A stretch of DNA of 55,465 bases from an uncultured Muribaculaceae bacterium (GTDB taxonomy: Bacteria > Bacteroidota > Bacteroidia > Bacteroidales > Muribaculaceae). How positions within the stretch are numbered: position 1 is the first letter of the stretch; each line of letters opens with the position of its first letter. Location: assembly GCA_947175145.1 (NCBI GenBank), contig CAMWLY010000005.1:1-55465 (forward strand). Reading direction: 5' to 3'. The translations under genes were made by a program, and so were the position numbers. Positions 1 through 55,465 of the stretch are shown here, piece by piece. The notes below the pieces were generated by a model. It saw only the letters and a program-made list of their open reading frames with translations, made no database searches and was not told where the DNA came from.

Positions 1-103
1 TGTTTTAGAGGTATAAGAAATCGTTTCATGATGTTAGGTTAGTTCGAAAAGTATTATGGAAAACACCAAAATGGGGCTGGTTGTGAAACCGGTCCCGTTT
101 GCT
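1..103. repeat. Direct repeat copy 1 (leader/terminator unit)
   Basis: This is the first copy of a ~103-bp unit repeated at 308-410 with about eight differences. It may extend left of the window. Read on the minus strand it holds a stem-loop (about 71-98, all pairs possible with two G-U wobbles), a 40-base leader and an ATG at 29 opening a frame that begins MKRFLIPL and runs off the edge. The unit therefore looks like the end-of-gene hairpin of one minus-strand gene followed by the leader and first codons of the next. Whether a gene really starts here cannot be judged from nine codons. Confidence 0.7.
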
Positions 104-111
104 TTGCAATA

Positions 112-153
112 GATTTCAGATTTCGGATTTCGGATTTCAGATTTTAGATTTTG
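112..153. repeat. Heptamer tandem repeat, GATTTCA type
   Basis: Six consecutive seven-base units follow the pattern GATTT(C/T)(A/G). No coding potential is seen. The same unit recurs at 1726-1760 and, as its complement TCTGAAA, at 31707-31741. Confidence 0.85.
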
Positions 154-191
154 GAGGGCAAATTTCAGATAAATAATTGATTGACAGGTAG

Positions 192-211
192 GGACGTGCC
201 ATGGCACGTCC
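192..211. repeat. Perfect 20-bp palindrome (REP-like)
   Basis: GGACGTGCC followed by AT and GGCACGTCC forms a perfect palindrome, directly followed by CGCCG. A partial relative (GGACGTG, then a GGCTG/CAGCC hairpin, then CCGCCG) lies at about 5084-5113 between the capsid and scaffold-like genes. There is no T-run, so it is not an obvious terminator. It may be an intergenic palindromic repeat. Confidence 0.6.
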
Positions 212-226
212 GCCGATTGAGATGCG

Positions 227-268
227 GGTTTTAGGTGTTAGATTTGGGCTTTAGGCTTTAGGTTTTAG
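227..268. repeat. Heptamer tandem repeat, GGTTTTA/GCTTTAG type
   Basis: Six seven-base units in phase: GGTTTTA, GGTGTTA, GATTTGG, GCTTTAG twice, GTTTTAG. The GGTGTTA unit is the one repeated six times exactly at 31645-31686. This points to one shared class of intergenic heptamer repeats. Confidence 0.7.
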
Positions 269-336
269 AAATTTTTTATGATTCGGTGAACCTTTTCGCT
301 TCGGTGTTGTTCTAAAGGTATAAGAAATCGTTTCAT
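265..336 (-). pseudogene. Truncated start of a minus-strand gene (23 codons)
   Basis: In repeat copy 2 the ATG at 334-336 opens a frame starting MKRFLIPL, as in copy 1. It stops after 23 residues at 265-267, where it runs into heptamer repeat sequence. The most economical reading is the remnant of a gene start whose body was lost, perhaps by recombination between repeat units. It could instead be a non-coding leader. I do not recognise a product. Confidence 0.3.
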
Positions 337-410
337 GATGTTAGGTTAGTTCGAAAAGTATTATGGAAAACACCAAAATGGGATCGGTTGGGAAACCGGT
401 CCCATTTGCC
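308..410. repeat. Direct repeat copy 2 (leader/terminator unit)
   Basis: Second copy of the unit at 1-103, at a constant offset of 307 bases. The longest identical stretch is from about 317 to 381. The hairpin arms differ between copies but still pair, suggesting that the structure is kept. Confidence 0.85.
375..405 (-). terminator. Rho-independent terminator-like hairpin
   Basis: Arms at 378-389 and 394-405 form a 12-bp stem with one G-U pair and a four-base loop. On the minus strand the stem is followed by TTTTGG. It sits 28 bases past the stop of the secreted protein gene at 433-1302 and probably ends that transcript. Confidence 0.6.
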
Positions 411-432
411 TATATATAGTGAGATAGAATTC

Positions 433-1302
433 TTAGTTTCGGATTACCTTTTTGCCATTGGAAATCGAAATTCCGCGGTCACCTTCTTTAAAAATGCGAC
501 CATCTAAGTGATATTGTTTACCTTTGAGAGGTGTAACGTATTCCTCCTGAAGCTCTTCAACTCCGGAAGGTTCATTGTCAAATATCTTTGTTCCGTTATG
601 ATATACGGCGAACAATCGGTTAGTAATATCTGTGTTATTATCAAGAGCTCCAATACCCCCGATTCCACAAATCCAAAAGGTAATTTCTTCTTCAGGCATA
701 TCCAAAAGCTCTGGAGTAGCCTTTGTAGTTACAATTTTTAGACTTGGCAATCCTTCTTTACCTATTGGATACTGCATCCACTCTGCACAAATCGTTTTTA
801 CATTTATGTGAAATTCACCTACATTATATGAATACTCATTAAATACTTCTCCAGGAGCGAGGTTAAAATCAAATATTAACATTTCAGGGTCTTCTGGTTT
901 ATCAACATCCTTCCTCCATACTTTATTGTCCTCTACCCGGATATAAGAGAGTAATTGGGGTTCAGTTATCCCACGATCCTCAGACTGACACCAAACACAA
1001 AAATATTTTTTCCCCTCAAGCTCAATTTCACCTTCAAGCCATTCTTTATAAACGATTCGTTTTAATGTGTATGAAAAATCATCATTTACAATTATATCGT
1101 TATAGCCATAGTACCATTCAGTCCCTTCGCAATAGTAGTTTGTAAACTCACGAACCTGCTCGTCGTTTTCTCCGTTATTATCCTGTTCGTCAGACTCCGT
1201 ATTACTATTTTCTACTATATTGTCAGCATGAGTTGCATAAGCCTGCCCACTCACGAGAAAACAAGCCAGCATAACCATCATGCAAATTACTACCTTTTTC
1301 AT
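433..1302 (-). CDS. Secreted protein of unknown function with C-terminal tail
   Basis: A 289-residue protein of unknown role. The start is the ATG at 1300-1302: it gives a clean signal peptide (MKKVV, then a hydrophobic stretch to about residue 20), and the probable promoter lies just upstream, so a longer frame to 1341 would begin before the likely transcription start. An acidic Asn/Glu-rich linker (about residues 27-52) follows. The mature part is rich in Trp, Tyr and Cys and matches nothing I recognise. The last 25 residues (DGRIFKEGDRGISI, then NGKKVIRN) resemble short tails common on secreted Bacteroidales proteins. The gene is clearly more AT-rich than genes after 2.7 kb, which suggests transfer. 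Confidence 0.75.
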   Translation of the reverse strand: MKKVVICMMVMLACFLVSGQAYATHADNIVENSNTESDEQDNNGENDEQVREFTNYYCEGTEWYYGYNDIIVNDDFSYTLKRIVYKEWLEGEIELEGKKYFCVWCQSEDRGITEPQLLSYIRVEDNKVWRKDVDKPEDPEMLIFDFNLAPGEVFNEYSYNVGEFHINVKTICAEWMQYPIGKEGLPSLKIVTTKATPELLDMPEEEITFWICGIGGIGALDNNTDITNRLFAVYHNGTKIFDNEPSGVEELQEEYVTPLKGKQYHLDGRIFKEGDRGISISNGKKVIRN

Positions 1303-1326
1303 ATTACCTTTATATTGATTTGAGAG

Positions 1327-1357
1327 CAAAAATAATAACAAAATTTAACAAGTCAAT
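1327..1357 (-). promoter_or_regulatory. Probable promoter of the secreted protein gene
   Basis: On the minus strand the -7 box TATTTTTG (1327-1334) fits the Bacteroidota TAnnTTTG consensus. ATTG lies 19 bases upstream (1354-1357) in place of the usual TTTG. The predicted start of transcription near 1320 fits the ATG at 1302 and excludes the longer frame. Confidence 0.5.
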
Positions 1358-1725
1358 ACCTTTATTATAAAAAGGGTCAAAAATGTGCTAATTTGACCAA
1401 TAATATCCCTTTTTAACCAAAAAAAGTTTGCCAACAGCAAACTTGATTACTTTCTGAGAAGAAGATTGCCAATTATAATTGATTAATTAGAGTTTATTGA
1501 ATATTAAAATAAGTTCTTCTTTTGTATTATATAGCCTAAGGTATTTATGAGTCTGTGAACTTCTGACTAAGGTCTAACGAAGATGAGCGTACCTTTCAGG
1601 CACTTCCTCGCTTTTGGTCGATTGACCCCCGGCGGCGCATCCCCTTCGGGGATTGCTTACCGAGGGCTATATGGAGATTGTTGCCCTCTACGAGGCAACC
1701 TGTACGCTTCGCGCACATCAATATA

Positions 1726-1838
1726 GATTTCAGATTTTAGATTTCAGATTTCAGATTTCAGATTGTTAATTGCTCATTGTGCATTGTTAATATTGTGCAT
1801 TGTTAATTGTGCATTGTCCAGTGCTCATTGTGCATTCC
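1726..1838. repeat. Compound heptamer repeats (GATTTCA and ATTGTGC types)
   Basis: Five GATTTCA/GATTTTA units (1726-1760) run straight into about ten further seven-base units of the pattern ATTGTGC, ATTGTTA, ATTGCTC and ATTGTCC, with one two-base slip. There is no open frame of note. Confidence 0.75.
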
Positions 1839-1947
1839 TAACGTCTAAAAACCTAAAGAAAAGCGCCCGGGGAGTGTGTTTCCGGAACGTCGGAGACGTG
1901 ATGTTGTGAATCTCCGGCTATCACAATATCGCATCTCCAAGCACGTA

Positions 1948-1983
1948 GTTTTGCATCTTCACAAATTTGTGAAGACGCAAAAC
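1948..1983. promoter_or_regulatory. Palindromic operator of the higBA-like operon
   Basis: Two 18-base arms (1948-1965 and 1966-1983) are inverted repeats with a single mismatch (1955/1976). The core is TTCACAAA/TTTGTGAA. The dyad centre falls exactly at the -33 TTTG box of the toxin-antitoxin promoter, so a bound dimer would block RNA polymerase. HigA-family antitoxins are known to repress their own operons at such palindromes. That HigA binds here is inference. Confidence 0.7.
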
Positions 1984-1997
1984 TTTTATTATTTTTG
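1966..1997 (+). promoter_or_regulatory. Promoter of the toxin-antitoxin operon
   Basis: TTTG (1966-1969), 20 bases, then TATTTTTG (1990-1997), a full match to the Bacteroidota -33/-7 pattern. Transcription should begin near 2003-2005, which favours the ATG at 2015 over a GTG at 2000 as toxin start. Confidence 0.75.
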
Positions 1998-2014
1998 CTG
2001 TGCTTATTAATATT

Positions 2015-2332
2015 ATGATAGTCGAATTTGAAAAAGAATATCTGAGAGATCTCTATATAAAAGGTGAATGTAATGATAAGAAACATCGTTACAGACCAGA
2101 TGTAATAAAAAGATATAAACGAGATATCGATTACCTGAAATGGTCCTCAAGAAAAGAAGATTTATTTAGAATAAATTCTTTAAACTTTGAGTCTCTGAAA
2201 GGGAAAGATGCAGGAAAATTCTCTATAAGAGTAAATGACCAATACAGAATAATTTTTACCTTGGCAGAGACCGCTGATGAACCAATTTTGACTATCTGCA
2301 ACATTATTGAACTCTCTAATCATTATGCTTGA
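2015..2332 (+). CDS. higB: HigB-like RelE/ParE-fold toxin
   Basis: A 105-residue basic protein resembling HigB toxins of the RelE/ParE superfamily. Family members are ribosome-dependent mRNA interferases held inactive by the partner antitoxin. The C-terminal half shows the usual pattern: SLNFESLKG, then GKFSIRVNDQYRIIF with the RxNxQYRI signature near residues 70-80, then a final beta strand ending IIELSNHYA. The ATG at 2015 is preferred because the promoter predicts an mRNA start after 2000. The stop overlaps the start region of the antitoxin gene, so the toxin comes first and translation is coupled, the HigBA order. The AT-rich composition matches the left accessory region. Confidence 0.88.
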   Translation: MIVEFEKEYLRDLYIKGECNDKKHRYRPDVIKRYKRDIDYLKWSSRKEDLFRINSLNFESLKGKDAGKFSIRVNDQYRIIFTLAETADEPILTICNIIELSNHYA

Positions 2333-2678
2333 TATGATTAAACTCAAAGGGACACAACCGGATATGATAGCCAATAATCTGTCGCCTTTCGAGCCGACAC
2401 ACCCCGGCGAGCTTATACTCGATGAGCTTGAAGCTCGTAGCCTCACTCAAGCCAAACTTGCAGAAAGTATAGGTATAAAGCCATCACTTCTTAACGAAAT
2501 TATAAAAGGGAAGAGAGCTATCAATACGGAAATAGCCTTACTCATAGAGGCCGCCATGAATATCCCGGCGGAGCTTTTGCTAAATCTACAGAGAGATTAT
2601 AATATGCAGGTTGCAAAGTCCGACGTTTCCTTCATGAAACGCCTTTCCTCAATTCGCAACATCGCTGCTGCTCTGTAG
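2325..2678 (+). CDS. higA: HigA-like XRE-family antitoxin
   Basis: A 117-residue antitoxin and DNA-binding protein, partner of the preceding toxin. It shows the HigA hallmark HPGE (residues 26-29), then a helix-turn-helix at about 38-75 (LTQAKLAESIGI, PSLLNEIIKGKR). Family knowledge says it neutralises the toxin and represses the operon, probably at the palindrome 1948-1983. The start ATG at 2325 overlaps the toxin's last codons by eight bases. Another ATG at 2334 is possible. The stop lies only three bases from the stop of the converging gene on the other strand. Confidence 0.88.
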   Translation: MLDMIKLKGTQPDMIANNLSPFEPTHPGELILDELEARSLTQAKLAESIGIKPSLLNEIIKGKRAINTEIALLIEAAMNIPAELLLNLQRDYNMQVAKSDVSFMKRLSSIRNIAAAL

Positions 2679-2681
2679 CGA

Positions 2682-3269
2682 CTAATTGTAATTCTTGGAA
2701 AGTGCGGAGATTTTTTCGGCGGTTTTATCGCAGATTTCCGCTACCTGACGCGGCGGAAGCTCGATGAAGCCACCGACTATAACCGGCTCCTCAAGATAAT
2801 CAAATTCGGCAACAAAATCCCCCGATTCAGCACCGAAGATTTCCAGTTCCGACCTATCTCCCCTGCAATTTATGACTACGGCCGGCGCCCTGCGCGGTCT
2901 CCCGGCAAGTTTCATGTTTCTCAGCAAATGCGCTTCTCCACCCCATGCCAAAGGTGATTTAACACCGCGTGGCCAAAGATTCATGCGAAAATTTACAAGA
3001 CGCAAGAATCCTTCGGGCAGCGGCAGCCGATACACACCTTCGCCACAAGCGGTCGGCACCGGCTTCGTGTCAGTATGTCGACAATCATCTATCTGATGCA
3101 GCGTTGCATCGAGAATCACATCACGAGCCACACCCGGAATCACAACTCTAATCAGGTCACGCAAATCCGCGCAGGCTTCTCCAAATTCCATGCGCTCCTC
3201 GATGAGCTTTTCGTTCTCATCGAGGAGTTCGAGCACACGGTGCATAAGTTCTGATAGAGAATACTTCAT
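2682..3269 (-). CDS. Phage head-tail adaptor-like protein
   Basis: 195 residues, last gene of a four-gene minus-strand block. The N-terminal third is helical with a heptad-like stretch (LLDENEKLIEERMEFG). The middle has LPLPEGFLRLVNFRM (about residues 83-97), a pattern I associate with phage head-tail adaptor proteins of the DUF6682 kind, and the C-terminal part is beta-rich. The family link is from memory and is modest. The start overlaps the stop of the upstream 91-residue gene by four bases (ATGA), so the two are translationally coupled. The reading frame is intact. It converges with the antitoxin gene with almost no spacing. Confidence 0.55.
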   Translation of the reverse strand: MKYSLSELMHRVLELLDENEKLIEERMEFGEACADLRDLIRVVIPGVARDVILDATLHQIDDCRHTDTKPVPTACGEGVYRLPLPEGFLRLVNFRMNLWPRGVKSPLAWGGEAHLLRNMKLAGRPRRAPAVVINCRGDRSELEIFGAESGDFVAEFDYLEEPVIVGGFIELPPRQVAEICDKTAEKISALSKNYN

Positions 3270-3541
3270 CTCAGCGCAACTCTACGGGTTATAATTCCGG
3301 CACGAAACTGCGGAGAGCGTTCGATTGCATCCTGCAATGGTCCACTCGAAGTCGTAAAGGTCGCCGGCACATTGCCGAAGCCACTTATCGCGCCTCCGCG
3401 GAAATGCACGCGAACACGTGCATTTCCCATACTGAGCAAAAAGACACTCTCTGTCATTCCCCTGACTTCATAAGTCACCTTTCGGACTGACTTACTCAGA
3501 GAAGGAGTCAAATTATTTTTACTTCTATCCATAACGCTCAC
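3266..3541 (-). CDS. Small phage-structural-type protein
   Basis: 91 residues between the capsid-like gene (6-base gap) and the adaptor-like gene (4-base overlap). A basic N-terminus (about 1-25) is followed by a compact beta-type segment (VRVHFRGG, ISGFGNVPATFTT) and a helix ending in a basic tail (SPQFRAGIITRRV). Small proteins with this GG-x-ISG ... PATFTT ... AIE-SPQF pattern follow capsid genes in Bacteroidota prophages as far as I recall. A role in head decoration or completion is a guess from position. Confidence 0.5.
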   Translation of the reverse strand: MSVMDRSKNNLTPSLSKSVRKVTYEVRGMTESVFLLSMGNARVRVHFRGGAISGFGNVPATFTTSSGPLQDAIERSPQFRAGIITRRVALR

Positions 3542-3547
3542 AATTAA

Positions 3548-5059
3548 TTATTCTACAGAAATTTCACCTTTGTATTCCTCCCAGGTTATGATTGTCTTAA
3601 GATCGGGACCCTTGGTGGAGTGTGCGCACCATAGTTGACCGATGCGCGCCTCAGCGGAAATACCCGGACAATCGCAGGTCAGGTAATAGATGTCACCCTC
3701 ACCGGCATTTTCAGGAGCGGTCGTCTTATCCCACATGCGGAAACGCATTGTGGCATCTTCAGTAGTTGCAGCGCCCTCTCCGTCAATCCATATATGGCAA
3801 CCCCCTTTCAGAGCCACGGCATCCCAGATGAGAATGCCATTGCGGGTAGCCTCTTCACCCTCGACACGGTCGGAAAATGAATGTTCGGCGCTGTAGACAT
3901 AGTGCACAAGTCTATTCTCTCCGATCAGCGCGCCGCTATTACTCCACCCCAGGCGGTCAAGTGTCGGCTCGCGCTTAATCTCGATATCTCCGAACACGGT
4001 GTGGAAATTGGTAACGGTCCAGCCGATTGAGTTTGTTTTTGTGGTAATCTGAATTTCAGGGTGTCGCGAGAAGTCTATGCACTGTATCTGCTCCAGCAGG
4101 TTCTTGCCGGCGAGCAGCAGGGCGGTCTTCGGCACATCTTCGCCGGTGAAAAACATCTTGGCAAGCGCTATGATTCGCTCCACGGTCCAGGCTCCTTCAT
4201 GCTGCAGTTCGCGCTTGAACTGCCAGCGCAGGCCCTCTGTGCAGTACACATATTGCATACCCATCTTCGGAACATTCATCTTGAATTTGCCGGCGCGTCC
4301 TGCCCAGAGAGTGCGGTTACCGCGCACCTTGAAATTGGCTATAGCCTGCTCGGCGATTATCGCCTTGCTGAAGGGGATTCGCTTCTTCTGACTCTCAAAA
4401 TAGTCGGATACTACCTGATTCATGCCGCGCTTCTGCAGATATACCTTGGTAGGCTGAGGCACTATCAAATCCGGATCAACCTCTTTCTGAGTTTCATAGA
4501 GGGAGTTGGCGAGAATTACACACTCTGTGCCTTGCGGAATCTCCGGAATACCGCAGAATTCATCGGCAGGTGAATTTTTAGGGCCATTGACCGCACGCAC
4601 CACCGGATTATTGGTAGTCGGATCATACCCGACTGTAAAGAGCATCAAATCCTTACCGGGGGTTGGCAATGATCCTGACTCATCGTATCCCGGCACACCC
4701 TTCACAAGCAGGGTGCTGTATGGTCGCGCCAGCGCCTGATCACAAGCACGCACCGGGAGCACAGCCTGCATCTGCTGTGAATGCTGCATGTCTTGAGTAG
4801 TAATCAATTGGCAACGCGCTTCATCAATCATATAGTGCTCGATTTCCGGGCTGTTGACTTTAACTCGTTTCGCTTTGAGCATCAGGTTCATCAGAGGGGT
4901 GTCATCACTATTGAATCTAAATAGTTCATCGTCGATATCGGTTTCTACGAAGTTACCGGCATCTATGCCACCTGTGGCGTTTGCAGCTGATGATACTGCG
5001 GCGGGTGCTCCGGGCACCTGTGTGTTGGCTCCTGCAGAGCCCATAGTTGGAGTAGACAT
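3548..5059 (-). CDS. Phage major capsid-like protein (SU10/DUF5309-like)
   Basis: 503 residues. An Ala/Gly/Pro-rich leader (about 1-38) is followed by DDELFRFNSDDTPLMNLMLKAKR (start of the folded part; compare the FRF...TPL..L opening of DUF5309/SU10-type capsid proteins) and then long mixed alpha/beta sequence. HK97-fold shells of this class assemble around a scaffold protein, and the next gene upstream has the properties of one. There is no internal stop or frameshift, so it is probably under selection. It does not resemble encapsulins in length or sequence as far as I can tell. The assignment rests on pattern and gene order. A fold comparison would settle it. Confidence 0.6.
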   Translation of the reverse strand: MSTPTMGSAGANTQVPGAPAAVSSAANATGGIDAGNFVETDIDDELFRFNSDDTPLMNLMLKAKRVKVNSPEIEHYMIDEARCQLITTQDMQHSQQMQAVLPVRACDQALARPYSTLLVKGVPGYDESGSLPTPGKDLMLFTVGYDPTTNNPVVRAVNGPKNSPADEFCGIPEIPQGTECVILANSLYETQKEVDPDLIVPQPTKVYLQKRGMNQVVSDYFESQKKRIPFSKAIIAEQAIANFKVRGNRTLWAGRAGKFKMNVPKMGMQYVYCTEGLRWQFKRELQHEGAWTVERIIALAKMFFTGEDVPKTALLLAGKNLLEQIQCIDFSRHPEIQITTKTNSIGWTVTNFHTVFGDIEIKREPTLDRLGWSNSGALIGENRLVHYVYSAEHSFSDRVEGEEATRNGILIWDAVALKGGCHIWIDGEGAATTEDATMRFRMWDKTTAPENAGEGDIYYLTCDCPGISAEARIGQLWCAHSTKGPDLKTIITWEEYKGEISVE

Positions 5060-5136
5060 ATTATTTAGGTTTTAGGTTTGTCGGACGTGTCGGCCGGCTG
5101 TAAACAGCCGCCGCTGAGACAAAAATCACTAATGGC

Positions 5137-5164
5137 TAATTGTTAATTGTTAATTGTTAATTGT
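5137..5164. repeat. Heptamer tandem repeat, TAATTGT type
   Basis: Four exact TAATTGT units in the 112-base gap between the capsid-like and scaffold-like genes. The same gap holds two TTTAGGT units (about 5068-5081) and a GGCTG-TAAA-CAGCC hairpin. Such a repeat inside an apparent operon is unusual. Confidence 0.85.
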
Positions 5165-5171
5165 TACCCGC

Positions 5172-5699
5172 TCAGGCTTGGGCGGCGAGGTCAAAGATAT
5201 TGGGGGTGCGGATAGCCCCGGCTGCACAGGGGTAAACTCCCGGATGCGGCACTCCATCGGTGGCCTGCTCAATTTCGCGGACTTCATCTATGCGTGCATT
5301 GCGGCCGACAATCTCCCCCTCCGCGCGTGCCTGCTCCACATCAGTTTCATAATTGAGCCCTTTCTCAATCAAACTGAATATCTCCCCGCTGCCCCCTTCG
5401 GCCAGCGATTGCACGATCTCAGCAATCTTTGCCGAAAGTCGGCTTGCATCATCAGTGCCAATCTGCTGCTCCGATACCCAATTTTCAAATGATTGCTCCC
5501 ATGACATCACTTCCTGAGATTTCTCCTCCTCTGCCCGGGATTCCGTTTGTTCTGTCGCATGTTCCGAACCCGAATCATCAGAAGATTCCGATGCTGCTCC
5601 TGCCGGCATAGGTGCGGAACTTGTCTGTTCGTCTGCGAGCCCGGTTACACTGCTGATTTCGGGCTCCTCATTTTTTTGTTTTCTGATTCTTTTAAACAT
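5172..5699 (-). CDS. Acidic scaffold-like protein of the capsid block
   Basis: 175 residues. A basic start (MFKRIRKQKNEE) precedes a long Glu/Ser/Ala-rich, probably disordered region (about 15-65), then a helical segment with a WEQSFENWVSEQQIG motif and further helices (about 68-140), and an Ala-rich tail. Such acidic helical proteins encoded just before the capsid gene are typically scaffold or assembly chaperones, so that role is inferred from composition and position only. It is the first gene of the block and starts about 30 bases after the terminator of the upstream membrane protein gene. Confidence 0.5.
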   Translation of the reverse strand: MFKRIRKQKNEEPEISSVTGLADEQTSSAPMPAGAASESSDDSGSEHATEQTESRAEEEKSQEVMSWEQSFENWVSEQQIGTDDASRLSAKIAEIVQSLAEGGSGEIFSLIEKGLNYETDVEQARAEGEIVGRNARIDEVREIEQATDGVPHPGVYPCAAGAIRTPNIFDLAAQA

Positions 5700-5730
5700 T
5701 TTGGTGTCCTGTTAATAAGTTTGACACCAC

Positions 5731-5759
5731 AAAAATACCGCGCCCCAATAGGGACGCGG
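5731..5759 (-). terminator. Rho-independent terminator of the DUF2723 gene
   Basis: On the minus strand a CCGCG-T-CCC/GGGG-CGCGG stem with a short loop (5738-5759) is followed by TATTTTTG. It lies 27 bases past the stop of the membrane protein gene and separates it from the capsid block. The T-run doubles as a possible -7 box (TATTTTTG, 5730-5737) for the scaffold-like gene, though no -33 box is seen. Confidence 0.75.
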
Positions 5760-5786
5760 CCTTATTCTTTTACAAAGCTGATTTTG

Positions 5787-8700
5787 TCAATACACAGGCG
5801 CTACCTTAGATTTCAATCTCGGAGGCAGAGCGAGACGATACCTGTGCCACTGCTCACGCAGTGTATCCACCATAGCCCGATGTCGGGCAGCTTCACGCCT
5901 GAATTCCTCACCCTCCTTTTTCTCTCGCGCTCCGACTTTATAACCGGTGACCGCATCACTCTCTATCGAATCGGCAAGAGCCTCGAGGAGTTCGGCAAGC
6001 CGCAATCTTGTATTGAATGCAGAATCAGATATCAGCACTATTCCGTAGGAATCATGATCCTTACCCATAGTTTCCGAAGCTGCGCGCGCGAAATCCAATG
6101 CAAGTCGTGTGTTTCCGTCGGCAAGCGTGCGCAAGCCGGCAGCTGTGAGTGCCGCGCGCTGCGCTGTAATTTGAGAAGCCGGGATATGATCCATGTAAAC
6201 GGGGCGGTCTGACTCATTCGGAGGGAGCAGATTCTCCAGACCCTTCATCATTATTGAGTCGCGCTTTGCCCTATCGATTCGTCCGAGCCTGCGGCCATGA
6301 AGCATATCGGTAGTCATCTCGGAGAGGCCGAGCTGCTGCGGCGCACCTTGCGCCCACACCCAATATACAGGTCTTCGGTTCTTGGATTCGCTATTGGTGG
6401 CGATAATATCAAACATCACAAGTCGCCGGAAATCCACACGATTGCCCCCGGTGCATAAATTCTTCAAGTCATAGGTTATGGTATCAGGACCTATCTTCAT
6501 AGAGACAAACCTGGTAGGAAATGCGGAAGCGCCGTCGCGCAAGGCTCTCAAAGCCTCGGTTGCCGGCATAGTGTCATTACCGCTACCGATAGTGACCGAG
6601 CGCAATGCACCCCAGAGTATATCACCCCGGCGCAAAGTTGTCGGCACTCTGCGCGAATCTCTCCAGTCGGCCATCATATTGGCTGCATACTGAGGAGTCT
6701 GCAGATACGCGAGGTTCACCACCCGCACATCTCTGCGCACACCCTCCACCTCCTGGGCATACCATAAGGGGAAAGTGCCGTTGTCTCCATTTACAAACAG
6801 AATCGTCTCCGGTTCAAGCGAATTAAGAAGATTGACTGTAAGATTTCTGGCGGCAGTTCTTCCGCTGCGGTCATGGTCGTCCCAATTCTCGGCACACATC
6901 CACCCGGTCACAGCCAAAGGTATTAGGAAGCCCCAGGGGGTGTGACAAAGCCGCGAGATTGCGATACCCCCGAATCCTATCCATATAGCGTATGCCAGAA
7001 AAGATCCGAGAAATGAATAGTCCCGTTCGCGGGGTTCACCGGGATCCTGATTCAGATAAACGGTTATCGCGAGTCCGGTCATCACAAAAAGCACTGCAAT
7101 AAGACCGCAAGCTTCCATGCCGCGGATTCTCGATTTAAGCAGCCACCCCATGCCGAGAATACCGAGAAGTAGCGGAAGCATCCACAGCCGGTTGCGACCC
7201 GGATTCTCAGCACCGGCGTGAGGGGGGAGAGATGAATCCGCCCCAAGCATGGCATCATCTATAGCTTTGAATCCTGTTATGAAATTGCCATGTTGCACTT
7301 CTCCCTGCGATGCGCGGTCATTCTGTCTGCCCGAGAAGTTCCACATCAGATACCGCCAATACATATATCCGGTCTGATATGTGAGAAACCATTGTAGATT
7401 CTGCAGATATGTAGGCCGATATGACACAGGCTTTCCTCTTTTGCCGGACCGATCCATGCGGGCTACCTCGCAACCCAAAGAATCGTAGGCCTCACTTATC
7501 TCCACGCACGTCATAGTTGTAGAATCCATACCGATCCATTCGGAATATGACACGAGATCTGATGGGGATTGGCCGGTGATTCTCGGGAACCACATATTCA
7601 GCTCCGGAGTAAATCTCTGGCGCAACCTCATGCCCCTCTTGATATAAGCATCACCATCACGCTCCATAAGCGCTGCATTGCGCGCAGAATCCTTAGATAA
7701 AATTGAGGCACGGTCTGCCGGCAACCTACCATCTTTAAGTTTCGGCACATATATGTCGGCATAGCGCTCCACTGCATAGCGGCGATACTGTGTATTTCCT
7801 TCGCTATCATAATCTTCGGCAAACATAGGCCGCGAATATGGGGTGGCACCATAAAGCAATGGCTTCGAACCATACTGCTCGCGACTCTGATATGATGCGA
7901 ATGCAAACGGATTGCCCGGCATCACGGCATTGGCCGGTGATGCCACATCACCCCTGATTGGAATCAGAGCGTATGATGCATATCCGGTCAGCAGAAACGC
8001 AAGCATCCATATAGCCAGTGTCATGCGCCTGGCCTGAAAATGCTTGCCCGAAACGAGCAACACACATACTACTGCCGACAATATCTCTCCAAGCAGAAAA
8101 TGATCTGAAAAAACAAATATGCCTGAAAGAAGCACCGGCAGATAGCAGACTATTGCAATCAGTCGGCGGTCGGCTGATCTGCGGGTCACCGCGATTGCAC
8201 TCAGCAGCGACACTCCGAGCAGCAATACATAAATCACCACTCCGCTCAGCTGCGGCAATCCGAGTTGATTGACTGCAATCAGCTCAAATTTTGCTGCAAT
8301 CGCTATGGTCGAGGGCATCATTCCCACAAGCACGCAGGCCACACAAAGCAGTGAAATCAGAAATATGAATGCAAGTCTGAAGGGACTGCGGATACCTCTA
8401 CGCACACCCCATATCAATGCCAGCACCGGGATTATGAGCAGGTTAAGCTGATGCACACCGATACTCAGTCCGAACAGATAAGCTATCAGTATCAGCAATC
8501 GCCATGAATCTGTGCGCGATCTTGTGCCCGCCCATTTGCACATCAGCCATAAGCAGAGGGAGGTCATGAAGATAGACATGGCATAAACTTCAGCCTCCAC
8601 AGCCGAAAACCACACCGAGTCACACCACCCGAAAGCGAGTGCACCCACAAGAGCTCCACCTGCAGCAGTGATCGGAGCAGGCACATGCCTGCGCGGTAGC

Positions 8701-9026
8701 TTAAGCAGAATCCAGAGCGCAACCCTGAAGATAGTCAGCGCAAGAAAGAAGGCTGCAAAAGCGGTAAACACTCCTGAAGAGAGATTGACCGCCAATGCTG
8801 CATATTCAGGCGAGGGTGCCAGCATGGTTACCACCCTCTCCACAAGCATCCATGTGGGATTACCCGGAGGGTGTCCTACCTCAAGACCTGTGGCTGCCGC
8901 CACATATTCCGGACAGTCCCAATATGACACCGAAGGCGCCACTGTCAGCCAATATGTGGCCAACAGCAGCGCAAATGCTGTCCAGGCGGCTATAGGACCC
9001 GCCGGCAGATATTTCTTCTCTTGCAC
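5787..9026 (-). CDS. DUF2723 family polytopic membrane protein
   Basis: A large inner-membrane protein of the DUF2723 family (related to eukaryotic TMEM260; glycosyltransferase-C-like, proposed O-mannosyltransferase type). From the GTG at 9026 it has 1079 residues. The first membrane segment comes about 15 residues in, followed by the family hallmark SYWDCPEYV ... EVGHPPGNPT with the acidic pair and HPPG in the first outer loop. About a dozen hydrophobic segments precede a soluble C-terminal part. A frame continues to an ATG at 9182, but those 52 residues are hydrophilic and antisense to a structured repeat (9093-9163), and family members usually start just before the first helix. The GTG start is therefore preferred, though not proven. 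The substrate is unknown. Confidence 0.85.
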   Translation of the reverse strand: MQEKKYLPAGPIAAWTAFALLLATYWLTVAPSVSYWDCPEYVAAATGLEVGHPPGNPTWMLVERVVTMLAPSPEYAALAVNLSSGVFTAFAAFFLALTIFRVALWILLKLPRRHVPAPITAAGGALVGALAFGWCDSVWFSAVEAEVYAMSIFMTSLCLWLMCKWAGTRSRTDSWRLLILIAYLFGLSIGVHQLNLLIIPVLALIWGVRRGIRSPFRLAFIFLISLLCVACVLVGMMPSTIAIAAKFELIAVNQLGLPQLSGVVIYVLLLGVSLLSAIAVTRRSADRRLIAIVCYLPVLLSGIFVFSDHFLLGEILSAVVCVLLVSGKHFQARRMTLAIWMLAFLLTGYASYALIPIRGDVASPANAVMPGNPFAFASYQSREQYGSKPLLYGATPYSRPMFAEDYDSEGNTQYRRYAVERYADIYVPKLKDGRLPADRASILSKDSARNAALMERDGDAYIKRGMRLRQRFTPELNMWFPRITGQSPSDLVSYSEWIGMDSTTMTCVEISEAYDSLGCEVARMDRSGKRGKPVSYRPTYLQNLQWFLTYQTGYMYWRYLMWNFSGRQNDRASQGEVQHGNFITGFKAIDDAMLGADSSLPPHAGAENPGRNRLWMLPLLLGILGMGWLLKSRIRGMEACGLIAVLFVMTGLAITVYLNQDPGEPRERDYSFLGSFLAYAIWIGFGGIAISRLCHTPWGFLIPLAVTGWMCAENWDDHDRSGRTAARNLTVNLLNSLEPETILFVNGDNGTFPLWYAQEVEGVRRDVRVVNLAYLQTPQYAANMMADWRDSRRVPTTLRRGDILWGALRSVTIGSGNDTMPATEALRALRDGASAFPTRFVSMKIGPDTITYDLKNLCTGGNRVDFRRLVMFDIIATNSESKNRRPVYWVWAQGAPQQLGLSEMTTDMLHGRRLGRIDRAKRDSIMMKGLENLLPPNESDRPVYMDHIPASQITAQRAALTAAGLRTLADGNTRLALDFARAASETMGKDHDSYGIVLISDSAFNTRLRLAELLEALADSIESDAVTGYKVGAREKKEGEEFRREAARHRAMVDTLREQWHRYRLALPPRLKSKVAPVY

Positions 9027-9092
9027 AGACCCCGATCCCCAATATTTGTTAATGCCGGGATCGCATATCTCTGAATGATTTTTGGCTTGTGA

Positions 9093-9163
9093 TGAAGGAG
9101 CGTAGCGGTGACTACGTGACTGAAGAACAAGGCGAAAAGCGCCAGAGAGATGCGATGGCACAG
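9093..9163 (+). repeat. Structured repeat element, copy A
   Basis: It contains a GGAGC box, a CGTAG/CTACG hairpin (9101-9116), TGACTG, ACAAGGCG and AGATGCGATGG. The same order of boxes occurs on the minus strand at 9327-9390 with a different but still pairing hairpin. Confidence 0.5.
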
Positions 9164-9326
9164 TAACCTTTTTTCTTATCATACACTTAATTGCCTTGAA
9201 TTTCAGTTATATAGCTTTAGTGTTCTTTAATTCATCGTGACATATAATACAGACTTGACACTTGGTCAGCGTAACTTTATTTTTGATAAATTTCCTAAAA
9301 TCTGTGGATAAAGTTACACTCGCCTC

Positions 9327-9390
9327 GGCCCATCGTCATGCATCTGCGTCCGCTTGTGGCAGTCACAATGCAACCGCATTGCTCCCTTAC
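9327..9390 (-). repeat. Structured repeat element, copy B
   Basis: On the minus strand: GGGAGC, a CAATGC/GCATTG hairpin (9366-9381), TGACTG, CACAAGCGG and a GATGCATGACGATGG-like end. The boxes match copy A while the hairpin arms differ in sequence but keep pairing. Confidence 0.5.
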
Positions 9391-9454
9391 TGCGCGAACA
9401 CATCTGCATAACGCTTGACCGCCCCGGCGTTTACAAATATTGGGCATCGGGGTC

Positions 9455-11875
9455 TTAGTCAATGGTGAGTTTTACCGGTTCCCCAGCAAAGGGGAATGCT
9501 ATCGAAAGCTTGCGATCGGCAGCACTGTAGGTCCAAGCTGCATTACGCATGGCCTTGGGCGTGGAGACCTTCATAAGTTTTTCTCCATTATAAGTCACCT
9601 CTGTCGGAGCAGCCACATCCATCACCTCAAGTGTGAACTGGCGTGTTTGCGGCATTCCGGCATACTCCCCTTCCGACTTGATTTCGAATACCTTCATGCG
9701 GCCATGGCGGGTCGCTTCAAAATGAATCAACTGATATTCACCGTTGGCCAGTGATTCCGGGCTCTTGCGGTCATCATCAAAGAGTGTGTATGACGACGGC
9801 ACTGCACTCGGGAAATATTTTACCGTGAGGAATGTCGGATCATATTCCGAAGTATTGGAAATCTGACGCATATACTGCGGAATAAAACTTCCGGCCTTAA
9901 CAAACATCGGTAATTCCTCAAGCGGTGCTGCCACAGTCACCTTGGTTCCACCCTTATATTTACGCAGCGGGTGATTCCAGTCATACCAGTCCGCACCTTT
10001 GGGGAAGGTCACCTGACGCTTGCGGGCACCTTTCTGCATAACCGGCGCCACAAGCACCTCAGAACCCCATAGATACTCGTCGGTATTGTTGGCATCAACT
10101 GTGCCGGCCTCCGAGTGGAAGTTTATAGGCCGCGCCAGCGGTAATCCGTAGGCAGTATTCTCAAATGCCAATGTGTAGTTATATGGCAGCCAGCGATAGC
10201 GCTCGGTCACATATTTCTTAATAATCGCATCATGCTGCGGATAGTGGTAAGGTTCCGGCTGCGCCTGTGCGTGTGTTCGGAGCATCGGGGTAAAAGCACC
10301 CATCTGCAACCAGCGCACATACAGTTCGGGCTGATATGGTTCTGCGGGGTCCACTGCGAAGCCGCCGACATCTGAACCCATATATCCGAGACCTGAAAGA
10401 CCGGAGTTAAGCATCAGCGCAATCTGAGGCTGCAGTCCGGCCCAGCTGCGCGACACATCGGTGGTCCAGGGAAATACCGAATAACGCTGCAGACCGGTAG
10501 TGCCTCCGCGCATCATCAGCAGCGGACGCATATCGGGGAAATCCGCGCGCAATCCGTCGTAGATTGTTTTCGACCATTCGTTGCCCCACACATTGTGATA
10601 TTCCGTTGCGGTCTGACCGTTGGCGTGAACTATTGTTTCCGGGTGTACCTCCGGCTCGCCGAGGTCACCCCACCAACCGTCTACACCTTCGGCGGTAAGC
10701 GGACGCAGTCTGTTCCACAACCATGCTCGTGTAGCAGGATTCGCCATATCAAACATTCCGGCTTCACCGACCCATGTTGTCACATCATGAGTTCGACCGG
10801 CTGAATCCTTGGCGAGCAAACCGGCTTCGGAAAGCATGTTATAGTTGTCGATCGCACCTATCTTATTGATATACGGCTGGTTGATAAGCACCGTATGCAC
10901 ACCCTTATCCTTGAGGGCTTTCAGCATCGCCTTATGGTCGGGAAATTGCTCCTTATTCCATTCAAGACGCCCCATATCTGTCTCTTTACCATACCAATAC
11001 AGGTCAAAGACAATACCATCGACCGGATAACCGCGTTGTTGCAGGGAGTCGATAGCTCCGAGAGCTTCCTGCTGGTTGTGATAACCATATTTTGAAGTGA
11101 TATATCCAAGAGCCCAAAGCGGGGGTAACTGCTGACGCCCGGTGAGTTCGGTATATTTCGATGTAGCGCCTTCGAGAGTGCCGCGGCCATTCACAAAATA
11201 GTAAGACAATGGCTGCGGGGTTTTCGAAGAGTAAAAGAGAGAATCAGGTCCGAGATGCAGCCACGCTCGGTTGTAATCATCGAAGAGCACTCCGTAACCG
11301 GCATCGCTGACCACCCAGGGCATTGTGATACCCATTTGCGAAATGCGGGGGTCACCGGCACCATAACCATAATTCTGGCGGTTATACATCACGAGTGTGT
11401 CACCGTTGAGACGAAGTTTGTGGCCACGCTCACCGGCTCCATAAAGATTCTGCGCCATGCCATTGCGCAGTGACACTGTCTTGACATCACCGGAGTTATC
11501 CACACCCCCGGCTTCCGCCAGGATAGTATCTCCGGCGAGGTTGAGGAAAACCGTTTTTCCGGACTTACGATCCACCCGCACTACTGTTGACTCCGAGCGA
11601 AACTCCACCTCAGTCGGGGTTGCAGACCAGCTCACCCCCTCTGTCGAGGGCATAAGCACCGAACCCTGACGGCGCGGCAGTGAGTATGATTTTTCCGAAG
11701 CCGGCACTCTCGATATCTTGAAAATATCCGAACCGAGAGGTGTCACCGCCACAGCACCTCGCTCAGTGCCTACGAGTGTGGTTTTTCCTGAAGTGAGTAT
11801 CTGACCCGCAGGGGGTATCACCGCGGCCAATGCCGAGAGTCCGGCCGCACCGGCCAGTAATAACAGTTTTTTCAT
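9455..11875 (-). CDS. GH31 family alpha-glucosidase/transglucosidase, secreted
   Basis: 806 residues, exported (signal peptide about 1-20). GH31 enzymes cleave or transfer alpha-linked glucose or xylose. The N-terminal beta-sandwich (about 25-250) is followed by the catalytic barrel with DLYWYG (about 291-296), nucleophile-loop WWGDLGEPE (Asp404) and acid/base-loop TTDVSRSW (Asp473), then C-terminal beta domains. The WWGDLGEPE version of the nucleophile loop resembles the 4-alpha-glucosyltransferase branch (CjAgd31B-like), so transfer between malto-oligosaccharides is possible; the substrate is not certain. Its start overlaps the stop of the upstream carboxynorspermidine synthase gene (TGATG), so the two are co-transcribed, although no metabolic link is evident. 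Confidence 0.9.
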   Translation of the reverse strand: MKKLLLLAGAAGLSALAAVIPPAGQILTSGKTTLVGTERGAVAVTPLGSDIFKISRVPASEKSYSLPRRQGSVLMPSTEGVSWSATPTEVEFRSESTVVRVDRKSGKTVFLNLAGDTILAEAGGVDNSGDVKTVSLRNGMAQNLYGAGERGHKLRLNGDTLVMYNRQNYGYGAGDPRISQMGITMPWVVSDAGYGVLFDDYNRAWLHLGPDSLFYSSKTPQPLSYYFVNGRGTLEGATSKYTELTGRQQLPPLWALGYITSKYGYHNQQEALGAIDSLQQRGYPVDGIVFDLYWYGKETDMGRLEWNKEQFPDHKAMLKALKDKGVHTVLINQPYINKIGAIDNYNMLSEAGLLAKDSAGRTHDVTTWVGEAGMFDMANPATRAWLWNRLRPLTAEGVDGWWGDLGEPEVHPETIVHANGQTATEYHNVWGNEWSKTIYDGLRADFPDMRPLLMMRGGTTGLQRYSVFPWTTDVSRSWAGLQPQIALMLNSGLSGLGYMGSDVGGFAVDPAEPYQPELYVRWLQMGAFTPMLRTHAQAQPEPYHYPQHDAIIKKYVTERYRWLPYNYTLAFENTAYGLPLARPINFHSEAGTVDANNTDEYLWGSEVLVAPVMQKGARKRQVTFPKGADWYDWNHPLRKYKGGTKVTVAAPLEELPMFVKAGSFIPQYMRQISNTSEYDPTFLTVKYFPSAVPSSYTLFDDDRKSPESLANGEYQLIHFEATRHGRMKVFEIKSEGEYAGMPQTRQFTLEVMDVAAPTEVTYNGEKLMKVSTPKAMRNAAWTYSAADRKLSIAFPFAGEPVKLTID

Positions 11876-13086
11876 CAGTCGTTGAATTCAAGGTCTCCGT
11901 CGGTAACTACATTCCAGGGCAATCCGCACTCAGCAAGTGTAGCCAGGAAGGGATCCGGATCAAATTCCTCTACATTATGAACTCCGGGCATCACCCACTT
12001 TCCGGTCATAAACATCATGGCGCCCACCATAGCCGGCACACCGGTGGTATAGCTCACCGCCTGAGCGCCTGTCTCCTGATATGCTGCCTGATGCGAGCAG
12101 TTGTTGTAGATATAATATGTTGACTCGCGTCCCTCTTTGTCAAGTCCCGAGATGCGACAGCCTATTGAAGTCTCACCGGTGTAATTCTCTCCCAGTGATC
12201 CGGGATCCGGAAGCACTGCTTTCAGGAATTGTATGGGTATAATCTCCTGACCATTATACATCACCGGGTCAATGCGTGCCATGCCTATATCCTGAATCAC
12301 ACGCAGGTGTGTCAGATATTCCTGACCGAAAGTCATCCAGAAACGCGCGCGTCGGATTGTCGGGAAATTCTGCACAAGGCTCTCAAGCTCCTCGTGATAG
12401 AGCAGATAGCTCTCGCGCTCACCGATATTCGGATAAGTGAGCGGACGGTGCACTTCGAGATTCTCGGTCTCAACCCACTTGCCATCCTGCCAGTACTTAC
12501 CTTTCTGTGTAATCTCGCGGATATTGATTTCAGGATTGAAATTGGTGGCGAATGCCTTGCCATGATTACCGGCATTGCAATCCACTATATCGAGGTATCT
12601 CATCTCCGAGAAGTGATGCTTTGCGGCGTATGCCACAAAGACCGCCGATACTCCCGGGTCAAAGCCGCAACCCAATATCGCTGTCAGTCCGGCCTTCTCG
12701 AAGCGGTCGCGATATGCCCACTGCCAGCTATATTCGAAGTGAGCCTCATCTTTGGGCTCATAATTGGCGGTATCCAGATAATTCACGCCGCATTCCAAAC
12801 AAGCCTCCATGATTGTGAGGTCCTGATAAGGGAGTGCGACATTAATCACCAACTCGGGACGATGACGGCGGAAAAGCTCGCACAATTCAGGCACTGAATC
12901 GGCATCTACACGATCTGTCTGAATCCTGACACCGGTGCGCTCGGCCACCCGCTCTGCTATGGCATCGCATTTCGACTGTGTGCGCGAGGCAAGTACTATC
13001 TCGCTGAATACATCAGGATGCTGGGCGCACTTGTGGGCTACTACTGTTCCCACACCGCCGGCACCGATAATCATCACTTTTCCCAT
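11875..13086 (-). CDS. Carboxynorspermidine synthase (saccharopine dehydrogenase family)
   Basis: A 403-residue cytosolic NAD(P)-dependent enzyme. It should condense aspartate semialdehyde with a diamine to carboxy-(nor)spermidine, the alternative polyamine route common in Bacteroidota. The N-terminal Rossmann fold has GAGGVG at residues 8-13, then ALPYQDLTIMEACLECGVNYLDTANYE and the family stretch GCGFDPGVSAVF. Length and motifs fit the LYS1-like carboxynorspermidine synthase group rather than lysine-pathway saccharopine dehydrogenases. The partner decarboxylase is not in this window. It is the first gene of a two-gene unit with the GH31 gene and shares a divergent promoter region with tsaE. 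Confidence 0.88.
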   Translation of the reverse strand: MGKVMIIGAGGVGTVVAHKCAQHPDVFSEIVLASRTQSKCDAIAERVAERTGVRIQTDRVDADSVPELCELFRRHRPELVINVALPYQDLTIMEACLECGVNYLDTANYEPKDEAHFEYSWQWAYRDRFEKAGLTAILGCGFDPGVSAVFVAYAAKHHFSEMRYLDIVDCNAGNHGKAFATNFNPEINIREITQKGKYWQDGKWVETENLEVHRPLTYPNIGERESYLLYHEELESLVQNFPTIRRARFWMTFGQEYLTHLRVIQDIGMARIDPVMYNGQEIIPIQFLKAVLPDPGSLGENYTGETSIGCRISGLDKEGRESTYYIYNNCSHQAAYQETGAQAVSYTTGVPAMVGAMMFMTGKWVMPGVHNVEEFDPDPFLATLAECGLPWNVVTDGDLEFND

Positions 13087-13127
13087 TCTCTTTTTATCTT
13101 CTTTGGTTCAGTATTTTTTGAGTGTCT

Positions 13128-13157
13128 GCAAATTTAGTAAAAATTCGCTAAATTTGC
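13128..13157. promoter_or_regulatory. Symmetric divergent promoter region
   Basis: GCAAATTTAG (13128-13137), ten bases, then CTAAATTTGC (13148-13157) form a perfect inverted repeat. Each arm contains a TAAATTTG -7 box, one facing the carboxynorspermidine synthase gene (minus, 13129-13136) and one facing tsaE (plus, 13149-13156). For tsaE a weak -33 (TCTG, 13125-13128) lies 20 bases upstream. No clear -33 is seen for the minus gene. Confidence 0.65.
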
Positions 13158-13173
13158 GTTTCATATTGCATTT

Positions 13174-13605
13174 ATGACTATCTCAATCGCAAACGAATCC
13201 GCTCTTGATCAAGCCGCCCTCAATCTGCTTGAGGCTCTTGGGGAGAGCAAACATATCGCCCTGCGCGGACCCATGGGAGCCGGCAAGACCACTCTTACAG
13301 CTGCTCTCTGCCGCGCACTCGGAGTTAGCAATGAAGTTAACTCCCCGACTTTCAGCATTATCAATGAATATCAGGATAAAACCGGCAATCCTGTTTTTCA
13401 CTTCGATTTCTACCGAATAGAGAGTGAGCGGGAGGGTGCCGAACTCGGACTCGATGAGTATTTTGATTCCGGAGCTCTCTGCATCATGGAGTGGCCGGAG
13501 AATGTCGAGACTCTGCTTCCAGATGATATAACCACGGTTGCCATAACCGTTAACCCGGATTCAAGCCGGACTCTGACAATCAGCGATGGATTTTCTGCTT
13601 CTTGA
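13174..13605 (+). CDS. tsaE: tRNA threonylcarbamoyladenosine biosynthesis ATPase TsaE
   Basis: A 143-residue cytosolic P-loop ATPase needed with TsaB, TsaC and TsaD to make t6A37 in tRNAs reading ANN codons. The Walker A motif GPMGAGKTT is at residues 32-40. The switch-like TFSIINEY and FHFDFYRI segments and a GLDEYFDSGALCIMEWPEN block (Walker B region) are in the usual order. Length is normal for the family. It is the first gene of a plus-strand chain and overlaps birA by 20 bases. Confidence 0.95.
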   Translation: MTISIANESALDQAALNLLEALGESKHIALRGPMGAGKTTLTAALCRALGVSNEVNSPTFSIINEYQDKTGNPVFHFDFYRIESEREGAELGLDEYFDSGALCIMEWPENVETLLPDDITTVAITVNPDSSRTLTISDGFSAS

Positions 13606-14341
13606 AGATATAGATTCTACAAATAGCTATGTGGCCACACATGCCGCCGAGCTCCGCGACATGACTATGGTCATGGCCGCACGTCAAAGTGCCGGCCGGG
13701 GCCAACGCGGCAATTCCTGGGAGTCGGAACCGGGGAAGAACCTGACTTTCACCCTGCTGTATCGCCCGGTGGATTTCCCGGCAAGAAACCAGTTTGCTAT
13801 CAGCGAGGCAGTGGCACTCGCGATAGTAGATTTCCTGATTGCCAATAGCATCGGGGCCAAAGTCAAATGGCCCAACGATATCTATGTGGCCGACAGCAAA
13901 ATATCAGGCATCCTTATCGAGCACTCTCTGCAGGGTTCCAAAATCGAACATTCCCGAATCGGCGTGGGACTTAATGTAAATCAGTCAGTGTTTCTTTCAG
14001 ATGCGCCGAACCCTGTGTCGATGACTCAACTCTCGGGCAAGGAATATGAAATAAGTCGTGTGGCTGCCGCTGTCGGCAACTGCCTTGAGCGCAGACTTGC
14101 CATGACCGCCTCACCAGAGGGCCGCAGGCTGCTTCACCGGGAATTTCTAAATCAATTATGGCGCGGCGATGGCAGAGCATATCCATTCCGCCGCCCGGGG
14201 CAGAAACCCTTCGAAGGCACCATCACCGGAATATCCGAATTTGGCCCGATCTCAGTGCGCGACAATGAATCGGGAACAACTGATGAATATGCCTTCAAGG
14301 AGATAGAATTTCTGCTTGCAGATACTAACAAAGCTAACTGA
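13586..14341 (+). CDS. birA: Biotin--[acetyl-CoA-carboxylase] ligase
   Basis: A 251-residue cytosolic enzyme that activates biotin to biotinyl-AMP and attaches it to a lysine of biotin carboxyl carrier proteins. It has the biotin-binding GRGQRGNSW at residues 37-45 and KWPNDIYV at about 94-101, followed by the KISGILIE strand. There is no N-terminal helix-turn-helix, so it is a monofunctional group I ligase and not a repressor. The start lies inside the end of tsaE, pointing to coupled translation. The next gene starts four bases after the stop. Confidence 0.93.
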   Translation: MDFLLLEDIDSTNSYVATHAAELRDMTMVMAARQSAGRGQRGNSWESEPGKNLTFTLLYRPVDFPARNQFAISEAVALAIVDFLIANSIGAKVKWPNDIYVADSKISGILIEHSLQGSKIEHSRIGVGLNVNQSVFLSDAPNPVSMTQLSGKEYEISRVAAAVGNCLERRLAMTASPEGRRLLHREFLNQLWRGDGRAYPFRRPGQKPFEGTITGISEFGPISVRDNESGTTDEYAFKEIEFLLADTNKAN

Positions 14342-14345
14342 ACAG

Positions 14346-15368
14346 ATGAAAAAGTTTCTTAACTATCTGGTGCGCTGGCTACTCCCCCTTGCACTCACCA
14401 TATTGCTGGTAAGCTATATGTTTCGCAAGGTGAATTTCGCCGAGATGTGGCGCTTGATCACCCACGGAGTCGATTACTGGTGGATACTTTGCGCCATGGG
14501 CATAAGCGTGTTGAGCCATATATTTCGCGCATTGCGCTGGCGCATACAGCTTTATAGCCTGGACATCAAACCCCCTCTTATGGCTGTCATCTGTTCGATT
14601 TTCGGCACATACGCTCTCAACCTTGTATTCCCACGCCTTGGTGAAGTGTGGCGCTGCACCTACATAGCGGGGCGCGAGAAAAAGCCCCTCACCGAAGTGC
14701 TCGGTTCTATGGTTGCCGACAGACTGTCGGATACACTTATGGTGCTTCTGCTCGTGCTGCTCACCTTTATATTGGCAGCCCCGGCTCTTGAAGCCTTTCT
14801 GACCAAGTATCCCGTGGGGCAGGACTTCGTGAACCTGATGCGAAATCCCTGGGCATGGACAGCCCTGTTCGGCACTATTATGGCCACCTGGGGTGTTTTC
14901 TACCTTTGGCGCGACACCACACCGATACGCAAGACCCGGCAGTGGGTCGGCGAGATGTGGCGCGGTTTCGCTGTGGTAACCCGCATGGAGGGCAAGTGGG
15001 CTTTTCTGGCTTACACATTCGCCATCTGGGGGTGCTATTATGTGCAGCTTTATGTGGCCTTTTTCGCTTTCCCCTTCACCCGCGAGCTCTGCAGCGACCC
15101 GCATCTCGGATTCGGACTCGTGCCCTGCCTGGTAGCGTTTGTGCTCAGTTCGATTGGCATGGCAGTCCCCTCCAACGGCGGTTTGGGCCCCTGGAATATC
15201 GCTGTGATTTTCGGTCTCGCCGTATATGGCATATCTGAGGCTCAAGGCACAGCATTCTCCATGCTGCAATGGTCCGGACAGACTGTGATGCTGATTATCC
15301 TCGGCATCTTCACCATGATTTATATTTCTCTCTCAAAACAGAAAACTCCGAAGACTGAAAATGTTTAG
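14346..15368 (+). CDS. Flippase-like (UPF0104/LPG synthase TM region) membrane protein
   Basis: A 340-residue polytopic membrane protein of the lysylphosphatidylglycerol-synthase transmembrane-region/UPF0104 group. It shows about eight hydrophobic segments, the NLVFPRLGEVWR motif typical of the family (N-terminal half), and a late GMAVPSNGGLGPWN loop. Family proteins lack the MprF catalytic domain and are thought to move lipids or glycolipids, but the substrate is unknown. The ATG at 14346 is chosen because it follows the birA stop by four bases and begins right before the first helix; an in-frame ATG at 14316 inside birA is less likely. It overlaps the next gene by eight bases. Confidence 0.85.
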   Translation: MKKFLNYLVRWLLPLALTILLVSYMFRKVNFAEMWRLITHGVDYWWILCAMGISVLSHIFRALRWRIQLYSLDIKPPLMAVICSIFGTYALNLVFPRLGEVWRCTYIAGREKKPLTEVLGSMVADRLSDTLMVLLLVLLTFILAAPALEAFLTKYPVGQDFVNLMRNPWAWTALFGTIMATWGVFYLWRDTTPIRKTRQWVGEMWRGFAVVTRMEGKWAFLAYTFAIWGCYYVQLYVAFFAFPFTRELCSDPHLGFGLVPCLVAFVLSSIGMAVPSNGGLGPWNIAVIFGLAVYGISEAQGTAFSMLQWSGQTVMLIILGIFTMIYISLSKQKTPKTENV

Positions 15369-15957
15369 AAATCACGATAACGAAGAAAATGATTTCTTCG
15401 AGAATTCAGAAATTCCGGAATCCTCCTCTTCTGCCAAACGTGAAGAGGAGCCGCATTACTCCCCCGATGACCCGAGATATTGGGAAGGTCCGGAAGATGA
15501 ATTCGAACATCTGCGCCCGGCACCGCGCTCCCACTGGCGGTTGTGGGTATGGATTGGCGCAGCCGGATTGGCTATCGGTATTATCTGGGGTGTGTGGCTC
15601 AGATTATTCAGCCCTTACGTGCAAGATGCCTGGCAATATGGCTATGTGGAAAAAATCGAGAAGCGCGGCGAGGTATTCCATACCTACGAGGGTGTAATAC
15701 TCCCATATCGCAATCTGATGGATACCACACGCGTATATTCCGGTGATTTCGAATTCTCCGCCTCAGACCCCAAGGTGGCGGCCCGACTGATAGAGGCACA
15801 GTTTGACAACAGACCGATTCGGGTACATTACCGCATGTATCATACCCGAATGCCCTGGCGTGGAGATACCAAGACGCTTGTGGTCGGTGTGGATTCGGTG
15901 CTTGAAAAGAACATTCTTCCTCCCGACCGACAACCGGAAACCCTGGTCGCTCCATGA
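15361..15957 (+). CDS. Single-pass membrane protein of unknown function
   Basis: A 198-residue protein with an acidic, disordered cytosolic N-terminus (about 1-55, rich in Glu, Ser and Pro), one membrane helix (about 60-82, WIGAAGLAIGIIWGVWL) and an extracytoplasmic domain of about 110 residues. The last is beta-rich and ends with GDTKTLVVGVDSV. Similar proteins sit in this neighbourhood in other Bacteroidales as far as I recall, and some databases give them misleading enzyme names. No catalytic motif is visible. It overlaps both neighbours, so it is part of the tsaE-led chain. Confidence 0.8.
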   Translation: MFRNHDNEENDFFENSEIPESSSSAKREEEPHYSPDDPRYWEGPEDEFEHLRPAPRSHWRLWVWIGAAGLAIGIIWGVWLRLFSPYVQDAWQYGYVEKIEKRGEVFHTYEGVILPYRNLMDTTRVYSGDFEFSASDPKVAARLIEAQFDNRPIRVHYRMYHTRMPWRGDTKTLVVGVDSVLEKNILPPDRQPETLVAP

Positions 15958-16805
15958 GCCGGCTTACAAAATTATCGGTTCTACTCCTGATGCTTTGCTG
16001 CGGGTTGACCGCACATAGCCGCAAAGCACCTGCACGCCCGGCAGCCGCCCCCTATCTGTGCGCCGACACTCTGGTGATTCCGGCCGGCACCCGCTCTCTG
16101 AGGGCTTTTCAGTTTGCTGACCGCAAAGACTTCTCGGCTGTAAGGTTTGATTCACCATGCCGGCTGAGTGCGATCGGAGAATATGCATTCTTAGGTTGTG
16201 CCAATCTTGAATCAATCGATTTGCCGGCAAGTGTGGTTAAACTCGGAGAGGGAACATTCAGAGAATGCTCCTCTCTTAAACAAGTCAATATCCGCGGAGC
16301 GGTCACCGAATTACCTAAGGAGATTTTTGAGTGGTGCTCCGGATTGCGCAGTGTGCAGCTTCCGGCATCGCTGCGCGATATAGGTAGTCGCGCTTTTACT
16401 TACTGCACCAATCTTGAAGCAATCAGCATTCCGGGCGGAGTGACTCACATCGGTTCTAATGCATTCGGTTTCTGCTCACAATTGCGCGAGGTTGAAGTAC
16501 CTGATGCAGTGAAAGAACTTGAATCGTATGCTTTTGCCGAATGTGAAAATCTGCAAAAAGCCAAATTACCTGCAAATAATTCTCTTCTCGGCGAGCTGAT
16601 TTTCAGTGGCTGCCGGTCACTCAGGATATTGAAGGAGCCATCGCGGATACCTCCCCTGTTCGACTGTGAAAGTACACCCTTCGAAGAGTCTGAAACGGAG
16701 CTTTATGAGCAGTGCACTCTGATAGTGCCCCAATCTGCTGCAGCTGCCTATCGCTCGGCTGCCGGGTGGAATCGCTTCACCGATATCTCAACGATTTCAA
16801 AATAA
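15954..16805 (+). CDS. Secreted leucine-rich repeat protein (BspA-like LRR_5)
   Basis: 283 residues with a signal peptide (about 1-22, ending near AHSRKA). It then carries about seven copies of the ~23-residue LRR_5 unit seen in Treponema and Bacteroidetes BspA proteins (I..YAF..C.NL..I.LP.SV..LG). Examples are IGEYAFLGCANLESIDLPAS and IGSRAFTYCTNLEAISIPGG. Such solenoids mediate binding to proteins or surfaces; the ligand is unknown. No sorting tail or lipobox is seen, so it is probably periplasmic or released. It is the last gene of the chain, overlapping the previous one by four bases. Confidence 0.88.
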   Translation: MSRLTKLSVLLLMLCCGLTAHSRKAPARPAAAPYLCADTLVIPAGTRSLRAFQFADRKDFSAVRFDSPCRLSAIGEYAFLGCANLESIDLPASVVKLGEGTFRECSSLKQVNIRGAVTELPKEIFEWCSGLRSVQLPASLRDIGSRAFTYCTNLEAISIPGGVTHIGSNAFGFCSQLREVEVPDAVKELESYAFAECENLQKAKLPANNSLLGELIFSGCRSLRILKEPSRIPPLFDCESTPFEESETELYEQCTLIVPQSAAAAYRSAAGWNRFTDISTISK

Positions 16806-16855
16806 TTCAATACCCGGAATACCCTAACTATTAATATTCTCCACATCACAGCAAA

Positions 16856-16887
16856 ACAGCGAGTCGACCGCATGGCCGACTCGCTGT
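16856..16887 (-). terminator. Terminator hairpin downstream of tRNA-Gln
   Basis: ACAGCGAGTCG and CGACTCGCTGT form a perfect 11-bp stem with a ten-base loop. On the minus strand it is followed by TTTTGC, so it should end the tRNA-Gln transcript 15 bases downstream. It may also serve the LRR gene arriving from the other side. Confidence 0.7.
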
Positions 16888-16902
16888 CGCTTATAATTTG
16901 TG

Positions 16903-16973
16903 TTGTCTTACCAGGATTCGAACCTGGACAGGCAGAACCAAAAACTGCAGTGCTACCATTACACCATAAGACA
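16903..16973 (-). tRNA. tRNA-Gln (anticodon TTG)
   Basis: A 71-base cloverleaf. The acceptor arms TGTCTTA/TAAGACA pair perfectly and the discriminator is A. The T arm carries GGTTCGAATCC. The anticodon loop TTTTGGT carries TTG, reading glutamine codons. The anticodon stem GCAGT/TCTGC has a T-T mismatch at its loop-side pair. No CCA is encoded. It is very similar to the glutamine tRNA expected in Bacteroidales. Confidence 0.93.
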
Positions 16974-17022
16974 ATCCTTATTGTTTCAGCCAAGACCTCA
17001 ATGGCTCAACTCGAAACGGTTG

Positions 17023-17054
17023 CAAATTTATAAAATCTTTTTCAAATGAGCAAA
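17023..17054 (-). promoter_or_regulatory. Promoter of tRNA-Gln
   Basis: On the minus strand TTTG (17051-17054), 20 bases, then TAAATTTG (17023-17030), a full match to the Bacteroidota consensus. The -33 box abuts the end of the coiled-coil gene, and the leader before the tRNA is about 40 bases. Confidence 0.75.
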
Positions 17055-17984
17055 TCACTTTTTCATGGTGAAGTGACGGCTCGCCAGCCTGTACCCGTCG
17101 CAGAATACTTCGACAGTATAGTCACCCGGAGTCAGAGTGGTGTTTACATCCCAGTAGATTGACACGGTGATTTCATCGTTGGCATATTCCACAGCCCTCT
17201 TGGCGGTATACTGCACAGATTGACCATCGATAGTGAAGTTACCACCGCCGCCGAGCAATGCTCCCTCCGGAGAGATAATGCGCATATAGAAATCTTTCAT
17301 GCCGGCCGATGCCGTATTATTTGGGCTCACGGTGAATGTCACACCTAACTGACGCGCCTTTGTGACATTCTTCTCTACCTTACCCTTCTTATTGTAGGCA
17401 TGGAACCCGATATTGGTGATATTCAGTTTGCGTGCCAGCTGAACGGTCTGTGTCAGCTGCTGATTAGTGGCTGTGGCCTGAGTGACCTGGGTAGAGAGTT
17501 GCTCATTGCGCTGCTGCACTTGCTGAATCTCCTCTTTAAGTCCGGCGTTCTCTTCACCGAGACGCTTGATTTCCTCGAGATAATGACGCACAATTCCCTT
17601 GAGTGTTGTGATTTCACCCTCGAGTTGCTTGATTTTGGCACGACTCGCCGAGAGATCCTTGCGGTGACTCTGCTTCTCCTCATTAAGCTCGCGAATCAGC
17701 CCTTCGACTTTCATGCGCGCTTCATTATATTTCTGTACGAGCGAATCATTTTTCAGATATATCTGCTGACCCTCATACTGATTGAAATCGGCATTAAGCT
17801 GATTGAACTCATTGGTGAGCAGCAGCTGATCATTGGCTATAGCGAGACTGTCAGCGCGGGCCTGAGCCTCATTGACCTCTACGGTGCGGGCATTATTTCT
17901 CACGATAAGCACCACTATAAGAGCCACAAGACATACCAGCGCCGCCGCCACAGCTATCAGCACTTTCTTTAGTTTACTATCCAT
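17055..17984 (-). CDS. Membrane-anchored coiled-coil protein of unknown function
   Basis: 309 residues. A short basic N-terminus is followed by a membrane anchor (about 8-30, VLIAVAAALVCLVALIVVLI), a long coiled coil (about 35-190, Glu/Gln/Lys/Leu rich), and a C-terminal beta domain (about 200-309) with FTVSPNNTAS, ISPEGALLGGGG and a final GDYTVEVFCDG ... ASRHFTMKK. The topology implies a periplasmic domain held away from the inner membrane by the coil. Similar proteins are widespread in Bacteroidota but I know of no assigned function. It stands alone after the exporter operon on the same strand, with a 51-base gap. Confidence 0.8.
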   Translation of the reverse strand: MDSKLKKVLIAVAAALVCLVALIVVLIVRNNARTVEVNEAQARADSLAIANDQLLLTNEFNQLNADFNQYEGQQIYLKNDSLVQKYNEARMKVEGLIRELNEEKQSHRKDLSASRAKIKQLEGEITTLKGIVRHYLEEIKRLGEENAGLKEEIQQVQQRNEQLSTQVTQATATNQQLTQTVQLARKLNITNIGFHAYNKKGKVEKNVTKARQLGVTFTVSPNNTASAGMKDFYMRIISPEGALLGGGGNFTIDGQSVQYTAKRAVEYANDEITVSIYWDVNTTLTPGDYTVEVFCDGYRLASRHFTMKK

Positions 17985-18035
17985 CGCAGGGTGTTATAAT
18001 TTGCAGTGTGTTATAGATTTTAATACGCGAATATA

Positions 18036-19268
18036 TCAATTTTTTTCGGCAATCGAAACTTGCTGCTGCGATTTCCCCTTTTTGATAAGCTTGATTACAC
18101 TCGGGAGCATAACCCACCGCTGCATCACATAACCTGCGATACCCCAGCCCGCGGCGTTAATCCAAAGCATGATATATTCATGCGAAACCTGCCAAAGTTG
18201 TGCGCCATTACTGTTCATGCGGATAAAGCCTTCGATAGCCCATGACACCGGAATTGCGTCGGAGACAGCCTTCCAGAAGGGGGGCAGCGCATAGCGGGGC
18301 CATATCATGCCGCAAAGAAACAGGAAAAAGAGAGTAGTCACAACCCACACCAGAAAGATTGCTTCGCGCTCGGTCACAAGTGCCTGAATCACAAATCCCA
18401 TGCCCAGCACCGCAATAAGGAAAGGCACGAGGAACAGCAATTCCTGCCACAACACACCCTGCATCGGGAACTCAAATATCATCGGCACATAGTGAATCAA
18501 CCAGATGCCCGGAAGCACTATGATGCTCAGGTAGCATAGTGACTGGCCTATCATGGTGGCAGGCACATATCGCGCGTTGTTATGAGGATTATACCCCACT
18601 ACCGAGGCTTTTTCATGACGCGCGCCACCGGCCATGCCCATGGCCAGAAGCAAGCTCTGCTGCAGTATCAGGATAAGCACGCCGATCATGATAAATGATG
18701 CGAAGCCGCTCTGCGGGTCACCGAGACTAACATTATTGATTGGCATGATATTGTCTACGGCGATAGTCTCTGCCAACGGTGCCACCCTGTCGATGGCGCG
18801 TGTCTGCACCTCGGCCCCCAGAGCCTGCATCACTCCCGTAGTGGCTACCAGAAATCCGCGATAGCGCAGCAGGAGACTCATGTCGGTAAAGAGCACTGTC
18901 TTGCCGACTTCGCCATTTTCCACATCGCGGCTGAATCCCTCGGGTATCTCGAGTATCGCATACACATCATGCGAATCCATCGCTTTCCGCGCCTCATTCA
19001 GGTCGGAAGCATAGCCGAGCAACCACGCTTCATCGCAGGCGTCGAGCGTGCGAACCAGTTCACGGCTGCCCGACGTGCGGTCATGATCCACCACCACAAA
19101 GGGCACCTCCTTGACCAACTCCGGATTGTATATCAGAGAGTATATCACCGGATATGCCAGCGGCAGAAACGCAAAGAATATTATTATGCCTAAATCATGC
19201 ACCACAAGCTTGAACTCGCGGAGATAGACATCGTAAATGCCGAGCAGAAATGTCTTGAACTTATTCAT
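18036..19268 (-). CDS. ABC-2 type exporter permease
   Basis: A 410-residue inner-membrane permease of the ABC-2 (YhfK/YbhR-like) type. One N-terminal helix (about 28-48, LGIIIFFAFLPLAYPVIYSL) is followed by a large periplasmic region (about 50-225, with VVDHDRTSGSRELVRTLDA), then five or six helices in the C-terminal half. It is the last gene of a TolC-HlyD-permease-permease operon. No ATPase is encoded in the operon, so the energy source must come from elsewhere or this class works differently. The substrate is unknown; drug or lipid export is the usual guess. Confidence 0.9.
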   Translation of the reverse strand: MNKFKTFLLGIYDVYLREFKLVVHDLGIIIFFAFLPLAYPVIYSLIYNPELVKEVPFVVVDHDRTSGSRELVRTLDACDEAWLLGYASDLNEARKAMDSHDVYAILEIPEGFSRDVENGEVGKTVLFTDMSLLLRYRGFLVATTGVMQALGAEVQTRAIDRVAPLAETIAVDNIMPINNVSLGDPQSGFASFIMIGVLILILQQSLLLAMGMAGGARHEKASVVGYNPHNNARYVPATMIGQSLCYLSIIVLPGIWLIHYVPMIFEFPMQGVLWQELLFLVPFLIAVLGMGFVIQALVTEREAIFLVWVVTTLFFLFLCGMIWPRYALPPFWKAVSDAIPVSWAIEGFIRMNSNGAQLWQVSHEYIMLWINAAGWGIAGYVMQRWVMLPSVIKLIKKGKSQQQVSIAEKN

Positions 19269-19295
19269 GACTATTGAAAATTCGTATTAGCCGCA

Positions 19296-20462
19296 TTAAG
19301 GGGTATAGACCGGCTTGCGGTAATGCTTCTTAATAAGAGGTGCCACTATAAATGGCAGGAAGTAGAACACGCAGTATGCCGCAAACCACACGCGCGAATA
19401 GTACACATGGCGTCCGCCAAGGGCTATATCGGCATAAATCAAGAAATTATAGCGCGCAGGGAATATCCAGCAGAATGGCTGGAGAGCCGGATACATACGC
19501 TCCGGTGGAAATGAATATCCGCTCAGCGAGAAACTGAGTATTCCGAGCAGAGCAGCTATCGACAGCGAGAAACGCATGTTCGGAACAATTCCATAGATAA
19601 ATATCGCCAATGACTGACAAGCAAGTACATACATCAGCTCCGACAGACACATCCAGAACCAATCGCCATTCATCGGATAGTGCATGTATCTGTAAAGCCA
19701 GGAGAGCATGAAAAATGCCAGAACAGTCCAGATAATTGTCTGCGGAAGCAGCTTTGCCACAAGCGCCCTGAGCAGAGAGCCGTCGGCCATCTGCAGCAGC
19801 CTGCGCGATGTGTGCTTCTTGACCTCCTCACCCAGAGTGAAGATGGTCACCATCAGAATCATAAGCTGCAGCACTCCCGGTATAAAGGAATTGCCTATAT
19901 ACACACCGTAATTCAGTGTCGGGTTGCCTATACCTCTAACCGATATGCTGACCGGCTGCACAAGACCCTCAGCTTCATCAGGGTTTACACCGACACTCTG
20001 AGCCACACCCAGCACTGTGCCGGCTTTGGTGTAGATAGCTGTCGATGCAAATGTGCGGTAGAGCATGGAGCCGGGCACAAAATATGACATGTTGGTATAG
20101 AAGGAGAGCGCCGGGCCGCGGCCAGCCATAAGATCGGCCTCGAAGTTCTCCGGAATGAGGAAGAATCCGTAGACCTTACCTTCCTGAAGCATCTGGCGCG
20201 CGTCTGTATAGGAATTTACGGTCCCTTTCAGGTCAACCATCTGCATGCCGCCGAGCGTCTGTGTCACCTCGCGCGAAAGTGCGGTTCCATCTTTATCTAT
20301 GACAACCGCCGGCACCTTGGTGGGGAGTCCGTTCTCGAGCACCGTGCTGATAAGCAGCATCAGTGCGAGCGGAAACACCAGCATCGCAATCCAGAGCAGA
20401 GGCCTGCGTGCTATCTGCAGCCAGCCCCTGACCCATATCGCTTTGAAGCCTTTGTTTGACAT
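19296..20462 (-). CDS. ABC-2 type exporter permease
   Basis: 388 residues, a paralogue of the following permease with the same plan: N-terminal helix (about 20-42), periplasmic domain (VVIDKDGTALSREVTQTLGGM near residues 53-73), then C-terminal helices including SFSLSGYSFPPERMYPALQPFCWIFPARYNF, the conserved end of ABC-2 proteins. Together the two would form a heterodimeric channel. The gaps are 27 bases to the next gene and 23 bases from the adaptor gene. Confidence 0.9.
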   Translation of the reverse strand: MSNKGFKAIWVRGWLQIARRPLLWIAMLVFPLALMLLISTVLENGLPTKVPAVVIDKDGTALSREVTQTLGGMQMVDLKGTVNSYTDARQMLQEGKVYGFFLIPENFEADLMAGRGPALSFYTNMSYFVPGSMLYRTFASTAIYTKAGTVLGVAQSVGVNPDEAEGLVQPVSISVRGIGNPTLNYGVYIGNSFIPGVLQLMILMVTIFTLGEEVKKHTSRRLLQMADGSLLRALVAKLLPQTIIWTVLAFFMLSWLYRYMHYPMNGDWFWMCLSELMYVLACQSLAIFIYGIVPNMRFSLSIAALLGILSFSLSGYSFPPERMYPALQPFCWIFPARYNFLIYADIALGGRHVYYSRVWFAAYCVFYFLPFIVAPLIKKHYRKPVYTP

Positions 20463-20485
20463 GGCTTACTTAAATTCGAGGTTTC

Positions 20486-21556
20486 TCAATTCTTATTATC
20501 CTTCTTTTGGTCGGCTATTCCCTTATAGACTACCGACATGCCCGGGCGAAAGCCCTGAATCGGATTTGCCGGACGAGCCTTTACCTTGAATGTACGCGCA
20601 TCGTAACTACCGGTAGCCTTGGTAGCCTGCCAGTTGGCGTATGTGCCCAGATCCTTGATGTAGAACACCTGCATCACGGTGTCTTTATCGAGCGCCGGGA
20701 TATGAACCTTGATTTGCGAACCGTTGCGCAGATCTTTCAGAAGAGTCTCGCGCACATTAAATACCGCCCAATGGTCTGAAGTCTGCAGTGTCATGATGGG
20801 TGCACCGGTAGCCACCAGCTCACTCACATTGGGATAAACCACTGTGATTTCACCATCACAAGGAGCGATGAGGTACTGATCCTCGAGGAGTGCATTGGCG
20901 CGTCCCACTCCGGCTTGAGCTGCGCGAACCATAGCAGCCGCAGCTTCTTTATCCTCCTTCTGAGCTCCGGCTTTTGCCAACTCATAGCTGCTGCGCGCTG
21001 CCGCTTCACCGGCCACAGCCGCATCATAGGCAGCCTTGGCTTCATCGCGCTTCTGCGCCGACACCACACCCTTGTTGAAGAGTGCCTGCATGCGGTCGTA
21101 GGTCTTCTTGGTGATTCCGGTGGCAGCCTGTGCCTGATGCCATATATCCTCGGCAGCATGAATCATCTGAACGCGGGTGCCGGCATCAACCTTGTTGCGA
21201 CCGGCATCAGCTACACTGACCATAGCCTGCGCCTGATTCATCTCGGCATCCATGATTTTAGATATGATATGCACCAGAGTGTCGCCGGCTTTCACCTGCT
21301 GACCCTCCTCCACATATATCTCGGCAACTCTGCCGGGCAATTTGCCCGATATGCGAATCTCGGTCGCTTCTCCTTGTCCCTGAACCACATCAGGCTCCGG
21401 CTTGATAAACAAGAAGCCGAGTATTGCCATAGCAGTCAGAACTATCAGCATTATCACTATTGTGGTGATAAGCGCTTTATCTCTCTTACTGACCTCTTCG
21501 GGGGTCTGCCACTCCATATCGGCACCCATCGGAGCCGTAGTTTTATTGTCAGCCAT
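20486..21556 (-). CDS. HlyD-family membrane fusion protein
   Basis: A 356-residue periplasmic adaptor linking inner-membrane permeases to a TolC-type channel. It has a cytosolic start, one membrane helix (about 31-53), a lipoyl-like half-motif (GRVAEIYVEEGQQVKAGDTL), an alpha-helical hairpin (about 105-215, Ala/Glu/Lys rich), the second lipoyl half (APCDGEITVVYPNVSELVATGAPIMTL) and a C-terminal beta barrel with GFRPGMSVVYKG. All parts are in normal order for the family. Confidence 0.93.
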   Translation of the reverse strand: MADNKTTAPMGADMEWQTPEEVSKRDKALITTIVIMLIVLTAMAILGFLFIKPEPDVVQGQGEATEIRISGKLPGRVAEIYVEEGQQVKAGDTLVHIISKIMDAEMNQAQAMVSVADAGRNKVDAGTRVQMIHAAEDIWHQAQAATGITKKTYDRMQALFNKGVVSAQKRDEAKAAYDAAVAGEAAARSSYELAKAGAQKEDKEAAAAMVRAAQAGVGRANALLEDQYLIAPCDGEITVVYPNVSELVATGAPIMTLQTSDHWAVFNVRETLLKDLRNGSQIKVHIPALDKDTVMQVFYIKDLGTYANWQATKATGSYDARTFKVKARPANPIQGFRPGMSVVYKGIADQKKDNKN

Positions 21557-21631
21557 ATATTAGTTTGCAATTAGCAGTTTATAGTTTCTATTTATTTAGC
21601 TCACTTTATTTAAATTACGAACCGCGATCGG

Positions 21632-23062
21632 TCAATATCCGATTCCGAGCACTTTGTCGAGATATGTGGTGCAGAGGCGCACTCCGATTTCGGCATCAAT
21701 TTTCTCTGAGTTGGCCTGCAGCCAGGCTGTCTGTGCGGCAATCACATCGTTAGTAGTCAACACACCTTCGAGATAACCGTCGCGTGCGCAGCGCAGATTC
21801 TCCTCTGCACTCGCCATATTGGAGCGTGCAAGCGACAGAGTTTTGTAAGCCTCCTCATATTTGAACTTGGCCTGATTGACCTGAAGGGTCACTTTATCTT
21901 CCAAATCTTCAAGCATGATCTGCTGCGCGCGGGTTGCTGCCTTGGCTGCACGATACTTATTATAGTTACCACCCCAGTGCCAGATAGGTATTGTCAGCGC
22001 GGCTCCCACACTGAATCCCCCCTTGAGTTTGCGGTTGAAACCATCGATTACATTGGGTGTGGAAAATTCATAAGCACCTACGATACCGATTTTCGGGAGC
22101 ATAGTGCTCATGGCGAGTTTCTCCTGACCGCGCATCACTCCGATGCCCTGACGCACAGCCTCAAGATCCTGACGGCGTGCGTAGACATCTTCGATATTAT
22201 AATCAGCGGGAGTCTCGGCAGGCTCGTGCGAAAGGGCCTCATCGGCAAGCACCATCTCGGTATCCACCGGCAGACCGCAGGCTGTGGCGAGAGCCATTCG
22301 GGCCAGAGAAAGACCATTGTCCACACGGCTTTGCATGATTTTAGCTTCATTGAGTTTCACATCTACGCTAAGCAGATCGGCGCGTGTAGCCACACCCTCA
22401 TCGAGCATAGCCTTGACATTGCGGTCCAGTGAATCAAGCAGATTGAGATAACTGCCGGCAAGCTCGCGCTTGGCCTGCAGCGAAACCACTGTCCAGTAAG
22501 ACTCATCGACAGCATAAATCACATCGCGCTCTGCACTGCGGCGTCCAGCGGCAAGAGCCTCCTCGGCATAGTGCGCTATATCATTGAGGGCGCGAATCTG
22601 ACCACCCATATACACAGGCTGAGTCAGTGTAATCACCCCGGCAAATACACTCCGCGTATCAAATGTCATTGCCTCCTTGGGAATTACCGCTACAGTTGAG
22701 GGCACATACTGACCGGTCTTTGGATCCTTGATTGGAATGCCGTCGGGACCTTTCACAAGATTATATTCATATTTACCTGTGGTTGGGTCAAACTGCATGG
22801 TGGGGAGTTTGGCATCCTCGCCGAGCAGCGAAATCTTGTGCTGGTTGTACATGTAGGTGGCACCGGCATCTATTGATGGCAAGTAAGCGGCAAAGGCGGC
22901 CTTTTTGGTATGATGGGCCCCCTCTACAGCGGCATCGGCCATCTTAAGTTGCTTGTTGGTCCTTACCGCCATGCGGCGGCAGGAGTCAAGACTCACTGTC
23001 TGTGCGGATACCGGAATCATGCTTAAAGCGGCGACAGAGGCCGCAAGTATCAGGACTCTCAT
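21632..23062 (-). CDS. TolC-family outer membrane efflux protein
   Basis: 476 residues with a signal peptide (about 1-20, ending VSA). Two repeated halves of long amphipathic helices carry the family pattern (SLDSCRRMAVRTNKQLKMADAAVEGA at the mature N-terminus; ARSNMASAEENLRCARDGYLEGVLTTNDVIAAQTAWLQA near the C-terminus). It should form the trimeric outer-membrane duct for the downstream adaptor and permeases. As the first gene it defines the operon start. A TATATTTG box on the minus strand (23140-23147) is a likely -7 element, but no -33 is seen. Confidence 0.93.
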   Translation of the reverse strand: MRVLILAASVAALSMIPVSAQTVSLDSCRRMAVRTNKQLKMADAAVEGAHHTKKAAFAAYLPSIDAGATYMYNQHKISLLGEDAKLPTMQFDPTTGKYEYNLVKGPDGIPIKDPKTGQYVPSTVAVIPKEAMTFDTRSVFAGVITLTQPVYMGGQIRALNDIAHYAEEALAAGRRSAERDVIYAVDESYWTVVSLQAKRELAGSYLNLLDSLDRNVKAMLDEGVATRADLLSVDVKLNEAKIMQSRVDNGLSLARMALATACGLPVDTEMVLADEALSHEPAETPADYNIEDVYARRQDLEAVRQGIGVMRGQEKLAMSTMLPKIGIVGAYEFSTPNVIDGFNRKLKGGFSVGAALTIPIWHWGGNYNKYRAAKAATRAQQIMLEDLEDKVTLQVNQAKFKYEEAYKTLSLARSNMASAEENLRCARDGYLEGVLTTNDVIAAQTAWLQANSEKIDAEIGVRLCTTYLDKVLGIGY

Positions 23063-23250
23063 GTTTAAAGTGGATTATTTCTTGGCAATATGGTAATCAG
23101 CAGATGCCTCCTGTTAGGGACTCATCTCTTTATACAATACAAATATATGTTAAAAATTGTTTTACTACTCCTAAAAATTCTTCATTTATCACATTATTCG
23201 TACCACCGCTTGTAAATTGAAAATTGTCCAATTTTTTGTAACTTCGCGTC

Positions 23251-24114
23251 ATGAAGCGATTGCTTACATATCGGACTGTGTGTCTTACAGTCGTTATCTT
23301 ACTCTGCATCATCGTAATATCCTGCGTGGGCAACCACTCCCAAAGCGATACCGAAGGCACTCAGGCGACTCCTGCACCCTGGGATCTTGTGGCCGAGGGT
23401 GAAGACCCACCGATTTCCGCTCCCGAGCAAGCCGATGAGTGGGAGCTCGCAATGTCGGATCTCGCTTCTGACAGCACTGCAATCAACGATTCGACCAAGC
23501 TTGCATCTTCAGCTACCGACTCAATATCCGACACACCCACAGTAGCCGCGAACCTGACACGTTACGGCCGCATAGGGCGTCTGCGCGAAGTATTCAACGA
23601 TTCCAACAAATATCAATATGCCGCCGGCGAAAGAATTGGCATACGACCCATAGCCACAATTGCCGATGCATATTATGTAAGTCGTCCGCTGGTTAAAATC
23701 GAGTCCAACAAGTGGTATGATGTTGACGAACTTACACACTCCATGCCTTATCTGGTGCCCGAAGCGGCCCGGCTGCTTGAGACTATCGGCCGCAATTTTC
23801 AGGATTCTCTGCAGCGTCGCGGCGCTGCAGGTCACAAGTTCAGAGTGACAAGTGTGTTGCGCTCAGCCTACTCGGTGAAACGTCTGCGCAGGGTGAACCG
23901 CAATGCCACCGACTCCTCGACTCATCAGCTCGCCACTACATTCGACATCTCCTACGCCAAGTTCAACCACGACGGCCTCTCACCGCGCCACAGCGATGAG
24001 GAACTGAAGTATATTCTTGCCGAAGTGCTCCGCGATCTCAGGCATCAGGGCAGGTGCATGGTCAAGTTTGAAGTTCACTCCCCCTGCTTCCACATTACAG
24101 CCACCGGCAAGTGA
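23251..24114 (+). CDS. DUF5715 family lipoprotein, M15-peptidase-like
   Basis: 287 residues. A lipobox-like VISC (Cys25) follows a hydrophobic signal, implying membrane attachment. A Ser/Asp/Thr-rich linker (about 27-100) precedes the conserved domain. In that domain, FRVTSVLRSAYSVKRLRRVN, STHQLATTFDIS (His225, Asp232) and FEVHSPCFHITA (His276/His281) follow the order of zinc ligands in VanY/M15 D,D-carboxypeptidases (SxHxxGxAxD ... WxH), though the usual glycine is replaced. A peptidoglycan hydrolase-like fold is therefore inferred; activity is uncertain. It is divergent from tolC, with a TAACTTCG box (23239-23246) just before the gene. Confidence 0.8.
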   Translation: MKRLLTYRTVCLTVVILLCIIVISCVGNHSQSDTEGTQATPAPWDLVAEGEDPPISAPEQADEWELAMSDLASDSTAINDSTKLASSATDSISDTPTVAANLTRYGRIGRLREVFNDSNKYQYAAGERIGIRPIATIADAYYVSRPLVKIESNKWYDVDELTHSMPYLVPEAARLLETIGRNFQDSLQRRGAAGHKFRVTSVLRSAYSVKRLRRVNRNATDSSTHQLATTFDISYAKFNHDGLSPRHSDEELKYILAEVLRDLRHQGRCMVKFEVHSPCFHITATGK

Positions 24115-24172
24115 AACAAACTGCCACTCGCGCGCGTTATATTATTGAATTAAGTATATAACCCGATTTAAT

Positions 24173-24766
24173 ATGGACAAATTAAGTTATGCCTGGGGTC
24201 TGGCGATGGGTCGTCAGCTTCAGGGCATGGGCATGAAAGAGCTCAATATCGATGATTTCAAAGATGGTGTAAAAGGAGTATTCGAGGGTGGCGAACCCGC
24301 TATCTCTCCCGAAGAAGCCCAGAAACTTATACAGGATTACCTCAACGACCTGCAGGAGAAAGCTGATGCTCAGGCTCGTCAGGCCGGCAAGGAATTCCTG
24401 GAACAAACCAAGAAAGAAGTTGCCAATATTCAGGAGACAGCTTCAGGTCTGCTATACGTGGTAGACAAGGAGGGTGAGGGCGCTCAGCCTGCCGCTACCG
24501 ATGAAGTTACCGTGCACTACACCGGTAAACTTATCGATGGCACAGTGTTCGACTCAAGCGTGAACCGCGGTGAACCGGCCACATTCCCCCTGAACCGCGT
24601 AATCCCCGGTTGGACCGAGGGCGTGCAGCTCATGAAGGAGGGTGCCAAGTACACATTCTTTATCCCGAGCGATTTAGCTTACGGCGCTCAGGGTGTGCCC
24701 GGAGCAATTCCCCCGCACTCCACTCTTATCTTTGAAGTTGAACTGATTAAAGTTATAAAGAAGTAA
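24173..24766 (+). CDS. FKBP-type peptidyl-prolyl isomerase (FklB-like, cytosolic)
   Basis: 197 residues without a signal peptide. An N-terminal helical dimerisation domain (about 1-85, FKBP_N type: SYAWGLAMGRQLQ, EEAQKLIQDYL) is followed by an FKBP domain (about 95-197) with VTVHYTGKL, GTVFDSS, VIPGWTEGVQLM and AYG, so the active-site residues are complete. It catalyses cis-trans proline isomerisation and likely acts as a folding chaperone in the cytosol, although it heads a row of otherwise exported FKBP-like proteins. Confidence 0.93.
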   Translation: MDKLSYAWGLAMGRQLQGMGMKELNIDDFKDGVKGVFEGGEPAISPEEAQKLIQDYLNDLQEKADAQARQAGKEFLEQTKKEVANIQETASGLLYVVDKEGEGAQPAATDEVTVHYTGKLIDGTVFDSSVNRGEPATFPLNRVIPGWTEGVQLMKEGAKYTFFIPSDLAYGAQGVPGAIPPHSTLIFEVELIKVIKK

Positions 24767-24774
24767 ACCAAGTA

Positions 24775-25326
24775 ATGAAGATTCTGAAAACTATGGCTAT
24801 CGCCATGCTGGCTTGCGGTGCCGTGTCACTGAGCGCATGCTCGGGTTCCAACGGCAAGAACTCCGCGGATACAGCTGATTCGATTGCCGCTATAATTGAT
24901 GAAGCTCCGGCACTTCCGACTGCTCCGGCTGATTCTCTGGCCGCTATCTTCGCAAATCCCGAAAAGAAGAGCGAGACTGCCACTGATTCAACCTACGCCG
25001 TAACTGCATCAGGCCTGAAATATATGGTGCTTCGCGAAGGTACCGGTGCAAGCCCTAAGGCTGAAGATAATGTGACAGTGATGTATGCCGGTCAACTTAC
25101 CGACGGACAGGTGTTTGACTCAAGCTATGACCGCGGCGAACCGGCTACTTTCCCCCTCAACCGCGTGATTCCCGGCTGGACCGAGGGTCTGCAGCTTATG
25201 AAGGAGGGTGGCAAGACAGTGTTCTATATCCCCAGCGATATGGCTTACGGCAAAGCCGGTGCTCCCCCGATGATCGGTCCTGACTCGGATCTGATTTTCA
25301 CCGTAGAGCTTATCAAAGTAAATTAA
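24775..25326 (+). CDS. FKBP-type peptidyl-prolyl isomerase lipoprotein
   Basis: 183 residues with a lipobox LSAC (Cys22), so it is a periplasm-facing or surface lipoprotein. A Ser/Ala/Asp-rich linker (about 23-75) leads to one FKBP domain (about 80-183) with VTVMYAGQL, VFDSSYDRGEPATFPLNRVIPGWTEGLQLM and AYG. The stretch RGEPATFPLNRVIPGWTEG is identical to that of the upstream gene, so the pair arose by tandem duplication. The N-terminal dimerisation domain is absent. The gap to the upstream gene is eight bases. Confidence 0.93.
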   Translation: MKILKTMAIAMLACGAVSLSACSGSNGKNSADTADSIAAIIDEAPALPTAPADSLAAIFANPEKKSETATDSTYAVTASGLKYMVLREGTGASPKAEDNVTVMYAGQLTDGQVFDSSYDRGEPATFPLNRVIPGWTEGLQLMKEGGKTVFYIPSDMAYGKAGAPPMIGPDSDLIFTVELIKVN

Positions 25327-25356
25327 AATATTATTCTACATAATGTCTTGACTTAT

Positions 25357-25563
25357 ATGACATTACGCAAATATTCAGCAACCGCGGCGAGACTCCTCGC
25401 CACGGTTGCTGTGTCCGTATCCATAATACTCTTATCCTCATGTGAAGGGCGCCGCATGAGCAATATGCAGCCCACCGGTGAAACTATCGAAGTGAATATA
25501 CCGGTGCAGGATGACAGCTCGGCCCTGACCCAACAAACCTCACTCCCCACCGACACAATATGA
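25357..25563 (+). CDS. Small lipoprotein of unknown function
   Basis: 68 residues from the ATG at 25357 (a TTG at 25348 in the same frame is less likely). The signal sequence ends in a lipobox LSSC (Cys29), followed by a short hydrophilic mature part with a Thr/Gln/Ser-rich end. No domain is recognised. It overlaps the next lipoprotein gene by four bases (ATGA) and sits inside the FKBP row, so an accessory role to those chaperones is possible but unsupported. Confidence 0.7.
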   Translation: MTLRKYSATAARLLATVAVSVSIILLSSCEGRRMSNMQPTGETIEVNIPVQDDSSALTQQTSLPTDTI

Positions 25564-26459
25564 AAATGAAACTGTTCCCGTTCTCATGCGTGGCACTTGG
25601 TTTATTGATACTCTCCCTCACCGGTTGCGACAGAAATAAACCAATGACAATCGCAGACCTCGAGAACCCGACCACCGAAGATTCGCTGGTATATTACTTC
25701 GTGCAGATTCGCGCCAACGAATACTGGCAGAAAATTGATAACGATACGACTCTGCGCTCGCCCGAAGAGAGAGAAAAATTTCTCGAAGGGCTAAAAGCCG
25801 GCATCGATCTCATAAAAAGAGACAATGAGTCATTCAATAATGGCGTGAGATTCGGCACCAAGCTTGCCAAGAATCTCTATGCCTTTGAGAAATATTATGG
25901 CGTAACCACCGACCATGAACTGCTGATCAAAAGTTTCGAGTCCGGACTGCGAGGCATCAATGATATTCCGGTGCTGAAATATCAGGAGAAATTCTATGAG
26001 CTTCTGAACCGGGTCAAACAGCGCGAAGCTTCCGAAAACCTGAAAAAAGCCCGCATGGCACTCATAGCCGAGGCCCGCGAACAGAAGCTTCATAAATATA
26101 CCGAAAATCTTTATGGCAAAATAACCCGCCGCGGTTCCGGTCCGACTGCCAAAATAGGTGATGAAGTGCATCCCACTATCCACTATGAGCAGGCCGACGG
26201 CGATGACTTCACCATGCCGACACCGGGCAGAGTGCTTATCGGCGCCCCCGGATTGCCAACGGTTTACAATGAAATTTTTACCAGATTAGGCAAGGGTGAT
26301 GCCGGTGTGTTCGCAACCCCGGCCGAAGCTATATTCGGCGCAAGAACACAAATCATGGGGCTTGAACCCGACGATATACTGGTTGTCACCGTAACCATCA
26401 ATGATGTAATCCCCGGTGACTCCCTGACTGAAATCACTGACCAAATTCCGGCCGAATGA
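25560..26459 (+). CDS. FKBP-like lipoprotein, probably non-catalytic
   Basis: 299 residues with a lipobox LTGC (Cys23). An FKBP_N-like helical region (about 45-200: FLEGLKAGIDLIKRDNESFNNGVRFGTKLA and onward) is followed by a C-terminal FKBP-like domain (about 205-295). In that domain the VIPGW and FDSS active-site motifs are missing, replaced by VLIGAPGLPTVYNEIFTRLGKG, while the frame of the fold (GDEVHPTIHYEQAD at the start, DDILVVTVTINDV at the end) remains. A chaperone or scaffold role without isomerase activity is inferred. The stop overlaps rsmA by four bases. Confidence 0.85.
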   Translation: MKMKLFPFSCVALGLLILSLTGCDRNKPMTIADLENPTTEDSLVYYFVQIRANEYWQKIDNDTTLRSPEEREKFLEGLKAGIDLIKRDNESFNNGVRFGTKLAKNLYAFEKYYGVTTDHELLIKSFESGLRGINDIPVLKYQEKFYELLNRVKQREASENLKKARMALIAEAREQKLHKYTENLYGKITRRGSGPTAKIGDEVHPTIHYEQADGDDFTMPTPGRVLIGAPGLPTVYNEIFTRLGKGDAGVFATPAEAIFGARTQIMGLEPDDILVVTVTINDVIPGDSLTEITDQIPAE

Positions 26460-27247
26460 ATGTAAGACCCAAGAAAAACTTAGGTCAGCATTTTCTGACC
26501 GATGATTATATCGCTTCCCGCATAGCCGATACGATTTCAGCTTCTGAATTGCCGGAATCCGCCGCGCAGTGGGGAGATCTCCCGGTGCTGGAAATCGGTC
26601 CCGGCATGGGAGTACTTACCCGACATCTGGTGGAGTCCGGGCGCTCTGTGACCGCGGTCGAACTCGACTCTGAGTCTGTGGATTATCTGGCCAAGAATAT
26701 GCCAGGCTTGAAGGTGGTGCAGGCTGACTTCCTCAAGTTAAACCTTAGTGAACTGATGCCCGGCAAATTCGCACTCATAGGCAATTATCCCTATAATATC
26801 TCTTCGCAGATATTTTTCAAGGTGCTTGACTATCTCGATGATATTCCTGTGGTATCGGGTATGCTGCAGAAGGAGGTCGCAGAGCGGATATGCTCGAAAC
26901 CCGGCAGCAAAGCCTATGGAATACTTTCAGTGCTGCTGCAGGCATGGTATGATTGCGAATATCTCTTTACCGTAGAACCGCAGGTATTCAATCCCCCGCC
27001 CAAGGTGCGAAGCGGGGTGCTTCGGCTCACCCGCAATTCGCGCTCCGATTTGGGAGTCGATGCCCGGAAATTCAAACTTGTGGTCAAAACCGCATTCGGA
27101 CAGCGCCGCAAAACCCTGCGCAACTCCCTCAGCCCCATCATGCAGCCCGACTCCAAGGCTCTGCAATCAAAATATATGTCTCTCAGACCCGAACAGCTTT
27201 CGGTCGAGGATTTTATAACTCTCACAACCCTGATTTTCCCTCAATAA
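26456..27247 (+). CDS. rsmA: 16S rRNA (adenine1518/1519-N6)-dimethyltransferase
   Basis: A 263-residue cytosolic SAM-dependent enzyme that dimethylates two adjacent adenines in the 3'-terminal helix of 16S rRNA. It has KKNLGQHFLTD (residues 5-15), the SAM loop EIGPGMGVLTRHL (about 46-58), VELDSESVDYL, and the catalytic NYPYNISSQIFFK (NIPY-type motif, here NYPY). Length and order are standard. It is translationally coupled to the FKBP-like lipoprotein gene and lies 30 bases before rfbB. Confidence 0.96.
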   Translation: MNVRPKKNLGQHFLTDDYIASRIADTISASELPESAAQWGDLPVLEIGPGMGVLTRHLVESGRSVTAVELDSESVDYLAKNMPGLKVVQADFLKLNLSELMPGKFALIGNYPYNISSQIFFKVLDYLDDIPVVSGMLQKEVAERICSKPGSKAYGILSVLLQAWYDCEYLFTVEPQVFNPPPKVRSGVLRLTRNSRSDLGVDARKFKLVVKTAFGQRRKTLRNSLSPIMQPDSKALQSKYMSLRPEQLSVEDFITLTTLIFPQ

Positions 27248-27277
27248 CACTAAATCAATATTGCTAATACATCTGAA

Positions 27278-28411
27278 ATGAAAAATATTCTTATCACCGG
27301 CGGTGCCGGATTCATAGGCTCACATGTGGTTCGCCTGTTTGTCAATAAATATCCCGATTATCATATCGTAAACCTCGACTTGCTCACCTATGCCGGCAAT
27401 CTCGCCAATCTCAAGGATATAGAGTCGAAACCGAACTATACTTTCGTTCGCGCCGACATCTGCGATTACGCCGAGATGCAGCGCATCATGAAGGAATATA
27501 AAATAGATGGCGTGATTCACCTGGCGGCCGAAAGCCATGTAGACCGCTCCATTGTAGACCCCTTTACCTTCGCACGCACCAATGTGATGGGTACACTCTC
27601 TCTGCTTCAGGCGGCCAAAACTTACTGGGAATCCACTCCCGAAGGTTTCGAGGGAAAACTCTTCTACCACATCTCGACCGATGAGGTTTACGGCGCACTT
27701 GAACTCACCGACCCCGAAGGTATCGAGTCTCCATTTACCACAACCGCCTCTTCAAGTCAGCACCATCTGGCTTTCGGACGCGATTTCTTCCTGGAAACCA
27801 CCAAATACAATCCTCACTCACCTTATAGCGCGGCCAAGGCTTCTTCTGACCATTTCGTGCGTGCCTATCATGACACCTACGGCATGCCGACCCTGGTCAC
27901 CAACTGCTCCAACAACTATGGCCCCTATCAGTTCCCCGAGAAACTGATTCCCCTCTTCATCAACAATATCCGCAAGCGCAAACCTCTGCCTGTATATGGC
28001 AAGGGTGAGAATGTGCGCGACTGGCTCTTTGTAGAGGATCACGCCCGCGCCATCGACCTGATTTTCCATAAAGGTAAAGTGGCGGAAACCTATAATATCG
28101 GTGGCTTCAATGAGTGGAAAAACATCGACCTTATCCGCGTGGTTATCAAAACCGTAGATAAACTTCTCGGTAATCCCGAAGGTTACAGCGATGAACTTAT
28201 CACTTACGTTACCGACCGCAAAGGCCACGATATGCGCTATGCCATAGACTCACGCAAACTTCAGCGCGAACTCGGCTGGGAACCCTCACTGCAGTTTGAA
28301 GAGGGTATCGAAAAGACCGTGAAATGGTATCTCGACAATCAGGATTGGATTGACAATATCACCTCAGGTGATTACGAGAAATATTACGAACAGATGTACT
28401 CCAACCGCTAA
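27278..28411 (+). CDS. rfbB: dTDP-glucose 4,6-dehydratase
   Basis: A 377-residue cytosolic NAD-dependent short-chain dehydrogenase/reductase making dTDP-4-keto-6-deoxyglucose, the second step to dTDP-rhamnose and related sugars. It has the NAD loop GGAGFIGSH (residues 8-16), AAESHVDRSI, the active-site STDEVYG and YSAAKAS, and FPEKLIPLFINNI. The other dTDP-rhamnose genes are not nearby, so it is separated from the usual rfb cluster or serves another deoxysugar. A terminator follows about 100 bases later. Confidence 0.95.
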   Translation: MKNILITGGAGFIGSHVVRLFVNKYPDYHIVNLDLLTYAGNLANLKDIESKPNYTFVRADICDYAEMQRIMKEYKIDGVIHLAAESHVDRSIVDPFTFARTNVMGTLSLLQAAKTYWESTPEGFEGKLFYHISTDEVYGALELTDPEGIESPFTTTASSSQHHLAFGRDFFLETTKYNPHSPYSAAKASSDHFVRAYHDTYGMPTLVTNCSNNYGPYQFPEKLIPLFINNIRKRKPLPVYGKGENVRDWLFVEDHARAIDLIFHKGKVAETYNIGGFNEWKNIDLIRVVIKTVDKLLGNPEGYSDELITYVTDRKGHDMRYAIDSRKLQRELGWEPSLQFEEGIEKTVKWYLDNQDWIDNITSGDYEKYYEQMYSNR

Positions 28412-28507
28412 GCTCCCGGCTTGGCGGCGGAGTGCGTCGGACCGATTATCGATTCCGCCCGGTTTCTCCGCGGCGGATATTTCCGCACCGGCTCCATACA
28501 TAGAAAA

Positions 28508-28528
28508 AGGTCGACATCACGTCGACCT
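28508..28528 (+). terminator. Terminator-like hairpin after rfbB
   Basis: AGGTCGAC, a five-base loop and GTCGACCT form an 8-bp stem followed by AATTTCTTAATT. The T-run is short, so it may be weak. The GC-rich 28420-28500 stretch before it has no gene. Confidence 0.6.
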
Positions 28529-28705
28529 AATTTCTTAATTAAAACAACAATAACAACTTTTTCAGAACGCTTATAGCAGTATAACCTTTATTTTCATTCA
28601 GTTACTTTTTCAAACCTTACATCAATATAACATCGCAGCCTCGCAGATGGTTCGCTGAGGATAAAAAATTTTTTCAAAAAAATTTACTTTTCTTCTCAAC
28701 TCGCT

Positions 28706-29617
28706 ATGAAAGAACTTATTAATAAATATGTTTGGATAGTCGATACCTTAAGCCGCTACGACAGATTGACCCGCACTCAGCTCAATGACCTCTGGATGCG
28801 ATCTGCCTACGGCGACGGAAATCCGATGCCGGCCCGCACTTTCTACTATTACCGCCGCGCTATCGAGGAAAATTTCCATCTCGATATCCTTTGTGACTCT
28901 CAGGGCCGATATTACATAGACCCGTCGCAGCGGGAACAGAACCGCGCCGTGACCAACTGGCTGCTGGAATCATATTCAGCAAACTCGGCAATGAAGGAGT
29001 CCTCGATACCTGCCGACCGTGTGGCTGTGGAAGATGTGCCATCTTCGCGTGAATTTCTGCCGATGGTGCTCGGTGCCATAAGCGATGCCTCCAAACTGAA
29101 GTTTACCTACGCCGGTTTCTCCCGCAGTCTTCCGGAAAAGGATATTATCTTCCACCCCTATTTTGTAAAGCGCTACAAGCAGCGCTGGTATATGATAGGT
29201 CTTAAGGAGAAATCAAAAGATATACGCACCTATGCTCTGGATCGTGTCAAGCAGATGACCACCGTCAATGAGCATTTCAAAATGTCTGATCTCACTCCGG
29301 GACCATTCTTCAGGAATCTTATAGGCATCACTGCCTCCAAGGGGAAGGTGCGCGATGTCAGGATTATGACAAATACCACTCAGGCCAAGTATTTCAGAGC
29401 GCTCCCTTTCCACCCCTCGCAGCAGGAAACTATCCATGATAAATATTCTATCTTCTCCTATAAGCTCAAGCTAAATTATGAACTCGTGCATGAGCTGCTG
29501 AGTTACGGTTCCTCTATCCGTGTGCTTGAACCGCCGGAATTGGTGGCGATGATTACCACCGAATTACATGAAACCCTGAAACTTTATGACACCCATTTTC
29601 CGGATTTCAAACCCTGA
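28706..29617 (+). CDS. WYL-domain transcriptional regulator
   Basis: 303 residues. The N-terminal part (about 1-75) contains a helix-turn-helix-like segment (LTRTQLNDLW ... PARTFYYYRRAIEENF). The central WYL domain (about 125-215) carries HPYFVKRYKQRWYMIGLKE and TYALDRVKQM, which match the ligand-sensing WYL pattern, and a WCX-like C-terminal region follows. WYL proteins bind nucleic acids or small ligands and often control stress, DNA-damage or defence genes. No defence genes are seen here, so its target is unknown. It is preceded by 294 AT-rich non-coding bases and is probably its own unit. Confidence 0.9.
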   Translation: MKELINKYVWIVDTLSRYDRLTRTQLNDLWMRSAYGDGNPMPARTFYYYRRAIEENFHLDILCDSQGRYYIDPSQREQNRAVTNWLLESYSANSAMKESSIPADRVAVEDVPSSREFLPMVLGAISDASKLKFTYAGFSRSLPEKDIIFHPYFVKRYKQRWYMIGLKEKSKDIRTYALDRVKQMTTVNEHFKMSDLTPGPFFRNLIGITASKGKVRDVRIMTNTTQAKYFRALPFHPSQQETIHDKYSIFSYKLKLNYELVHELLSYGSSIRVLEPPELVAMITTELHETLKLYDTHFPDFKP

Positions 29618-29657
29618 GCACCCCACCGGTGTTTATAATTAAAAAGAAATTACTAAG

Positions 29658-30833
29658 ATGGCAGATTCCAATTTTATAGACTATGTGAAGATTCTTTGCC
29701 GTTCGGGCAAGGGAGGCGCCGGCTCACGCCATTATCATCGCGCCAAATATATACCCAAAGGTGGCCCCGATGGTGGAGATGGAGGCCGTGGAGGCCATAT
29801 TATCCTTCGTGGCAATCCCAACATGTGGACCCTGCTCCCGCTCCGCTATCAGCGACATATTTTCGCCACAAATGGTGAAAGCGGCGGTGCCGGTCGCAGT
29901 CACGGTCGCGATGGAGAGGACCGGATCATCGATGTGCCGGTCGGTACCGCGGTTTTCGATGCCGACTCCGGAGAATTCCTGTGCGAAGTTACAGAACCGG
30001 ACCAGGAGATTTACCTGCTCCGCGGTGGTAAAGGAGGACTCGGAAACACTCACTTCGCCACTTCTACCAACCGGGCCCCAAGATATGCACAGCCCGGCCA
30101 GCCCTCTGTAGAGAAAGCTGTCGTGCTGGAGCTTAAGCTGCTCGGCGATGTGGGTCTTGTAGGTTTCCCCAATGCCGGCAAATCAACCCTGCTCTCGGCT
30201 GTCAGTGCCGCTAAACCGAAAATCGCCGATTATCCATTTACTACTATGGAACCCTCGCTCGGCATCGTGGATTATCGCGGTTCGCAATCTTTTGTGATGG
30301 CCGATATCCCCGGTATCATCGAGGGCGCTTCTGAAGGCAAAGGTCTCGGACTCCGGTTCCTGCGACATATAGAGCGCAATGCGGTGCTCCTGTTCATGGT
30401 ACCCGCCGATTCCGATGATATCCGCCATGATTATGAGGTGCTCCTTCGCGAAGTTCATGAGTTTAACCCCGAACTTTCCGATAAATCGAGAGTGCTGGCA
30501 ATCTCGAAATCAGATATGCTCGATGATGAACTGCGCGAGGAAATAGCGCGCACATTGCCTACCGATATTCCGACAGTGTTTATTTCTGCCGTGACCGGTC
30601 AGGGGCTCACAGAACTCAAGGATATCCTCTGGCGTGAAATCAATTCGGAGGCCAATAAGTCTAACTTTACTATCACACACCGCCCGCTCGATCGCCGACA
30701 TCGTGTGGAGGAAGAGGATAACTTTATCTTCGAACCTGCTCCGATTGAAGATGATGATGAACTGCGTCTCGAAACAGATGAAGACTGGGAAGATGAGTTC
30801 TGGGAGGAAGAAAGTTCTGTAAATGAGAATTAA
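29658..30833 (+). CDS. obgE: GTPase ObgE/CgtA
   Basis: A 391-residue ribosome-associated GTPase for 50S maturation and stress response. The glycine-rich Obg domain (about 1-160: [20 protein letters not shown]-type loops) is followed by the G domain with GFPNAGKST (G1), [16 protein letters not shown] (G3) and a SKSD-type G4, and by an acidic C-terminal tail (about 345-391, rich in Glu, Asp and Trp). All parts are present. It overlaps the following acyltransferase gene by 11 bases. Confidence 0.96.
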
Positions 30834-31638
30834 TCTCGACGCTATCCTGCGTTCGCGCCTCAGCGGTTGGAAATCCAAACTTCTGCCCCGGCCGCTTACT
30901 CATCTGCTCGAACGAATAATTCATCAAGATGAGCTCAACGCCATGCTCGATCATGCCGCGCCAACCCGCGGCACCGAGTTCTCTCAGCGCATCTACCGTC
31001 ATCTCGATCTCTCTATAGAAGTGACCGGCGAGGAGAATATTCCCGCCGGCCGCCCCCTTATATTCGCTTCAAATCACCCGTTGGGCGGTCTTGACGGCAT
31101 CGGCTTAATAGCGGTGCTCGGTGCGAGATATGGCGATGAACATATTCGATTCATCGTCAACGACATGCTGATGAATGTCGAACCGCTGAGCAATGTATTT
31201 TTGCCGGTCAATAAATATGGGGCTCAGGGGCGCGCCGCCGCCAAGGCGATTCAGGCTGCTCACGAAGATCCTGATATGCAGATAGGAGTATTCCCGGCAG
31301 GGCTTGTTTCCAGACTTCATGATTCGGGTGAGATTAAAGACCTGAAATGGCAGAAATCATTTGTGCAGAAGGCCATTGACTCGGGGCGCGATATAGTGCC
31401 GATACATTTTGAGGGGCTCAACAGACCCCGCTTCTATAAATTAGCACGCTGGCGCAAAAAACTCGGTATCAAAATTAATATCGAGCAGGCTATGCTGCCG
31501 GCGGAACTGTGTGCGGCGCGCGGAAATCATTATAAAATCTCGTTTTTGCCGCCGGTCACTCACTACGAACTTATCGAAATGGTTAGCTCAGGCAAAACCG
31601 CAGCCGAAATCGCCACGGATATTCAGGCGCTCCTTTAG
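30823..31638 (+). CDS. PlsC-like glycerol acyltransferase
   Basis: 271 residues resembling 1-acylglycerol-3-phosphate or ornithine-lipid acyltransferases. The motif I equivalent is [12 protein letters not shown], with His85 and Asp91 spaced HX5D, one residue longer than the textbook HX4D; motif III-like [20 protein letters not shown] and motif IV-like [15 protein letters not shown] follow. No membrane helix is obvious. The fused or spaced variant is shared by a Bacteroidota group often called glycerol acyltransferase, as far as I recall. It likely acts in membrane lipid synthesis at the inner face. Translation is coupled to obgE. Confidence 0.85.
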
Positions 31639-31644
31639 GCGTAA

Positions 31645-31686
31645 GGTGTTAGGTGTTAGGTGTTAGGTGTTAGGTGTTAGGTGTTA
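31645..31686. repeat. Heptamer tandem repeat, GGTGTTA x6
   Basis: Six exact consecutive GGTGTTA units begin seven bases after the acyltransferase stop. It is a candidate for length variation by slippage. Confidence 0.95.
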
Positions 31687-31706
31687 GATTATCAAGGCAT
31701 ACACTA

Positions 31707-31741
31707 TCTGAAATCTGAAATCTGAAATCCGAAATCTGAAA
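31707..31741. repeat. Heptamer tandem repeat, TCTGAAA x5
   Basis: Five TCTGAAA units, one of them TCCGAAA. This is the complement of the GATTTCA units at 112-153 and 1726-1760. It lies between two convergent genes next to the terminator at 31745-31776. Confidence 0.92.
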
Positions 31742-31744
31742 TCT

Positions 31745-31776
31745 AAAAAGTAGGGCCGGCTCACGCTGACCCTACT
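31745..31776 (-). terminator. Terminator of the large secreted protein gene
   Basis: On the minus strand the perfect 7-bp stem AGTAGGG/CCCTACT (31750-31776) has a 14-base loop able to pair further and is followed by TTTTT. It lies 45 bases past the stop of the gene at 31821. Confidence 0.75.
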
Positions 31777-31820
31777 CTAATGTGCAATTCAAAGTATACC
31801 AATTACTAATTACTATTGCC

Positions 31821-33620
31821 TTATTTTACAAGGATCTTTTCAGCCTTACCATTGCGGACCATAATCAGAAGGCCTTTGGAAGCGGAATTCTGACGAACAC
31901 CCTGCATATTGTAGTATTCTGCAGCACCATCAGCGGCCTCGATTCCTGCAACACCGGTTGTGCTCTGCTTAATCACAAAGCTATTTTCCGCACCATTCAG
32001 AGGCACTTCTGCCGTTTCATCAAGATTGTTGCCATTGGTTGCAGTCACATTTACTGTGCCGAAATAACCGGTAGCAAAAGGAATTGCGAGAGTAGCCTTA
32101 CCTTCAGCATCAGTCTGCACTGCCTCTTCGCTGTCGGCAAGCTTCACTTCGGCACCCTCCACAGGAGTCTCGGTTGAGTCAAGCACAGTTACTTCGAGCG
32201 AGATAGCCGGAAGCGTAATCTCTACAGGATAATTGCTGTTGCCGCGACCCCAGCTGCCGGGCGCATTATAGTTGGGCTCATGAACAAACAGGCTCATTGC
32301 GGGGAAGGTAATCTTATTTTCATCAATAGAGCCACCTGCGAGACCTTGTGCCACTGCCTGAGCTTTTGTATATCGGAGAGCACCCTGCGCGCAGCCCATC
32401 ACGAGCACACCGTCGCCACCAAGATCAAGACCTGTTGAGCTGAAGGGCATAGCAATCCACTCCAGATCTGTAGTGTCAAGCATCACGTGGTTGTTTACTT
32501 CAGATGCATACATGCCTTTCACACACTCATTGTAGGGTGAAACAAGACGGTAGAGAGATGGGTTTGCATCGTTGGCCTCGACAATCACATTCTGACTGTG
32601 AGAGAAGTTATTATAGTACTGAGAGAAAACACCGTCGTTATAAAGTGTCTGACCTACAGGAGTCCAACCCTCACCATCAAGAATTACGATAAGAGTCACC
32701 TCTTTGCTCTTCTTCAGATTACCCTCGGCATCGAAAGCTCCGAAAATTGCAGTCGCATGTCCGCTCTCGGTCATAACAGACCCTTTGTAATTGCTATTTA
32801 CAGGGTCTATCACTGCAGAGGAACCGGTAACTTCGGGACATGTGGCAAGAGCTGCAGCTACACCATTAGCAGTAGCCGCCATCGGATCTGGCCATACAAG
32901 CACGCGAACCTTGTCGATATCCGCCCCTTTGGTCACATCTATTGTGAACTTGTTGTCGGCTGATACATGATTCACAGCTTTAACCTCAAGCTTGTAATCT
33001 CCCTCGGGCACGGTCAGCACCGGGTCAAGACATACCAACAGAACACCCGTAATACTACCGCTCTGAACCCTACAGAAACTCAAACCCTGATTCTCGGGGA
33101 AGGTATATGACTTGGTCTCGGGATTATATGTTGCCTGGATGCTCGTGAGCACACTCAGGCCTTCTTCGCTGTTGTAGGAAACAGGAACCTGATAAAGCTT
33201 GGTAGTGGTATTAAAACTTGCCAAACTGGCTTGTTTGAATGTCAGATTACCTGTCTCCTCATCATATGCGTTTATCCAGAAGTCTATTTGTCCGCTATAT
33301 GAAGCTTCAGGAAGTTTCAGGTTGTTGTAGCCATCGCTGTCTACATAAATTTCTGCCTCACCGGAAACCTGAGCCAGATTGGCATTGGTGTATGTGGCTT
33401 CGTATGTGCCGAGCACACTCTCCAACGCTACGCTCTTGGCCGGAGACTTACGAATATCACCTGCACCTTTTACCAATGCTTCGGGCGATACGGTCAGGCC
33501 GCTAACCGGCATATACTTTTGAGCCTTGGAACTATCGACAGATGTCAACATGGGTGTAATAGCCGAAGCGGGCATTACAGCAAGAAGAGCCGCCGAAACG
33601 GCAAAGTAAAGTTTCTTCAT
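31821..33620 (-). CDS. Large secreted protein with Ig-like domain and sorting tail
   Basis: 599 residues from the ATG at 33620, with a signal peptide (about 1-21). The main part (about 30-460) is beta-rich and of unknown function. At about 475-555 an Ig-like/carboxypeptidase-regulatory-like repeat is seen (LEVTVLDSTETPVEGAEVKL, TDAEGKATLAIPF). The last ~35 residues (AEYYNMQGVRQN, KGLLIMVRNGKAEKILVK) match the short C-terminal tail found on many secreted Bacteroidales proteins, suggesting type IX-like export. It is a single-gene unit with its own promoter and terminator. Confidence 0.82.
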   Translation of the reverse strand: MKKLYFAVSAALLAVMPASAITPMLTSVDSSKAQKYMPVSGLTVSPEALVKGAGDIRKSPAKSVALESVLGTYEATYTNANLAQVSGEAEIYVDSDGYNNLKLPEASYSGQIDFWINAYDEETGNLTFKQASLASFNTTTKLYQVPVSYNSEEGLSVLTSIQATYNPETKSYTFPENQGLSFCRVQSGSITGVLLVCLDPVLTVPEGDYKLEVKAVNHVSADNKFTIDVTKGADIDKVRVLVWPDPMAATANGVAAALATCPEVTGSSAVIDPVNSNYKGSVMTESGHATAIFGAFDAEGNLKKSKEVTLIVILDGEGWTPVGQTLYNDGVFSQYYNNFSHSQNVIVEANDANPSLYRLVSPYNECVKGMYASEVNNHVMLDTTDLEWIAMPFSSTGLDLGGDGVLVMGCAQGALRYTKAQAVAQGLAGGSIDENKITFPAMSLFVHEPNYNAPGSWGRGNSNYPVEITLPAISLEVTVLDSTETPVEGAEVKLADSEEAVQTDAEGKATLAIPFATGYFGTVNVTATNGNNLDETAEVPLNGAENSFVIKQSTTGVAGIEAADGAAEYYNMQGVRQNSASKGLLIMVRNGKAEKILVK

Positions 33621-33703
33621 TTGCAAACTTGTTAGGTTAATTTATTATTATTTATTCGCTTTTGTTTAAAGGATTAAAATGTCAGCAAAACCTTATAATG
33701 CCA

Positions 33704-33736
33704 CAAATATAGTTATCACCACCGCAATTTTGCAAA
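33704..33736 (-). promoter_or_regulatory. Promoter of the large secreted protein gene
   Basis: On the minus strand TTTG (33733-33736), 21 bases, then TATATTTG (33704-33711). The leader is about 75 bases. Both boxes match the Bacteroidota consensus. Confidence 0.75.
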
Positions 33737-33980
33737 TTTTTGCTCGAAATTTTCTAAACTTTCTTTATTATTTACACATTATCTAATAAATATACACAAA
33801 ACAGAAACTTCTATTTAACAATTGCATCGTTCCGCAACTTATTGTTTTTCTGTATTTTAAAACCCAAAGGCCGAATTTTTATCAAAATTTCTGAATTTTG
33901 AAAATTTAAGTTCAAAGTAACTATATTTATATACTATTATTACACTTTTTTGTCTCATACGGCTCGCCCCGCAGTGACAC

Positions 33981-34011
33981 TTTGCAAATAGCGGGATTAT
34001 TGTTAACTTTG
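33981..34011 (+). promoter_or_regulatory. Promoter of pyrG
   Basis: TTTG (33981-33984), exactly 19 bases, then TAACTTTG (34004-34011). Transcription should start near 34017, leaving a leader of about 24 bases before the GTG start. Confidence 0.8.
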
Positions 34012-34028
34012 CGTGCGTAATTTTTTAA

Positions 34029-35654
<1,626 letters not shown>

Positions 35655-35737
35655 GCTCCGACAAGTAGCGTTAAATAGATTGCAAGCTATTATGCGCTTG
35701 CAAACCAACTGATAAACCTCAAACCCGACAATAACAA

Positions 35738-37834
35738 ATGGACAAGAACACCCTTAAGGGTCTGGTGCTGATGATGGCTGTGTTTGCCCTCTGGATGTGG
35801 CTGACTCCCAAGCAGAAGACAGACGCTGACAATGCTCCCTCACCCGAGGCTGTGACCGAAACTCCTGTTGCCACAGGATTCGATGCGCTTACCGACACCG
35901 AGCGCTCATGGTTGATTCAGAATATTCAGACCAATGGAACTGTTTCGACAGGCAGCGACTCAATCCGCACATATACGCTCAATGCCGACGGCATGAACCT
36001 GACGCTTCGCGGTGACTCTCTTTATGGCACCGTAACAGTCTCGGGTCGCCAACTCAACTGGGCCGATGTGGCAGCAGCCGACCCCGCGCGCATCACAATC
36101 TCCGAGCAGCGCGAGGCTATCGATGCTGTGCGCAAGGCATCGGCCAACTTAGGCAAATATGGTCGCTTCGCATCTTTCCTCTCGGGGAACCCCCAAGAGG
36201 TGACTCTCGAAAATGATGTGCTCTCACTTAAACTTAATTCCAAATCCGGCTCGATAACCCGCGCCGAACTTAAGGATTACGACACCGAATATTCTTCCGA
36301 CGAGACTAAGAGCACCAAGCAGAAAGTGGTGATTTTCGAGGGTGACAAAAACACCTTCAATTTCTCACTACCTCTGCCACAGCCGATCGAAACAGCCGAA
36401 TTATATTTCACTCCACGCCAACTCAACGATTCAACAATCCGCATGGCTCTCGAACTCGCCCCCGATTGCTACTGGGGTATCGAGTACACTCTCCCCAAAG
36501 GGAAGTCTTATCTGGTAGGCATGAAGATTGTTCAGAAAAACATGGCTTCGGTCGTGCAATCCAACAACCGCAACCTCGGCTTCAACTGGACGCAGCAACT
36601 TCACCGCCAGGAGAAAGGGCGCATGTTTGAGGAGCGCAACTCCGGAATCTATTATAAGTTTGCCGGCGGCGCTGTGGAGAATCTTAATGAGAATAAAGAT
36701 GACTCCGAGGAGCGCCAGGCTAAAATCCGCTGGATCGGTTATAAGAACCAGTTCTTCTCAACGGTAATGATTGCCGACAGACCCTTCAACACCGCTGATT
36801 TCAAATCGACTGTACTTAAAAACTCCGACTATCTTAAGAGCTTCGAAAGTCAGGCCATCAGCAATGATTATGACTGGAACTCGGCCAACCCGGTCAGCTT
36901 CTCACTCTATATCGGTCCGAACCTCTATCCGCTTCTCGCTGATATTGAAGATCATATTGTGCCTGATGAGGATCTGAATCTGACCCGCCTTGTGCCGCTT
37001 GGCTGGACTCTCTTCCGCTGGATCAACACCTGGATTGTAATTCCGGTATTTACATTCCTCGGCAAGTGGATTTCAAATTATGGTATCATAATTCTGCTTC
37101 TTACTATATTTATCAAGCTGATACTCTTCCCTCTGACCTACAAGTCATATCGCAGTCAGGCGGTGATGCGTGTGCTTGCCCCCGATATCAAGGCTATCAA
37201 TGATAAGTATCCCGGCAATGAAAACGCCATGATTCGCCAGCAGAAGACCATGGCTCTTTACTCACAGGCCGGAGCAAGCCCGATGTCAGGCTGCCTGCCT
37301 ATGCTTCTTCAGATGCCGGTGCTGATTGCGATGTTTGCCTTCTTCCCGTCATGCATAGAACTCCGCGGTGAGTCTTTCCTCTGGGCCCACGACCTGTCGG
37401 CTCCCGATGCAATCATATCATGGAGTGGGAATATACCCCTTATCACCAAATATTTCGGCAACCACATCTCGCTCTTCTGTCTGCTGATGACCGCCACCAA
37501 TATAATCTACACTTACATCAACACCCAAAACCAGGCTAACACAATGCCGGGCATGAAGTGGATGATGTATCTGATGCCGGTGATGTTTATGGTATTCTTC
37601 AACAACTATGCTGCCGGTCTGAGCTACTATTATTTCCTCTCTCTGCTGATAACCATCATGCAGACTTACGCTTTCCGCTTTGTAATCAAAGATGAAGACG
37701 TTCGCGCCAAGATGAAGGAAAATGCCAAGAAACCCCGCAAGAAATCAGGTTTCATGGCGCGTCTCGAAGAGATGCAGAAGCAGCAGCAGGCCATGCTCCG
37801 CGAGCAGCAGAAGCAGCAGGGGAAGCGCCGCTAA
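35738..37834 (+). CDS. yidC: Membrane protein insertase YidC
   Basis: A 698-residue inner-membrane insertase acting alone or with SecYEG. It has an N-terminal signal-anchor (about 5-24), a periplasmic P1 beta domain (about 60-420), and the conserved insertase core of five helices (about 440-650: WINTWIVIPVFTFLGKW, GCLPMLLQMPVLIAMFAFFP, LSYYYFLSLLITIMQTY). A Lys/Gln-rich cytosolic tail suits ribosome binding. It is somewhat longer than proteobacterial YidC, as is normal in this phylum. Probably in one unit with pyrG. Confidence 0.96.
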   Translation: MDKNTLKGLVLMMAVFALWMWLTPKQKTDADNAPSPEAVTETPVATGFDALTDTERSWLIQNIQTNGTVSTGSDSIRTYTLNADGMNLTLRGDSLYGTVTVSGRQLNWADVAAADPARITISEQREAIDAVRKASANLGKYGRFASFLSGNPQEVTLENDVLSLKLNSKSGSITRAELKDYDTEYSSDETKSTKQKVVIFEGDKNTFNFSLPLPQPIETAELYFTPRQLNDSTIRMALELAPDCYWGIEYTLPKGKSYLVGMKIVQKNMASVVQSNNRNLGFNWTQQLHRQEKGRMFEERNSGIYYKFAGGAVENLNENKDDSEERQAKIRWIGYKNQFFSTVMIADRPFNTADFKSTVLKNSDYLKSFESQAISNDYDWNSANPVSFSLYIGPNLYPLLADIEDHIVPDEDLNLTRLVPLGWTLFRWINTWIVIPVFTFLGKWISNYGIIILLLTIFIKLILFPLTYKSYRSQAVMRVLAPDIKAINDKYPGNENAMIRQQKTMALYSQAGASPMSGCLPMLLQMPVLIAMFAFFPSCIELRGESFLWAHDLSAPDAIISWSGNIPLITKYFGNHISLFCLLMTATNIIYTYINTQNQANTMPGMKWMMYLMPVMFMVFFNNYAAGLSYYYFLSLLITIMQTYAFRFVIKDEDVRAKMKENAKKPRKKSGFMARLEEMQKQQQAMLREQQKQQGKRR

Positions 37835-37858
37835 CCGATAATCTCAAATTAAGCAATC

Positions 37859-38677
37859 ATGAGGCTGCGGGCTATACGGATAATGCTTGCCTCGCTCTTT
37901 TTCGTAGCGTCGGTAATATGCATTTTGCTCGGACCGCAGGTGCACCCTCTGGCTAAGGTAAGCCAAAAAGTGCAGATTACACTCTCGATTGCCTCAGTTA
38001 CTCTGGGAGCCACACTCGTGTGGCTCCTGCTTACATTTCTGCTGGGACGTGTGTACTGCGCTACCGTATGCCCGGTGGGAACATTTTCCGACATATTTCT
38101 GCGGATTCGCCGCCGGATTCCGAAGCTTAACAAACCTTTCGCCTACCGCCCGGCTTCCCGACTCTCACCCTATCTGCTATGGGTTTATCTGCTTTGCATA
38201 ATCCTCGGCATATCTTTTATGGTCTGGATTTTGGAACCCTGGCAGATTATGCGCGATATGCTGGCTGCTACCAAACCTTCGATTCTCGATTCAACCTGGG
38301 GTCTGACGGGAGTCGGCGTAACAGCCGGGATAATTGTCGGCATTCTTACAGCCTTGCTGATAGCGATCAGCTCGATACTGTGGGGCAGAGCTTTCTGCAC
38401 AAGATGGTGCCCGGTCGGCACTCTGCTCGGACTGGTGCAGGAGTATTCGCTGATGCATATCGAATTTAACCCTGACAAATGCACCTCATGCGGACTGTGC
38501 GAGGAGCGCTGCCGCGCGCAAGCTATCAAGATCACCGGGCGATACATTGACTCCCGACGATGTGTGCGATGCTTCGATTGTGTGGCCGAATGTCCGGAAG
38601 ATGCCCTGCACTACCAACTAAACAGAAATACACCGCTCACTCCGCTGATGCGTAAAACCAAACGAACTCCATCATGA
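37859..38677 (+). CDS. NapH-like 4Fe-4S polyferredoxin membrane protein
   Basis: 272 residues, inner membrane. About four helices carry two CX3CP motifs on the cytosolic side (YCATVCPVG near residue 63; FCTRWCPVG near 182). They are followed by a C-terminal soluble domain with two 4Fe-4S clusters ([12 protein letters not shown] and [16 protein letters not shown]). This matches the NapH/CcoG/RdxA-like electron-transfer group; the redox partner is unknown and no reductase gene is nearby. The last codons overlap thyA by four bases (ATGA), an odd pairing that may only reflect compact packing. Confidence 0.87.
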
Positions 38678-39468
38678 AACAATATACCGACCTGCTTCGC
38701 CGCATCTTAGCCGAAGGTGTGAAAAAACATGACCGCACCGGCACCGGCACAATCTCCATATTCGGAGCCCAGATGAGATTCGATTTATCCAAGGGCTTCC
38801 CTCTGGTCACTACCAAAAAGGTGCACCTGAAGAGCATAATTCATGAACTGCTCTGGTTTCTGGCCGGCGATACCAATGTGAAATACCTGCAGGAGCATGG
38901 TGTGAGAATCTGGAACGAATGGGCTGACCCCGATGGAAATCTCGGCCATATCTATGGTTATCAGTGGCGCTCATGGCCCGATTATAAAGGAGGTTCCATA
39001 GACCAGATAACCCGCGCGGTGAAGGATATCAAACACAATCCCGATTCCCGCAGAATAATTGTCAGCGCCTGGAATGTGGCCGACCTCGACAATATGAACC
39101 TACCGCCTTGCCACACCTTCTTCCAGTTCTATGTGGCCAACGGCAAATTATCTTGCCAGCTATATCAGCGCAGCGCCGACTGCTTTCTCGGGGTGCCCTT
39201 CAATATAGCGAGTTATGCTCTGCTGACCATGATGATGGCGCAGGTCACAGGCTTGGAACCGGGTGAGTTTATTCACACACTCGGCGATACACACATTTAC
39301 CTGAACCATCTCGACCAGGTTCATGAACAGTTATCGCGCGAGGAGAGAGCTCTCCCGGTCATGAAAATCAATCCGAATGTGAAGTCCATCTTCGATTTCA
39401 AGTATGATGATTTCACGCTTGAGGGTTATGATCCCCACCCTGCCATCAAAGGGGTAGTATCTGTGTAA
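38674..39468 (+). CDS. thyA: Thymidylate synthase
   Basis: 264 residues, cytosolic. It converts dUMP to dTMP using methylene-tetrahydrofolate. [10 protein letters not shown] places the catalytic Cys at residue 146, as in the E. coli enzyme of the same length, followed by [23 protein letters not shown] and the [10 protein letters not shown] substrate loop. Dihydrofolate reductase, a frequent neighbour, is absent. A strong terminator follows 50 bases after the stop. Confidence 0.97.
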
Positions 39469-39518
39469 CTCCGATAGTTCCGTTTATAGCTCCAATTAAA
39501 ATATTTCAACTTAAAATA

Positions 39519-39550
39519 AGTACCTCAATTCTTGGGGTACTGTTTTTTTT
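39519..39550 (+). terminator. Rho-independent terminator of thyA
   Basis: AGTACCTC, a seven-base loop and GGGGTACT form an 8-bp stem with one G-U pair, followed by G and eight T residues. It is the best terminator in the window. The rest of the gap to the RNase R gene is AT-rich, with a small GCCGG/CCGGC hairpin at 39711-39730. Confidence 0.9.
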
Positions 39551-39741
39551 GGCCTGGTTTTTGCTTTTACCCAACTAATTTTAACCCGATTTAGGCAAAA
39601 ACACCATAATCAGCGTTATATTGATATAGGAACTTCCTTCTTATGTGAATAAGAGGGAACTGCCACAGTGTATTTAATCAAGTAAATTCAGTATATAACC
39701 CCATAAGTGCGCCGGCACTCTGAAACCGGCTTTTAATCAAG

Positions 39742-41991
39742 ATGAAGAAAGATAATAACCGCAAGAGCGGAGGCAAGCGCATGCGCAAGCAGGATCTGCT
39801 CAACAATATAGTATCTTTCCTGCAATCGCAGGCGAGACAAAGTTTTAACTACAAACAGATAGCATTCGGCATCGGAGTCGAGAATCCGGCACAGCGCCTT
39901 GATGTGCTCAATGCGCTCGATGAACTCGTGGCCGCCGATGATATACTCGAGGTCGATTTGGGCAAGTATAAAGCCAAGTCCAACCGTGGCGCGGAAAATA
40001 TCGGCACATTTGTGCGTCGCAGCAACGGCAAGAACGCTGTGATTATTGATGATGAGATGATTATGGTCGCCGAGCGCAATTCAATGCATGCCCTCAACGG
40101 CGACAAAGTCCGCGTGATGGTTTCGGCCGCACGCCGCGGTCAGGATCCTGAAGCCCGCGTGATTGAAATTGTCGAAGCAAATGAGCAGCAGTTTGTCGGC
40201 ACCGTGAAAATCGACAACAATGTGGCGGCGCTCGTGACCGATTCCAAATTCCTGGCAGCTGATATTATCCTGAACCGCAAGCAGCTCCGCGGAGCAAAAG
40301 ATGGAGATAAGGCAGTGGCAAGAATTGTGCAGTGGCGCGACGATGAGATGAATCCCCGCGGCGAGCTGATTGATATTCTCGGCCGTAAAGGTGAGAATAA
40401 TGCCGAGATGCATGCCATACTTGCGGAATACGGTCTCCCCTATCGCTATCCGGAGAAAGTGGAGAAAGCCGCCGAGAAAATCACCGCCGGCATCACTCCC
40501 GAGGAGGTGGCAAAACGTGAGGACTTCCGCGGTGTCACCACTTTTACCATAGACCCGCGCGATGCCAAGGACTTCGACGACGCTCTCTCAGTGCGCCAGC
40601 TCGCCAACGGCAACTGGGAAGTCGGTGTGCATATAGCCGATGTGACCCACTATGTCACACCGGGCTCCATAATCGATAAGGAAGCACGCCAGCGCGCCAC
40701 AAGCGTATACCTGGTGGACCGCACCATACCGATGCTCCCCGAGAGATTGTCTAACGGCATCTGCTCGCTCCGCCCTAACGAGGAGAAACTGACATTTTCC
40801 GCCATATTCGAACTCGATGATAAGGCTAATGTGATTAACTCGCGCATCGGAAGAACTGTCATAAAATCCGACCGAAGATTCACCTACGAGGAAGCTCAGG
40901 AGATTATCGAGAAGGGAGAGGGTGATTACGCACGCGAACTTCAGGTGCTCAATAACCTCGCCAAGGAACTGCGCCATCGCAGGTATCAGCAGGGCGCCCT
41001 GGAGTTTGACCGTGCGGAAGTGCGCTTCGAAATCGATGAAAACGGCAAACCGGTAAGCGTATATTTCAAGGAATCAAAAGATGCCAATAAGCTTATCGAG
41101 GAGTTTATGCTTCTTGCGAATCTCTCGGTTGCAGAATCCATCGGCAAGGTCTCCAAGACCAATAAGAAGCCGAAGACATTCGTGTATCGTGTGCATGACA
41201 ACCCCGATCCTGAAAAAATCGGCAATCTGTCGGTTATCGCTTCACGCTTCGGCTATCGGCTGAACACAGAGGGAAGCGCCAAAGACATCAATAAATCGGT
41301 CAATAGACTGCTGCGCGATGTCAAAGGTAAAGGAGAGGAGAATATGCTCTCTATCCTGGCGATACGCTCCATGGCCAAAGCCACATATACCACCGACAAT
41401 ATCGGTCACTATGGTCTGGCTATGCCATTCTATACGCACTTCACATCACCTATCCGCCGCTATCCGGATATGCTTGTGCACCGCCTGCTGGCTAAATATG
41501 CCGCAGGAGCCCGCAGCGCTGACAAGGTAAAACTTGAAGATGAGTGTAAGCATGATTCCGAGATGGAACAGCTCGCTTCGAATGCCGAGAGAGCCTCGAT
41601 AAGATACAAGCAGGTCGAATTCATGAAAGACAGACTCGGTGAAATCTATGATGGAGTAATCTCCGGTGTCACCGAGTGGGGCTTCTATGTGGAGCTGACC
41701 GACTCGATGTGCGAAGGGCTTGTGCCGGTGCGCGACCTTGCCGATGACTACTACGATTTCGATGATAAGAATTACTGCCTGATAGGCCGCAATCATGGTA
41801 ATCGATATACTCTCGGCGACAGGGTGCGTGTGCAGGTGGCGCGTGCCGACCTGGAGCGTAAGCAACTCGACTTCGCACTCATAGATGACAAGGGAAATCC
41901 CAACAAACCGCTAGAGCAGCGCAAACCCGGCAAACGCCACGAGCGTGATAACCGGCGCAACAAACGCCGCACGCACACCAAGAGCCATTAA
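39742..41991 (+). CDS. rnr: Ribonuclease R
   Basis: A 749-residue 3'-5' exoribonuclease of the RNB family degrading structured RNA, including rRNA fragments and mRNA. A basic N-terminus and a winged-helix-like region (about 10-75) are followed by cold-shock domains, the RNB catalytic domain with TIDPRDAKDFDDALS (metal-binding Asp cluster, about 271-285), a late HFTSPIRRYPDMLVHRLL motif, and an S1 domain (about 630-715). A Lys/Arg-rich tail ends the protein. The following glycosidase gene starts 14 bases later. Confidence 0.95.
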   Translation: MKKDNNRKSGGKRMRKQDLLNNIVSFLQSQARQSFNYKQIAFGIGVENPAQRLDVLNALDELVAADDILEVDLGKYKAKSNRGAENIGTFVRRSNGKNAVIIDDEMIMVAERNSMHALNGDKVRVMVSAARRGQDPEARVIEIVEANEQQFVGTVKIDNNVAALVTDSKFLAADIILNRKQLRGAKDGDKAVARIVQWRDDEMNPRGELIDILGRKGENNAEMHAILAEYGLPYRYPEKVEKAAEKITAGITPEEVAKREDFRGVTTFTIDPRDAKDFDDALSVRQLANGNWEVGVHIADVTHYVTPGSIIDKEARQRATSVYLVDRTIPMLPERLSNGICSLRPNEEKLTFSAIFELDDKANVINSRIGRTVIKSDRRFTYEEAQEIIEKGEGDYARELQVLNNLAKELRHRRYQQGALEFDRAEVRFEIDENGKPVSVYFKESKDANKLIEEFMLLANLSVAESIGKVSKTNKKPKTFVYRVHDNPDPEKIGNLSVIASRFGYRLNTEGSAKDINKSVNRLLRDVKGKGEENMLSILAIRSMAKATYTTDNIGHYGLAMPFYTHFTSPIRRYPDMLVHRLLAKYAAGARSADKVKLEDECKHDSEMEQLASNAERASIRYKQVEFMKDRLGEIYDGVISGVTEWGFYVELTDSMCEGLVPVRDLADDYYDFDDKNYCLIGRNHGNRYTLGDRVRVQVARADLERKQLDFALIDDKGNPNKPLEQRKPGKRHERDNRRNKRRTHTKSH

Positions 41992-42005
41992 CCTAAATTT
42001 CTGAT

Positions 42006-44294
42006 ATGACGACTCACCATCAATTTCTGGCCGCGGCTGCTTTGGCTTCCGCGGCTCTTCTCCCCGGCATTGCCTCTGCCGCTACCGACAATAGGAATGC
42101 GATAGTTGAAACTTCCGCCTACTCCTGGGTCGGCGACACTATTTATCAGGGACCTTTCAAGGCTTGGGCGGAGGGCTCCGACAAGATCGTTTCCAATTAT
42201 CATGGACGCCCCGGATATTTTATGCCCGTGGAGCAGATCTGGACCCGAAAGAATGACCTATCGGCATACCCCGTCCTCAAAGGTGGTCAGACTTTGCATC
42301 AGGCTATCTACAACATGGGTCTCGATGAAATGGTCAATGCTGTGGAACCCGACACCACCCTACGCACCGGCAAGGAGTGGGCCGGCGTGTGGACCAGAGA
42401 TGTGTCTTACTCGATAATCCTCTCCATGGCGGCTCTGCAGCCTGAAGCTTCCATGATTTCACTCATGAAAAAGGTCAACCCTTCAGGTCAGATTATTCAG
42501 GATACCGGTTCGGGTGGTGCCTGGCCTATCTCGACCGACCGCATGATTTGGGTGCTCGCCGCATGGGAACTTTATAAAGTGACCGGCGACAATAACTGGC
42601 TGCGCACCGTATATCCGATAGCCTGCAGAAGCATCGCTAAAGATGATGCCACAATCCGCTCCGAGCAGGGACTGGTCAAGGGTGAAACTTCCTTTATAGA
42701 CTGGCGCGAGCAGTCATATCCGAAGTGGATGCAGACCACCGACATTTCGCAGTCGGAAGCGATGGGTACCAATGTGCTCTATGCAGCGGCATTGCAGGCA
42801 GTCTCCGACATGGCTACCGCGCTCGGTAAAAAGAAAGAAGCCGCAGACTATGCCGAAGCCTCTCAATCTCTGGCACGCAAAATAGATGAGACATTCTATA
42901 TGCCCGACAAGGGGTATTATGGCATGTATACCTATGGTCGCGACAACAAGATTCTGAACCCGAGAGCCGAAACTCTCGGTGAAGCTCTCGCAATTCTCTA
43001 CGATATTGCCCCGGCTGAGCGTCAGAAAGAAATTTCCCAACACAATCCGACCACTCCTTTCGGCCCGGCAATTTTCTATCCTCAGATTGCCGATATGCCA
43101 AACTATCATAATAATGCTCTATGGCCCTTTGTGGCCGGCTACTGGACTTTGGCTCAGGCCAAAGCCGGCAATGAACAGGGCACCCTCGAGGGTATCGGTT
43201 CGATTTTCCGACCCGCGGCTCTCTTCGCTACCAATAAGGAAAATTTCAACCTCGACAACGGCGATTTCTATACCGAACTGAACTCGTCGAACATGCTCTG
43301 GTCGCTTTCGGCCAATCTGGCTGTGACTCAGCAGTTGCTGTTTGGCATTCATTTCGAAGCCGAAGGGTTGAGAATCAGCCCCTTTGTGCCTCAAACCATG
43401 GCAGCGGACCGCACTCTTGAGAATTTCCCTTATCGCAACGCCAAACTGAATATCTCGGTATCAGGTTTCGGTGATAAGGTGAAATCTCTGACACTAAACG
43501 GAAAAGCTCTTGACCCGAACAAGACAATCCCCGCCAAGATGCTTGCCAAAGGCGGTGACATCAAGGTGATTATGGATAATCAGCCTATCGCACCGATGCA
43601 GGTCAATCACCAGCCGAATCTGAAGGCGCCCCTCACTCCGCAAACATGGATAGAGCGCACACCCCAGGGTGATATGCTGACCTGGAACCCGATAGAATAT
43701 ATCGCAGGTTATAAGGTGCTTCGCAATGGCAAGGAGGTAACGCAAACCCTACAGACTTCATATCTGCTCACACAGCCCGGAGAATGGCAGGTTATCGGTG
43801 TGAGTGGCGACGGCACAGAAAGTTTCGCTTCCGAACCTCGATCGAACCGGACAGCGTATACCATCGAATTCCCCAATGAAACTGCTACCGCGAAATCTGC
43901 CGAAATATCATATCCGTCGGCGCTGATCGAGGGAATGAATGCCGGATTTGTAGAGACCGACACCCGCAGCAATCCTGTGAAACTCGATGTTACGATACCT
44001 GAAGATGGAGTATACAGTCTGCAAGTTAGATATGCCAACGGCAACGGCCCGGTGAATACCGAAAATAAGGCTGCAGTGCGCACACTTCTGATAGATGGAG
44101 TAAAAGCAGGCACACTGGTCATGCCTACCAGAGGTGTAGCCAACTGGAACGACTGGGGTCTCTCTAATGGTATCAAAGCAGACCTGAAGAAAGGCAATCA
44201 CACATTTGAAATTGTCTATCTGCCTGAAGATGAGAATATGAACATTGCGACAAATCATGCTCTTCTCGACAGAATAGTACTCACATTGCAATGA
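42006..44294 (+). CDS. Secreted six-hairpin glycoside hydrolase
   Basis: 762 residues with a signal peptide (about 1-25, ending IASA). The (alpha/alpha)6-barrel domain (about 75-480) has GKEWAGVWTRDVSYSIILSMAALQPE, with the WTRD motif of trehalase/GH63/amylo-1,6-glucosidase-like barrels, SGGAWPISTDRMIW, FIDWREQSYPKWMQ and NNALWPFVAGYWTLAQA. The C-terminal part (about 500-762) is beta-rich with a carbohydrate-binding-module-like segment. The exact family and substrate cannot be assigned by eye; an alpha-glucan or mannoside role is possible. It lies 14 bases behind the RNase R gene, probably packing rather than function. Confidence 0.85.
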   Translation: MTTHHQFLAAAALASAALLPGIASAATDNRNAIVETSAYSWVGDTIYQGPFKAWAEGSDKIVSNYHGRPGYFMPVEQIWTRKNDLSAYPVLKGGQTLHQAIYNMGLDEMVNAVEPDTTLRTGKEWAGVWTRDVSYSIILSMAALQPEASMISLMKKVNPSGQIIQDTGSGGAWPISTDRMIWVLAAWELYKVTGDNNWLRTVYPIACRSIAKDDATIRSEQGLVKGETSFIDWREQSYPKWMQTTDISQSEAMGTNVLYAAALQAVSDMATALGKKKEAADYAEASQSLARKIDETFYMPDKGYYGMYTYGRDNKILNPRAETLGEALAILYDIAPAERQKEISQHNPTTPFGPAIFYPQIADMPNYHNNALWPFVAGYWTLAQAKAGNEQGTLEGIGSIFRPAALFATNKENFNLDNGDFYTELNSSNMLWSLSANLAVTQQLLFGIHFEAEGLRISPFVPQTMAADRTLENFPYRNAKLNISVSGFGDKVKSLTLNGKALDPNKTIPAKMLAKGGDIKVIMDNQPIAPMQVNHQPNLKAPLTPQTWIERTPQGDMLTWNPIEYIAGYKVLRNGKEVTQTLQTSYLLTQPGEWQVIGVSGDGTESFASEPRSNRTAYTIEFPNETATAKSAEISYPSALIEGMNAGFVETDTRSNPVKLDVTIPEDGVYSLQVRYANGNGPVNTENKAAVRTLLIDGVKAGTLVMPTRGVANWNDWGLSNGIKADLKKGNHTFEIVYLPEDENMNIATNHALLDRIVLTLQ

Positions 44295-44309
44295 TTAGGC
44301 ATAGAAAAT

Positions 44310-44340
44310 TTTGGCAAGTCCAAAAAAAGTTGTAATTTTG
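44310..44340 (+). promoter_or_regulatory. Promoter of the SRP RNA/tRNA-Thr unit
   Basis: TTTG (44310-44313), 19 bases, then TAATTTTG (44333-44340). The predicted start of transcription (44345-44347) coincides with the first G of the SRP RNA's terminal stem. Confidence 0.85.
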
Positions 44341-44344
44341 CATC

Positions 44345-44440
44345 GGGTGAGTCCTGCACGACCAGCTCCCCGTGAAATCCCCCAGATCTTGACCGAAGCA
44401 AGGGTAGCGGGTTGAGCGGTGCGATGCAGCAAGCTCGCCC
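44345..44440 (+). ncRNA. ffs: Signal recognition particle RNA (4.5S-like)
   Basis: About 96 bases folding into one long hairpin. The terminal stem GGGTGAG/CTCGCCC is followed by CTGC/GCAG, CC-A-GCTC/GAGC-GG and CCCG/CGGG helices, then an apical domain with CAG on the 5' side and AGCA on the 3' side of a symmetric loop. Ten bases separate these two boxes, as in E. coli 4.5S RNA domain IV, the Ffh-binding site. The apical sequence TCTTGACCGA departs from the usual GGAA-capped loop. Size, fold, promoter and terminator all fit a small bacterial SRP RNA that works with Ffh and FtsY in membrane targeting. A covariance-model search would confirm it. Confidence 0.8.
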
Positions 44441-44444
44441 ACCT

Positions 44445-44518
44445 GCCTCTTTAGCTCAGTTGGCCAGAGCACGTGATTTGTAATCTCGGGGTCGTTGGTT
44501 CGAATCCGACAAGAGGCT
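44445..44518 (+). tRNA. tRNA-Thr (anticodon TGT)
   Basis: A 74-base cloverleaf. The acceptor stem GCCTCTT/AAGAGGC is perfect, the D arm is GCTC..GAGC, the T arm is GTTGGTTCGAATCCGAC, and the discriminator is T. The anticodon loop TTTGTAA carries TGT, reading ACA-type threonine codons. The anticodon stem CGTGA/TCTCG contains one T-T mismatch. No CCA is encoded. It starts only four bases after the SRP RNA, so both are cut from one transcript. Confidence 0.93.
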
Positions 44519-44546
44519 CAAAATGTTTTTCATAATTTTGTTTTGG

Positions 44547-44578
44547 CGGCATGTTTAGTGATAAACGTGCCGTTTTTT
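44547..44578 (+). terminator. Terminator of the SRP RNA/tRNA-Thr unit
   Basis: CGGCATGTTTA, loop GTGA and TAAACGTGCCG form an 11-bp stem with one G-U pair, followed by six T residues. It lies 28 bases after the tRNA and 20 bases before the DUF4286 gene. Confidence 0.88.
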
Positions 44579-44597
44579 CAACCCGCAGAATTTCACC

Positions 44598-44915
44598 ATG
44601 TTTATCCACAATTCAAGCTTCATGATAGAGCGTGACAAGGAGGCTCAGTTTGTGAACTGGCTTCGCGACAAGATTGCCCGGCTTGAAGCCGACGGCAAAC
44701 TGCCCGCACACTCGAGAGTCACCGCCATGCGCGAAGCCGGCGGTGTAGATTACACCCTCGCCGAGGCGCAGACTGTGGCCTGGCAGACCGAGTTCCATAC
44801 ACACGAGGAAGCCCGGCAATGGAACTCTGAGGTTTTTGCCGACATCGCCGCTGAATTCGAACACCTTTACGCACCTCAGGCTCTTGTGTTCAACTCGATC
44901 TTCCGCGACATCTGA
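44598..44915 (+). CDS. DUF4286 family protein
   Basis: 105 residues, small, cytosolic and of unknown function. It matches the DUF4286 pattern of Bacteroidota: a beta-strand start (MFIHNSSFMI), a helix with FVNWLRDKIARL, a central TAMREAGGVDYTLAEAQTVAWQTEFHTHEEARQW and a C-terminal LVFNSIFRDI. It is usually found next to ruvC in this order of bacteria, as here (33-base gap), which hints at a conserved but unexplained link. A TAATTTTG box (44533-44540) inside the preceding terminator region might serve as its -7 element. Confidence 0.85.
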   Translation: MFIHNSSFMIERDKEAQFVNWLRDKIARLEADGKLPAHSRVTAMREAGGVDYTLAEAQTVAWQTEFHTHEEARQWNSEVFADIAAEFEHLYAPQALVFNSIFRDI

Positions 44916-44948
44916 CACCCTTTCAGTCTTTTTTACCGCAGGTGAATC

Positions 44949-45530
44949 ATGAATTACGAAAGGATAATTATGGGTATCGACCCGGGTACCAATGTGATGG
45001 GTTATGGTGTGCTCGGCATCAATGGCAAGCAACTCGATGTGCTGGTCATGGGTGTAATCGAGCTTTCTCGATTTGAAAGCCACTATAAGCGTCTGCACAG
45101 GATTTTCGAAAGGGTATCCGGGTTGGCCGCGCAATACCTGCCTGACGAAGTGGCTCTCGAAGCACCCTTCTTCGGCAAGAATGTGCAATCCATGCTCAAA
45201 CTCGGCCGAGCGCAGGGTGTGGCTATGGCCGCAGTGCTCAGCCGCGATATTCCGGTGGCCGAATATGCTCCCCGCACCGTGAAAATGGCTGTGACCGGCA
45301 ATGGTCAGGCCTCTAAGGAACAAGTGGCCAATATGCTTCAGCATCTGCTCAAAATCAAGGAGGAAATGCCTAAGCTACTCGATGCCACCGATGCATTGGC
45401 TGTGGCATTGACTCACTATTATGAAACCGGAAAGCCGGAGATTGCCAAAGGCCCGAAATCATGGACTGATTTCCTCAAAAAGAACCCTGACCGCATCGCC
45501 CCCCGCCGCACCCCAAAACTTAAAACCTAA
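44949..45530 (+). CDS. ruvC: Crossover junction endodeoxyribonuclease RuvC
   Basis: 193 residues. It resolves Holliday junctions with RuvAB. It has [14 protein letters not shown] (first catalytic Asp, residue 11), [20 protein letters not shown] (catalytic Glu and DNA-contacting loop) and [16 protein letters not shown] (final acidic pair). Length is standard with a short basic tail. It is last in its unit: the region after it (45531-45641) holds the promoter for deoC. Confidence 0.96.
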
Positions 45531-45541
45531 AACTAATCAAA

Positions 45542-45573
45542 TTTCGTAAAGCTCAATTTTTTCATTAAATTTG
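45542..45573 (+). promoter_or_regulatory. Promoter of the deoC-led operon
   Basis: TTTC (45542-45545), 20 bases, then TAAATTTG (45566-45573). Transcription should begin near 45580, giving a leader of about 60 bases before deoC. No clear operator palindrome is seen. Confidence 0.65.
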
Positions 45574-45641
45574 CGACTATCCCGTTTAGCGGCCTCTTCG
45601 ACCGTTGAACTCTACCATAGAAAAACAAATTCACACCCCAT

Positions 45642-46520
45642 ATGGACAGATATCAGGAAGTAATCGCAAAAAGCAAAGTCACTGTAGATGAGGCCGAAAT
45701 CAAGAAGGCTCTCGATAAGATTTTCGAAAATATTTCCGAACTTGAAACCCCGGAAGTTTATGCCGCCCTACTCGGCAGCATAGACCTGACTACCCTGTCG
45801 ACCGAGGACTCGGATCGTAGCGTAGCGAAATTCACCACACGTGTCAATGATTTCGATGAGGCATATCCGCAGTACCCCCACGTAGCGGCCATCTGCGTAT
45901 ACAGCAATTTTGCCGAAGTAGTGAAGAGTCATCTCGATGTGGAGGGTGTCGATGTGTGTGTGGTTGCCGCCGGCTTCCCCTCAAGTCAGACCTTTCAGGC
46001 GGTCAAGGTAGCCGATGTGGCTCTGGCTCGCGAGGCCGGTGCCGATGAAGTCGATATTGTGCTCAATATCGGAATGTTTCTCGACGGCAACTATGAAGAC
46101 CTCTGCGACGAGATTATCGAACTCAAGCACACAAGCAAGGGGGCGAAACTTAAGGTAATACTTGAGACAGGCGCGCTCAAGACTCCCGAACTTATCAAAG
46201 CGGCAAGCCTGCTCTCAATCTACAGCGGCGCTGATTTCATCAAGACCTCTACCGGCAAGGTTTATCCCGGTGCATCTCTTGAAGCGGCTTATGTGATGTG
46301 TCAGTGCATCCGCGAATATTATGAGCAGACCGGCAACCGCGTCGGCTTCAAAGCGGCCGGTGGCATACGCACTGCCGAAGATGCTGTGAAATATTACGCA
46401 GTGGTCAAGAATGTGCTCGGCGACGAATGGCTGACCCCTGAATATTTCCGTATTGGCGCAAGCTCGCTGGCCAACGCCATGCTTTCAAAACTTGAAAATA
46501 AGGAAGTTAAATTCTTCTGA
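45642..46520 (+). CDS. deoC: Deoxyribose-phosphate aldolase
   Basis: A 292-residue cytosolic class I aldolase splitting 2-deoxyribose-5-phosphate into glyceraldehyde-3-phosphate and acetaldehyde, the end step of DNA-sugar breakdown. The (beta/alpha)8 barrel shows GADEVDIVLNIGMFLDG, KVILETGALK, the Schiff-base lysine in ADFIKTSTGK and the second active-site lysine in GFKAAGGIR. An N-terminal extension of about 40 residues is normal for the longer DeoC form. It is the first gene of a row continuing into a secreted nuclease-like enzyme 30 bases downstream with no terminator between them. That placement suggests it serves deoxynucleosides released by the following genes. Confidence 0.95.
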   Translation: MDRYQEVIAKSKVTVDEAEIKKALDKIFENISELETPEVYAALLGSIDLTTLSTEDSDRSVAKFTTRVNDFDEAYPQYPHVAAICVYSNFAEVVKSHLDVEGVDVCVVAAGFPSSQTFQAVKVADVALAREAGADEVDIVLNIGMFLDGNYEDLCDEIIELKHTSKGAKLKVILETGALKTPELIKAASLLSIYSGADFIKTSTGKVYPGASLEAAYVMCQCIREYYEQTGNRVGFKAAGGIRTAEDAVKYYAVVKNVLGDEWLTPEYFRIGASSLANAMLSKLENKEVKFF

Positions 46521-46549
46521 TACCGAACACCAAGAGAAAACCGACAGAT

Positions 46550-47614
46550 ATGAAACGAGTCAGCACCTTTCTGCTCAGCGCGTTGCTTCTGCTCACAGCC
46601 GCTGCAGGTTTTGCGCAAGATCGCAAGATGGCCACTTTCGGTGTGGCTTTCTATAACCTCGAGAACTTATTTGACACCATCAACAACAATGGCAAATATG
46701 ATTTTGAGTTCTCGCCCAAAGGGGATCACAAGTGGGATTCCCATAAGTATAAATCAAAGATTAACCGCATGGCCTACGCCATCTCCCAGATGCCGACCAA
46801 GACCACACCTCTGGGTCCGGCGGTAATCGGAGTGAGCGAGATTGAAAATATCACCGTGCTTGAGGATTTGGTGAATGCGGAGCCTATCCGCGATCTGGGG
46901 CTCAAGATTGTGCACCATGATTCTCCCGACCGTCGCGGTGTCGATGTGGGCCTGCTCTATAACCCTCAGCTTTTCAGAGTGCTCAAGGTTGAGAACCGCC
47001 CGCTGGTTATCCCGGAATATCCCGAATTCAAGACCCGCGACCAGATGGTGGTTATCGGTCTGATGGGGAATAAGGTTACCGGCTATTCGCGTGTGGCGGT
47101 GATTGTAAACCACTGGCCGTCGCGCCGCGGAGGTGAGGCTCAGTCAAGCTGGCTGCGCGAAGCTGCCGCCGCTCTCAATAAGCAGATTGCCGATGAACTC
47201 ACAGCTCAATATCCCGATATGGGTATCATAACCCTCGGTGACTTCAACGATGACCCCTTCAATAAATCGACTTCTGAAATCCTCGGCGCCGTGCGCGACA
47301 TCAACAAGGTAAAACCCGGCGGTTTCTACAACCCCTTCTGGGAAAAACTCGACAAGGGTATCGGCTCTTACATATACCGCGGCGGCTGGAATCTCTTCGA
47401 CCAGATTATCATCAATGAGAACCTGGTCAACGGCAAGGGCGGTCTTAAATTTCACGCTGCCGAAGTCCTCAACAAACCGTTTCTGCTCCAGCAAGACGGC
47501 CAGTACAAAGGATACCCGCTGCGCACATTCTCAGGTGGTGCCTGGACCGACGGATACTCAGACCATCTCCCCACAGAGATATTCCTGGTTAAAGAGGTGC
47601 AGACTCAACAGTAA
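46550..47614 (+). CDS. Secreted endonuclease/exonuclease/phosphatase family enzyme
   Basis: 354 residues with a signal peptide (about 1-21, ending GFA). The metal-dependent EEP fold has all the landmark motifs: FYNLENLFDT (about 30-39), GVSEIEN with the metal-binding Glu, SPDRRGVDVGLLYN, VNHWPSRRGG, GDFNDDP and a terminal YSDHLP with the catalytic Asp-His. Family members are DNases, RNases or phosphodiesterases; the secreted EEP nucleases ExeM and Xds degrade extracellular DNA. Nuclease activity here is inferred mainly from its neighbours (deoC, receptor, endonuclease I). It could alternatively act as a phosphodiesterase or phosphatase on released nucleotides. Confidence 0.9.
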   Translation: MKRVSTFLLSALLLLTAAAGFAQDRKMATFGVAFYNLENLFDTINNNGKYDFEFSPKGDHKWDSHKYKSKINRMAYAISQMPTKTTPLGPAVIGVSEIENITVLEDLVNAEPIRDLGLKIVHHDSPDRRGVDVGLLYNPQLFRVLKVENRPLVIPEYPEFKTRDQMVVIGLMGNKVTGYSRVAVIVNHWPSRRGGEAQSSWLREAAAALNKQIADELTAQYPDMGIITLGDFNDDPFNKSTSEILGAVRDINKVKPGGFYNPFWEKLDKGIGSYIYRGGWNLFDQIIINENLVNGKGGLKFHAAEVLNKPFLLQQDGQYKGYPLRTFSGGAWTDGYSDHLPTEIFLVKEVQTQQ

Positions 47615-47672
47615 CTCAACCGGGGAATATTAATCACAATACCATCATAAAACAACAAAACAACCATACAAC

Positions 47673-50522
47673 ATGAGAATCAGATTGACACTGCTCGTTT
47701 TGCTGTGTGCCCTGCTTCCCTCGCTGGCATTAGCCCAGACAGGAATCAAGGGAACAGTAGTCGACGCACAAACTGGCCGGCCGGTTGCTGACGCGAACCT
47801 ATTGCTCGCCGACCAGGCTATCTTTGTGGTGAGCGGACCTGATGGATCTTTCACCATAAGCAATGCCGCTCCCGGCTCTGATGTGCTCGAAATTATAGCA
47901 TCAGGTTTCGAAGATGCTTTCGTAGACATCAAACTCACCGATGGACTGATGAACAACCTCGGTGAAATCAAGCTCAATCCTTCGGGTTTTGAAGCCGGTG
48001 CCCTGAATTCAGACAATTTCCTTTTCAACGAGGAGGAAATTCTCGAAGATGAGGGTATCGGGCAGTCTATCGGCACTATCCAGGGTGCTACCGACGATGT
48101 GTATTATTCGACCGCGAACTATAACTTCTCGATAGTGAGATTCCGCAACCGCGGTTACAATCAGACATGGCAGACAGGTTATGTCAACGGCTTCAACCTC
48201 AACGATGCGATGCGCGGTCAGTTTAACTTCTCAATGTTCGGCGGCATGACATCGTCGGCATTCCGCAACCGCTCTACAGAAATCGGACAGGCGCCCGCCG
48301 CCTTCGGTTATGGCTCCATCGGAGGTTCCACAAGCGTGACTACCTATGCTTCGGAGTATGCTCCCGGCTGGAAAGGCTCCCTGGCATATACTAACTCAAA
48401 CTATATGCTGCGCGCGATGCTGCAGTATGCCACCGGCCTTAACAAGCATGGCTGGGCGTTCACAGCCTCAATTATCGGCCGCTACGCTCCCGAGGGTGTG
48501 ATCGAAGGCACTTTCTACAACTCATTCGGCTATTTCCTGGGTCTGCAGAAGGTATTCAACGACAAACACTCTCTCAACCTGTCGACCTGGGGCGCTCCCA
48601 CTCAGCGCGCCACTAATTCGGCCGCCACTCAGGAGGCTTACGACCTGGCAGGCTCTAACCTCTACAACCCATCTTGGGGTTATCTCGATGGCAAAAAGAA
48701 ATCATCGAAAATTGTGGAGAGTTTCGACCCATCGGTTATGCTTAACTGGATTTGGAAACCGAAGTTCGGCACCCGACTGAACACCGGTCTCGCTTTCCGC
48801 TCCAACAATTATTCTTCATCGGCTCTCAACTGGTATCAGTCTGCAGACCCGCGCCCCGACTACTACCGCAATCTCCCTTCATACTTCCGCCCCACTGCCG
48901 ACCCGGAGCTCGATCCCGAACTCTATGCAGCGCAGCTTGCTCAGCAGGAGTATGTGGCTGATTACTGGGGTGGCGCCAAATCTCACCGCCAGATTGACTG
49001 GAACTCACTCTATCAGGCCAACAGACTCAACTGCCTGCAATATGACCGCGACCCCGACCTCAAGGGACAATCTTCTTATATCCTCGAAAACAGGCATTCA
49101 AATTTCAATGCATATATGCTCCAGTCCACACTGGATCATCGCTTCTCGGATATCCTGACCCTTCAGGGAGGTGTAAACGCTACATTTACCGATGCACGCT
49201 ATTACAAGACTGTGCGCGACCTGCTCGGCGGCGAGTTCTGGCGCGATGTTGACAATTTCTCCGAACGCGATTTCGCAGGCGATGTAAATATCATGCAGAA
49301 TGACCTCGACAATCCCAACCGCAGAGTCGGCAAGGGGGATAAGTTCGGTTATGATTACTACATTCGCAACTGGAATGCAGGTGTGTGGCTGCAGAATCAA
49401 ATCACCACAACCTACTGGAATGTGAATTACGCAGCTGAATTCTCATGGACTGATTTCTGGCGCCACGGCAATATGCGCAATGGCCGCGCCCCCGGCGATG
49501 AGAATGGTCTTGACCATAACGGCAACCCGGCAGCCGTGCAGTCTTTAGGTAAAGGCAAGGAACACTCTTTCTTCAACTGGGGTGTTAAAGCAGGCGCTAC
49601 TTATAAGATTGATGGCCGCAATTACATAACCGCACATGCCGGCTACGGAACTCGCGCCCCTCTACCCAATGATGCTTACATCTCTCCAAGAACCAAGGAT
49701 ACCGCAGTGCCCGAACTCAAGAGCGAACGATATTTATCAGCCGACCTCTCATACACCTGGAATTATCCCCGCTTCCGCGGTTCAATCACCGGATTCTACA
49801 CCCAGATGTGGGACGGCATGAAACGCTCAGGATTCTATGATTATGAGCTCTCTTCATTTATGAATTATGCCATGTCGGGAGTGGAAACTCTCTATCAGGG
49901 CATAGAACTCGGAATGCAGTATAAGATTCTGAGCAACCTCTCGGCTACATTTGCCGGCACTCTGGCCAAGTACCAGTACAACAATAATCCGCTCGGCACC
50001 CGAAGCTATGAAAATGGTTCGAAAGAAGATGTGACCCGCCGCGTCTATCTGAAGCATTATCATGTGGGTGGCACTCCTGAAACTGCCATGTCGATCGGTC
50101 TGAACTACAATATCAAACAGTGGTTCTTCGAAGTCAACGCACAGTGGTTTGGCGACGCATATTACGACATCTCACCCTCACGCCACGAAGAGATGCCGGG
50201 ACTCTGGAAACTCTGTGTGCCCACAGCCGACAAAACCGCTGAAGAAATCTACAGAGAGAAACGCGATGAAATCGCTTATCAGGATCATCTCAACTCAGAG
50301 TGGGTGATGAACCTTTCTATAGGTAAGATTATCTACACCAAATTCGGTTCTGTAAATATCAACCTCTCTGTAAACAACCTGCTCAATAACCGCAATATAC
50401 AGACCAACGGTTATCAGGAGGGTAAGTTCGATTATACCAACTACGATGTCAACAAGTTCCCAAACAAGGTCTGGTACGCACAGGGAACTCGTGTATTCCT
50501 GAACTTAGGCATCAAATTCTGA
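47673..50522 (+). CDS. TonB-dependent receptor with carboxypeptidase-like N-terminus
   Basis: 949 residues, outer membrane. A signal peptide (about 1-22) precedes a CarboxypepD_reg-like domain (about 23-105: GIKGTVVDAQTGRPVADANLLLAD), a plug-like region (about 120-215: FRNRGYNQTWQTGYVNGFNLNDAMRG, FGYGSIGGSTSV) and a large beta barrel ending in FLNLGIKF with a terminal aromatic residue. It lacks a SusD partner gene; instead two other lipoproteins follow at once (5-base gap). Together with the flanking nucleases, uptake of DNA fragments, oligonucleotides or a breakdown product is the inferred role. A receptor for another ligand cannot be excluded. Confidence 0.92.
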   Translation: MRIRLTLLVLLCALLPSLALAQTGIKGTVVDAQTGRPVADANLLLADQAIFVVSGPDGSFTISNAAPGSDVLEIIASGFEDAFVDIKLTDGLMNNLGEIKLNPSGFEAGALNSDNFLFNEEEILEDEGIGQSIGTIQGATDDVYYSTANYNFSIVRFRNRGYNQTWQTGYVNGFNLNDAMRGQFNFSMFGGMTSSAFRNRSTEIGQAPAAFGYGSIGGSTSVTTYASEYAPGWKGSLAYTNSNYMLRAMLQYATGLNKHGWAFTASIIGRYAPEGVIEGTFYNSFGYFLGLQKVFNDKHSLNLSTWGAPTQRATNSAATQEAYDLAGSNLYNPSWGYLDGKKKSSKIVESFDPSVMLNWIWKPKFGTRLNTGLAFRSNNYSSSALNWYQSADPRPDYYRNLPSYFRPTADPELDPELYAAQLAQQEYVADYWGGAKSHRQIDWNSLYQANRLNCLQYDRDPDLKGQSSYILENRHSNFNAYMLQSTLDHRFSDILTLQGGVNATFTDARYYKTVRDLLGGEFWRDVDNFSERDFAGDVNIMQNDLDNPNRRVGKGDKFGYDYYIRNWNAGVWLQNQITTTYWNVNYAAEFSWTDFWRHGNMRNGRAPGDENGLDHNGNPAAVQSLGKGKEHSFFNWGVKAGATYKIDGRNYITAHAGYGTRAPLPNDAYISPRTKDTAVPELKSERYLSADLSYTWNYPRFRGSITGFYTQMWDGMKRSGFYDYELSSFMNYAMSGVETLYQGIELGMQYKILSNLSATFAGTLAKYQYNNNPLGTRSYENGSKEDVTRRVYLKHYHVGGTPETAMSIGLNYNIKQWFFEVNAQWFGDAYYDISPSRHEEMPGLWKLCVPTADKTAEEIYREKRDEIAYQDHLNSEWVMNLSIGKIIYTKFGSVNINLSVNNLLNNRNIQTNGYQEGKFDYTNYDVNKFPNKVWYAQGTRVFLNLGIKF

Positions 50523-50527
50523 TCATT

Positions 50528-51658
50528 ATGAAATTCACAGCAATAATACGCAATATCTCGCTTGCGGCCATCATGGCTACAGCGCTCACCGCATGCGATG
50601 ACTTCAAGGCTGAACCTCCGATTATACTACCGGAGGGTGGTGCCGTGGGCTCCGGACTCTGGAATGACCCCCTGACTGCATATCAGGTGCAGATCGGCTC
50701 TGTCAATGAGGAGATGGAAGAGATCTGGGCCACAGGATATATCGTGGGTGTGGTCAACACCGAAATCGGCAATACCCTCAATCAGCGCTGCGCGCAGTTT
50801 GAACCTGCTTTCAACGAGGATAAGAATATGCTTATCTCCATCTATACACCTACAGAGCTTAAGGAGAAATTCATGGTTACTGAAATCGATGAAGAATCCG
50901 GCGAAGAGGTGGTAGTATCAGATACCCGCTGGGAACATGTAGCGACAGTGCAGCTCCCCTCAGGCAACTGCCGCAACGACCTGAATCTCGCCTCTAATCC
51001 GGGCAACCTGGGACGTCAGGTCACAATTCACGGCACCGTTGGTGTGAAATACTGCGGCTGCTATGGTGTGAAGGGTGTAAATGATTATGAGTGGGGCGCA
51101 GTCGGCAAGGAGCCGGTGGTGCTCCCGGCTATCACAGGACCATTCTTTGTGGACTGGGATCAGGCCGCAACTATCGAACCCTGGCTGAATCAGGGCTGGA
51201 AGAAAGTCGCTGTCAAAGGTGGTCTCTCCGGCTGGTATATCAAGACTTTCAGCGGAAATAACTATGTGACCACAAGCGCATATCTCGGCTCGGCTACCGG
51301 TGGCCCGTATGAAAACTGGCTCATCACTCCGGCTATCGACCTCGATGCCCTGACCGACAAGACGCTGAGCTTTATAACTCAGGCTGCTTATTCATGCCCC
51401 GACCCGAGTTATCTCGAGGTCTATGTGATGTCTACTGACAATCCGACCAAGGCGGAACTCAACAAGCTTGAAGCAACTATCGCCACACCGCCGGAAGGCT
51501 CGGCTTACAGCCAGTGGATTAATTCCGGCACTCTCGACCTCTCGGGATTCAGCGGAACCATATATATCGGTTGGAAATATTATTCGGCTCATGGCGGTTC
51601 GGGATTTTCTACAACCTTCTGCATCGATGACATCAATGTAGGCAACGCACAACCCTGA
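50528..51658 (+). CDS. DUF6359/choice-of-anchor-J lipoprotein
   Basis: 376 residues with a lipobox LTAC (Cys23). The first domain (about 35-180) has the DUF6359 pattern: an alternating strand with IWATGYIVGVVN, ATVQLPSG, LNLASNPGNLGRQVTIHGTVG, then CGCYGVKGVNDYEW, consistent with an OB-like barrel. The second domain (about 195-370) is a choice-of-anchor-J-type jelly roll (WLNQGWKKVAVKGG, YENWLITPAIDLDAL, GWKYYSAHGGSGFSTTFCIDDINV), usually ligand-binding. Lying five bases after the receptor gene, it is a candidate surface partner that captures the substrate. Confidence 0.82.
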   Translation: MKFTAIIRNISLAAIMATALTACDDFKAEPPIILPEGGAVGSGLWNDPLTAYQVQIGSVNEEMEEIWATGYIVGVVNTEIGNTLNQRCAQFEPAFNEDKNMLISIYTPTELKEKFMVTEIDEESGEEVVVSDTRWEHVATVQLPSGNCRNDLNLASNPGNLGRQVTIHGTVGVKYCGCYGVKGVNDYEWGAVGKEPVVLPAITGPFFVDWDQAATIEPWLNQGWKKVAVKGGLSGWYIKTFSGNNYVTTSAYLGSATGGPYENWLITPAIDLDALTDKTLSFITQAAYSCPDPSYLEVYVMSTDNPTKAELNKLEATIATPPEGSAYSQWINSGTLDLSGFSGTIYIGWKYYSAHGGSGFSTTFCIDDINVGNAQP

Positions 51659-51693
51659 ATCAGGTGACCATAATTAAAACAAAACACTAAGAA

Positions 51694-53403
51694 ATGAAAC
51701 TCAATATATTTCATGGTGCGCTGGCATCGCTGGCCATGGCAACACTCCTTATCGGCTGTCAGGCCAATATGGATGCTCCGGAACTCAAGGTACCGGTGGC
51801 CGATTTAACTGCCAATACCACTATACTCGAATTGAAGCAGGCCTACGAGGGTAAGACCGGCCTGGTGGTTCGTCCCGGCACTGAATTAACCGACGAGACC
51901 GGAGAGATTATCGGTGGCGAAAGATGCGTGATTCATGGTCGTGTGGTATCTTCAGATGCCACCGGCAATATCTATAAGTCTCTGGTAATACAGGATGAGA
52001 CCGCAGCATTGGCTTTCTCCATCAATCAGGGCAGCCTCTACAATGACTACCGCCTCGGACAGGACGTGGTGGTCGACATGACCGGCCTGACTATCGGATA
52101 TTACCGCGGTCTGCAGCAGATTGGCTCGCTCAATGAATTTTCCGATGGCGAACCTCAGCTCGGCTTCATGGCTTATGACCGCTGGGTAGATGCCGCACAT
52201 CTCAACGGGCTCCCCAATCCTGATTTCTCCGATGTGAAAATCAATTCCGGCTACCCAGATGCAAACGCATATTGCATAGTGATGAATGATTTCGATGAAG
52301 TCAATCAGGCCACTCTCCCCGAGATGCAGAGCCAGCTTGTGGAGTTCCGCAATGTGCATTTCAACATTGTGCCCGGCGAAGAGACTTACGCTCCCTTCCA
52401 GGAGTCGGTGAACCGCACGCTTGTCGATGCCAACGGCAAGACTCTGACAGTCCGCAACTCCGGTTATTCAAATTTCTACACACAGTTACTACCGGAGGGT
52501 ACCGGCGCTGTTCGCGGCATTCTCTCTTACTATGGCAGCGACTGGCAACTTGTGCTCCGCAGCCTGAGCGATGTGATGATTACCACCAAGGGTCAGGAAT
52601 CAGATCCCTTCACCACAGCCGACATCACCGGCAATCAATTTGAAGGCTATCAGGGCTGGTCTGTAGGTTACATAGTCGGTTCTGTGAAAGCCGGTGTGTC
52701 TGCCGTGAACTCAGCAGCCGATGTGGTGTTTGGAGCCGCCGGTGCGGAACTTGACAACAATCTGCTAATCGCAGCATCTGCAGGAGAGACTGACTATACC
52801 CGCTGTGCTATTGTGCAATTGCCGCTCAACAGCGCACTCCGCTACAGTGCCAACCTGCTCGATAACCCCGGTGTCATAGGCAAGGAACTCAAAGTCTATG
52901 GTACTCTCGGATTCGACCTGGGATTGCCGGGTGTGGTTAATCCGAAGAGCGCACGCGGTGAATTCCTGATTGACGGCAAAGTTCCTTCTGATGGCTCGGA
53001 AGCTCCTGCAGCCGCCGGCTCCGGCACAGAAAATGACCCGTATAATGTAACTGCTGTCATGGAATCAACCACCGACATGAGCGATGTCTGGGTGGAAGGC
53101 TATGTGGCCGGTTATGTGATCAGCGGTGACTTCACGCAGGCCACTTGCCAATTCTCGGCCGATGAAGTGGCCGGCTCAAGCAACTGGCTCAACCAGAGCA
53201 ATGTGATTCTCTCCGGTGTAAAGGCCGCGGTGGCCAATGTGGAGAATTCGGTGCCATGCCAGCTCAATGCCAAGTCGCGCCCGATGCTTGGACTCAAGGA
53301 TCACCCGGAAGTGTTCGGCACCCGTGTGAAAGTAAAGTGCAAGGTCGCTTCTTATCTCGGTGTGCGCGGTGTGCGCAATATCTCTGAGGTAGTTATACTC
53401 TGA
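51694..53403 (+). CDS. DUF5689/DUF6359 lipoprotein with OB-like repeats
   Basis: 569 residues with a lipobox LIGC (Cys22). Three units are visible: a DUF5689-like domain (about 40-300: TTILELKQAYEG, CVIHGRVVSSDATGNIYKSLVIQDETAALAF, LGQDVVVDMTGLTIGYYRGLQQIG) and two DUF6359-like units (about 305-430 and 440-569: VGYIVGSV, LLDNPGVIGKELKVYGTLG; VWVEGYVAGYVISG, LKDHPEVFGTRVKVKCKVASYLGVRGVRNISEV). The strand pattern resembles OB folds, common nucleic-acid binders. Placed between the receptor and endonuclease I, a role in holding DNA at the surface is plausible but unproven. Confidence 0.82.
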   Translation: MKLNIFHGALASLAMATLLIGCQANMDAPELKVPVADLTANTTILELKQAYEGKTGLVVRPGTELTDETGEIIGGERCVIHGRVVSSDATGNIYKSLVIQDETAALAFSINQGSLYNDYRLGQDVVVDMTGLTIGYYRGLQQIGSLNEFSDGEPQLGFMAYDRWVDAAHLNGLPNPDFSDVKINSGYPDANAYCIVMNDFDEVNQATLPEMQSQLVEFRNVHFNIVPGEETYAPFQESVNRTLVDANGKTLTVRNSGYSNFYTQLLPEGTGAVRGILSYYGSDWQLVLRSLSDVMITTKGQESDPFTTADITGNQFEGYQGWSVGYIVGSVKAGVSAVNSAADVVFGAAGAELDNNLLIAASAGETDYTRCAIVQLPLNSALRYSANLLDNPGVIGKELKVYGTLGFDLGLPGVVNPKSARGEFLIDGKVPSDGSEAPAAAGSGTENDPYNVTAVMESTTDMSDVWVEGYVAGYVISGDFTQATCQFSADEVAGSSNWLNQSNVILSGVKAAVANVENSVPCQLNAKSRPMLGLKDHPEVFGTRVKVKCKVASYLGVRGVRNISEVVIL

Positions 53404-53408
53404 TTATT

Positions 53409-55121
53409 ATGAAAATTCGCTTTATTGCAATCTTGATGCTGTGCGCTCTTGCGGGCGCACAGCATCCTATATCTGCCGCCTATCCCGACGGTTATTATAC
53501 CCGCATGGACGGCAAACGCGCAGAGGCTCTAAAGGCCGCCGCCAAGGCTTGTGTCTCTACCCATACACGCCTCGAATACTATGATCTCCCAAACTACTGG
53601 CAATATTCAGATGTATATCCCGAGACTGTCAATGGTCTCAAACGCTGGTGGGATATGTATTCCGATGCCGTGTACCTGATACAGGCCGGGCAATCGGGGA
53701 AACAGTCATTCTCGGCCAATAAGATGCAGCGCGAACATGCTGTGCCTAAATCCTGGTGGAAAGTAGGCAGCGATGTGGAGTATACTCCATGCTACTCCGA
53801 TATGTGGAATCTTTATCCCTCTGACCCGTCGGCGAATCAGGCCAAACTGAATTATCCGTTTGGTGAGACACGCACCACTTCTTTCGATAATGGTGTGACC
53901 AAGGTCGGCCCTCCGAAATCAGGCTACGGCGGAGGCTCTCCTGAAGTGTTTGAACCGGCCGACGAGTATAAGGGAGATTTCGCCAGAGCCATATTCTATG
54001 TAGCGACCGTATATGATGACCTGCCCTGGAAATATGATTATATGTTTGTGAAGCAAACATATCCTACGCTGCTCCCCTGGGCTGTGAATATGCTTCTGCA
54101 GTGGAGCCGCAAGGATCCGGTGGACCAGAAGGAGATAGACCGCAATAATGCGGTGCAACAATATCAGGGTAACCGCAATCCGTTTATAGATTTCCCGAAT
54201 CTCGCCGAATACATCTGGGGACAGCGTGTGTCGGAAGATTTTATAATTGCCGACCAACCTAACACCGGTCTGACACCCCCTATCACCGGTGATCCGGAAC
54301 TCACAGCCCCGGTCAATGGTGAGTATCTCGATTTCGGTGAAATTGCGGTCAATGTCACCACTCGCCGCGGTTTGCAGATTTCCGGCAGTAATCTCACACA
54401 ACCCCTCACTCTGAGAGTGGTCGGAGAGCACCGGGATTATTTCATTCCCGAAGTGCAGAGTGTGCCGGCTTCCACTATTAATTCCGGTGGCGGTTATCTT
54501 CTCGACATCAGCTATCGGCCCAAAGAGAAAGGAAGCCACTCAGCCAAGCTTACTCTTTCAGATGGAGGTCTCGAAGGAAGCATTGTGGTCAACCTCAAGG
54601 GGGAGGCTCTGGACCGGCCCGAGCTTTATGCTCTGACAGCTCTTGAGCCGGCCGACCTGACCGAATCTTCTTATACTGCCCGATGGAATGCACCGGCGGG
54701 TATCGCGGATTTCTATGTGCTGACAAGAGTGAGGTATACCGACTCCGGCGAGGAAGCTGAAACCTATGATACCGGCGAAACTGAATATCTGTTGCAACGC
54801 GACCCGAATGTGCCCGAAAGTTATTCGGTGACATATTACCGGCTCGGGCTGGAATCTCCCAGCAGCAATACAATCTATATCGCCGCTGCCGGATTGCATG
54901 ACATCCGCACTCAGGCTCCATGTCATATATATGCCTGCGATGGAGGTATAGTGATAAGATGCGCCGAGGGTGAAGGTGGACTAATCCGAATTTTTAATGT
55001 GAATGGTATCACGGTCGCCAGTGTGGCCGAGTATTACGATGGCATGCAAATCACACTTGCACCGGGTGTGTATATAGCCACAATCGGCGGCTCTGCTCCG
55101 CAAAGGATTATAGTGCTCTAA
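53409..55121 (+). CDS. Secreted endonuclease I with Ig/FN3-like and sorting domains
   Basis: 570 residues with a signal peptide (about 1-23). The endonuclease I (EndA/Dns/NucM) domain spans about 25-285: MQREHAVPKSWW contains the catalytic His, and YSDMWNLYPSDPSANQAKLNYPFGE contains the metal-binding Asn residues. Enzymes of this family cut DNA without sequence preference. Then come an Ig-like HYDIN/DUF1573-type domain (about 300-400: LDFGEIAVNVTTRRGLQISGSNL), an FN3-like domain (about 400-490) and a C-terminal tail (about 500-570: IYACDGGIVIRCAE, IRIFNVNGITVAS, LAPGVYIATIGG), which matches type A sorting tails. Surface display or release by type IX secretion is inferred. Last gene of the deoC-led row. 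Confidence 0.92.
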   Translation: MKIRFIAILMLCALAGAQHPISAAYPDGYYTRMDGKRAEALKAAAKACVSTHTRLEYYDLPNYWQYSDVYPETVNGLKRWWDMYSDAVYLIQAGQSGKQSFSANKMQREHAVPKSWWKVGSDVEYTPCYSDMWNLYPSDPSANQAKLNYPFGETRTTSFDNGVTKVGPPKSGYGGGSPEVFEPADEYKGDFARAIFYVATVYDDLPWKYDYMFVKQTYPTLLPWAVNMLLQWSRKDPVDQKEIDRNNAVQQYQGNRNPFIDFPNLAEYIWGQRVSEDFIIADQPNTGLTPPITGDPELTAPVNGEYLDFGEIAVNVTTRRGLQISGSNLTQPLTLRVVGEHRDYFIPEVQSVPASTINSGGGYLLDISYRPKEKGSHSAKLTLSDGGLEGSIVVNLKGEALDRPELYALTALEPADLTESSYTARWNAPAGIADFYVLTRVRYTDSGEEAETYDTGETEYLLQRDPNVPESYSVTYYRLGLESPSSNTIYIAAAGLHDIRTQAPCHIYACDGGIVIRCAEGEGGLIRIFNVNGITVASVAEYYDGMQITLAPGVYIATIGGSAPQRIIVL

Positions 55122-55146
55122 TGCCGTAAAAACTTGATTTTTTGAT

Positions 55147-55465
55147 ATGAACGGATGGCTGACGGTGGCACTGCTCGTGGTGTCAAATGTTTTCATGACT
55201 TTTGCCTGGTATGGGCAATTGAAGCTGCAGGATATGAAGGTTATTACTTCCGACACTCCGCTATGGATTATCATACTCGGCAGCTGGGGTGTTGCTCTGC
55301 TTGAGTATTTCTTCATGATTCCCGCCAATAAGTATGGATTCATCGGCAACGGAGGCCAGTTCTCTATCATGCAGCGTAAGGTCATACAGGAAGTTATCTC
55401 TCTGACTGTGTTCTCACTGTTTGAATTTTATTGTTTAAGGGTGAAAGTCTGCACTGGAATCACTT
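55147..55465 (+). CDS. DUF486 (DMT family) membrane protein, partial, apparent frameshift
   Basis: It starts at 55147, 25 bases after the endonuclease gene, and runs off the window. The N-terminal part (MNGWLTVALLVVSNVFMTFAWYGQLKL, NKYGFIGNGGQFSIMQRKVIQEVISLTVFSLF) is a clear DUF486 small multidrug-transporter-like protein with several helices. After SLF the frame reads EFYCLRVKVCTGIT, which does not fit. The -1 frame from about 55433 reads FKGESLHWNH, which matches the family's conserved end (F-K-x-E-x-x-x-W-N-H). One base seems to be missing near 55421-55430 in an A/T run. Function is unknown. Confidence 0.75.
   Translation, partial: MNGWLTVALLVVSNVFMTFAWYGQLKLQDMKVITSDTPLWIIILGSWGVALLEYFFMIPANKYGFIGNGGQFSIMQRKVIQEVISLTVFSLFEFYCLRVKVCTGIT

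Follow-up and report, generated by a model that had tools for sequence, protein, structure and literature searches.

A candidate DNA capture and breakdown cluster in an uncultured Muribaculaceae bacterium, built around a receptor module recurring across Bacteroidia

The stretch of DNA analysed here (hereafter, the window) comprises 55,465 nucleotides from an uncultured Muribaculaceae bacterium. On the basis of ORF and domain calls, we found six genes in a row on the + strand between positions 45642 and 55121, encoding in order a deoxyribose-phosphate aldolase (deoC), an EEP-superfamily enzyme, a TonB-dependent-receptor-like transporter, two lipoproteins and an endonuclease I. The recomputed coordinates gave intergenic spacings of 29, 58, 5, 35 and 5 bases, in agreement with the gaps of 5–58 bases between six same-strand genes described in an earlier, sequence-only reading of this DNA. 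The lack of a terminator between the genes was also confirmed, as all four + strand terminator-like sites fall inside genes (both strands: 11 sites observed versus 9.4 expected). The promoter placed before deoC by the same reading proved a weak claim: a match to TAnnTTTG, a Bacteroidetes-type promoter pattern, lies upstream (TAAATTTG, positions 45566–45573, + strand) and may represent a –7 element, but a sigma-70 scan of the + strand upstream of deoC returned zero sites, and the pattern is common (23 occurrences on this strand across the whole window). Another ORF in the same orientation, the seventh (DMT_6), starts at position 55147, 25 bases past the endonuclease I gene, and runs off the window; no ORF in the loci of 31 relatives had it as its best match.

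The product of deoC (45642–46520, + strand) matched PF01791 and scored 158.8 bits against TIGR00126 (DeoC; cut-off, 117.3). The following gene (46550–47614, + strand) encodes a putative secreted nuclease of the EEP superfamily, with a signal peptide read by eye, a match to Exo_endo_phos_3 (E = 6.5e-106) and 11 motif columns, 10 of which were invariant across 75/75 relatives. The last gene (53409–55121, + strand) encodes a predicted endonuclease I enzyme (PF04231, Endonuclease_1: E = 3.2e-44, 151.9 bits, cut-off 25) with choice-of-anchor-D-like and C-terminal tail regions, and its motif columns were kept in 15/15 close relatives except for one G-to-A change. In Vibrio cholerae, Dns is an endonuclease I and Xds is an EEP-superfamily nuclease, and the window shares this combination. 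However, the window EEP protein belongs to Exo_endo_phos_3, has no match to the ExeM/NucH (Xds-type) family NF033681 or to any other NCBIfam family, and is tied to a receptor and lipoproteins. The EEP protein of the Riemerella locus described below scored 22.2 bits against NF033681, below the cut-off of 300.

The transporter gene (47673–50522, + strand) was assigned from Pfam, a reciprocal best hit in Riemerella and the predicted fold. A CarboxypepD_reg domain is located at the N-terminus of the receptor (Pfam), Plug and barrel Pfam families gave no match, and a plugged outer-membrane barrel is visible in the predicted structure alone. A viral origin was rejected because no relative turned up when viral contigs were searched with an alignment of the receptor; in a plasmid collection, six records (21 kb to 1.77 Mb) held distant relatives with 21–37.5% identity. 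Domain matches assigned DUF6359 and choice-of-anchor J to lipoprotein 1 (50528–51658, + strand; lipobox read by eye), and DUF5689 together with two DUF6359 stretches to lipoprotein 2 (51694–53403, + strand), for which a predicted structure was also used. The latter model was read as four OB-type barrels, so the earlier description of OB-like lipoproteins is supported for lipoprotein 2 at the level of predicted structure. The SusD Pfam families gave zero matches on either lipoprotein, DUF6359 and DUF5689 being found instead; the proposed analogy with a polysaccharide utilisation locus therefore stands as a resemblance in how the parts would work and does not extend to SusD. SusC and SusD were absent from the fold-match lists, an absence that does not amount to exclusion. 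SusCD loci and the phosphate utilisation system PusCD (PMC8115612) likewise combine a surface lipoprotein, an outer-membrane receptor and degrading enzymes, whereas the cluster has neither the SusD nor the Plug and barrel Pfam matches, and nucleases replace glycosidases or phosphatases.

We compared receptor loci across the class Bacteroidia and found an EEP gene adjacent to the receptor in 34/40 loci and a DUF5689 gene next to it in 39/40, compared with 0/20 control receptors in both cases. The EEP enzyme, receptor and DUF5689 lipoprotein thus form a core module that recurs across Bacteroidia. The EEP gene lies on the receptor strand in the window's genus and is divergent in most of the class. 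Among the 113 DUF5689 homologs listed, the domain was fused to Endonuclease_1 in 14 and to Endonuclease_NS in one (6 of these 15 were re-scanned for domains). Such fusions, which occur in Flammeovirga and relatives, involve two unrelated nuclease families, which suggests that the ligand is a nucleic acid. Collinear clusters carrying both nuclease types were found in Flammeovirga kamogawensis and Aureibacter tunicatorum, where receptor, DUF5689 proteins, Endonuclease_1 and EEP genes share one strand, as in the window; these clusters are known from public records, for which we found no accompanying publication. They differ from the window in having two EEP genes and no deoC among the listed features, and in Flammeovirga DUF5689 and Endonuclease_1 form a single protein.

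The closest link to a DNA-uptake phenotype came from Riemerella. The window receptor matched the Riemerella genome with E = 6.9e-90 (runner-up, 1.1e-14), the Riemerella receptor found the window receptor as its sole match in the window genome (E = 9.4e-90), and the two share 27% identity over 985 columns (E = 4.9e-103). We thus take the window receptor to be orthologous to that of Riemerella anatipestifer, itself taken as RA0C_RS04915; the Riemerella locus (L162) probably belongs to this species, judging by the order of its genes and by a named record that is 93% identical, and counting its genes from recA gives EEP as RS04910, the receptor as RS04915 and the lipoprotein as RS04920. Deletion of RA0C_RS04915 or RA0C_RS04920 abolished natural transformation in R. 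anatipestifer (PMC8459023), and tonBA and tonBB mutants showed lower transformation, the tonBB effect being attributed to iron by the authors (PMC8383284). Both loci contain the orthologous receptor, DUF5689 and choice-of-anchor J lipoprotein domains and an adjoining EEP gene. However, the window divides the lipoprotein domains between two genes where Riemerella has one, places EEP on the receptor strand where it is divergent in Riemerella, and, like other members of its genus, adds deoC and endonuclease I. The choice-of-anchor J half of lipoprotein 1 and the DUF5689 half of lipoprotein 2 matched the Riemerella lipoprotein with E = 1.4e-6 and E = 1.8e-23, respectively. That lipoprotein scored 599.3 bits against the M949_1556 family (NF052645; cut-off, 475 bits), which lipoprotein 2 (113.8 bits) and lipoprotein 1 (58 bits) did not reach; the cut-off was passed in 2/296 class genomes.

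These comparisons bear on an account in which the cluster clears extracellular DNA (biofilm matrix, host DNA traps) or imports oligonucleotides, nucleosides or another ligand, and polymeric DNA is not imported. It would accord with two putative secreted nucleases sharing the cluster, with the acidity of the lipoproteins and with the receptor model, which in fold comparison is similar to small-ligand receptors, for example those of siderophores and cobalamin. We nevertheless consider it improbable, because Riemerella no longer transforms once it has lost the orthologous receptor (PMC8459023) and because deoC within the cluster implies that some product is used.

We further analyzed the two genes that distinguish the window's genus. 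Same-genus counts were based on testable loci, numbering 22 for the deoC–EEP pair, which was adjacent in 20, and 19 for the pair of lipoprotein 2 and endonuclease I, where the nuclease gene followed in 16. Conservation of gene order beyond one strain, a test set beforehand, was thus borne out, and since same-genus loci keep the order, it is unlikely to reflect chance. In contrast, deoC was next to EEP in 0/8 loci from other Bacteroidales and lay within five genes in 0/40 class loci. Retention of deoC merely through its neighbor ruvC was rejected, because ruvC adjoins deoC on the same strand in just 10 of the 20 loci with the deoC–EEP pair (the contig of locus L045 starts at deoC, which places ruvC adjacency there beyond test). 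On these comparisons, deoC and endonuclease I appear to be additions to an older core, gained in the window's genus. Degradation of extracellular DNA for phosphate, with deoC merely disposing of the sugar, was already named as the main alternative in the sequence-only reading. The Flavobacterium johnsoniae endonuclease I genes Fjoh_4721 and Fjoh_4723 are listed as raised under phosphate depletion, and an EEP gene slightly so (PMC8115612). Phosphate use does not need deoC, however, which belongs to the cluster in nearly all the testable same-genus loci, and no phosphatase is found among the six genes; we therefore regard a primary phosphate role as less likely, while noting that carbon and phosphate use of DNA are compatible with each other.

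Natural transformation in this organism as well, where the module would supply DNA for recombination and the deoC and endonuclease I genes would be a sideline, would follow the Riemerella precedent, in which the orthologous pair is essential (PMC8459023). ComEC and DprA are both present in the window genome, but these genes are common and not specific. Riemerella transformation also needs a helix-hairpin-helix (HHH) protein, RS02645, and a dedicated match to it was found in 0/37 same-genus genomes, including that of the window, compared with 20/24 other Bacteroidales genomes, although divergence or an assembly gap could hide a match (the window genome is 93.76% complete). Over 296 genomes, the co-occurrence of HHH protein and receptor was not clean (the receptor count is a lower bound, at most three candidates being scored per genome), and the HHH argument is therefore confined to the genus. 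ComEC lies near the module in the Riemerella locus and, at greater distance, in locus L163; as a module part it was rejected, since in the 40 class loci a profile built from one sequence gave no match at a distance of up to seven genes from the receptor. Transformation as the main role in this organism accordingly seems to us improbable.

Taken together, homologs with a DNA-uptake phenotype, the DUF5689–nuclease fusions and the standing EEP partner support DNA as the ligand. The DNA-utilisation locus of the sequence-only reading is upheld in this respect, but its core is the class-wide EEP, receptor and DUF5689 module. The direct basis consists of homology, gene order, domains, predicted folds and fusions; DNA binding, transport, the cutting site, co-transcription and nutritional use are what we infer. 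We propose, with a probability of roughly 0.55, that the locus serves DNA capture, import and breakdown through an old Bacteroidia uptake module, here most likely for feeding. The OB-barrel surface lipoproteins would hold extracellular DNA above the TonB-dependent transporter, which would pass DNA or DNA fragments; cleavage by endonuclease I and the EEP enzyme would take place extracellularly, in the periplasm or in both places. Other enzymes would then dephosphorylate and phosphorolyse the imported products, and DeoC would split deoxyribose-5-phosphate into glyceraldehyde-3-phosphate and acetaldehyde. The EEP enzyme, transporter and DUF5689 lipoprotein would represent an ancient outer-membrane DNA-uptake module that Riemerella uses for natural transformation. 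In the window's genus, where deoC and endonuclease I have been added and the HHH protein is undetected, feeding rather than gene transfer is its most likely use.

The transformation genetics of the receptor and lipoprotein pair in Riemerella were already known; new are the class-wide extent of the module, its standing nuclease partner and the variant with deoC and endonuclease I. The literature searched, with subscription papers and preprints mostly outside it, yielded no description of a TonB-linked DNA-feeding locus. The earlier lead on DNA passage across the Bacteroidia outer membrane consisted of one screen, one species and two genes. A bolder proposal, to which we give slightly less than even odds, is that Bacteroidia share a TonB-powered DNA importer, with a DUF5689 OB-barrel lipoprotein binding DNA at the surface, the receptor forming the pore and the adjacent EEP enzyme filling the place of the DNA-degrading protein that the published Riemerella model does not name, and that some gut Muribaculaceae rebuilt this competence machinery with deoC and endonuclease I for feeding, freed from transformation. 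The EEP enzyme of the module is a concrete candidate for the DNA-degrading step in that model, and the locus is a candidate DNA-feeding system of gut bacteria, at which, in the window's genus, competence and nutrition may have parted.

The six genes at positions 45642–55121 of the window lie on the forward strand in the order deoC, EEP enzyme (Exo_endo_phos_3, a putative nuclease), TonB-dependent-receptor-like transporter (949 aa; the receptor), two lipoproteins (lipoprotein 1, DUF6359 and choice-of-anchor J; lipoprotein 2, DUF5689 and DUF6359) and endonuclease I, with intergenic gaps of 29, 58, 5, 35 and 5 bases. The sequence-only reading had claimed six same-strand genes with gaps of 5–58 bases and no intervening terminators; the first claim was confirmed, and a terminator scan of the window found no forward-strand terminator-like site between the six genes. 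The promoter that it placed before deoC is a tentative call, supported by a single TAAATTTG at position 45566; the forward strand of the window has 23 occurrences of this pattern. Upstream, ruvC ends 111 bases from deoC; downstream of endonuclease I, a DMT_6 ORF, which was the best match for none of the ORFs in 31 relatives' loci, starts 25 bases further on. The window is one entire contig of its genome (2.07 Mb, 93.76% complete). Genes for CTP synthase (34041–35654) and thymidylate synthase (38674–39468) lie 6–12 kb upstream on the same strand as deoC and are probably unrelated to the cluster.

The receptor was matched at E < 1e-100 in 24 of 37 same-genus genomes, and gene order was compared in 23 relatives' loci (L031–L053, one per genome), where loci ending at a contig edge were untestable for the neighbor concerned. 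As the sequence-only reading had required, the order extends beyond this strain: the EEP gene precedes the receptor in 22/22 testable loci, deoC precedes the EEP gene in 20/22, and endonuclease I follows in 16/19 (in L040 with one ORF between). Both deoC and endonuclease I are missing from L051 and L052, and endonuclease I from L045. Tandem endonuclease I genes, two or three in number, were observed at L031:14444–19700, L035:121–3653, L043:10938–13645, L047:65–3584, L048:1–4680 and L050:13068–17842. The extra tandem copies retain the motif H but are changed in other motif columns, while the endonuclease I motif columns are kept in 15/15 close copies except for one G-to-A change. In the EEP motif, 10 of 11 columns are invariant across 75/75 sequences.

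The receptor and the lipoproteins of this cluster have probable counterparts in Riemerella anatipestifer that are needed for natural transformation. In a transposon-screen study in which DUF5689 is named (PMC8459023), markerless deletion of RA0C_RS04915, an outer-membrane protein with CarboxypepD_reg, or of RA0C_RS04920, with DUF5689, DUF5017 and choice-of-anchor J domains, reduced transformation below detection; the authors' model makes RS04920 a DNA binder and RS04915 an outer-membrane DNA carrier. We reached the presumed Riemerella locus L162, from a genome in one contig of 2,164,087 bases, via the genome family with the highest lipoprotein-family scores and assigned locus tags by counting five per gene from recA (RS04870). 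The resulting positions, ComEC as RS04895, EEP as RS04910, the receptor as RS04915 and the DUF5689 lipoprotein as RS04920, agree with PMC8459023. The L162 receptor shares 93% identity with the receptor in a named R. anatipestifer record. For the M949_1556 family (NF052645; cut-off 475), the L162 lipoprotein reaches 599.3 bits, and the window's lipoproteins 2 and 1, at 113.8 and 58 bits, fall well under the cut-off. The window and L162 receptors are reciprocal best hits (27% identity over 985 columns, E 4.9e-103); the EEP enzymes share 35% (E 3.6e-65), lipoprotein 2 matches the DUF5689 half (32%, E 1.8e-23) and lipoprotein 1 the choice-of-anchor J half (29%, E 1.4e-6). In PMC8459023, RS04915 homologs were detected in Flavobacteriaceae only; here they extend into Bacteroidales and Cytophagales. 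The Riemerella EEP gene (L162:11436–12626, reverse strand; RS04910 by count) stands divergently beside the transformation pair, and PMC8459023 reports only transcription for it, as a neighboring gene. There, single-strand conversion of DNA is assigned to a protein that the authors did not identify, and the Riemerella EEP enzyme is a candidate for this missing DNA-degrading protein. In PMC8383284, tonBA and tonBB mutants showed reduced transformation and a tbfA mutant none, the tonBB effect being ascribed by the authors to iron.

Receptor matches at E < 1e-100 were found in 8 of 24 other Bacteroidales genomes, and at least 74 of 296 sampled class genomes (own included) reach at least 540 bits. 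Of the 74, 40 genomes spread over 15 families had their receptor neighbors examined: the EEP gene adjoins the receptor in 34, with divergent orientation in 33, and DUF5689 is next in 39. In the Weeksellaceae-type family, both hold for all 12 loci. Among 64 named loci, chiefly Chryseobacterium, 60 have the EEP gene beside the receptor and all 64 have DUF5689 no more than three genes away. For 20 control receptors, second-tier matches of the 296-genome survey, the EEP gene was adjacent in 0/20 and DUF5689 next in 0/20; deoC lay within five genes in 1/20. Endonuclease I is less specific to the module, since profile matches lay within five genes of 5/20 controls (three Pfam-confirmed). A second receptor family was observed directly before a T9SS-tailed Endonuclease_1 protein at L276:6117–12047, L277:3592–9746 and L280:6447–12316. 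In L276 this receptor has Plug and barrel Pfam matches and is preceded by a lamin-tail-domain T9SS protein; L277 and L280 have ORFs of comparable length in that place. Bacteroidia may have here another receptor system that is linked to nucleases.

Independent clusters and fusions were also found. Flammeovirga kamogawensis has the order EEP, EEP, receptor, DUF5689/DUF6359/LTD protein and a single chain of DUF5689 and Endonuclease_1; in Aureibacter tunicatorum the order is receptor, a pair of proteins with a DUF5689 annotation, Endonuclease_1, EEP, EEP; Bacteroides finegoldii has receptor, DUF5689, EEP. Among the 113 fusion homologs listed, 14 join DUF5689 to Endonuclease_1 and one (Flammeovirga pectinis) to the unrelated Endonuclease_NS; a re-scan of 6 of these 15 agreed. 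The joining of two nuclease families to one lipoprotein module suggests a nucleic-acid ligand and would otherwise be hard to explain.

Several observations count against a DNA function: the window receptor, both lipoproteins and the endonuclease are acidic, the locus is missing from some same-genus genomes, and Flavobacterium johnsoniae, according to PMC8459023, has the homologs yet was not competent. The lipoprotein role may also be wider than DNA binding, since M949_1556 of Riemerella is tied to antigenicity and pathogenicity as well (PMC12566107, citing 2015 work). Weak T9SS-tail matches, all below cut-off, occurred in 6/8 endonuclease I proteins scanned, and the same scan gave none in the window's own. 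The gain from DNA breakdown might instead be phosphate; in favor of this, PMC8115612 reports F. johnsoniae endonuclease I genes upregulated under phosphate depletion. Also listed there as strongly upregulated (7.69) is Fjoh_3841, a receptor with PF13620 only.

DNA could serve transformation or feeding. The window's genome encodes ComEC (508 aa) and DprA, the latter detected in 57/61 genomes. A helix-hairpin-helix (HHH) protein of 447 aa with three HHH_3 stretches was taken, from its domains and place, as most plausibly RS02645, which Riemerella requires for transformation. By single-sequence search it matches 226/296 class genomes at E 1e-5. A 14-sequence profile matched 20/24 other Bacteroidales at E ≤ 2.8e-31; of these 20, 11 had supplied rows of the profile and 9 had not. 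Across the 37 same-genus genomes its best match was E 2.8e-9. Same-genus matches came from 19 genomes, 18 in frames of 546–754 aa, which we take to be probably the Tex protein, and one in a 101-aa frame. The sequence-only reading had proposed a DNA-utilization locus analogous to a polysaccharide utilization locus; its DNA part stands, with analogy now replaced by homology, its core is redefined, and its metabolic end is a guess. With the caveat that the single-sequence HHH search also drew a blank in ten or more genomes of other genera that carry the receptor, we infer from the addition of deoC and endonuclease I to the cluster that feeding is likelier than transformation as its use in this Muribaculaceae genus.
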